A stretch of DNA of 33,663 bases from the NCBI GenBank assembly GCA_022843745.1, contig JALHNB010000069.1, forward strand, positions 1-33,663, written 5' to 3'. This DNA comes from Anaerolineae bacterium (lineage in GTDB: Bacteria; Chloroflexota; Anaerolineae; Aggregatilineales; Phototrophicaceae). Below the pieces are notes generated by a model, which saw only the letters and a program-made list of their open reading frames with translations, did not search any database and had not been told where the DNA came from. A program made the position numbers and the translations under genes. Positions 1 to 33,663 of this stretch are shown in pieces. The number at the start of each line of letters is the position of its first letter. Position 1 is the first letter of the stretch.

Positions 1-1
1 C

Positions 2-53
2 AAGTCCCTCTCCATGAGCCTGCGAAATGGGGAGGGATTTAGGGAGGGGTTAG
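2..53. repeat. Family B dispersed hairpin repeat, copy 1
   Basis: A C-rich arm (ccctctccatg) is followed by its G-rich complement (atggggaggg) and the conserved tail gggaggggtt. The same layout recurs about ten times in the window, including a close relative inside the GT2 gene at 14023-14082. The remainder of the leader up to position 250 is AT-rich, and I see no gene in it. Confidence 0.75.
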
Positions 54-257
54 AGTGAAAACTAACTCGAACTGCCCACAGCACTTTTTCAACACCCTCT
101 CAGACCCGCCCCTACAAGAGATTCGCCGAATATTCAGATAGTTTCTTATGTATCATGTGGGGCAATTATAGCACATTTGATCTAATTATTGCCAATGAAA
201 TTTGCACGAATTGGCAGGCAATATTGGGGTTGGGCGGCACGTCGTCATGAAGTGCGT

Positions 258-263
258 TATAAT
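258..263 (+). promoter_or_regulatory. Candidate -10 box (TATAAT) for the c-di-AMP receptor pair
   Basis: A perfect TATAAT lies 81 bases before the first start codon. No good -35 hexamer sits at 16-18 bases upstream. Transcription would begin near 270, exactly where the 11-bp repeat array starts. Confidence 0.45.
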
Positions 264-269
264 CGCCGG

Positions 270-324
270 AAATAACACTCAGATAACGCTCCGATAATAC
301 TCAGATAACGATCAGATGAGATTG
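270..324 (+). repeat. 11-bp tandem direct repeats in the leader of the PII-like genes
   Basis: Four head-to-tail units start at 270, 281, 292 and 303 (aaataacactc, agataacgctc, cgataatactc, agataacgatc). A fifth, decayed unit starts at 314. The shared core is GATAAC followed by a CTC/ATC end. The period is about one helical turn, so a bound protein would meet every unit on the same DNA face. If transcription starts near 270, the array is also part of the mRNA leader. Confidence 0.6.
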
Positions 325-338
325 GCAGGGTGATAAAT

Positions 339-659
339 ATGAAATTAGTTGTAGCGATTATGGAAGATGGGGATGCCGATAAGGTGATGACCGCGCTCAC
401 CACCCAGCACAAAATCCGCGTCACCCGCGTGAGCAGTACAGGCGGTTTGCTTATTCCTGGCACGTCTACGCTGCTGATTGGCATCGACGAGCAGCGTGTG
501 CCGCTGGTCAAGGAAGTTATCGCTGATCTGGCGGCTCGGCATCCATCGTTTGTCCCCTATGCCTACGCTGGCAGCACACCTATTGTCGGCGTTACCGAGG
601 TTCAGGTGGGTGGTTTTCTGTCTTTTGTTCTGGATATTCATCATTTCGAGCAGGTGTAA
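339..659 (+). CDS. PII-like cyclic-di-AMP receptor family protein, first copy
   Basis: This is a small cytosolic protein of 106 residues from the DarA/PstA (DUF970) branch of the PII fold, whose characterised members form trimers that bind cyclic-di-AMP. The strand-one motif MKLVVAIM, the RVTRVSSTGG turn (about residues 28-36) and the LLIGID strand fit the family. The family's usual GNTT segment reads GTST here, so one ligand-contacting asparagine is missing. The large insert before the last strand matches the T-loop position. The ATG at 339 is chosen over an in-frame GTG at 330 because the protein then opens with the canonical MKL and a purine-rich GGCAGGG lies upstream. Three bases separate it from the second copy, so the two genes form an operon. 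Confidence 0.85.
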   Translation: MKLVVAIMEDGDADKVMTALTTQHKIRVTRVSSTGGLLIPGTSTLLIGIDEQRVPLVKEVIADLAARHPSFVPYAYAGSTPIVGVTEVQVGGFLSFVLDIHHFEQV

Positions 660-662
660 ACG

Positions 663-935
663 ATGTCAAAATTGATTCTCGCTATCATTTTCAATGACGA
701 TGCGGTTGAGCCGCTTTCACAGGCGCTGTTGGGGAAAGAATTCTCCGTGACCAAAATCAGCAGTACAGGCGGATTTTTGCGTCGCCAGAACACCACGTTC
801 GTGATTGGCGTTGATGAAGCGCGCCTGCCGGATGCGATGACCATTATCCGCGAGGTGTGCAATCCCTTTACGACACCGGAAGGTCACGCCGCGACGATTT
901 TCGTGCTGGATGTGGACGAATTTGCACGGGCGTGA
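663..935 (+). CDS. PII-like cyclic-di-AMP receptor family protein, second copy
   Basis: This second DarA/PstA-type protein has 90 residues and starts three bases after the first. It keeps the family signatures FSVTKISSTGGFLRR (about residues 27-41) and QNTTFVIGVDE, so its nucleotide pocket looks more canonical than that of copy one. The T-loop insert is shorter (CNPFTTPEGHA). Neither neighbour is a c-di-AMP cyclase, phosphodiesterase or transporter, so the regulated target is unknown. The two copies have diverged widely outside the motifs, so this is an old duplication. They could form mixed trimers, but that is inference. Confidence 0.87.
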   Translation: MSKLILAIIFNDDAVEPLSQALLGKEFSVTKISSTGGFLRRQNTTFVIGVDEARLPDAMTIIREVCNPFTTPEGHAATIFVLDVDEFARA

Positions 936-951
936 GTTTCGCCCATAGAGC

Positions 952-976
952 GTAGGGGCGAATGCCGATTCACGCC
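952..976. repeat. Family A dispersed hairpin repeat (degenerate)
   Basis: GTAGGGGCGAAT is followed by ATTCACGCC, a decayed copy of the GTAGGGGC...GCCCCTAC palindrome. It lies just after the second PII-like gene. Confidence 0.55.
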
Positions 977-1042
977 GGATAAGGAAAGTTCGCCACGCTG
1001 ATTTTCATATAGGCATCGGGTAGTTTATATATCTGATGCCGC

Positions 1043-1216
1043 TTATTTCTTATTTTCAACCATTTCGGCCATCAGCGCCTTGAACGCATCAAGGCTGACC
1101 GAATCATCGTTGGAAACATCTCCACGTTTACAGGCTTCCCAAATTATCTTTTCCTGCTCCCAATCCGGGTCTGCGTGGGTTGGAGTTGCCTGTTCTTTTT
1201 TGTTCGGATCGAGCAT
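1043..1216 (-). CDS. Small acidic hypothetical protein
   Basis: This is a 57-residue protein I do not recognise. It is charged, has no membrane segment, and ends in a predicted amphipathic helix (SLDAFKALMAEMVENKK). The start at 1216 (MLDPNKKEQ) is preferred because GAGGAG lies seven bases upstream. A longer frame from 1231 would place that ribosome site inside the gene. The strong ribosome site is the main reason to accept it as real. Its end faces the end of the PII-like genes. Confidence 0.55.
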   Translation of the reverse strand: MLDPNKKEQATPTHADPDWEQEKIIWEACKRGDVSNDDSVSLDAFKALMAEMVENKK

Positions 1217-1270
1217 ATCACAACTCCTCATTGTTGATTCATGTACTCCAATTGATTACTAGATTGCGGA

Positions 1271-1795
1271 CTACCCCTTGACCTTGTAATCCACCTTCAG
1301 GCTTTCGATGTGGTGCATGACATGCCCAGCCATGATGTAGAGCAGGGCGCGGGTGCTGATCGGGTTATCGCTGGCAGTGCCGCGACGGTCTATTTCGGCC
1401 TCGGTCAGCGGCTTGAAGCACAGCATATTGGCCTGACGCTGGCTGCCGAACTCGTCAATCAGGTCACTCAGGCGGCGCTGGTTGAAATTGGTGGCGAGAA
1501 CATAGCTGTCCTGTTCAAAGCCGGGAAGGGGAGTCGTATCCCCACGCGCGATCCGCAGCGCACGATAGGCGAAAATACGCTCGGTGTCGCTGATATGCCC
1601 GATCACTTCCTTGACGCTCCACTCGCCGGGTTTGGGCGACCCGCCGGATGCTGCCTCGGTGACTTTTTGCAGGAGAGCGCGGAGTTCGCTCGGCTGTCCG
1701 GCCAGGAGTGAGAACAGGTCGCTGCCCGGCGGCACACGCTGAACATAGCCCGCGTAAAATTGAGCATATTCGTCGGCTTTTGGCGGCTGGATCAT
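1271..1795 (-). CDS. DinB-family protein (putative metal-dependent hydrolase/transferase fold)
   Basis: This is a 174-residue protein of the DinB/YfiT-like four-helix superfamily. The signature WSVKEVIGHISDTERIFAYR (about residues 59-78) carries the first metal ligand, H67. The C-terminal HVMHHIE helix supplies H158 and H162, so the three-histidine site is complete. Members often act in thiol transfer or detoxification (bacillithiol S-transferase is one example), but the substrate here cannot be told. It stands alone on the minus strand with a GGA-type ribosome site about ten bases before the ATG. The second DinB protein, at 7396-7917, is only distantly alike. Confidence 0.85.
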   Translation of the reverse strand: MIQPPKADEYAQFYAGYVQRVPPGSDLFSLLAGQPSELRALLQKVTEAASGGSPKPGEWSVKEVIGHISDTERIFAYRALRIARGDTTPLPGFEQDSYVLATNFNQRRLSDLIDEFGSQRQANMLCFKPLTEAEIDRRGTASDNPISTRALLYIMAGHVMHHIESLKVDYKVKG

Positions 1796-1930
1796 AGAGA
1801 GAAGTCCTTTGTTATGAAGCGGTGAAGATGATAGCCGTGTATTGTACCGCAGAGTTGGATGTCACTGTACATCGGCAGGGGTTTTCGCGAGGGCGCGATA
1901 TGAATTTTGCGAGGGCGTGACAATGCAATT

Positions 1931-2020
1931 GGGCGCAAGCCCCACAGGGATTTCCTTTGGTCACCTTGCGCCCCTACGAAAACGGTTTGCGTAACCGATT
2001 TATTTGTGAGACAGGGCAAT
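1931..2020. repeat. Family A composite repeat with an 18-bp nested module
   Basis: GGGCGCAAGCC and CCTTGCGCCCCTAC are the usual two arms. The loop is filled by a foreign stretch, CAGGGATTTCCTTTGGTC (1945-1962), found again with two changes at 28490-28507. Downstream, the flank ACCGATTTATTTGTGAGACAG followed by GGGCAATTAT matches the flanks of the copies at 13212, 25361 and 33502. The gap 1796-2067 holds no gene. Apparent reading frames through it are translated repeat. Confidence 0.7.
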
Positions 2021-2067
2021 TATCAAATTCGATCAACGTCATCAACTGAAAGCATCACACCGATCTT

Positions 2068-2793
2068 TTACATCGGGCGGGCGATGATGATCTGCTGCTC
2101 GGACTTGGAATCGAACGGTTTGCCTTCGTAATCGCCAAATTTTTGCTCAATGGTGAAGCCGTTATATTTCAGTAGCGCGTCGAGTTCCTGCGGATAGTAC
2201 ATGCGCATGGTCAGCGAACCCTGCACCTCCGGCCCGTTGGGGAAGCGGTGATAGGTCGTGATGCGATTGATCTGCGTGTCCGGCTCGTAACGGTTGCTGC
2301 TCATGACCATCATCCTACCGCTGCCGTCGGGATCGGGGTATTCGGAAAACAGGAACAGGCTGTCATGCGGGCGCGTCAGAATGCGAAATTCAGGCACGAA
2401 CACGTCGATGATGAGGCGACCATCCGGCGCAAGATGTTCGCGGACACAGCGCATACAGGCTTCGAAATCGTCGAGAGTCAGCAGGTGGCAGAGGGCGTTA
2501 AACACAAAAATAACCGTCGAGAATTGGCGATCCAGGTGAAAATCGCGGATGTCGCCCTGAATCCACGCGACGGCATCGGATTTTTGACGCGCAGTTTCCA
2601 ACATTCCGGCGGAAATGTCGATGCCTGTGACAGAAAATCCGGCCTCCGTCAGTGGGATTGCTACGCGCCCGGTTCCGCAGGCGAGTTCCAGCACCGTGCC
2701 GCGAACGTGGGCAGCGAAAAATTTGACTTCCTTGACCGAGTCGGGGAACATGCCGTCATAGTGGCGGCCATCGTTGTAAATGTCGTCGGGCAT
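2068..2793 (-). CDS. Class I SAM-dependent methyltransferase
   Basis: This 241-residue Rossmann-fold methyltransferase has motif I as VLELACGTGRVAIPL (about residues 34-48), followed by the acidic end of strand two, GIDIS. The later stretch IQGDIRDFHLDRQFSTVIFVFNALCHL matches motifs II and III of the Methyltransf_25/UbiE-like group. The C-terminal half forms the usual mixed sheet with RMYYPQELDALLKYNGF. The methyl acceptor is not predictable. A ribosome site GAGGG lies about nine bases before the ATG. It is divergent from the aldo/keto reductase gene across a 190-base gap. Confidence 0.85.
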   Translation of the reverse strand: MPDDIYNDGRHYDGMFPDSVKEVKFFAAHVRGTVLELACGTGRVAIPLTEAGFSVTGIDISAGMLETARQKSDAVAWIQGDIRDFHLDRQFSTVIFVFNALCHLLTLDDFEACMRCVREHLAPDGRLIIDVFVPEFRILTRPHDSLFLFSEYPDPDGSGRMMVMSSNRYEPDTQINRITTYHRFPNGPEVQGSLTMRMYYPQELDALLKYNGFTIEQKFGDYEGKPFDSKSEQQIIIARPM

Positions 2794-2940
2794 TTTGTGA
2801 AACCCTCATGTCCAGCCCCTCCGCGTTGTGACAAGACGAGGGAGCAAAAGGGAGAAATAATACAAAAATGTCATTTTATCACGAAAGCGGATTCGTGATT
2901 TCGTCGGGGCGAGTCAGGTAGGCTGTAGGCTAAAATCGGC

Positions 2941-2946
2941 TATACT
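2941..2946 (+). promoter_or_regulatory. Candidate -10 box (TATACT) of the aldo/keto reductase gene
   Basis: TATACT lies 39 bases before the ATG in the divergent gap. No clear -35 hexamer is visible at the right distance. Confidence 0.3.
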
Positions 2947-2984
2947 CGCAGCATTGCAAGAGATTTTTCGTGGAGGATCAGAAA

Positions 2985-3998
2985 ATGAAAATTAAGCGTT
3001 TAGGCCGCACCGGGTTGAAGGTCAGTGAAATCTGCCTGGGGACGATGACCTTTGGCAATCAGGCGGACGAGCAGACATCGTTTGCCATCATGGATATTGC
3101 CGACAACGCCGGGGTCAACTTCATCGACACGGCAGATGTCTACCCGCTGGGCGGCGGACTGGAAAAAGTCGGCGCGACGGAGATCATCGTCGGCAACTGG
3201 ATCAAGCGGCGCGGGGTGCGCGAGAAGATCGTGCTGGCGACGAAATGCCGGGGCGCGATGGGGCCAGAGCCAAACGATGAGGGTCTCAGCCGCCGCCATA
3301 TCATCAGTGCGTGTGAGGCCAGCCTGAAGCGCCTGCAAACGGATTATATCGACCTGTATCAGGTACACTCGCCCGATCCCAGTACGCCGATTGAGGAAAC
3401 GATGCGGGCGCTGGATGATCTGGTGAAGTCGGGCAAAGTGCGCTATATCGGCTGTTCAAATTATCTGGGCTGGCAGCTTGCCGAAGCGCTGTGGACGAGC
3501 GATAAATTCAACCTGGCGCGTTTCGACTGCGACCAGCCGCGTTATAACATCCTGTTCCGCATGATCGAGGACGAAATTCTGCCGTTATGCCAGTCGCAGG
3601 GCGTTGGTGTGATCGCTTTTAACCCATTGGCTGGCGGGATGCTGACGGGCCGTTATCAGAAGGGTCAGGGTTTGGAGCAGGGGACTCGCTTCGCGCTGGG
3701 CAACAACAGCGGCGAACTTTACCGCAAGCGTTACTGGAAAGATGCCATGTTTGAAGCGGTGGACGCGATCAAGCAATTTTTAGCACCGCGCGATAAAAGC
3801 CTGACTCACGTGGCGCTTGCGTGGGTGCTGCAAAATCCGGTTGTGACCAGCGCGATTATCGGTGCCAGCCGCCCTGATCAATTGGCGGACAGCTTACAAG
3901 GGGTCGATCTGGCGCTGGATACCGAAGAACGCGATTATCTGGATCAGGTGTGGTACGACTTGCCCCGCGAACGCGATACGCAGATCGCGCGGCGGTGA
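2985..3998 (+). CDS. Aldo/keto reductase
   Basis: This is a 337-residue NAD(P)H-dependent carbonyl reductase of the TIM-barrel aldo/keto reductase superfamily, closest in layout to the YajO/YghZ/PdxI-like branch. The catalytic tetrad is complete: D48 and Y53 in FIDTADVY, K87 in VLATKC and H128 in LYQVH. The cofactor end shows GCSNYLGWQ and SAIIGASRPDQL. The ATG at 2985 follows GGAGG by eight bases, better than the GTG at 2970, which precedes that ribosome site. The physiological substrate is unknown. It appears monocistronic, with a family A repeat behind it. Confidence 0.92.
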   Translation: MKIKRLGRTGLKVSEICLGTMTFGNQADEQTSFAIMDIADNAGVNFIDTADVYPLGGGLEKVGATEIIVGNWIKRRGVREKIVLATKCRGAMGPEPNDEGLSRRHIISACEASLKRLQTDYIDLYQVHSPDPSTPIEETMRALDDLVKSGKVRYIGCSNYLGWQLAEALWTSDKFNLARFDCDQPRYNILFRMIEDEILPLCQSQGVGVIAFNPLAGGMLTGRYQKGQGLEQGTRFALGNNSGELYRKRYWKDAMFEAVDAIKQFLAPRDKSLTHVALAWVLQNPVVTSAIIGASRPDQLADSLQGVDLALDTEERDYLDQVWYDLPRERDTQIARR

Positions 3999-4032
3999 TT
4001 GGGCGTGGCACGTTGGCAGGTCAACGTTTGAA

Positions 4033-4058
4033 GTAGGCGCAATATATTGCGCCCCTAC
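4033..4058. repeat. Family A dispersed hairpin repeat
   Basis: GTAGGCGCAATATATTGCG runs into CCCCTAC. The two arms pair almost perfectly around an AT centre. It sits between the convergent aldo/keto reductase and YkgJ-like genes. Confidence 0.75.
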
Positions 4059-4097
4059 GGGAAAATCTGCCAAATTTTGTAATCTTTTCAGCACTTG

Positions 4098-4361
4098 CTA
4101 TCGCACATCCGGCGCGGTGATTGCTTCGAGGCGGATCAGGTAGGCGGTGGCTTGCTCGGCGTTTTCGCCGCACATTTCGGCGCTGGGGCGGAGGCTGCCG
4201 CAGACAGCGGGGCGATCCGGGTGTCCGAACAGCTTGCAGCGGTTATCGTCGGTCAACTGGACGCAGCGGACACCGGCTGGCTTGCCGTTGGGCATTCCAG
4301 GGATGGGCGACGAAATAGAGGGAGCGATGCAACACGCCCCGCAGCCGATGCGACATTGCAT
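4098..4361 (-). CDS. YkgJ family cysteine-cluster protein
   Basis: This 87-residue protein has eight conserved cysteines, C3, C7, C10, C11, C33, C42, C54 and C64, in the order CxxxCxxCC...C...C...C...C. That is typical of the YkgJ/UPF0153 family, which is thought to bind zinc or an iron-sulfur cluster. The [11 protein letters not shown] segment is the family's usual RPxxC motif. It is shorter than many members but looks complete. It starts 16 bases after the end of the cyclase gene on the same strand, so the two are probably co-transcribed. Its role is unknown in the family and here. Confidence 0.85.
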
Positions 4362-4377
4362 TTTTAACTTTCTGTGG

Positions 4378-5238
4378 TCAGCTAATCGCCAGTGGGTTGA
4401 TGGGGCTGCCCGCCCCTCCGGTCAGGCGCAGCGGCGCGACCACCAACATAAACTCGTAAGCTTTATCAGCCGCCAGGGCATCGAGCTGGAGATTCTCCAG
4501 CAGGTAAATTCCCAGATCGCGGATGGCGACTTCGTGGAACGGCAGCTTATCCGGCGGGATACTGTGTAACACCTCTATCGCCTGATTATCCGCCCCGACA
4601 GCGACCACATCATTCGTCTTGAGCCAGGGCAGCGTGCTGGTATCGAGACCCGGCTCTCCGCCGTCATATTGAGCGCGATCCGTGCTGAAAATGTGCATCC
4701 AGCCCGTGCGAATCAGCAGCATATCGCCCGGTTGGATGACCGTTCCCTGTGCCACCGCGCATTGGTCAAGATCATCCGCGCTGATACCTTCGCCCAGCAG
4801 GAGATGATCAACCCCTTTCCACGCGGCAATATCCAGCAGCACGCCGCGCCCCACCAGCGCCGGTACATTGTCAATGCTGTTGCGGGTAATGCCCTGACTG
4901 GTGATGTGTTCGGATGCTTTGAAGCCATTGTAGAGCTGATCATCGTAGAAATAGTGGCACAGGGCATCCATATGCGTGCCGGAATGGGAGTGCATCGTCA
5001 GCACATCGTCGGCAGCGCCGGGGCCACTTTTACCAGTACCGCGATGAGTCGTGACTTTCCAGGTCCGGTGGCGCATCGGCCACTGCGGGCCATTGGCCTC
5101 CAGAGGCATCGACAGGCTGTAGACCTTACCTGTTTTGATGAGGCTGGCGGCCTGCCGAACCCGTTCCGGTGTGAGCAGATTCAGGCTGCCCCGCTGGTCA
5201 TCCGTTCCCCATCGTCCCCAGTTTGAAATGTTATTCAT
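4378..5238 (-). CDS. Cyclase family protein (kynurenine formamidase-like)
   Basis: This is a 286-residue metal-dependent hydrolase of the cyclase family (PF04199), which includes kynurenine formamidase and isatin hydrolase. The metal motif is intact as [15 protein letters not shown], with H85, H89, D91 and H95. The N-terminal phrase [22 protein letters not shown] is characteristic of the longer subgroup. The C-terminal region has GVHE-like residues near [22 protein letters not shown] lies eight bases before the ATG. No tryptophan-degradation genes are nearby, so naming it KynB would be unsafe. It is followed at once by the YkgJ-like gene. Confidence 0.88.
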
Positions 5239-5290
5239 GTCATCATCTCCTATTGTTCATCGTCTCCTACTGTGCACCCCTGCAATACAA

Positions 5291-6289
5291 TCAGGGTATT
5301 GGCGGTGGGCCAAGTTCCCGTGCATCGACGACGAAAATCTGCCGCCCGCTCCATAAACCACCCGCGCCATTAACGACGGCGCGTACTTGCCAGTAGTAGA
5401 CCGTATTTTGCAGCGAAGCCAGGATGACGGATGGCGAACTGAGTCCCGTGATGGTCTGGGCGTTGGTGAAATCAGGATTGGTATCGACCCGTAATTCGTA
5501 GCTGTCTGCGCTGGTGATGCTGTTCCAGGTGAGCAGCGCCTCGTTAGTGGTGAAGTAATTCTGCTGTGGCGCGACACCCGGCGTAGAGCAGTCATCCGTA
5601 GTTGCCGATGCGGTGTTGGAATAATCCGAATAGACAAACTCTCCCACAGCACGGACACGGTAGTGGTAGCTCTTGCTGCACTCCGCTGTGTCATCGAGAT
5701 ACTGCGTGGTATCCGGCGTAAGGTTCGCAATGATTTCCCAACCGCTGGTGCCGTTTGGCGAACGCTCAATCTGATTTTCAGTCGCATTGGTGTGGTGATT
5801 GACCCAACTCAGTTTTATTTCCGTGAATGACAGGCTGGAGGCTGCGAGATCGGAGGGCGCGTTTACCGGGATGCCATCGTCATCGATGATCGTTGCTGCC
5901 CGGACAAGCTGCTGCTCGCCGAGGCTGAAGGTCACGATGAACGTTTCGTTCCATTCGGCAAATGGGTCGTCAAAGATTTCGAAGCTGAATTGTGCGCTTG
6001 ATTGACCCACTAAGATAGTCACCCCACCACCGGGTGATAACGAAAATTCATCAGGGTAAGTAGCCGTTCCTTCGCCCATATTGAGCGAAGCAGACACAAA
6101 TGTATCCGCCTGCGCAGGGGCATCCAGACTGACCGTGAAGTAGCCATTACCCGCGTCCTCGTTAAACGATGGGTTATCCACCGAAAGCGTGGGAAGTGAT
6201 TGTCCCAGCACTCTACTATCGAAGGCAGGGAAAACGAAGGCCAGAATAACGAGTACAAGAGCGAATCTGAGCGACTTTGAAATTTTCAT
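5291..6289 (-). CDS. Secreted Calx-beta and fibronectin type III protein
   Basis: This 332-residue exported protein has an N-terminal signal sequence (KISKSLRFALVLVILAFVFPAF, ending near VLGQ at about residue 30). Residues about 32-140 form a Calx-beta-like domain: LSVDNPSFNEDAGNGYFTVSL, ATYPDEFS, ETFIVTFSL and TIIDDDG are the usual strands. Two fibronectin type III-like modules follow (about 143-232 and 236-325), with the phrases LSWVNHHTNATENQIERS, YHYRVRAVGEF and VYYWQVRAVV. There is no anchor or cell-wall signal at the end, so it may be released or bind the surface. No obvious ribosome site is visible. It is divergent from the ANT(6)-like gene. Confidence 0.85.
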   Translation of the reverse strand: MKISKSLRFALVLVILAFVFPAFDSRVLGQSLPTLSVDNPSFNEDAGNGYFTVSLDAPAQADTFVSASLNMGEGTATYPDEFSLSPGGGVTILVGQSSAQFSFEIFDDPFAEWNETFIVTFSLGEQQLVRAATIIDDDGIPVNAPSDLAASSLSFTEIKLSWVNHHTNATENQIERSPNGTSGWEIIANLTPDTTQYLDDTAECSKSYHYRVRAVGEFVYSDYSNTASATTDDCSTPGVAPQQNYFTTNEALLTWNSITSADSYELRVDTNPDFTNAQTITGLSSPSVILASLQNTVYYWQVRAVVNGAGGLWSGRQIFVVDARELGPPPIP

Positions 6290-6464
6290 GTTTTCGCACT
6301 GGAATATGATGGTTGGAACTTTTATTGTAGCCGACTTTGCATTTTCCTACATGCTTAACGATCTGCGTGGTTTGGGCGACTGCGGCATCAATCAAAATTA
6401 TCTGGAAATCCGCGAAATCGTGTTACATTTTGGCGCTCGTCAGCAATCATACTCAGGAGCATTC

Positions 6465-7331
6465 ATGCGCAGCGAACAAACGATGCTGGAACTGATTATC
6501 GGGACGGCGAAAAATGATGATCGCGTCCGGGCGGTGATGCTGAACGGCTCACGCGCCAACCCGGACGCGCCACGCGACATTTTTCAGGATTTTGATATTG
6601 TTTATTTTGTGACCGATGTCGATTCGTTCACCCGTGACCACACCTGGATTGATATTTTCGGCGAACGCATGATTTTGCAGATGCCGGATGCGATGGGTGA
6701 CGCGCCGGAAGTCATCGACACGTTTGGCTACCTGATGCAGTTCATGGACGGCAACCGCATCGACCTGACGCTGTACCCGGTGGCGAAAATTTCGGCGCTC
6801 GAAAAGGACAGCCTGAGTGTATCGCTGCTGGATAAAGATAGGCTATTGCCGCCGTTTGCGCCGCCGAGCGATAGCGACTATCTGCCCAAGCCGCCCACCG
6901 CGCAGCAATTTGCCGACTGCTGCAACGAGTTCTGGTGGGTGAGCGCCTATGTCGCCAAAGGCTTGTGGCGGCAGGAGATCACCTACGCCAAAGGGACGCT
7001 TGAAGAATATGTGCGCCCGCAGGTGATGAAAATGCTGACCTGGTACGTGGGCATCCAGACCGATTTTTCCGTCAGCCCCGGCAAAATGGGCAAGTATCTC
7101 AAAAATGTTCTCGCGCCGGAATTGTGGGCGCTGCTGGAAAAAACGTATGCCGATGCCGATTATGAACGCTCATGGGACGCGCTTTTCGTGATATGCGAAC
7201 TTTTCCACTTGACGGCGCATGAGGTCGCGGCGCAGTTTGATTTTGAATACCCGCGCGGGGACGACGAGCGAGTGAGCGCCCATCTGCGGCATGTGCGCTC
7301 GCTGCCGAAAGACGCGGCGGCGATGTATTGA
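6465..7331 (+). CDS. ANT(6)-like aminoglycoside 6-adenylyltransferase family protein
   Basis: This 288-residue nucleotidyltransferase fits the AadE/AadK family in length. The active-site loop LNGSRANPDAPRDIFQDFD has G28, S29 and R30, and the metal pair D42 and D44. The C-terminal domain shows the family's WWVSAYVAKGLWRQE and LTWYVGIQTDFSVSPGKMGKYLK, and ends with ELFHLTAHEVA. Characterised members adenylate streptomycin. Whether this chromosomal copy gives resistance cannot be read from sequence. The ATG at 6465 has AGGAG five bases upstream. A much longer frame begins at 6189 but would overlap the signal peptide of the divergent secreted protein, so I reject that start. Confidence 0.9.
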   Translation: MRSEQTMLELIIGTAKNDDRVRAVMLNGSRANPDAPRDIFQDFDIVYFVTDVDSFTRDHTWIDIFGERMILQMPDAMGDAPEVIDTFGYLMQFMDGNRIDLTLYPVAKISALEKDSLSVSLLDKDRLLPPFAPPSDSDYLPKPPTAQQFADCCNEFWWVSAYVAKGLWRQEITYAKGTLEEYVRPQVMKMLTWYVGIQTDFSVSPGKMGKYLKNVLAPELWALLEKTYADADYERSWDALFVICELFHLTAHEVAAQFDFEYPRGDDERVSAHLRHVRSLPKDAAAMY

Positions 7332-7395
7332 GGGCGTTGGACGTGATGCGGTTAAACAAAATGTGCCTGTAACGTCCCTGCCAGAATCATCCACA

Positions 7396-7917
7396 TCAAC
7401 GGGGCGCGTTCCTTTCGGCGGCTGTCCTGGCTCTCGCGACCCAATCCATGCCCGTGATGTCATGCTGCCCAAGCATCAAATTCAACTGTGCGCCGTGTTC
7501 CTGAATGTGCCGCATACTATAGAGTTGCAGTTCCAGGTAAGTCGGCTCCATCCACTCAAATTTGCAGATTTGGGACGCTTTCTCATCGGTTAATTCCTCG
7601 ATGATTGATTGGGATTTGCTGCGGCAGTGATTGAGGTACGTGAGAATCTGATCTTTGGTGTAGGGGGTATCGGGGAGCTTGCCGCGTATGAACGGCGGCG
7701 GCGGCATAAAGCCTTCCATTGAACCAGTGAAGAAAAGGTCAGCCCAGAACAGGGTGTGATAAGCAATAAACCAGAAATGCCCATAGCGCTCATCCTCAGT
7801 ATCTTTCCACAGGGCAGCCGTCCAGAGATGATCGGGGCAGAGGTGGAGGGCATCCTCAAACATATCCATCGCCGCCCCATACTGCTGCCAAACACTGGTT
7901 TTCAACATGGCATCCAT
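7396..7917 (-). CDS. DinB-family protein, second copy
   Basis: This 173-residue DinB-like four-helix protein carries the metal-ligand pattern H54 in WFIAYHTLFWADLFF and H137 and H141 in MRHIQEHGAQLNLML, so the site is complete. It begins 23 bases after the RibD-C-type reductase gene on the same strand and is probably translated from the same mRNA. The start at 7917 has GGGAGA seven to eight bases upstream. The frame could run back to 7998, but that would enter the upstream gene. The function is unknown beyond the fold. Glutathione- or bacillithiol-type chemistry is a guess from the family. Confidence 0.85.
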   Translation of the reverse strand: MDAMLKTSVWQQYGAAMDMFEDALHLCPDHLWTAALWKDTEDERYGHFWFIAYHTLFWADLFFTGSMEGFMPPPPFIRGKLPDTPYTKDQILTYLNHCRSKSQSIIEELTDEKASQICKFEWMEPTYLELQLYSMRHIQEHGAQLNLMLGQHDITGMDWVARARTAAERNAPR

Positions 7918-7940
7918 ATTCAATGTCTCCCTATTTTCCT

Positions 7941-8534
7941 TTATATGTTCTTGTGAAGGACTTCGTAGCGCAGGAGGACGTGGCTGGTGTCTTCCCACTT
8001 GCGGGTGTCGATGAGCCGAAGCGATGCGGGAGTTTTGCCCGCGAAAACCGGGACTCCTTGCCCCAGGACGCGGTTGCCAATCAGCAAATGAATCTCATCA
8101 ACCAGGTCGTGCGCCAGCAGATCGTTCCAGAAGGTTCTGCTGCCGGTGATCAGAATATCTTTGCCCTCCTGATGTTTCAGGTCGGTAATCTGCTGATATG
8201 CGTCCTGCCGCTTGACGATGCGGACACCCTGCCAGTTTCCCGTGAGCGTATCGGAGACGACGATGCCCTTGATGTGCTTGCCCGCCTGCGAGAGATCGCG
8301 CTGCGCATCCGTCCACTCCTCTGAGTCTGGATTCGCGGCAACTTTGGGCCAGAAACCCTGGAACAGCTCGAAGGAAACACGACCCATCAGATGCACGTCG
8401 GCTGCACGCAGCAGTTCGGTATTATAGGAGTCGAAAACGTCACCCATCATTGGGAACATGACCGTAACATCATTCGCTAAACCTGTATGATACCCATCCA
8501 GCGAGATGACGTTGTAGACAATGACTTTCCGCAT
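7941..8534 (-). CDS. Dihydrofolate reductase-like (RibD C-terminal domain) protein
   Basis: This 197-residue single-domain oxidoreductase is of the RibD-C/DHFR-like superfamily. The opening RKVIVYNVISLDGYHTG is typical, as are VHLMGRVSFELFQGFWP, DILITGSRTFWNDLLAHDLVDEIHLL and the NRVLGQGVPVF loop. These proteins bind NADPH, but most are not true dihydrofolate reductases and their substrates are unknown. AGGAGA lies six to seven bases before the ATG at 8534. It is the first gene of a pair with the DinB protein at 7396-7917. A paralogue lies at 29744-30346. Confidence 0.87.
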   Translation of the reverse strand: MRKVIVYNVISLDGYHTGLANDVTVMFPMMGDVFDSYNTELLRAADVHLMGRVSFELFQGFWPKVAANPDSEEWTDAQRDLSQAGKHIKGIVVSDTLTGNWQGVRIVKRQDAYQQITDLKHQEGKDILITGSRTFWNDLLAHDLVDEIHLLIGNRVLGQGVPVFAGKTPASLRLIDTRKWEDTSHVLLRYEVLHKNI

Positions 8535-8700
8535 GACTGTTCTCCTTTGGTGCGTTTGCCAATGGTTTTCGCAAACGTGTGTAAAGCCCAATCATAGGAT
8601 GGCACAGATGTTCTGTTTTGGCAAGAGGGGCATCATTTTTGAAGACGCGCCGATTTTCTCGGTTGAGATGCCGCGTTTTCGCGACGAAGACCGATTCGTC

Positions 8701-8706
8701 TATAAT
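8701..8706 (+). promoter_or_regulatory. Candidate -10 box (TATAAT) of the HEAT-like gene
   Basis: A perfect TATAAT lies 34 bases before the chosen ATG at 8740. There is no clear -35 hexamer. It supports the shorter start, because transcription from here would begin after the upstream in-frame ATGs. Confidence 0.4.
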
Positions 8707-8739
8707 GGCTTGGTGCGGAGATGGAGTGAAAGTGAACCG

Positions 8740-9261
8740 ATGAAGATAGCAAAACTCATAGAGGAATTTCGTCTCAATGTTGCGGAGGAGATGAAGCAAA
8801 AGCCGTATTATGCCGCAACTGCTTTTTTCTCGGAATATCTTGAAAAAGTCTCCACACAGTCGGGAGTCGAACCGGAAATCGCGGAGGCTCTAACTATCAT
8901 GGTTGACAACCCCTGTCATAAGGACAGTACGTTGTGGATATGGGCGGCACAATATCACCCATCGGAGTTGTATTTTCAACCTCTGTATGGTCTTCTCAAA
9001 CAGTATAACAATTGCATCTGGTATGAAGGCATTGTGGATATTTTTCCTGGCAAATGGAAAGCTGAGGCGATCCCTTATCTCGAAGCCGCTATTCACTATG
9101 ATCTAAGTTACGATCCTGGTCAGGCCGCAGCGATCCGAATTCTTGAAGAGTTGGTCGATATTGGGACTCCAGAGGCCATTGAGGTATTGAAAAATTGTCT
9201 GGATTCGCCATCGGAGCGTATTCGAGAATACGCTCAATTATTTTTAGGTGACGACAGATAA
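8740..9261 (+). CDS. HEAT-repeat-like helical protein
   Basis: This 173-residue all-helical protein has a C-terminal third (AAAIRILEELVDIGTPEAIEVLKNCLDSPSERIREYAQLFL) made of one or two HEAT/PBS-type repeats. The rest is likely helical too, but I do not recognise a named family. HEAT repeats form protein-binding scaffolds, so a partner protein is likely but unknown. The frame is open back to 8521. The ATG at 8740 is chosen because a TATAAT box lies at 8701 and the upstream part reads as low-quality protein. It ends 29 bases before the kinase gene. Confidence 0.7.
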   Translation: MKIAKLIEEFRLNVAEEMKQKPYYAATAFFSEYLEKVSTQSGVEPEIAEALTIMVDNPCHKDSTLWIWAAQYHPSELYFQPLYGLLKQYNNCIWYEGIVDIFPGKWKAEAIPYLEAAIHYDLSYDPGQAAAIRILEELVDIGTPEAIEVLKNCLDSPSERIREYAQLFLGDDR

Positions 9262-9290
9262 CTGCTTTAGGCTGATAGGCGAAATTCATC

Positions 9291-10172
9291 ATGACCCTAC
9301 CCGACATTCTCCCCCTCCTACAGCAAACATTCGGCTTTCAGGTCGAGATTCTGAACGCGCAGATCGTGAATCAGCACGACGATTATTGGGTGTTGATCGC
9401 GGAATTGAGCGACCCCGCGCTGACGGTGGTCGTCAAGATCGCCGGGGAGAATGCGCCGCTGGCCCATGATTTTGACCGCACCGCGCTGCTATATCAACTC
9501 GTCGCTGTGCAGACGCGCATTCCGATGCCCGAAATTTTAGCCGTCGGCGTGTTTGATTCGTGGCAATATCTGATTAAAGAACATATCCCCGGCGTGGAGT
9601 GGCGCAGCATTTATCCGCAGCTTGACGCGGCGCAAAAACAGGGCGCGTATCGGCAGATCGGCGCGGCGGTGGCGCAAATCCATGCGATGACGTACCCGGC
9701 GTTTGGCGAAATTGGTGGAGATGAGGCGATAAATTACGTTGAGGCGTTGCAGGAACGCGCGAAAATGTCGATCAAAAATCCGCGCTTGCAGGACATCATG
9801 CTCTCGGTGATTGAGCAGCATGAGGCGCTTTTTCGCGAGGTTCGGGACGCGAGTCTGTGCCACGAGGATTTGCATCACGGGAATATTTTGTTCACTGACG
9901 CGGGTGAATTGGCGACGATTCTCGATTTTGAGAAGGCGTGGGCGGGTCACGCTGAGATTGATCTGGCGCGGATGGAATTCTGGGACGGCATGGTCGGCGA
10001 CGGCTTTTGGGAGGGGTACGGTGGCGTTCCCGATGCGCTTTATGCACAGCGGCGGCCTATTTACCAACTGCTCTGGTGTCTGGAATATGCCGCGCCGACG
10101 GAACGGCATCTGCGCGATACGCGGCGGCTGTGTGAGCAATTAGGGCTTCCGGCGGTAGTGAGTTTTGATTAA
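9291..10172 (+). CDS. Aminoglycoside phosphotransferase (APH)-fold kinase
   Basis: This 293-residue small-molecule kinase has the APH/choline-kinase fold. Brenner's motif is intact as LCHEDLHHGNILF, with catalytic D193 and metal ligand N198. The magnesium aspartate is D212 in TILDFEKAWAGHAEIDLA. The N-lobe has VVVKIAGE for the nucleotide lysine, and PMPEILAVG and YLIKEHIPGVEW for the hinge. The substrate may be an aminoglycoside, an amino sugar or something unrelated. Most chromosomal members of this family are uncharacterised. It lies just behind the HEAT-like gene and may share its promoter. Confidence 0.87.
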   Translation: MTLPDILPLLQQTFGFQVEILNAQIVNQHDDYWVLIAELSDPALTVVVKIAGENAPLAHDFDRTALLYQLVAVQTRIPMPEILAVGVFDSWQYLIKEHIPGVEWRSIYPQLDAAQKQGAYRQIGAAVAQIHAMTYPAFGEIGGDEAINYVEALQERAKMSIKNPRLQDIMLSVIEQHEALFREVRDASLCHEDLHHGNILFTDAGELATILDFEKAWAGHAEIDLARMEFWDGMVGDGFWEGYGGVPDALYAQRRPIYQLLWCLEYAAPTERHLRDTRRLCEQLGLPAVVSFD

Positions 10173-10178
10173 AGATTA

Positions 10179-10222
10179 ACCTCACCCCCCAGCCCCCTCT
10201 CCGAATTCAGCGAGGGGGAGTC
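10179..10222. repeat. Family B dispersed hairpin repeat
   Basis: ACCTCACCCCCCAGCCCCCT runs into CTCCGAATTC and the pairing arm GCGAGGGGGAG. It lies between the convergent kinase and CgeB-like glycosyltransferase genes. Confidence 0.75.
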
Positions 10223-10277
10223 AAAACAGGTTCTCTGTGGCGTGTGTCGAGCTTAAAGTGAACATTCAAGCCGGGTT

Positions 10278-11153
10278 TTAAGCATGTGCAATATCCTCAA
10301 TTTTGAGGTGTTCGCCCACCGTTTCCAGCAGCATGGTTGCGCGGGAGTCCCAGGTGTGCGGGCGTACCCAGCTTTGCGCGGCTTCGATATTGACCAGCGC
10401 GGCGCGGGGCTGCGACAAAATCGCCTGTGCTTCGTCTACAATTGTCGCCGGATCGTAAATCCAGATTCCGCTGGGTTGGAGCATCGAAAAATCGGCGCAG
10501 TTGTCGCTCATGACCACGCAGCCCATTGCAGCCGTTTCAAACACGCGCTGCGCTACATCACCACACGCGCTGACACACAGGCTGATGCGGGCGTTGTGGT
10601 AGGCCGCCACGTATTGATCGTACACCAGACCTGTCCCCGCCAGCACTTTTAACCCGGCTTTACGCAGCGACTCGACTAACTTTTCACGCTGCGGATACAT
10701 CACGCCGATCATGGCGATGTCATATTCACGCGCTGAAAACGGGATGGACGACGGTGTGTGCAGGGTCGGATCGTAGGCGCATGGAAGCCACGCTTCGTCG
10801 CTATAAATGACAGGCTGGGCAGGGCCGTGAGAATGCGCCAGAAAATATTGCGCGATTCCCGGCTGTCGAACATTGCGGACATGGTTGTCTACCGTCCAGA
10901 CGATGGTCGGCACACTCGGATCGGGGTAATGCCACTGGTAGGCGGTGTCCATGAGGATGCACAGGTCGGGAATCCAGCCATCTTCCGGCAGATTTTGCAG
11001 CCAGACATATTTTTCCGGCAGCGCGAGTCCCCAGATGTCGCGCCCGGTTTCCAGGCCGACATGCCGGACATCATGGCCGAGTCGCGTAAAAGCGTCGGCG
11101 GCGTATCGGGCGGAACAGAGGGGGTAATGAATCGCGTGAATCAGTATGCGCAA
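10278..11153 (-). CDS. CgeB-like glycosyltransferase
   Basis: This 291-residue protein resembles the CgeB/Glyco_trans_1_2 group of GT-B enzymes. The first half, with VPTIVWTVDNHVRNVRQ and YFLAHSHGPAQPVIYSDEAWLPCAYDP, is the usual acceptor domain. The second half carries REYDIAMIGVMYPQREKLVESLRKAGL and ARISLCVSACGDVAQRVFETAAMGCVVMSDNC, the nucleotide-sugar binding EExxG-like region (here VFETAAMG). The start is a TTG with AGGAG seven bases upstream. No ATG fits. Two other glycosyltransferases, at 13351 and 20379, share the window but are not adjacent. The sugar and acceptor are unknown. Confidence 0.8.
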   Translation of the reverse strand: MRILIHAIHYPLCSARYAADAFTRLGHDVRHVGLETGRDIWGLALPEKYVWLQNLPEDGWIPDLCILMDTAYQWHYPDPSVPTIVWTVDNHVRNVRQPGIAQYFLAHSHGPAQPVIYSDEAWLPCAYDPTLHTPSSIPFSAREYDIAMIGVMYPQREKLVESLRKAGLKVLAGTGLVYDQYVAAYHNARISLCVSACGDVAQRVFETAAMGCVVMSDNCADFSMLQPSGIWIYDPATIVDEAQAILSQPRAALVNIEAAQSWVRPHTWDSRATMLLETVGEHLKIEDIAHA

Positions 11154-11292
11154 GAAAAGTCTCCTGGAAGTCGATAGCTTGTAGTCGTTAGCTTTTAGCT
11201 TCTCAATTACATTTGTTACATCGTATGACGAAAGGATTTCTAGGAACTAAAGATGATCTGACTTTTCGGTAAGGTAATGGTGTTGGCAGGAA

Positions 11293-11316
11293 GGGCATGG
11301 CACGCCATGCCCCTAC
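11293..11316. repeat. Family A dispersed hairpin repeat
   Basis: GGGCATGGCACGCCATGCCC followed by CTAC. This copy pairs perfectly, with a centre sequence unlike the neighbouring copies. Confidence 0.75.
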
Positions 11317-11323
11317 AAATAGG

Positions 11324-11412
11324 ATGTTGTAGAAGCGCAATTCTATCAAATAAGATGTCGATAGAAGTGCAATTCTATCAGATAGAATGTTGATAGCGGT
11401 GCGATTCTATAC
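11324..11412. repeat. Three-unit palindromic tandem repeat (31-32 bp period)
   Basis: Units start at 11324, 11355 and 11387. Each contains GATAGAA-like and TTCTATC-like arms around a GTGCAA or GCGCAA core, so every unit can fold as a seven-base stem. The unit junctions also pair (TTCTATC A GATAGAA). The third unit runs over the stop codon of the TolB-like gene, which ends at 11407. Confidence 0.65.
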
Positions 11413-12393
11413 GAAACCTGACAGCCGCAAGACCTGCAAGACCTCAAAGGCGACGATGACGACAAAGGGCAGGGCGAGTAGAATTTTCACCCACAGGCGT
11501 TTCTGGCTGAGGATGCGCGGGAGGATCAGCAAAAAGCCGACAACCATCAGCGCAGTGCTGATGACATGCCCACTGAACACGCTCATGCCGCCGATTATTG
11601 GCTCCATGACGACCATACCACAGGCTTTTGTGGTCGAAAACTCGCCAAAGGCGGCGGTGATCATCAACTGGTAGCGATCTCTCGAAGGCGTGTAGGCATC
11701 CCAGGCAAGCGACTGCGGCGCACCCGGATTCAGGCGGATTTCCTGGTTAAGCGGTGAGATCGAGATGGGTGGACTCGTTTCGGCAGCCACGACGATGGCA
11801 ACAGATTCGTTGAGCATGTTTGTGACCTGCGCTATCAAACGCGCATTGGGTTGCACGATGGTTGGCGGGCAGGCGATTTTCAGCGGTGGGTAGATCGTGC
11901 GCAGTTGACGCTGGGCGACATTGTAGACGAGCAGGTCGTTATTCTTATTCACGAACGCGAATTCGGTGCTGTCTGGCGACCAGGCGGGGTCGAGGCCAGG
12001 GGCGATGTCCTGATCGTCCAGCCGGATCGTCGGGCTGACGAGGCTGCCGGAGATCGAAACCGTGTGCGCACCATCGGGCGAAACCAATTGATCGCCGATC
12101 TGCGTCAGAGGCAGCACTTTTGATTCCGCGCTGACCTGCTGGATGTCCGTGCCATGCACATCCATTGAAACGTTCTGCAACTGCGTACTCTGCATCGAAA
12201 TGCTATACAAATCAGCGGAAATTCTGCCTTCGTCCCACGTTGGGCTTCGCAGGACGGTGTAGACCTGCTCGGTGATGATGCCCTCAAAGATCGCCTTCAC
12301 TTCAGAATTCAGCAGAGTCACGGCAAGCAAAATGCCGATGCTGAATACCGCTAAACCGAAAACCGTGACTAACAAAGACCGATTTCGCCGCAT
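11407..12393 (-). CDS. Membrane-anchored TolB-like WD40/PD40 protein
   Basis: This 328-residue protein has an N-terminal membrane helix (LLVTVFGLAVFSIGILLAVTLL, residues 7-28). An extracytoplasmic domain follows, and there are two further hydrophobic segments near the C-terminus (about 270-290 and 300-320). The middle holds PD40-type beta-propeller blades: VSPDGAHTVSISG and AWSPDSTEFAFVNKNNDLLVYNV (about residues 103-160). That is too few blades for a full propeller. A region with GAPQSLAWDAYTPSRDRYQLMITA follows. GGAAGG lies five bases before the ATG. Its function is unknown. Confidence 0.7.
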   Translation of the reverse strand: MRRNRSLLVTVFGLAVFSIGILLAVTLLNSEVKAIFEGIITEQVYTVLRSPTWDEGRISADLYSISMQSTQLQNVSMDVHGTDIQQVSAESKVLPLTQIGDQLVSPDGAHTVSISGSLVSPTIRLDDQDIAPGLDPAWSPDSTEFAFVNKNNDLLVYNVAQRQLRTIYPPLKIACPPTIVQPNARLIAQVTNMLNESVAIVVAAETSPPISISPLNQEIRLNPGAPQSLAWDAYTPSRDRYQLMITAAFGEFSTTKACGMVVMEPIIGGMSVFSGHVISTALMVVGFLLILPRILSQKRLWVKILLALPFVVIVAFEVLQVLRLSGFV

Positions 12394-12498
12394 ATCAACC
12401 TTCCAGCTAAAATATTCCCCATATTATGGAGTAAAATCGCGCACAAACCATGTGTTTAATGGAACGAAATTCCGAACGGCGGTGTACTAATGTGTATA

Positions 12499-12526
12499 TT
12501 GACCGATATAGATTTATCTGTATTCA
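12499..12526 (+). promoter_or_regulatory. Possible promoter of the MsrQ-like gene
   Basis: TTGACC at 12499-12504 and TATTCA at 12521-12526 are spaced by 16 bases and lie 23 bases before the ATG. The match is modest. Confidence 0.25.
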
Positions 12527-12548
12527 TTGACGGCAAGGGCGGTGCGGT

Positions 12549-13193
12549 ATGAACTGGTTGGGAAAAATCTGGCAATGGGCGATTCTGAATATTTTCGTGC
12601 TGGCGGTGATGATTTTTGTCGTGACGCGCGAGCCTGTGGGCTGGAATACGCTTGGCCTGATTGACCCGGTGCTGGAAGCCGGAAAATGGGGGCTGCGATT
12701 CCTGCTCGTGTCGCTGGCGATCACACCGCTGAACCGTTATTTTGGCTGGCGCAGCATTATCCCCCTGCGGAAACCGGCGGGTTTGTGGGCATTTGGTTTC
12801 GGCGCAGTCCATCTTTTTCTCGTTCTCACACATGACGCGCGTCTCGGAATTTACTGGCTGGAATTTCCGCTGCAACCTTTTATTATCATTGGCCTCGTGG
12901 CGCTGGCGATACTGAGTGCAATGGCGATCACGTCCAATCGCTGGGCGATGAAATGGCTCGGCAAGAGCTGGAAACGCCTGCATCGCCTGGTCTATGTCGC
13001 CAGCCTGCTCATCGTGATCCACGCGCTGCTGGCGATCCAGATGAGTAAAAAGATGCTTTTGACAGAAAACGTCGAGATCGAACTGACGATTTATCTCACC
13101 ATTCTGCTGGTACTGCTGATCGCGCGGCTGCCACTGGTGCGCAGCACGGCGATGCGCGTGATCTGGCCGAAACGCCGCTACGGGTTGCCGTGA
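12549..13193 (+). CDS. MsrQ/YedZ-like haem-binding membrane protein
   Basis: This 214-residue integral membrane protein has about six helices and belongs to the ferric-reductase-like domain family. The MsrQ pattern is clear: LRFLLVSLAITPLNRYFGW, then LRKPAGLWAFGFGAVHLFLVL with H88, WKRLHRLVYV with H145 and VIHALLA with H158, the haem-ligand positions. In characterised bacteria MsrQ passes electrons to the periplasmic methionine sulfoxide reductase MsrP. No msrP gene lies within this window, so the partner is elsewhere or different. The ribosome site is weak. The gene is divergent from the TolB-like gene. Confidence 0.85.
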   Translation: MNWLGKIWQWAILNIFVLAVMIFVVTREPVGWNTLGLIDPVLEAGKWGLRFLLVSLAITPLNRYFGWRSIIPLRKPAGLWAFGFGAVHLFLVLTHDARLGIYWLEFPLQPFIIIGLVALAILSAMAITSNRWAMKWLGKSWKRLHRLVYVASLLIVIHALLAIQMSKKMLLTENVEIELTIYLTILLVLLIARLPLVRSTAMRVIWPKRRYGLP

Positions 13194-13211
13194 TAGCCGT
13201 CAGCGACCAGT

Positions 13212-13342
13212 GGGCGCAATAATGCGTTTGAACAAAATAAATCGGTAACGCATTTCGTAGGGGCACGATGCATCGTGCCCTTACAGCCAATGTTGACGAC
13301 ATTACCGAAATAAAAAGTTCAACACTATTATTGCGCCCCTAC
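13212..13342. repeat. Nested family A composite repeat
   Basis: The outer arms GGGCGCAATAATGCG...ATCGGTAA (13212-13248) and TTACCGAAAT...ATTATTGCGCCCCTAC (13302-13342) form a long imperfect inverted repeat. Between them sits a complete second copy, GTAGGGGCACGATGCATCGT (13257 onward, to 13284), with a perfect stem. The structure fills the gap between the convergent MsrQ-like and GT2 genes. Confidence 0.7.
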
Positions 13343-13350
13343 TCATGTCA

Positions 13351-14232
13351 TTACCAATATCGCGCCATGATCGCTGGCGAATCGGGTGTGATGAGGCCGG
13401 AATCGACCCAACGGTGTTTGAACAGGAGCGCGTTGCGAGTGAAATTTTTGCTTCCACCCGTGCTGCCGACGCTGTGAACAAGCGTACAGGCAGGTTCATA
13501 CCAGATTTTGTAGCCCAACTCGCGCACCTTCAGGCATAAATCAGTATCCTCGAAATAGCCATTCGTGTAGTCCATATCAAAGCCGCCGACACGCTCAAAC
13601 AATTTGTGGCGAATGGCGAGTGCTGCTCCTGTTACCCAACTGACTTCCTGCGCCTTTGAGATTTCATGATAATCGCGATTGCGCCACATAAAACACCTGT
13701 GATAGGGGGTTCCACGCGCGTCGAATAACCCGCCTGCCGATTGGATGCGACCATCAGGGAATAACAGCCGTGCGCCGACGATGCCGACGGATGGATCGTC
13801 GAACGCCCGGAGAATGGCCGTATCCCAATTTTCGGACAGGTTGTGGACACCAAAAACGTCTTGATTAACGAACAGCAAAATATCCCCACCTGCGCGTTGG
13901 ACGGCGGCGTTGGCGTTGCCTGCGAATCCGAGGTTGCTCGGGTTGCGCTCGACGCGGGCGAGAGTCGGCGGGATGAGTGGGCGAATGTCGAGGGCAGGGG
14001 AAGCATCGTCCTGGACGAGGAATTCGACCCCTCCCCCGACCCCTCCCCATTTCGCTTCGCTCATAGAGAGGGGAGAAAATGCGTTGGATTGCAGGGTGTG
14101 GAGGGAGTTAAGGCAGGTGAGGAGCGCCGGGAGATCGTTGTAAAACGGGACGATGACGGATAGGGTGGGAGCGCAAACGGATATAGAGTGGTTGGTGGCG
14201 GATAGGGAGGGGGCGTTAGTGGATAGGGACAT
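13351..14232 (-). CDS. Family 2 glycosyltransferase with an in-frame repeat insertion
   Basis: This 293-residue GT-A enzyme is of the rhamnosyltransferase-like GT2 group. LSVIVPFYNDLPALLTCLNS (residues 24-43) opens the nucleotide-binding fold. EFLVQDDAS carries D75 and D76. SNLGFAGNANAAV is the usual NxGfaxaxN motif, LLFVNQDV holds the metal-site aspartate, and VSWVTGAALAIRH and GYFEDTDLCLKVRELGY hold the catalytic ED region. Residues about 51-70 (14023-14082) are encoded by a family B dispersed repeat placed in the loop between the first helix and second strand, and the frame stays open. The start is the ATG at 14232, 11 bases from GGAG. A TTG at 14235 is also possible. Confidence 0.88.
   Translation of the reverse strand: MSLSTNAPSLSATNHSISVCAPTLSVIVPFYNDLPALLTCLNSLHTLQSNAFSPLSMSEAKWGGVGGGVEFLVQDDASPALDIRPLIPPTLARVERNPSNLGFAGNANAAVQRAGGDILLFVNQDVFGVHNLSENWDTAILRAFDDPSVGIVGARLLFPDGRIQSAGGLFDARGTPYHRCFMWRNRDYHEISKAQEVSWVTGAALAIRHKLFERVGGFDMDYTNGYFEDTDLCLKVRELGYKIWYEPACTLVHSVGSTGGSKNFTRNALLFKHRWVDSGLITPDSPAIMARYW
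14023..14082. repeat. Family B repeat inside the GT2 coding sequence
   Basis: Read on the minus strand, CTCCCCTCTCTATGAGC and AAATGGGGAGGGG form the arms and GGGGGAGGGGTCGA the tail. This is almost the same layout and sequence as the intergenic copy at 2-53. It encodes SPLSMSEAKWGGVGGGVE in frame. Confidence 0.85.
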
Positions 14233-14300
14233 CAATCTTAACACTCCGTAATTGTCATTTGGCCTATAATAGAATTTAAATAAACTATTTTGAGGACAAA

Positions 14301-14504
14301 ATGAACGTTAAGCAAACAAAGATTTGTGAAAACTGCCAGGGTAGTGGTGAAGTTCGTTCGTGGATGATCCTGAAAAAAGAATGTCCGACATGCCTGGGGA
14401 TGGGCGTAGTTGTTGTGCCAGAACTCCGGCGCATCAGCTCAACTTTCCGCGCGAAGGCCGCCCCTAAGTCAGTCGAGTCGTCGCGACCCACGCAAAAATC
14501 CTGA
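14301..14504 (+). CDS. Small DnaJ-type CxxCxGxG zinc-binding protein
   Basis: This 67-residue protein has two CxxCxGxG-like knuckles, CENCQGSG (residues 9-16) and CPTCLGMG (about 28-35). Together they would form a single zinc centre like half of the DnaJ cysteine-rich domain. There is no J-domain or substrate domain. A basic tail follows. The ATG at 14301 has GAGGA four bases upstream. Such tiny proteins may assist folding, sense redox or serve as RNA-binding ribbons. None of these can be chosen from sequence. Confidence 0.7.
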   Translation: MNVKQTKICENCQGSGEVRSWMILKKECPTCLGMGVVVVPELRRISSTFRAKAAPKSVESSRPTQKS

Positions 14505-14537
14505 TAATTGAGCAGCCTCATCGTTCGGGGGAAATCT

Positions 14538-14559
14538 GGCGCAAGCCTTGCGCCCCTAC
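14538..14559. repeat. Family A dispersed hairpin repeat
   Basis: GGCGCAAGCCTTGCGCCCCT followed by AC. The same core recurs at 22572 and 32846. Confidence 0.75.
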
Positions 14560-14613
14560 AGATGCGTGACGCTAATCTGGCAATGACAGGGGATAGAGCA
14601 TTATAGAATGAGC

Positions 14614-14931
14614 TTACTTATCTTCTTCAAGTTGGATGCGAACACTTTTGATTCGGGCGCGGCGTTGATCGACGTAAATGCGCGATAGGCGTTTTTCCGG
14701 GGTTCGCGTCTTGCTCTCGACTAGCATCTGAGTTGCCCACTCGTGGATTTCAGCCAGATTTTCATGCACACTGACGCGATAAGCTGGGTCACGGTTGCGC
14801 GAATGCTGCCAGAATACGACGACCCGCGCCTGTAGAATTTCTTCCAGCCGAGGCCGTCCAGCGTAACTGTCCGTTCCCCATGCGCGTTCGTTCAACTCGA
14901 CGAAACCCATAAACGTATCATTTTGCCGCAT
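14614..14931 (-). CDS. Hypothetical protein
   Basis: This 105-residue soluble, charged protein belongs to no family I recognise. It has no cysteine cluster, signal or membrane segment. The first half has VELNERAWGTDSYAGRPRLEEILQARVVVFW. The second half is rich in arginine and ends in an acidic tail (RARIKSVRIQLEEDK), which may suit a nucleic-acid or protein partner. The ribosome site is only a weak AGGCAG. The coding look of the frame (good codon bias, no better frame) is the main evidence. Confidence 0.55.
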   Translation of the reverse strand: MRQNDTFMGFVELNERAWGTDSYAGRPRLEEILQARVVVFWQHSRNRDPAYRVSVHENLAEIHEWATQMLVESKTRTPEKRLSRIYVDQRRARIKSVRIQLEEDK

Positions 14932-14989
14932 TGATTCTGCCTGTTAGTCATTCGGACTCATATTTATATCAACAATTATATACTGGTTA

Positions 14990-15124
14990 TCAACTGCGGG
15001 CATAATTGCGGCGATAGGTGGGGGAATTTGGATCGCCGAAGCGTCTAAAATCCTGGTGATTGAGGTCGGGAGTCCAGTGTGTGCCGTCGGAGAAGATCGC
15101 GGTTTCCTTAATGATTCGGCTCAT
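14990..15124 (-). CDS. Small protein encoded behind CorA
   Basis: This 44-residue frame (MSRIIKETAIFSDGTHWTPD...) starts 12 bases after the CorA stop on the same strand and ends at 14990. It has no clear ribosome site of its own, so translation would rely on coupling to CorA. Its composition is that of an ordinary soluble protein (FRRFGDPNSPTYRRNYARS) and it has no membrane helix. I recognise no family. It may be real or chance. Confidence 0.4.
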   Translation of the reverse strand: MSRIIKETAIFSDGTHWTPDLNHQDFRRFGDPNSPTYRRNYARS

Positions 15125-15136
15125 TGCACATCAGCA

Positions 15137-16069
15137 TCACAGCCAATTCTTCTTCCAGAGGATGACGCCGACAATGATTGCGCCCAGAATTGACACCCCA
15201 ACCAGTACCAGAAAAGCCGCTGGATGGTCGTTTATGGGAAGCTGGACATTCATGCCATAGAAGGTGCTGATGATCGTTGGAATAATCAGGATCACCGTGA
15301 CGGATGCCATGAACTTCATGACGACGTTCAGGTTATTGGAAATAATCGACGCAAAGGCATCCATCATCTGGCTGAGAATGTCGCTGGCGATCTCGCTCAA
15401 GCCGATTGCCTGACGATTTTCCGTGAAAACATCGTCCAGCAAGTCCTCATCTTTTGGGTCGAACGCGAGCGATTTACTTCTTTGCAGCCGTTCGAGCATG
15501 GTTTCATTGGCTCGCAAGGCAGTGGTGAAATGCACCAGGCTTTTCTGGTAGCGCAGAAGTTCCAGCACCTCTCGATTTTCAAGCGAACGCTGCAATCGTT
15601 CCTCGACAGCTTCCACAAAAGTGTCAATTTCACCCACATAGCGAATATAGTTGTTGGCAATACTCCAAAGCAAGTGGAGCACAAAACGTGTTGAATTTGC
15701 TGTGGACAGATCGCTCTGATGTTCATGTGAAAGATTGCTCAGAAGTTCGGGTTCATCTGCGCAGATGGTGGTTATCGATTCATGGGCGAGAATGATGCCC
15801 AACGGAATGGTCACATAAGGAATACGCGCCGTCGCGCCCTGAGAATGGGGGATGCGCACCAGGATGAGCAGCGCTCCGTCGGATTTCTCAATGTGTGAGA
15901 TTTCGTGGGGATTGAGCGAGGCGGTCACAAACTCTTTAGGAATGCCTAATTTGTTGGTCAGGTAGGCAACATCGTCTGGGGTGGGATGGGACACATCCAC
16001 CCAACATCCTTTCCCCTGCTGGCTGACGATCTGAAGACCTGTTTCACTGCTTTGATGAATCTTAATCAT
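15137..16069 (-). CDS. corA: CorA-family magnesium/divalent cation transporter
   Basis: This 310-residue inner-membrane channel-like transporter has the N-terminal cytoplasmic alpha/beta domain and long stalk helix (EAVEERLQRSLENREVLELLRYQKSLVHFTTALRANETMLERL), then two membrane helices. The first (about 249-270) ends in the signature YGMN (Y271 to N274). The second (about 286-304) ends in the basic tail KKNWL. CorA family members act as pentamers that let magnesium, cobalt or nickel pass. Zinc exporters of the ZntB branch share the motif, so the ion is uncertain. The length is normal. No magnesium-sensing leader is visible in the 160 bases upstream. Confidence 0.9.
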   Translation of the reverse strand: MIKIHQSSETGLQIVSQQGKGCWVDVSHPTPDDVAYLTNKLGIPKEFVTASLNPHEISHIEKSDGALLILVRIPHSQGATARIPYVTIPLGIILAHESITTICADEPELLSNLSHEHQSDLSTANSTRFVLHLLWSIANNYIRYVGEIDTFVEAVEERLQRSLENREVLELLRYQKSLVHFTTALRANETMLERLQRSKSLAFDPKDEDLLDDVFTENRQAIGLSEIASDILSQMMDAFASIISNNLNVVMKFMASVTVILIIPTIISTFYGMNVQLPINDHPAAFLVLVGVSILGAIIVGVILWKKNWL

Positions 16070-16230
16070 GTTGTTTTCCGTTGCTAATGTCGGAATCCAG
16101 CAAACAATATTGGATGGCTGAATATCCCCCGATTCATCTGAGCCTCACATTATATTTAACTTGCATTCATTTTCCCACTCGATAAACCGTATAGAAGCTG
16201 TTTGTCAAACGATTGTTATTGGGAGGCATG

Positions 16231-17205
16231 ATGTTAAAAAATCAGTTATCACGGCGGGCATTGTTAAAAGGTTTTGGCGCAGGCGCGTTGGGATTGGCTG
16301 GCGGCAGTTTGCCCATGCTGACGCTGGCGCAGGAAGCGCAGGAGGCAGCGGCAGCCGAGGCGCTGGCCTATTATCGCTTCAAGCTGGGCGCGTTCGATAT
16401 GGCGGTCATCAGCGACGCGACGCTTGGGCTGCCGCCTACGGTGTTTGGGTCGAATGCCCCGGAGGAAGAGGTCGCGGAATTTATCGACCAGTATAAGCTG
16501 GCGAACGCGGAAGGCAATATCACAGGTATCGTGCAAATTCTGGTGGCGCGGACGGGCGACGATACGATTATTTTTGATACCGGGCTGGGGCTGGGCAATC
16601 CCAACGGCAGCCGACTCATTCCTACGCTGGCGGCGATGGGCATACAGCCGGGGGACGTGACCAAAGTCGCGATTTCGCACCTGCATGGCGATCATATCAA
16701 CGGCCTGACCGGGCCAGATAACGCGCCGTTGTTCCCCAACGCGGCGGTTTATTTTCCGCAGCCGGAATACGATTTTATGCAGGGTACAGCTTCGGATTCA
16801 CCCGCAGCCGGAATGGTACAGGGGGCGCAGGCCAAGCTGCAATACGCCATCGACAGCGAACAGATTATGTTTTATAACGACGACGATGAGATTGCCAGCG
16901 GCATCCGCGCGATGGCGGCACATGGCCACACGCCGGGGCATATGGCGTTCCATCTGGAAAGTGAAGGTCAACGGCTGGTGAATATTGTCGATGCGGCGGT
17001 TCAGTCACAGGTCGCGCTGCGGCATCCAGAGTGGTATGTAGCGTTTGACTCGCTTCCCGATGTGGCTGTCGAGACGCGGACAGCGCTGTTTACGATGGCA
17101 TCCGACGAGGATGTGCGGCTGTTCGGCTATCATTTCCCGTTCCCCGGCCTGGGTTACGCGGTGCGCGAGGGTGAAGGCTGGGCATGGGTTCCGAGTGCGT
17201 TTTAG
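16231..17205 (+). CDS. Tat-exported metallo-beta-lactamase-fold hydrolase
   Basis: This is a 324-residue MBL-fold enzyme. The N-terminus has a twin-arginine signal, LSRRALLKGFGAGALGLAGG, so it is exported folded. The metal sites are complete: H150, H152, D154 and H155 in SHLHGDHINGL, H231 in MAAHGHTPGHM, D254 in NIVDAAV and H301 in GYHFPFPGLG. The layout, with the GHTPGH and HFPFPG motifs, recalls quorum-quenching lactonases and methyl-parathion-hydrolase-like members, but the substrate is not settled. GGGAGG stands four bases before the ATG at 16231. An overlapping ATG at 16228 sits only one base from it. Confidence 0.9.
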   Translation: MLKNQLSRRALLKGFGAGALGLAGGSLPMLTLAQEAQEAAAAEALAYYRFKLGAFDMAVISDATLGLPPTVFGSNAPEEEVAEFIDQYKLANAEGNITGIVQILVARTGDDTIIFDTGLGLGNPNGSRLIPTLAAMGIQPGDVTKVAISHLHGDHINGLTGPDNAPLFPNAAVYFPQPEYDFMQGTASDSPAAGMVQGAQAKLQYAIDSEQIMFYNDDDEIASGIRAMAAHGHTPGHMAFHLESEGQRLVNIVDAAVQSQVALRHPEWYVAFDSLPDVAVETRTALFTMASDEDVRLFGYHFPFPGLGYAVREGEGWAWVPSAF

Positions 17206-17214
17206 GGGAAGCGT

Positions 17215-17235
17215 GTCAGCAGTCAGCGTGTCAGC
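17215..17235. repeat. GTCAGC short tandem motif
   Basis: GTCAGC occurs at 17215, 17222 and 17230, just before the flank of a family A copy. Three units at an eight-base period recur on the other strand at 32907-32928, again beside a family A copy. Confidence 0.55.
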
Positions 17236-17314
17236 ATAAAAGCAAAATCGGTCACGTTTTTTGTAGGGGCGAAATATATTGGTAGCGACGCAGAATAGCG
17301 TGCTCATGCGTCAA

Positions 17315-17356
17315 CCTCACCCCAACCCCTCTCCAATGCTTTGGAGAGGGGCTTTC
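17315..17356. repeat. Family B dispersed hairpin repeat
   Basis: CCTCACCCCAACCCCTCTCC, then AATGCTTT, then GGAGAGGGGCTTTCC. This is the most regular copy in the window. Confidence 0.8.
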
Positions 17357-17467
17357 CAGACGTGTTGCGAGCTTTTTTGAGCCGTTTAAAAGGTCGTAAC
17401 AGGGTTAGAAAAACGTTACCACGCTATCATGTGGTGCTACCACAGCCGTGTGCCCTTTTACCCAGCA

Positions 17468-17491
17468 GGGCACGATACATCGTGCCCCTAC
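17468..17491. repeat. Family A dispersed hairpin repeat
   Basis: GGGCACGATACATCGTGCCC followed by CTAC. The stem is nearly perfect. Confidence 0.75.
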
Positions 17492-17577
17492 AAAAACGTT
17501 GGCGCGTTATCCGTATTTAGCTGTCAAAACAACGCATTATCACGCCATTGCGTAATTCCAAATCCGGCGCGGATTTT

Positions 17578-17600
17578 GTAGGGGTGAGGCACGCCTCGCC
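17578..17600. repeat. Family A dispersed hairpin repeat
   Basis: GTAGGGGTGAGGCACGCCTC followed by GCC. The centre differs from other copies but still pairs. Confidence 0.7.
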
Positions 17601-17641
17601 TCGCCTAACAGCCTCTATACGAACATTTCGCGCACCGAAAA

Positions 17642-17664
17642 GGGTGCAAGCCTTGCGCTCCTAC
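17642..17664. repeat. Family A dispersed hairpin repeat
   Basis: GGGTGCAAGCCTTGCGCTCC followed by TAC. The downstream flank resembles that of the copies at 1980 and 25361. Confidence 0.7.
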
Positions 17665-17690
17665 GGAAGCGGTTCACGATGACCGATTTA

Positions 17691-18947
17691 TTAGCGGGAC
17701 AGATCGCTGATACGCTGGCGCAGCAGCGGCTCACGAATCGCCGTTGCATCCAGCTTGCCCGCGCCGAGAAATCTCACGAATCGCGCAAAACCAGCCGCCA
17801 ATGCTTCTGCAAACGAATTATCTGTGCTGAGTGCGTCATCCTCCAGCCACAGGCCAAGAATGACAAACGTGCTGCTTGTCCGGTCTAGTTTGCTATCGAA
17901 GCGCCCGACGAGGCGATCTCCCCATAAAATCGGCAGCGTGTAGTAACCAAATTTGCGCTGATGTTCCGGCTTATAGACTTCCCACACGTAGTCAAAGCCA
18001 AAGACGATTTTGGCGCGACCACGTGCGCTGACCTGATCGAGTGGCGCGAGGAAGACGGCCTCCTCAGTTGTGGTTTTTTCCAAAGGTGTCCATGAATCTG
18101 GCACACGTCCGGCGCTCAGGTCGTCCAGCAGAGGGACATCGCTGGCGAGCGCGTAATGCACGGGTTTCCAGCCCTCCACTTTCACCTCGATGATCTCGCC
18201 GTCCGCCAGCAGCCCCGCGACGATTGGCTTGATTTTGCTGAACGGTACACCGCGCTGCCACGAATCGCTGGTGCGGTTCAGCCGGGAAAGGCCGGAGAAG
18301 CTGATCTCTTTTTTGACGAGGAAACGGTCAGCCTCGGCTTCGTCGCTTTCGCGGATGAGATGCGCGGGGGCGATGGCTTCTGTGAGGGCATAGACGCGCT
18401 CGAAATTTCCGCGGTGATGGGTCATGACTTCGCCCGTGCGCCATAAATAATACAAGGCGACGGCGCTGTCCTTGCGTCCACGATAACTTTGCGTTCGTGT
18501 CCGCGTTGCCATTTCGAAATCACGGTTGCTGACGATGCCGCGTTCGCCCAAAATCGTTCGCATTTCGGCGATAGCATCGGCGTGTTCGAGCGCCATTGTG
18601 TGAATGCGCGTGTCAACGTCCGTCCCGGCATCGCGTTCGCGGCGCATGACCACGCGCCAGTGGGGGAGTTCGTCCATTGGTCGGGCAGCCAGCCAGCCGC
18701 CCCAGTCAAAGAATTTGCGCTGCTGATAGGCTGTATCTTCCCACAGGCCGGGGGTGTAATCGAGTACGCGGCTGTAGAGCTTGATGTCATGGCTGCGGGC
18801 GATGATTTGCAGCGGGTCGAGTTGCAGGTATTCCATCGCTTGCATGGCCTGCTCTGTACCCTGGCTGCCGCGCCAGCGTCGTCCGGGCCACAAGCCCTGT
18901 TTGCCGAGGATGAAGCGACGCGCTGTTTCGAGGTTGATGGTCAGCAT
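17691..18947 (-). CDS. YcaQ-like winged-helix DNA glycosylase
   Basis: This 418-residue protein is of the HTH_42/YcaQ family. Characterised members (E. coli YcaQ, Streptomyces AlkX/AlzZ-type enzymes) unhook DNA interstrand crosslinks and remove bulky N7-alkyl purines. The catalytic QxD motif is present as YLQLDPLQIIARSHDIKLYSRV, with Q42 and D44. The next family landmarks are FFDWGGWLAARPMDELPHW and SYRGRKDSAVALYYLWRTGEVMTH. The C-terminal half has the domain with VFLAPLDQVSARGRAKIVFGFDYVWEVYKPEHQRKFGYYTLPILWGDRLVGRFDSKLDR. It lies in no visible operon and its ribosome site is weak. Confidence 0.9.
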   Translation of the reverse strand: MLTINLETARRFILGKQGLWPGRRWRGSQGTEQAMQAMEYLQLDPLQIIARSHDIKLYSRVLDYTPGLWEDTAYQQRKFFDWGGWLAARPMDELPHWRVVMRRERDAGTDVDTRIHTMALEHADAIAEMRTILGERGIVSNRDFEMATRTRTQSYRGRKDSAVALYYLWRTGEVMTHHRGNFERVYALTEAIAPAHLIRESDEAEADRFLVKKEISFSGLSRLNRTSDSWQRGVPFSKIKPIVAGLLADGEIIEVKVEGWKPVHYALASDVPLLDDLSAGRVPDSWTPLEKTTTEEAVFLAPLDQVSARGRAKIVFGFDYVWEVYKPEHQRKFGYYTLPILWGDRLVGRFDSKLDRTSSTFVILGLWLEDDALSTDNSFAEALAAGFARFVRFLGAGKLDATAIREPLLRQRISDLSR

Positions 18948-19009
18948 GATGATCTATTCTCTGGTTGCTTTTAGCGCATATAATGAAAATCCTTGCGCAC
19001 CAGATTATA

Positions 19010-19540
19010 TCACTCAAGCGGATTGTTCATCGCCACGAATAGAGCAGGCGGCTCCATGACGGAAATTTCCGGCACTCGTGTGAGGGCAATGAAAGTAACG
19101 GGGGAATTGAGCGTGAATCTGCCGGGTGTCGTGGCGGTGGCATAGATGCCGCTGTCCCACTCGGCGATATAGAATAATCTGCTCACGCGGAGAATGTCTG
19201 GCCTGCCCCAGCGATAGGCCACGTCCGCCATGTGCATTCCGCGCGTATGAAACCAGAGCGTTTCGATGATGTCATTTTTGTAAATCGCGGTCACGCTGCG
19301 AATCACCCCGTCGGGAATCGTGATCTGGCAGTAGGATTGCCCACTCGTCCAATAATCGTAGCCGTAGATATAGTTGCAGGGGTAGTCGTTCAACGCGCTG
19401 ACAGGCTGCCCAGGCGTGATCGAGTCATATGGCGCGAACGCATCGGGTATTTTGTGGGGATTGAGCCAGCCAGGGATCAGCAAGGCCGCGAAAACGAGTA
19501 CAGTCGTCGTGAATAGTGTCCAGATTGCCAAACGGTTCAT
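19010..19540 (-). CDS. Membrane-anchored hypothetical protein
   Basis: This 176-residue protein has one N-terminal hydrophobic helix (LAIWTLFTTTVLVFAALLIPGWL, residues 4-26) that could be a signal anchor, followed by an extracytoplasmic domain. Two cysteines (in YPCNYI and SYCQIT) could form a disulfide. I recognise no family. The phrases HTRGMHMADVAYRWGRPD and FIALTRVPEIS suggest a small beta-rich domain. A GGAGG ribosome site lies five bases before the ATG, which supports it as a real gene. Confidence 0.65.
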   Translation of the reverse strand: MNRLAIWTLFTTTVLVFAALLIPGWLNPHKIPDAFAPYDSITPGQPVSALNDYPCNYIYGYDYWTSGQSYCQITIPDGVIRSVTAIYKNDIIETLWFHTRGMHMADVAYRWGRPDILRVSRLFYIAEWDSGIYATATTPGRFTLNSPVTFIALTRVPEISVMEPPALFVAMNNPLE

Positions 19541-19799
19541 ATTGACCTCCGCGCGTTAGCCGATGGGGATTGAAAGAACAATCTAGGGCTAAAAGCGGCT
19601 CACGCGGGTCGGAGGCGTTGGTATCGTATTTACTTGACACAGATTTTTTCGTAATGTGTTCAGGATACAGGATTTCAGTGGGTGAATCATCAGGCAGAAG
19701 CGGGAAAAAATTCACGCTCTGGTTGGTGGAAATGGCTAATTGAACGGGGATTCGATAATGGGGGGGAGTCGTGTCGGATGGTATATTGGCGCATAAAAA

Positions 19800-19823
19800 G
19801 GGCGCACCGCCGTGCGCCCCTAC
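19800..19823. repeat. Family A dispersed hairpin repeat
   Basis: GGGCGCACCGCCGTGCGCCC followed by CTAC. A second copy lies 19 bases downstream in the same orientation. Confidence 0.75.
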
Positions 19824-19842
19824 GAAAAATGTGTGCGAAAAA

Positions 19843-19865
19843 GGCGCAGCACGCTGCGCCCCTAC
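19843..19865. repeat. Family A dispersed hairpin repeat
   Basis: GGCGCAGCACGCTGCGCCCC followed by TAC. The stem matches the copy before it in length, but the centre has different paired bases. Confidence 0.75.
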
Positions 19866-19890
19866 AATCGGCGTTGGATTTTCGATTGAG

Positions 19891-20307
19891 TTACATTGCT
19901 TTGCGGGAGTCGAGGGCGAAGCAGCCGGGAAGCACCGAGAAACAGGGATCACAGGGTGGTCTGCCGGGCACACCAGACGGCAGCAGGCCATCGCTACAGC
20001 CAGGCTCTTTCGTTGGTGTCACATCTACCTGGTCGGCTTCCGGTTCTGGGATAGGCAGCATCCACTGATAAGCTGGGGGAACCTGATTGATGCCGATCAG
20101 ATCATACTGGAAGCGGATCATGTACCAGCCGCCTGTCCACATTTCAGGGTCGTCGCCGCATTTTCCTTCGAGCGCACCGCCCGTGTAGCAGGCATTTGCA
20201 TCCGGGTTGACGTGCGGGTTATTGGGCAGCGCGTCGTCGGCGGCGATGGCGGTCACAAACACGGCGAGCAGCGTGACAAGTCCCAGCAGAATGAGCAGCT
20301 TTTTCAT
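19891..20307 (-). CDS. Secreted cysteine-containing hypothetical protein
   Basis: This 138-residue protein has a clear Sec signal peptide (KKLLILLGLVTLLAVFVTAIA, cleavage near AADD at about residue 23). The mature part is short, acidic and proline-rich, with about six cysteines (NACYTGG, GKCGDD, EPGCSDG, PPCDPCF, LPGCFA) that may form disulfides. WTGGWYMIRFQYDLIGINQVPPAYQWMLPIP is the most structured part. I recognise no family. The ribosome site is weak. It may be co-transcribed with nothing else. Confidence 0.6.
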   Translation of the reverse strand: MKKLLILLGLVTLLAVFVTAIAADDALPNNPHVNPDANACYTGGALEGKCGDDPEMWTGGWYMIRFQYDLIGINQVPPAYQWMLPIPEPEADQVDVTPTKEPGCSDGLLPSGVPGRPPCDPCFSVLPGCFALDSRKAM

Positions 20308-20378
20308 GATTTGAGTGCCTTTTGAGAATATGCTTTCCTTATGTTTCCTATGTTACGGAACATTAACTTGAAAAAGCG

Positions 20379-21566
20379 TTAAGGCATCCCGATTTTCTCA
20401 ATGTTCATCAATTTTTCACGAATGGAACATACCCGTTCGATAGCGGCGATGACGTTATCGACGGCGGCTGTCCACGACTGCGCCCGCGCCCATTCCATGC
20501 CGCGTTCGGCGATGGCGGCGCGTTCGTGCGGGTGATCGTAGATGCGCTGGATTTCGCTGACGACGTGGGCGATGTCGGGGAATTTATCGAGCGCGTTGCC
20601 CCAGGTGGAGACGGACGTATACACCAGCGGGCGAATGAGCAGGCCGCGCCCGTTGCCGACGATCTCCGCGCCGCTGCACCAATCCAGCGCCATTGTCGCC
20701 ACGCCACAGGCCATACTTTCGACTAATGGCAATCCCCAGCCTTCGCGATGCGACAAAACGCTGTGCAGATCGAGCAGGTTATAGCGTTCCCGCAGATGCG
20801 TTAGCCCCGCGCGTTGAGCGTCGATGCGAAAAATCAGCTTATCGGCGTTCCAGCCGAACTGCTGACACATGGCGGGGATATTCCAGCCGGCGGGCGAAAC
20901 CGCGTCCATATCCAGCAGCAGCCGCGCGGTGGGCTTGTCACGCGAAAATTCGAAAAACGCGCGGAGGGTATCGGGTATATCTTTGCGGCCTTGATTTTGC
21001 GCGAACATACCCATGACAAAAGTGTCTGGCGCGATGTTGAGTTTTTCACGCAGGGCGATTCGTTCGGCATCCGGCAGGCGATAGAACACGTCGGGGTCGA
21101 TGCCGGGGCGACACAGGCCAACGCTTGCCCCTACGTCGCGAAAAGCCTTTACGCCAAATTCGCTGATGGTCAGCGCGGCATCGGCTTTTTTCACGGTGTC
21201 GATCCAGTCGGTCAGAATCGGGATTCCATCCACAGGCGTGATGACGATGAAGCCATGCTGCGACCAATCGACGGGCGCGTGGCGGAGGTGGTGCGCATAA
21301 GGCGCATCCTGTAGGCAGATCACGATGTCAGGATTGTAAACGCCGATCAGCTTGACGGTTTCTTCAAGCCAGTTTTTTCCGGCGAGCGAGGCGACCCAAT
21401 AGGGCAGGGGTTGGCCTTCGTACTGCGGCGGGAGCAGGCCATCGTATTGAATCGAGGCCGCCATGATCGAGTAGCCGCGCCGGGTGAGGGCGGTGTTGAG
21501 GTGCATCGCGATTCTTCCGAATCCAGAAGCAACGCCATCGTCGGAGAGAACGAGAATTTTGGTCAT
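20379..21566 (-). CDS. GT-B glycosyltransferase (GT4-like)
   Basis: This is a 395-residue glycosyltransferase. The N-terminal domain opens with KILVLSDDGVASGFGRIAMHLNTALTRRGY, a typical GT4 start with a glycine loop. The C-terminal donor domain has GMFAQNQGRKDIPDTLRAFFEFSRDKPTARLLLDMD and the nucleotide-sugar motif SHREGWGLPLVESMACGVATMALDWCSGAE, with the E-x7-E pair. Length and layout are complete. It may transfer a sugar to a cell-surface polymer, but no polysaccharide gene cluster is present. The ribosome site is weak. Confidence 0.88.
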   Translation of the reverse strand: MTKILVLSDDGVASGFGRIAMHLNTALTRRGYSIMAASIQYDGLLPPQYEGQPLPYWVASLAGKNWLEETVKLIGVYNPDIVICLQDAPYAHHLRHAPVDWSQHGFIVITPVDGIPILTDWIDTVKKADAALTISEFGVKAFRDVGASVGLCRPGIDPDVFYRLPDAERIALREKLNIAPDTFVMGMFAQNQGRKDIPDTLRAFFEFSRDKPTARLLLDMDAVSPAGWNIPAMCQQFGWNADKLIFRIDAQRAGLTHLRERYNLLDLHSVLSHREGWGLPLVESMACGVATMALDWCSGAEIVGNGRGLLIRPLVYTSVSTWGNALDKFPDIAHVVSEIQRIYDHPHERAAIAERGMEWARAQSWTAAVDNVIAAIERVCSIREKLMNIEKIGMP

Positions 21567-21596
21567 TGTGGGGAAATCCTTTTTTTAGCGAAGAAA

Positions 21597-21641
21597 CCTC
21601 ACCCCGGCCCCCTTCGCGTCCAATGCTTTGGAGAGGGGGAA
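21597..21641. repeat. Family B dispersed hairpin repeat
   Basis: CCTCACCCCGGCCCCCTTCG is followed by CAATGCTTTGGAGAGGGGG. It lies between the divergent GT-B and DUF4058 genes. Confidence 0.75.
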
Positions 21642-21708
21642 AAGGCGAGTGCGGTTTTTGATTGATTGCGTTTAAAATAGGATGCAGGAAGCAAGAGGAA
21701 AATGTGTG

Positions 21709-22506
21709 ATGGCGACGGTTCGCTCGGTTCAAAATCAGTATCGCGGGATTAACGCCCATCTGCACAGTCGCTTGAAAAGCGAGAACGAGTGGGCAAATTT
21801 TCACGTCAACTTTATTTGCGATGTGACACGGTTGATGCAACCAATTTTGTTTCCGTTAGGCTATAGGGCGTATACGGGGCAGTCATTACAGATTCGGCGA
21901 TATGCTGAGTCGGGAAGCAATAAAGAATCTGATTATTATCATGCTGTTGGCATCTGTCGCGAAGATGAACAACCCGTAGTGTGGCTTGAACTGCTGTCGC
22001 CCTCAAGCATCGCTCGACTCTATGCTGAGGGTAGCGTTTATCGGGCAAAACGTGGAAGTCCGCTGCAAGACGGTATCCCTTTTGTCGAAATTGATTTTTT
22101 TCATGAACATCCGCCAGAGCCGGGGGCGCATCCCTAACGCATCGCCGTGATCGACCCGCGCCCGGAGTTTCGTTCGGGGCAGGCGCGTGTCCGCCAATTT
22201 GACGTAGACGAGCCGCTGCCCGTGATGACAATCCCACTGCTTGGCGACGACTATTTCGATTTTGACTTCGGCGCGGCCTATCACAAGATGTTTTCAGAAG
22301 TGTTCTACGGCAACCGCGTGAATTATAGCGACCTACCGCTGAATTTTGACCGTTACAGCGAGGCCGACCAGCAGCGGATTTTGTACCGGATGCTGGCGGT
22401 TCTGAAGGCGGCGCAGGCGGGGATCGATCTCGAAAAAAACGCGCCGCTGGCGGTGGAGGCACTTTCGCTGGACGAAGCGCGGGAGCAGTTTGAAGCGATC
22501 AGCTAG
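21709..22506 (+). pseudogene. DUF4058 family gene interrupted by one in-frame stop
   Basis: Two open stretches lie in the same frame: 21709-22137 (VRSVQNQYRGINAHLHSRLKSENEWANFHVNFICDVTRL...WLELLSPSSIARLYAEGSVYRAKR...FVEIDFFHEHPPEPGAHP) and then IAVIDPRPEFRSGQ onward to 22506. Only the TAA at 22135-22137 divides them. DUF4058 proteins are usually single chains with WELLSPSN-like, VEIDLLR-like and C-terminal PLNFDRYSEADQ-like parts, and here those parts occur in order across the stop. The family commonly has an aromatic residue at this point, so a TAC or TAT to TAA change is likely. The function of DUF4058 is unknown. AGAGGA lies nine bases before the ATG at 21709. A second start at 22147 could still make the C-terminal part. 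Confidence 0.8.
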
Positions 22507-22571
22507 TCAGCAAATGCAAAAGTCGCAACGCAAAGGTGCGGGGAAGCAGAGGCGCGGAGGGGAAATAAAGA

Positions 22572-22594
22572 GGGCGCAAGCCTTGCGCCCCTAC
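22572..22594. repeat. Family A dispersed hairpin repeat
   Basis: GGGCGCAAGCCTTGCGCCCC followed by TAC, between the broken DUF4058 gene and the serine hydrolase gene. Confidence 0.75.
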
Positions 22595-22610
22595 AGTGAA
22601 CATTTTACGA

Positions 22611-23699
22611 TTACGAGTCCTCGGTCATCGCATCAGTAATCACTGACATGGCATCCTCGATCACGCCACTTTCCCGGTTCGTCAGCACAATGATGCTCAG
22701 ATCGAGCGCCGGGAGGTAACTCATCTGTGTCGAGAAGCCGTTGATGCCGCCACTGTGCCAGATGGCGACTTGCTCCTTTGACGTGTCATATACAAGGCCA
22801 TAGCCGTAGCTGAGAGGGCCTTCGATGGGAAACGCGCGTTCCCACATGGCATCCAGCGTTTCCTGGGGAACGATTTGCCCGGTGAACAGCGCCCGCTGCC
22901 ACATGAACAAATCCTCGACAGTGGAGATGATCGCGCCCGCGCTATATGGCACATTCATGTTGATGTATTCTGCGCGGATATTGGCGCTGGAATAACCCTC
23001 GGCGCGGCGCGGGATGACGCGGGTGTTGCTTTCCAGATCGGTGCTATCCATATCCAGCGGATCGAAAAAGTTATCCTGCAAATATCGCTGATAGCTGATA
23101 CCGGAAGCATTCGCGACAATGTCACCGAGCAGATGATAGCCGGAGTTGTTGTAATACCATTCGCTCCCCGGCTCAAAATCCAGCGGCAGGTCGATAAAAG
23201 TCTCGATCACGCCGTCCGGCGGCACATCGGAGAGCGCTAAATCCGGCATGGTCTCCAGTTCGGTGTAGCTGGGGATGCCCGATGTGTGCGTCAACAGGTG
23301 GTAAATGGGTATTTCTGACCATGTTTTCGGGCATTCATCCAGATAGTCGCAGATAGGATCGTCAATATTGAGCTTTCCGTCTTCTTGCAGCTTGAGGATC
23401 GCTATCCCGGTGAACTGCTTGGTGATCGAGCCGATGCGAAAAACAGTATCCGGCGCGTTGGGAATAGCCCATTCGATGACTGCGAGGCCGTAACCCTTCT
23501 TGAACAGCACCTCGTCGCCGCGTCCGATGAGAACCGAGCCACTGAAATCACGGCGATCCACAAGATTGGTCAGGGCGCGATCAATATTTTCGAGCGCGTC
23601 GGTGTCGTCCTGGGCGCTTGTTAGGAGCGAAACACCCAGCAGAACGATCAGCCATAATCCCGAAACAACAAAACGCCGCAAAAATCGGCTTGGGTACAT
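22611..23699 (-). CDS. Exported serine hydrolase, class C beta-lactamase fold
   Basis: This 362-residue protein of the beta-lactamase/PBP4*-like family (PF00144) has an N-terminal signal peptide (about residues 1-29, ending SAQ). The catalytic triad motifs are intact: S91-I-T-K94 in FRIGSITKQF, Y183-N-N185 in WYYNNSGYHLLG and H315-S-G-G318 in IWHSGGINGF. The family contains D-amino-acid peptidases, esterases and cell-wall enzymes, and few members are true beta-lactamases. GGAG stands nine bases before the ATG. The C-terminus ends soon after the fold, with no extra domain. Confidence 0.9.
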   Translation of the reverse strand: MYPSRFLRRFVVSGLWLIVLLGVSLLTSAQDDTDALENIDRALTNLVDRRDFSGSVLIGRGDEVLFKKGYGLAVIEWAIPNAPDTVFRIGSITKQFTGIAILKLQEDGKLNIDDPICDYLDECPKTWSEIPIYHLLTHTSGIPSYTELETMPDLALSDVPPDGVIETFIDLPLDFEPGSEWYYNNSGYHLLGDIVANASGISYQRYLQDNFFDPLDMDSTDLESNTRVIPRRAEGYSSANIRAEYINMNVPYSAGAIISTVEDLFMWQRALFTGQIVPQETLDAMWERAFPIEGPLSYGYGLVYDTSKEQVAIWHSGGINGFSTQMSYLPALDLSIIVLTNRESGVIEDAMSVITDAMTEDS

Positions 23700-23779
23700 A
23701 CCAAAATGCTCCGAGTGTCAGATTAAGCCTCATTTATTTCATTTCAAGCCAATCCCGTTTCAAAACTATCGTCACGGAA

Positions 23780-24559
23780 TCAAGCCCCTGTAATCATGTA
23801 TCGCATAGTGTTTCTAAGATGATATCCACCTGAATTTGTCTTGAATGGCGTGATGGCCTTCAAGATCACCTCGCGTACCAAATCCTCCCCTTTGGCTTGA
23901 ATTGCCCGTATGGCTGGACCCGAGGAAAGCAAGCCGCGCAAGGCTGTCTTCTCGTCAGGATAATCAAACGGACACTCAACAGTCCCGATTACTCCAGGGG
24001 TCATTCCTGCTTTTGTGGCGATGGCTTCCAGCGCTCCATCAGCCGAAAGTGCATAGGGGCCGGGGGAATCTGGCGGCGGCGGGGGCAACAATGACCCTAA
24101 TGCTTTAATAAAAACGGTGGTTTCATTTTCTTCTGGCCTACCAAACACAGCGATCACCACTGTTCCATTCCGCGATACACGGCTCGCTTCTCGCATTGCA
24201 TTTACAGGATTGGCAGCGAACTGAAACGAGCTAAAACCCGTGACCACGTCAAAAGTCTGGTCGGGGTAGGGCAGTTCTTCCATCTCGCCTACTCGGAAAT
24301 CACCGTCAGCCACACGCTCACCAGCAATTGTGAGCAGCGGTTCTGCCGCATCAATCCCGCTGACCCTTGCACCGAGCTTTGCCGCCATTTCACAGAAGAT
24401 ACCTGACCCGCACCCGATGTCAAGGACAGAAAATCCTTCGCTTACTTTGGTCTTCTGCAAAACCACTTCATAAAGTGGAATGACAATACCTTCCTGTACC
24501 TCTGCCCAATCTCGAGCGCGCGTTCCCCAAATCTGTCCTTGAGTTTTCGCTGTTCCCAT
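23780..24559 (-). CDS. Class I SAM-dependent methyltransferase
   Basis: This 259-residue protein is of the Methyltransf_11/UbiE-like type. Motif I is VLDIGCGSGIFCEMAAKLGARVSGIDAAEPLL (about residues 45-76). Motif II to III is GDFRVGEMEELPYPDQTFDVVTGFSSFQF. The later strand RVSRNGTVVIAVFGRP is typical. A substrate cannot be named. The C-terminal half is somewhat longer than in UbiE proteins and ends in RNTMRYMITGA. A GGGGAG ribosome site stands four bases before the ATG. Confidence 0.87.
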   Translation of the reverse strand: MGTAKTQGQIWGTRARDWAEVQEGIVIPLYEVVLQKTKVSEGFSVLDIGCGSGIFCEMAAKLGARVSGIDAAEPLLTIAGERVADGDFRVGEMEELPYPDQTFDVVTGFSSFQFAANPVNAMREASRVSRNGTVVIAVFGRPEENETTVFIKALGSLLPPPPPDSPGPYALSADGALEAIATKAGMTPGVIGTVECPFDYPDEKTALRGLLSSGPAIRAIQAKGEDLVREVILKAITPFKTNSGGYHLRNTMRYMITGA

Positions 24560-24615
24560 AAGTCTCCCCTATAATGCCTGATCTGCTCTCAACTTTGTTG
24601 CGAATCCGCCCAGCG

Positions 24616-25128
24616 TTACCGAGGGTACATCTTTCTGGTCTTTTTGCCCAATGTCGTGACGGCTCTGAATGAAAATTCTCGCGATGCGCCGACCACGCGC
24701 AGCCAAACGATGCACATCAGCGCGAAGACCGCCGCCGGGATTAACGTGCGGTGATAGCCTCGAAAGTTCGGATCATACATCACAGGTGGGTAGGGGAAGA
24801 CCGCGTTGTTGACGAAAAACGAGATCAGCAGCGCCGCCCAAAAGAGGATCGCGAATGCGAAATTAACGCCTGCCAGATAAGCCAGTTTACGTTTGCGCAG
24901 CGCAAATACGATATTTGCCAGCACCAGCGGAATGCTGAAAATGTAAACGCCAGGGGCAGTCTCGAAGAAATCATTGAGGGTACGCTGCCATGTGCCTAAT
25001 TCTGGACGCTGCACGGCGGTATCCCAGGGGGCAAAAATGAGATTGGTCATGATCGTCAGGGCGAACAGGACAGCGAGAATCGACAGCAAAAACAGCAGAA
25101 TCGGGATAGCGGTGCGTATCGTTTTCAT
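24616..25128 (-). CDS. Integral membrane hypothetical protein
   Basis: This 170-residue protein has four predicted membrane helices (about residues 4-28, 51-68, 75-96 and 117-137). The loop between the first two carries LIFAPWDTAVQRPELGTWQRTLNDFFE. The C-terminal tail is strongly basic (GKKTRKMYPR) and so is probably cytoplasmic. I recognise no family. The start at 25128 (MKTIRTA) follows AGGAG by seven bases. The frame could extend back to 25215, but that part reads through a repeat. Confidence 0.7.
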   Translation of the reverse strand: MKTIRTAIPILLFLLSILAVLFALTIMTNLIFAPWDTAVQRPELGTWQRTLNDFFETAPGVYIFSIPLVLANIVFALRKRKLAYLAGVNFAFAILFWAALLISFFVNNAVFPYPPVMYDPNFRGYHRTLIPAAVFALMCIVWLRVVGASREFSFRAVTTLGKKTRKMYPR

Positions 25129-25164
25129 CGGTTGACTCCTCATTAAACACGGATAACCATCTTC

Positions 25165-25190
25165 GTAGGGGTTTGATACATCAAAACCCT
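25165..25190. repeat. Family A dispersed hairpin repeat (decayed)
   Basis: GTAGGGGTTTGATACATCAA followed by AACCCT. Arms pair but have fewer G-C pairs than most copies. Confidence 0.6.
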
Positions 25191-25262
25191 TTTTCGTCTT
25201 GGTTTGCCTGGGCATGATAATGCAGTTTAAAAATTAACTACGGATAACGCGAGACCGTTTTT

Positions 25263-25289
25263 GTAGGAACACGATGTATCGTGTCCTCA
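25263..25289. repeat. Family A dispersed hairpin repeat
   Basis: GTAGGAACACGATGTATCGT followed by GTCCTCA. The GGACAC-like outer arms pair. Confidence 0.65.
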
Positions 25290-25337
25290 TTTCCAGGAAC
25301 ACCCACGTTTTGGCGAACATTTCGGTTGGGTGAACCA

Positions 25338-25411
25338 GGGCATGATGCATCATGCCCCTACGAAAACCGTACTCCGATTTATTTTGTTGAATCGCATCAT
25401 TTTGCCCCTAC
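25338..25411. repeat. Family A composite repeat with long flank
   Basis: GGGCATGATGCATCATGCCC followed by CTAC at 25358-25361, and then a flank CGTACTCCGATTTATTTTGT leading to a second half-site TTTGCCCCTAC ending at 25411. The composite matches those at 13212 and 33502 in reverse orientation. Confidence 0.65.
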
Positions 25412-25899
25412 GTCGTACATCGTATTCATTTCTTAAATCGCACTATTGCGACCCTACAGACTACACCTTAAATGTGTTACTGATGTTATCGCGTTTCGGT
25501 TGAAATGGTTAGCGGGCGGCCCTTGCAGGGCAGGCATTCGCAGCACCTTTAAAATTGACATTGGTACTGCTACGGGAATTTGCGGTTTGCGGGTTCTATG
25601 GTATAGTTTTCGCAACGCATGGCATATAAATTATAATTATTTTGCCGTGGTCGTTGGGCTGATAAGATTCTGAAATAAATGTTGTTTACGAATTTTTGGA
25701 TAAATTGCCGATAACCCTTTGATCGCGTCACTGAATTACATCATTCAACCCAGACGTAATGCCTGCTTGCCATCGTTTATATTCGGCACGAGGTGATTGT
25801 GGCCTACGTCTTATTCAAGTCTCAGGAGGCGATGCACCGCAAAAACCAGTTTTGGGCTTCAGTAAAAATTTCTAATTAAACTTTTGGAGGTTCTGAAAA

Positions 25900-27270
25900 A
25901 TGTCATCTTCTAAACACGAAAAAACAGAAAAACCCCTTTCCAGACGTGATTTTCTCCGTATCGCTGCCAGTACCACCGCAGCCACATCCATCGCCGCGAT
26001 TGCTCCCGGCATGGCAGCGGCAATGCCACAGGCGCAGGAAGCCGGAACCGTGAGCGTCTGGGGCTGGCCGACGCAGTTGACCCGCTACCTGGACGAATCG
26101 GGTACGGAAATGATTAACGAGAAGGTTCTGGAAGACCTGGGCCTGACACTCGAATTGAATCTGGTCGATCAGCCTGACCTCGCGCCGAAGCTGAAAGCCG
26201 CGCTGCCTGCTGGCACTGGCCCGGATGTTGTCACCACCGACTTTGACGTGATGGGGCCATACTGGCAGTTTATGACCGCGCTGGATGGGTTCGCCGAAGT
26301 GGAATGGGGCGGCAATTGGCGCACGGATGTCTTTAGTGACACGGCACTGAGCGAAATGGATGTGGTGGCGGGTATCGTCGAACGACCCGGCGAAGCGTTC
26401 TATCTTCCCGGCAACATGCAGTTGTTGGGCTGGCCCTATTACTGGATTTCCGATTTCGAAGCGCACGACATCGATGTCTCCACGATGACGACGTTTGATG
26501 CCTTCATCTCGGCCTGCGATACGCTGAAAGCCGCCGGAATCACCCCGATTATCGGCGCTGACCACCCGGCAAGTCTGGCGGACTGGTTCAAGAGTTTGGT
26601 CGAGGTGGCCGCGCCGGGCAAGATGGCACAGGTGCAGTATGGTGAAGCGATGTTCACCGATACCGATATGGTGGAAACCTTCAACCTCATCTCGACAATA
26701 TTCAATGAATACATGCAGGAAGGCGCGATTGCCACCGAAACGGGTGCATCGTTTGACTCCTTCCATTCGCATGGCGGCGCGATGTGCATGACCTTCACGG
26801 GAACGCCATTTTTCGGCTTCCTGAACAACGAAAACGAAGAAGTTCGCAACAACATGCGCTCGAACTACGGCACATTCCAGATGCCGGGTGCTAAGGGTCT
26901 GGCATCGACGGACGCGGGTGTCGCCATCGTGGATGCCTCGCAGAATAAAGATAATGCGTGGCTGTATGTCAAGTGGGCGACGACGGGCAACGGCGCGATG
27001 CACGCTGCCGAAGTTGCCGCACAGCCGTTTGGCGCGAAGGCCATCCAGCCTGCTGCTACAGGTACGGACTTTGACACGAATCTGGGCGCTCCGCTGTTCG
27101 AGGCGCTGCAATCAGGCGATAACGTTTTCCGCCGCATTCTCTGCGCGGATGTTTACAACGCCATCACGAATGTCATTCCGGGTGTCGTCACGGGGCAGAT
27201 CACCGCCGAGATTGCCGCCGCCGACGTACAGGAAGCCTTTGACCGCAACTGCGGCCAGTGGGTGCGGTAA
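25900..27270 (+). CDS. ABC transporter substrate-binding protein, carbohydrate type (Tat-exported)
   Basis: This 456-residue extracytoplasmic solute-binding protein belongs to family 1 (sugar type). The N-terminus is a twin-arginine signal, SRRDFLRIAASTTAATSIAA (residues 14-33), ending near AMPQA. The mature part opens VSVWGWPTQLTRYL and keeps the family's hinge and lid phrases, such as GPDVVTTDFDVMGPYWQFM, YYWISDFEAHDIDVSTMTTFDAFI and AWLYVKWATTGNGAMHAAE. The ligand is probably an oligosaccharide, judging from the MalF/MalG-like permeases and glycoside hydrolase downstream. TTGGAGG stands nine to ten bases before the ATG. It is the first gene of the unit. Confidence 0.92.
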   Translation: MSSSKHEKTEKPLSRRDFLRIAASTTAATSIAAIAPGMAAAMPQAQEAGTVSVWGWPTQLTRYLDESGTEMINEKVLEDLGLTLELNLVDQPDLAPKLKAALPAGTGPDVVTTDFDVMGPYWQFMTALDGFAEVEWGGNWRTDVFSDTALSEMDVVAGIVERPGEAFYLPGNMQLLGWPYYWISDFEAHDIDVSTMTTFDAFISACDTLKAAGITPIIGADHPASLADWFKSLVEVAAPGKMAQVQYGEAMFTDTDMVETFNLISTIFNEYMQEGAIATETGASFDSFHSHGGAMCMTFTGTPFFGFLNNENEEVRNNMRSNYGTFQMPGAKGLASTDAGVAIVDASQNKDNAWLYVKWATTGNGAMHAAEVAAQPFGAKAIQPAATGTDFDTNLGAPLFEALQSGDNVFRRILCADVYNAITNVIPGVVTGQITAEIAAADVQEAFDRNCGQWVR

Positions 27271-27310
27271 GTCGTATCTCAACTTGGTTGCGGGTCGTGT
27301 TGCTGACCTG

Positions 27311-27355
27311 TCCCCACCCCTAAATCCCCTCCCCATTACATGGAGAGGGGACTTT
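27311..27355. repeat. Family B repeat, first of a head-to-head pair
   Basis: TCCCCACCCCTAAATCCCCT and CCCCATTACATGG lead to GAGAGGGGACTTT. It faces a second copy 13 bases later, inside the gap between the binding-protein and permease genes. Confidence 0.8.
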
Positions 27356-27368
27356 CTTGACATCATAA

Positions 27369-27407
27369 GCCCCCTCTCTACGCAGTGGAGAGGGGTTGGG
27401 GGTGAGG
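27369..27407. repeat. Family B repeat, second of a head-to-head pair
   Basis: GCCCCCTCTCTACGCAGTGG and AGAGGGGTTGGGGGTGAGG. This copy is the reverse of the one at 27311, so the two can also pair with each other over about 95 bases. Confidence 0.8.
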
Positions 27408-27497
27408 ACAAGCAATCAGGATTATCTCAATCGCGTAACGTGGAGCATGACTGCATAAAAATGGCGCAGTCACGCTTTGACAGGAGGCTACCGCACC

Positions 27498-28454
27498 ATG
27501 TCCAGTGACAACCTGTCCGTCAGCAGCATGACCATGCCGATCACATCATCAGCCCAGCACAAATCCTTCTGGAAGCGCTATAAAATTAACAGCGGCCTGT
27601 TTTTCGTGCTGCCTGCCGTGTTCATGTACCTGCTGTTTGTTGCCTGGCCGATCATCTCTACGATTTCCTCCAGTTTTTTCGATTGGGATGGGATTAGTAT
27701 CGAGCGTGAATTTATCGGCCTGAAAAATTATATCGATCTGCTTACCAGGGATCGCGCCTTTCGCATGAGCGTGACCAACAATGTGCTTTGGGCGGTCATC
27801 AGCATCAGCGTTCTTACGGTTGTGGGTTTTCTGGTCGCCTATATGCTCAATCAAGGGCTGCGGCTTCGAAACCTCTACCGCACGCTGATCTTTTTGCCGA
27901 CGACGGCCTCGCTGGTTGTCATCGGCTTTACGTGGGAATTTATGTACCGCACCGACGGCGGTATTGTGAACCAAATCCTGACTTTTCTGGGGCTTGAGTC
28001 CTGGATACGCCTGTGGCTGGCGGATGCCGGCGTCACGATTTATGCCGTGATGCTCGTCGGGATATGGTCGGCGCTTGGCTCATGGGTCGTCATCTATCTG
28101 GCGGCGCTGCAAGGTATCCCGCAGGACTTATACGACAGCGCGGCGGTTGATGGGGCGACAGGCATCCGGCAGATGATCCATCTGGCGATCCCGCTGACCA
28201 TGTCCACGACACGCGCCCTGTTGATCCTCGGATTTATCGGGGCGATCAATCAATTTGGGCTGGTGTATCTGCTGTCGCGCGGTGGGCCATATCACGCCTC
28301 GGAAGTCATGGCGTATCAGGTTTACGATCTGGCGTTCAAGACCAATCATACAGGCTATGCGTCCGCGTTGTCTGTCGTGCTTTTGATGATCTCAGCTGTT
28401 GTGACCGTTATTCAACTGATTTTGCTGCGAGGGCGTGCGGCGTTGTTCGGCTAG
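27498..28454 (+). CDS. Sugar ABC transporter permease, MalF/UgpA-like
   Basis: This 318-residue membrane permease has about six helices. The first lies near LFFVLPAVFMYLLFVAWPIIS (residues about 34-55). The EAA loop that contacts the ATPase is LYDSAAVDGATGIRQMIHLAIPL (about residues 211-233). A FYNWDG-like phrase (SSFFDWDGIS) is typical of the branch. AGGAGG lies ten bases before the ATG at 27498. A GTG at 27477 is less likely, because it precedes that site. The gene follows the binding-protein gene after a 227-base gap that holds a pair of family B hairpins. Confidence 0.92.
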   Translation: MSSDNLSVSSMTMPITSSAQHKSFWKRYKINSGLFFVLPAVFMYLLFVAWPIISTISSSFFDWDGISIEREFIGLKNYIDLLTRDRAFRMSVTNNVLWAVISISVLTVVGFLVAYMLNQGLRLRNLYRTLIFLPTTASLVVIGFTWEFMYRTDGGIVNQILTFLGLESWIRLWLADAGVTIYAVMLVGIWSALGSWVVIYLAALQGIPQDLYDSAAVDGATGIRQMIHLAIPLTMSTTRALLILGFIGAINQFGLVYLLSRGGPYHASEVMAYQVYDLAFKTNHTGYASALSVVLLMISAVVTVIQLILLRGRAALFG

Positions 28455-28460
28455 AATGCC

Positions 28461-28530
28461 ATCCCCTATCCCCCGGCCCCTTTCTCCCGCAGGGACTTCC
28501 GTTGGTCGCCCATAGCATGGAGAAAGGAGA
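28461..28530. repeat. Family B repeat with an 18-bp nested module in its loop
   Basis: ATCCCCTATCCCCCGGCCCC and TTTCTCCCG form the left part; CATGGAGAAAGGAGAG forms the right. Between them is CAGGGACTTCCGTTGGTC (28490-28507), nearly the same as the insert in the family A copy at 1945-1962. Confidence 0.75.
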
Positions 28531-28611
28531 GTCAGAGAAGGCGGAAGTCACTTTTAAACAGGCGCAAACGGACGCGCACAGTTATGCAAACAGGTCGAAG
28601 GATTATTACTT

Positions 28612-29451
28612 ATGGTTATTCGCACACGTCGAACCCAATCCATCAATGCGGTTCTCAATCTGATTCTGATTATTATTTCATTTGTGATGATTATCCCCTG
28701 GTTGGTCGCTTTAAGCACATCGCTGAAAGCCCCCGGCGAAACGCTGACGAATCCGGGCATCATCCCCCAGCAGATCGACATCGCGAAATTTGTCGATGTC
28801 TTCTGGCGGGCAAACGTTCCGCTGCTCGCGATGAACAGCATTATCGTGACAGGCACTACCGTGATCTGTGTTCTGTTTCTGGCATCGCTGGCGGCCTATG
28901 GGTTCGCACGGCTGGATTTTATCCTGAAGGAAGGGCTTTTCTTCCTGCTCCTGACGGGGCTGATGCTCCAGAGCGCGGCTTTGATGGTTCCGCTGTATCA
29001 GGTCAACCACACGCTGGGGCTGCTCAACACGCGGCTGGCATTGATCGGCCCGTATGTCGCGCTGGGGCTGCCGTTCGCGGTGCTGATCTTGCGCGGCTTT
29101 TTCGAGGGTCTGCCGAAAGAAATCGAGGAGGCCGCGATTGTCGATGGCGCGTCTCGTTTTACCATCTACTGGCGCATCCTCTTGCCGCTTACCCGACCAG
29201 CATTGGCAACCGTCGGCGTGTTTATCGGCCTCGCGTCCTGGAATGATTTCCTGCTGCCAATGCTGTTCCTGACGAAAAATGAACTCGCCACTTTGCCCAC
29301 TGGTCTGCTGATTTTCCAGTTTGACAATATCGTCCGGCAAGAGCATCGTTTTGCGCTGATCGTGATGATGATGCTGCCTGTCGTAGCCGTGTTCCTGATG
29401 CTCCAGCGCCAGTTTATGCTTGGCCTGACGGCGGGCGCGGTCAAGGGGTAG
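28612..29451 (+). CDS. Sugar ABC transporter permease, MalG/UgpE-like
   Basis: This 279-residue membrane permease has about six helices and is the partner of the MalF-like protein upstream. The EAA loop is clear as EIEEAAIVDGASRFTIYWRI followed by LLPLTRPALATVG (about residues 170-202). The phrase GLASWNDFLLPMLFLTKNE and an N-terminal LSTSLKAPGETL are standard for this family. GAAGGA stands about ten bases before the ATG. A 157-base gap with a family B repeat separates it from the upstream permease. No ATP-binding subunit follows. Confidence 0.92.
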   Translation: MVIRTRRTQSINAVLNLILIIISFVMIIPWLVALSTSLKAPGETLTNPGIIPQQIDIAKFVDVFWRANVPLLAMNSIIVTGTTVICVLFLASLAAYGFARLDFILKEGLFFLLLTGLMLQSAALMVPLYQVNHTLGLLNTRLALIGPYVALGLPFAVLILRGFFEGLPKEIEEAAIVDGASRFTIYWRILLPLTRPALATVGVFIGLASWNDFLLPMLFLTKNELATLPTGLLIFQFDNIVRQEHRFALIVMMMLPVVAVFLMLQRQFMLGLTAGAVKG

Positions 29452-29510
29452 CGGCGGGCGAAAATTAAGCTCTGTTGACATTTAAGATTGATGATGTAAT
29501 TTCCTGGCAT

Positions 29511-29553
29511 CCTCACCCCAAACCCCTCCCCATCGCAATGGGGAGGGGCTTAA
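29511..29553. repeat. Family B repeat, first of a head-to-head pair
   Basis: CCTCACCCCAAACCCCTCCC and CATCGCAATGGGGAGGGGCTT. It lies right behind the MalG-like gene. Confidence 0.8.
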
Positions 29554-29562
29554 AATCGGTTT

Positions 29563-29610
29563 GACTCCCCCTCTGCAATGCTTTGGAGATGCGCAGCGGC
29601 TGGGGGTGAG
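29563..29610. repeat. Family B repeat, second of a head-to-head pair
   Basis: GACTCCCCCTCTGCAATGCT and TTGGAGATGCGCAGCGGCTG, ending GGGGTGAG. One arm is altered by a short insertion (ATGCGCAGCGGC), so it no longer pairs fully. Confidence 0.7.
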
Positions 29611-29743
29611 CATGAGCAAATGCCAACAGAACTCATTTGTTTGCCCTGGAGAAATTCGTTGATGTAGCCGAAACTTTCTTTTCATAATAAGCACACTTGT
29701 GCTAAAATACGAGTTATCGCTTAATAAAATAAGGAACTCGGTC

Positions 29744-30346
<603 letters not shown>

Positions 30347-30385
30347 TCGTGCGGGTCGAGCCTCTGAGAACCCATCTGAATATTC

Positions 30386-30433
30386 ATCCCCTATCTCCCA
30401 ACCCCTTTCCCCATTGCATGGAGAAAGGGGAGC
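30386..30433. repeat. Family B dispersed hairpin repeat
   Basis: ATCCCCTATCTCCCAACCCC and TTTCCCCATTGCATGG, then AGAAAGGGGAGC. It is the closest relative of the copy at 28461, without the nested insert. Confidence 0.8.
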
Positions 30434-30585
30434 AAGACAGTCTTAGGATGGGTGAATGAAGCCATCAATGGCTAATTTGGTAGCCTGCAAAGCATCATAA
30501 AGCGAATATTCAGACAGGTTCTGAAGGTGAAGTCGATGGATGACCCAAAGCCAAAATTTACTTCAAATGAAGACAAGGAATTAAT

Positions 30586-32217
30586 ATGCTTTTTGCGATC
30601 CAGAACACCGCTGCCGAGTGGCATTACAGCTCCGGCAAGACTTACGCCGACCCTTTTAACGATGTGCAGCTTGATGTGCTGATGACCTCCCCGGATGGGC
30701 GCGAACAGCGTGTTCCGGCATTCTGGGCGGGCGATCACACCTGGCGCGTGCGTTACAGCTCGCCGCAAATTGGCACGCACCGATTTCGCACGGAATGCTC
30801 CGACACGACCAATACCAGCCTGCATGGACAGGAAGGGACGCTGGAAGTTTCGCCCTACACAGGCAGCAATGCTTTGCTTCAGCATGGTCGGTTACGAATA
30901 GCCGCCGACAAGCGACATCTTGAACATCAGGACGGTACGCCGTTTTTCTGGCTGGGCGATACGTGGTGGATGGGATTCTGCAAAAGGCTGAAATGGCCGC
31001 AGGATTTCCGCGAACTGACGGCTGATCGGGTCGCCAAAGGCTTTAGCCTGATTCAGATTGTGGCGGGTTTATACCCGGATATGCCGCCGTTTGATGAGCG
31101 CGGCGCGAACGAAGCGGGCTTCCCCTGGGAAACCGATTTCAGCCGCATCAACCCGGCGTATTTCGATCTGGTCGATCTGAAGGTTAATTATCTGGTTGAG
31201 GCGGGACTCGTCCCCTGCATGGTCGGATTCTGGGGCTATTTTCTGGATTTCGCCGGGGCGGAAGTGCTGAAAAAGCACTGGAAATATCTGATCGCCCGCT
31301 ATGGCGCGTATCCTGTCGTCTGGTGTGCGGCGGGTGAGGCGCTGCTGCCGTATTATCAATCCGAGGAATTTGCGCAGCTTCTGGCAACGCCGGATATGAA
31401 CACCTGGCTGCCTGCCGAGAAACGCGCGGCGTGGTCGGATATGATGCGGATGATAAAGACGACTGACCCCTACCAGCACCCGCTGACGATCCACCCCATC
31501 ATTCACGGGACGGATCAGGTAGACGATCCGAGTACGATGGATTTTGACTGGCTGCAAACGGGTCACGGCGGCTATCAAAGTCTGGCAAGTACGATTAACA
31601 CGCTGGAAGATGCGCTGGGACGTGAGCCGAAAATGCCCGTGCTGGTCAGCGAAGTCTGCTATGAAGGCATCCTCGAAGGCAGCCGCGAGGAAGTTCAGCG
31701 ATTCCTGTTCTGGACGTGTCTGCTTTCCGGCGCGGCGGGGCATACCTATGGCGCGAACGGCATCTGGCAGGTGAACACGCCAGAACAGCCGCATGGGGCA
31801 TCACCGCACGGGATCGCTTGGGGCAATATCCCCTGGCAGGATGCTTATAAGCTGCCGGGATCGCGACAGATTGGTCTGGCGAAACGTGTTTTTGAGCGCT
31901 TTGCCTGGTGGCAGTTTGAGCAGCATCCCGAATGGATTGACCCGCACGAAACGCCCCAAGAACGCCAATTGTCCTACGCGGCGGGGATTCCAGGTCAGGT
32001 GCGGCTGATTTATATGCCTGTTGGCGCGGTGCGGATCGACAATAATCAACCTGTTCTGAAGCAGTTGGAGGCCGGGGTTGTTTATCGCGCCTCGTATTTC
32101 GACCCCAAGACGGGCAACTCCTATGATCTCGGCACGGTCACAGGCAACGCGCAGGGGGAATTCCAGATACCCAAACCGCCGATTCTTCAGGATTGGGTGA
32201 TGATTCTGGAAGCGTGA
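30586..32217 (+). CDS. DUF5060/DUF4038 putative glycoside hydrolase
   Basis: This 543-residue protein has three parts. Residues about 5-90 form a DUF5060 beta-sandwich (WHYSSGKTYADPFNDVQLDVLM and TWRVRYSSPQIGTHRF). Residues about 95-440 form a DUF4038 barrel related to the apiosidase family GH140, with FFWLGDTWWMGF near the start. Residues about 455-543 form a beta-rich C-terminal domain. Candidate catalytic acids are E251 in VVWCAAGEALLPYY and E356 in VLVSEVCYEG, at barrel-strand ends. There is no signal peptide, so it should act in the cytoplasm on imported sugars, which suits the transporter upstream. AAGGA stands six bases before the ATG. The exact substrate is not predictable. Confidence 0.85.
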   Translation: MLFAIQNTAAEWHYSSGKTYADPFNDVQLDVLMTSPDGREQRVPAFWAGDHTWRVRYSSPQIGTHRFRTECSDTTNTSLHGQEGTLEVSPYTGSNALLQHGRLRIAADKRHLEHQDGTPFFWLGDTWWMGFCKRLKWPQDFRELTADRVAKGFSLIQIVAGLYPDMPPFDERGANEAGFPWETDFSRINPAYFDLVDLKVNYLVEAGLVPCMVGFWGYFLDFAGAEVLKKHWKYLIARYGAYPVVWCAAGEALLPYYQSEEFAQLLATPDMNTWLPAEKRAAWSDMMRMIKTTDPYQHPLTIHPIIHGTDQVDDPSTMDFDWLQTGHGGYQSLASTINTLEDALGREPKMPVLVSEVCYEGILEGSREEVQRFLFWTCLLSGAAGHTYGANGIWQVNTPEQPHGASPHGIAWGNIPWQDAYKLPGSRQIGLAKRVFERFAWWQFEQHPEWIDPHETPQERQLSYAAGIPGQVRLIYMPVGAVRIDNNQPVLKQLEAGVVYRASYFDPKTGNSYDLGTVTGNAQGEFQIPKPPILQDWVMILEA

Positions 32218-32246
32218 ATCTTTAGTAGAGCTAGAGGCAATTGGAT

Positions 32247-32669
32247 ATGCCCAATATCAGTGACAATACGCCTCATCAACTAGATGCGCTCAATAACTGG
32301 CTGGGCGATGTTTATGGCGAGGGAACAAATTTTGGCACGCTGCTGCTTGACTCAGGCTTCAGTGAGGCGGAAATCGAACAGATCAAACGAGAGCATCTGA
32401 GCGAGTTGTTGCAGGCCGTAATCGATCTCATGGCTAGTTACACTGATCTGTCCAGAGAACGAAGTACCATGCTCATGGTACAGCATTATGGCTTGATCGA
32501 TGGCAAGCCAGTAGCCTTAGAAGAACTTGGACATAGCGCAGGTGTTGCCCGAGAGCGTATTCGCCAATTGGTCACCAAGCGGCTGAACTTGTATCGTGAT
32601 CCCAAGCGGCAGGCAATATTCCAACAGGATTTCGCTGCCATTGGTCGGCGGTTATTGGGTAACACATGA
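32247..32669 (+). CDS. Orphan sigma-70 region-4-like helix-turn-helix protein
   Basis: This 140-residue protein's residues about 74-115 (LMVQHYGLIDGKPVALEELGHSAGVARERIRQLVTKRLNLYR) follow the region-4 plan of sigma-70 factors, including the VxRERIRQL recognition helix. There is no region 2 and the N-terminal 70 residues look unrelated. The protein therefore cannot be a full sigma factor and may act as an adaptor, an anti-sigma-like decoy or a simple DNA-binding regulator. The ATG at 32247 has AGAGG nine bases upstream, better than the TTG at 32241. It lies 29 bases after the hydrolase gene. Its stop overlaps the next start by ATGA. Confidence 0.75.
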   Translation: MPNISDNTPHQLDALNNWLGDVYGEGTNFGTLLLDSGFSEAEIEQIKREHLSELLQAVIDLMASYTDLSRERSTMLMVQHYGLIDGKPVALEELGHSAGVARERIRQLVTKRLNLYRDPKRQAIFQQDFAAIGRRLLGNT

Positions 32670-32821
32670 CACGCTCAAAAAGTCCGCTTAAGCTCCAATG
32701 GAACGAGAACTATCTGACGATCTCCGGCGATCATCTTTCCGGCAAAGAGATACCAATTCACTACCTGGATGCCTACTGCTGGGATCAATCGACGACTGCT
32801 TGTTGCCAGAGGATGCCCTAA
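32666..32821 (+). pseudogene. Truncated reading frame overlapping the sigma-like gene
   Basis: This 51-residue frame starts in the ATGA overlap with the upstream stop. The first part (LKLQWNENYLTISGDHLSGK followed by EIPIHYLDAYC) reads like a real protein start. After about residue 38 it becomes unconvincing (WDQSTTACCQRMP) and stops. A family A repeat begins 25 bases later. I think this is the 5-prime end of a longer lost gene, cut by deletion or by a repeat. I vaguely associate the WNENYLTISGDHL phrase with a DUF found in Planctomycetes and Chloroflexota, but cannot name it. Confidence 0.5.
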
Positions 32822-32845
32822 AATCTCTTATCTTGGTGCATATGA

Positions 32846-32868
32846 GGGCGCAAGCCTTGCGCCCCTAC
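32846..32868. repeat. Family A dispersed hairpin repeat
   Basis: GGGCGCAAGCCTTGCGCCCC followed by TAC, the same core as at 22572. It sits directly behind the truncated frame. Confidence 0.75.
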
Positions 32869-32906
32869 AAAATCCGCTGATATTTCTACCTGCGTTTTTG
32901 CCTTTC

Positions 32907-32928
32907 GCTGACCCGCTGACCCGCTGAC
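32907..32928. repeat. GTCAGC short tandem motif (minus orientation)
   Basis: GCTGAC occurs at 32907, 32915 and 32923, an eight-base period, between the family A copy and the end of the phage-like gene. It is the counterpart of 17215-17235. Confidence 0.6.
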
Positions 32929-32939
32929 CTGCTTCCTCG

Positions 32940-33416
32940 CTAATCCTGCATCACGACCATATTGAACGTCAGCGGGTTGAGGCTGTTGCCAAAGGTCGGC
33001 GTGGCGGGTGTACTGGTCTGCCCCCAGACGGAACGGCTGACATTTGCGCCGTACAGCCCGATATTCTGATCGGTGACGCGGGCTTGCAGCTTGCCGATGC
33101 CTGCTGTCACCCAATTTGACGCGCCAACATCGACATAACCGAGATAATTTTTCTCGTCGGCGTTGGCGACGGTGAAGGTTTCGCCGTTATTGCTGGGCGT
33201 GAAGGCCGTGCTGAAAAAATGGAAGCGCAGCGGGGCGTTGGCTGTACCGCGATCAAAGGCGTTCAACTGTGTTACGACACCGCCTTCGTCGCCGACAGCC
33301 AGCGGAATCTGAAAGGCCGACCCGACAGCATCATAGGCACTGTAGGCGCTGCCTGTGGACACGCCGGGGATGGTCACGGCGCTGGTGAGAACGGTACGTC
33401 CGACTCGTGTGGACAT
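32940..33416 (-). CDS. Phage-structural-like hypothetical protein
   Basis: This 158-residue protein is rich in beta-strand, alanine, threonine and glycine and has no signal peptide. The layout TSAVTIPGVSTGSAYSAYDAVG, then GGVVTQLNAFDRGTANAPLRFHFFSTAFTPSNNGETFTVANAD, YLGYVDV and a C-terminal NPLTFNMVVMQD recalls a small phage virion protein family (TAYAAGDVIG...LRLHLF type). The start at 33416 has GGAG nine bases upstream. A longer frame from 33437 is less likely. No other phage gene is visible within the window. It may be domesticated, a prophage remnant or a contig edge of a prophage. Confidence 0.55.
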   Translation of the reverse strand: MSTRVGRTVLTSAVTIPGVSTGSAYSAYDAVGSAFQIPLAVGDEGGVVTQLNAFDRGTANAPLRFHFFSTAFTPSNNGETFTVANADEKNYLGYVDVGASNWVTAGIGKLQARVTDQNIGLYGANVSRSVWGQTSTPATPTFGNSLNPLTFNMVVMQD

Positions 33417-33501
33417 GGGCAATTTCTCCATATTCAAAATCCAAAATTTAAACGTGAAAACGAAAGAAATATCTTTGCGAATAAGTCAATTTGTGTTTTC
33501 C

Positions 33502-33574
33502 GTAGGGCGCAATAATGAGATCAAAAAATTAACCGGAGTACGGATTTCGTAGGGGTGACCCGGCGGGTCGCCCC
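33502..33574. repeat. Family A composite repeat
   Basis: The half-site GTAGGGCGCAATAATG (33502) is followed by a conserved spacer with AATTAACCGGAGTACGGA, then the palindrome GTAGGGGTGACCCGGCGGGT (33549 onward, to 33574). It is the same composite as at 13212. Confidence 0.65.
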
Positions 33575-33593
33575 ATATGCACCAACTTAAGAA

Positions 33594-33644
33594 AAGAAGG
33601 GTATCCTGAAGTGGATACAAAACCAAAGAAAGGAAACCCTTCTC
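33594..33644 (+). other. Hairpins at the right edge, possible insertion-sequence end
   Basis: GTATCCTGAAGTGGATAC (33601-33618) is a perfect six-base stem with a six-base loop. AGAAGGGT and ACCCTTCT (33595-33602 and 33637-33644) form an outer stem of eight bases. Right after comes an ATG (33646) opening a frame that runs out of the window after six codons. The layout could be the left end of an insertion sequence with a hairpin before its transposase, but nothing more can be supported. Confidence 0.3.
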
Positions 33645-33645
33645 G

Positions 33646-33663
33646 ATGATAACAATAACGGAT
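33646..33663 (+). CDS. Possible start of a gene cut by the window edge
   Basis: Only six codons (ATG ATA ACA ATA ACG GAT) are inside the window. The GAAAGGAAA stretch (33628-33636) ends nine bases before the ATG and could be the ribosome site. It may be a transposase start, but there is too little sequence to say. Confidence 0.25.

Follow-up and report, generated by a model that had tools for sequence, protein, structure and literature searches.

The GT2 locus and its repeat copy

We analyzed a stretch of 33,663 nucleotides from an Anaerolineae bacterium (contig JALHNB010000069.1, here C69), referred to below as the window, the features of which are collected in Table 1. On the minus strand, a GT2 glycosyltransferase gene lies between two other glycosyltransferase-like genes, and its reading frame includes a copy of a palindromic repeat. 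A first-pass annotation had placed this repeat at 14023-14082 and credited it with about 20 residues. The repeat is indeed present, although the extent was slightly generous, with the copy covering 49 nt and the net addition amounting to 17 codons. The frame stays open over all 297 codons, as had been claimed, and the Pfam GT2 match (PF00535, residues 25-180, E 4.2e-10) includes the insert within its span. The inserted peptide, FSPLSMSEAKWGGVGGG, corresponds to residues 52-68 when numbered from the ATG at 14232. As read from the sequence, the copy is free of stop codons in four of its six frames. Single-sequence folding of the copy gave a modest z-score (-1.27), and a search of Rfam returned no family at the gathering threshold across the window, with the repeat site itself giving sub-threshold matches only.

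The GT2 copy is identical, at 49 of 49 positions, to two copies elsewhere in the same genome (L043:5614-5662 and L042:10474-10522). A second copy in the window is intergenic and had been noted, at 2-53, as following the same arm-loop-arm-tail plan; the two copies do share this plan, and bases 6-50 align at 82.6% identity. This second copy is half of a doublet at the contig end. At their starts, contigs C69 and C76 share an inverted overlap (window 1 to about 147), of which 118 nt match exactly; the two contigs are thus probably neighbours that were broken at a repeat doublet. The window also holds GTAG-REP-like hairpins, in which GTAGGGGC or GTAGGAGC stands beside a palindrome on either strand. 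With GTAG at one end, they are reminiscent of the GTAG-tagged REPs (PMC3733652), and one such repeat lies upstream of the GT2 gene.

Table 1 Features of the window considered in the analysis. Positions are those of the window.
Feature	Position	Strand	Remarks
GT2 glycosyltransferase ORF, 297 aa	13351..14244	-	GTG start, in-frame ATG at 14232; open across the insert
Glycosyltransferase-like neighbour, Pfam Glyco_trans_1_2	10278..11153	-	44% identical to L012 562-1497 (-)
Glycosyltransferase-like neighbour, Pfam Glycos_transf_1	20379..21566	-	59% identical to L012 2339-3664 (-)
Repeat copy in GT2, 49 nt, loop12 (type a) form	14027..14075	-	CTCCCCTCTCTATGAGCGAAGCGAAATGGGGAGGGGTCGGGGGAGGGGT
Net inserted DNA relative to orthologue L012	14029..14079	-	51 nt = 17 codons, codon-level alignment
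Hairpin 5' arm, 11 nt	14063..14073	-	
Loop region, 12 nt	14051..14062	-	GAGCGAAGCGAA
Hairpin 3' arm, 11 nt	14040..14050	-	
G-rich tail	14027..14039	-	With the 3' arm gives GGGGAGGGGTCGGGGGAGGGG, a putative four-run G-quadruplex-type motif
Second repeat copy, intergenic, arm subtype c, loop11	3..51	+	Half of a head-to-head doublet, other half on contig C76
Repeat relative, short-loop	27316..27351	-	Profile match 16.7 bits
Repeat relative, short-loop	29511..29549	-	Profile match 17.1 bits
Other hairpin repeats with GTAGGGGC or GTAGGAGC	11291-11322, 13259-13290, 17466-17497, 25336-25367		
Other hairpin repeats with GTAGGGGC or GTAGGAGC	14535-14560, 17640-17665, 22570-22595, 32844-32869		
Short tandem repeats	272-315 and 11330-11393		Units of 11 nt and 32 nt

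Comparison with GT2 homologues

The best orthologue of the GT2 gene (locus L012, genome G024) is 56% identical over the match and syntenic, with the two genes that flank it being found in the same order as their counterparts in the window, where the spacing is wider. When compared at the codon level, L012 is shorter by exactly 51 nt at the insert site, such that CTG CAA .. GCA / insert / GTC GAA TTC in the window corresponds to CTG CAA .. GCG / GTG GAA TAT in L012. The segment is missing from all 24 GT2 loci that were fetched from relatives (L012 included, and out of many more matches), with the flanking codons in register, as well as from the viral-contig homologues, in all 16 cases in which the site is covered. 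For the latter, 19 of 25 loci were used, three of which start after the site, while L179, L186-L189 (apparent near-duplicates by their table rows) and L197 (stops) were left out. These alignments agree with the earlier view that the segment does not belong to the usual GT2 plan. Beyond the insert, about 225 codons stay in frame and align to the last residue of the orthologue. It should be noted that an orthologue at 56% identity is too distant to gauge selection after the insertion. Some of the viral-contig homologues differ otherwise by short lengths at the same loop, indicating that the connection between helix and strand is naturally variable. Two of the viral-classed contigs (L173 and L174, from IMG/VR) encode GT2 proteins that are 51-55% identical to that of the window, a level similar to that of the best genomic orthologue.

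An AlphaFold2 model of the GT2 protein, for which the viral-contig homologues were used, reached a mean pLDDT of 89.3 and a pTM of 0.86. Residues 53-66 present pLDDT values below 50 and lie between a helix at 34-47 and a strand at 69-75, the location between the first helix and the second strand that the first-pass annotation had predicted. Judging from the model, the approximately 17 added residues appear to sit in a flexible surface loop at this connection. A phmmer search of the GT2 protein against PDB sequences gave no match at E 0.001. With Foldseek, the best PDB matches of the model were ppGalNAc transferases, which we take to be GT-A enzymes; in the GT-A fold, the connection between the first helix and the second strand is presumably away from the active site.

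The repeat family in the genome

Using 121 nt around the site as a query against the same genome (8.0 Mb, 117 contigs), we found at least 44 places, including the query site (40 of 160 candidates scored), with the five next-best showing 96-100% identity over 49-54 nt (best E 1.5e-19), a recurrence not attributable to chance. A covariance model built from 40 copies gave at least 149 matches in this genome at E 0.01 (150 of 3219 first-look candidates scored), while a profile search yielded 144 copies in 79 own-genome sequences that together span 1.44 Mb. These sequences are 78 fetched stretches (one overlap trimmed) and the window, and represent 18% of the genome. As they were mostly picked for holding copies, any densities derived from them should not be read as genome-wide rates. 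The first catalogue, moreover, was seeded from the window copy with the 12-nt loop. By loop form, 31 of the 144 copies have a 12-nt loop (loop12), 85 an 11-nt loop (loop11), 24 are short-loop copies and four are of other forms.

The element consists of an 11-bp hairpin, a loop region of 11 or 12 nt and a G-rich tail, and is 48-51 nt long, with a variant of 57-59 nt. In the 40-copy alignment its ends are CTCCCC/AGTCCC and GGGGTT. Across the 30 distinct rows of this alignment, 99.1% of cells are paired in the hairpin, as compared to 56.7-71.2% when the partner is slid. At two pairs, 13 cells were changed on both sides, a number reached by none of 500 shuffles; these double changes are C-G to U-A, which tracks the arm subtype, and U-A to C-G. 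By contrast, 316 of 500 shuffles reached as many pairs with a double change (two), all 500 reached as many pair types (four), and the shuffles do not preserve relatedness among the copies. With such mixed measures of covariation, the hairpin should be considered as supported but not proven.

Copies that lie less than 150 nt apart (n = 22) are arranged head-to-head in 21 cases, with spacers of 14-18 nt in 20 pairs and of 59 nt in one. Of 20 doublets typed by script, 17 consist of one c-type and one a/b-type unit. A motif of four G-runs, each of at least four, occurs in 68 of the 144 copies; 103 such motifs are found in the entire 1.44 Mb on both strands, a background that consists of regions picked for holding copies. 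The GT2 copy is most probably one copy of a dispersed, non-autonomous, REP-like palindromic element that occurs as singlets or as head-to-head doublets.

Matches to the covariance model at E 1e-3 were obtained in 42 of 61 genomes, a number that counts the genome of the window. Among the matches listed, those in relatives are mostly 40-44 nt long, and head-to-head pairs are also seen among those of relative G054. A 49-nt match in relative G004 was set apart, as it has a different, longer stem. On an Anaerolineae MAG contig (L039), a loop12-like copy lies between two ORFs. Of 30 loci inspected by script in two relatives, 29 were evaluable (L199 was excluded); 21 lie in no ORF of at least 150 codons, the other eight lie in such ORFs, and none of the inspected copies was established as intragenic.

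Other intragenic copies

We judged 15 of the 144 copies to be intragenic, ten of them loop-bearing and five short-loop. The search for further in-frame copies, suggested in the first pass, thus found them in unrelated genes, and five genes with an intragenic copy have segment-free orthologues or paralogues in the same genome. For the AlkZ-like gene (L043), a 17-residue gap is seen in all eight usable orthologues, three of which lack one or two more residues. For the beta-lactamase-like gene (L047), a 21-residue gap is seen in nine of nine homologues, including three tandem paralogues on the same contig. The L064 gene, which has no Pfam match, faces a 23-residue gap in four of four orthologues; its identity to the G026 orthologue is 82% after the site and 57% before it. 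Rows L135, L138 and L139 were excluded from these three comparisons. The DUF5107/TPR gene contains a longer composite insert, absent in all four usable orthologues (row L170 excluded). As the net inserts in two of the genes compared are of 63 and 69 nt rather than 51 nt, the insertion unit is not uniform. Two observations on the surroundings may be added: L047 (G000:C20:91548-100923) comprises four consecutive beta-lactamase-like paralogues, one of which has the repeat insert, and in the DUF5107/TPR gene (L057, just before 9816) a different repeat-like peptide, PLPPTPSPLRREGE, directly precedes the element.

In six genes (GT2, AlkZ-like, beta-lactamase, Glycos_transf_1, PfkB and nSTAND1), the copy lies within a single Pfam domain match. 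When the PfkB-family gene was aligned to Mak1 (6wb4), the residues of the segment were unmatched. For the GT4 gene (L048), no relatives were found at 1e-50, and the intragenic call rests on the Pfam match across the copy. The weaker copies (phosphotransferase-like, beta-CASP, FtsK-like, antiporter-like and three polyketide synthase copies) are found at domain edges, in linkers or outside domains. The one polyketide synthase copy that was compared presented no evident net insertion, CurL (4mz0) having a linker of similar length. The large polyketide synthase genes at L111 and L112 (G000:C57) contain short-loop copies, both downstream of the ketosynthase domain and within another linker. The encoded peptides, which include PLSMSEAKWGG, PLYERSEMGR, TPPPTPPHFASLIERG and PLPQPLPISQAHGEG, derive from both orientations and several frames. 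Three candidates were rejected as intragenic: L044:9459 and L051:16120 are in long ORFs but apparently upstream of the true start, and L102:9890 is near the end of a seemingly spurious long ORF. When codon scores were used to test for gene-breaking insertions, only one of the 15 intragenic copies was recovered, making the test too weak to use.

Loop length and coding compatibility

A net insertion of 51 nt was measured for the loop12 copies in the GT2 and AlkZ-like genes. Among singlets, 6 of 12 loop12 copies are intragenic, as compared to 4 of 64 loop11 copies (Fisher p = 6.5e-4), while among all copies the corresponding numbers are 6 of 31 and 4 of 85 (p = 0.022); this test was post hoc, made after the data had been seen. 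The 12-nt-loop variant could be read as a frame-safe form, which brings a 51-nt net insertion and lies in genes proportionally more often than the 11-nt-loop variant. We regard this reading as doubtful, and the loop12 copy in the beta-lactamase-like gene, which gives 63 nt, speaks against it.

Comparison with known palindromic repeats

The likening of the insertion to the RPEs of Rickettsia, made in the first pass, is apt as an analogy, since in both cases a palindromic repeat is found in intergenic DNA and in frame within unrelated protein genes (PMC2229807, PMC10969869). The element is, however, not an RPE: RPEs are about 105-150 nt long, as opposed to 49 nt here, and those of R. conorii are said to end in CGTC (PMC3733652), a tag that the element does not carry. 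Moreover, close to half of the RPEs, belonging to three of the ten families, are reported to lie in ORFs (PMC10969869), whereas here 15 of 144 copies do so. RPE insertions have been described in 19 Rickettsia reading frames, and a guanylate kinase that bears one is active (PMC2229807). The frequency of RPEs was called unusual, with similar events elsewhere being thought conceivable (PMC10969869). The earlier observation is confirmed, and its interpretation is supported as an analogy.

Like the GTAG and CGTC REPs (PMC3733652), the element forms short, mostly intergenic hairpins in which head-to-head dimers predominate, with a minority being found in ORFs. It differs from these in having neither tag in the 40-copy alignment and in its long G-rich tail, which repeats the arm motif. 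With GTAG REPs and REPINs it shares the form of a short imperfect palindrome in high copy number, although a PF01797 search revealed no linked cognate RAYT. As in REPINs, two units in inverted orientation are set apart by a short spacer and could fold together into one larger hairpin (PMC3116915). Yet REPINs are described as extragenic and near specific RAYTs (PMC3116915), whereas nine of the ten loop-bearing intragenic copies here lie outside the listed doublets of the element, and the doublets mostly join two arm subtypes (17 of the 20 typed). Intragenic GTAG and CGTC REPs have already been listed in several species, GTAG families were also reported from the phylum Chloroflexi, and untagged REP families are said to need study (PMC3733652). 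A description of the present family was not found in the open-licence literature searched. As the intragenic REP/RPE kind is known, the tags are absent and this search was negative, the family appears new within that literature, and the repeat appears to be an untagged family of its own within an already known kind, namely the in-frame palindromic insertion.

Origin of the insertion

We consider it very likely that a REP-like element was inserted in frame into the GT2 gene after the lineage had split from its relatives, and that this insertion would be translated and near-neutral. The dispersed, near-identical copies, together with the comparisons of filled and empty sites, point to mobility. 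Most likely, the repeat would move as a single-strand hairpin substrate in an IS200/REPIN-like manner, with a transposase acting in trans, a route as proposed for REPs and REPINs (PMC3116915; PMC3733652). A Y1 transposase was considered as the mobiliser but not supported, as the one strong Y1 gene is flanked by a different repeat and no copy of the element was found at its locus; a weak second Y1 match (L041), from the PF01797 search only, likewise shows no copy. The strong gene, which is Y1/RAYT-like (L040, G000:C101:2755-3096), has flanking palindromes of its own, which recur at several other places in the sequences examined.

Upon insertion, the element would add a net length of 51 nt, which is divisible by three, in one of its four stop-free frames, such that translation should continue through it with a gain of 17 residues. 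These residues would fall in the GT-A loop between the first helix and the second strand, which is length-variable among homologues. The GT2 protein would then probably stay functional, with the insertion close to neutral; here, we infer both retained activity and translation. The open frame, in turn, suggests that the repeat donates coding sequence. Selection would subsequently retain only those insertions that preserve the frame at tolerated places, with which the bias of genes toward the 12-nt loop, post hoc as it is, agrees.

Alternatively, the element may have recently entered a gene that is no longer functional, with the frame being open by luck and the protein misfolding or not being made. 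The identity of 49 of 49 positions with two other copies does indicate that the insertion is young, and such luck would be helped by four of six frames being without a stop and by a net length that is a multiple of three. Nonetheless, we find this explanation unlikely, as the approximately 225 codons after the insert are in frame and aligned to the end of the orthologue, as the predicted model is of high confidence outside the segment, and as the same pattern is seen in several unrelated genes with orthologues. Given the identity of the copy to others, the GT2 insertion may be too young to reveal whether the gene survives.

It is less probable still, and in our view quite improbable, that DNA or RNA structure was kept rather than the peptide. 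In such a case, the hairpin or the G-rich tail would serve in the transcript, through pausing, an RNase site or a quadruplex, or else would serve as a DNA-binding site, with its coding role being a by-product. The pairing and covariation of the hairpin would fit such a role, as would the presence of the four-G-run motif in 68 of 144 copies versus 103 motifs in the 1.44 Mb of copy-holding regions. Covariation is, however, expected from the mobility mechanism alone, and as both orientations occur in genes, one mRNA structure is not the common reason. An assembly artefact, by which the repeat was misplaced into the gene, could be suspected in an assembly of 117 contigs where the left end of the window breaks at a repeat copy. 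This is highly improbable, since the two halves of the gene, separated by no more than the 51 nt, align with a single contiguous orthologue without any shift in codon register, while a false join would normally bring in unrelated flanks. Finally, an ancestral GT2 sequence that resembled the repeat by chance and was lost in relatives is a bare logical possibility that can practically be dismissed, considering the 49 of 49 identity with two dispersed copies and the absence of the segment from every homologue examined (24 of 24 and 16 of 16).

Returning to the in-frame insertion of a REP-like element as the preferred reading, in-frame palindromic insertion is extended to an untagged family in a large-genome lineage, with comparisons of filled and empty sites in several enzymes, tandem paralogues among them, and natural enzyme pairs with and without the inserted segment become available. 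Annotators should be aware that peptides like SPLSMSEAKWGGVGGG or TPPPTPPHFASLIERG in such genomes derive from repeats. The difference in loop length may control coding compatibility. Should the frame-safe reading of the 12-nt loop be true, one loop base would decide whether a mobile repeat donates a peptide, and the lineage would be one in which a repeat keeps tinkering with proteins in a manner open to selection.
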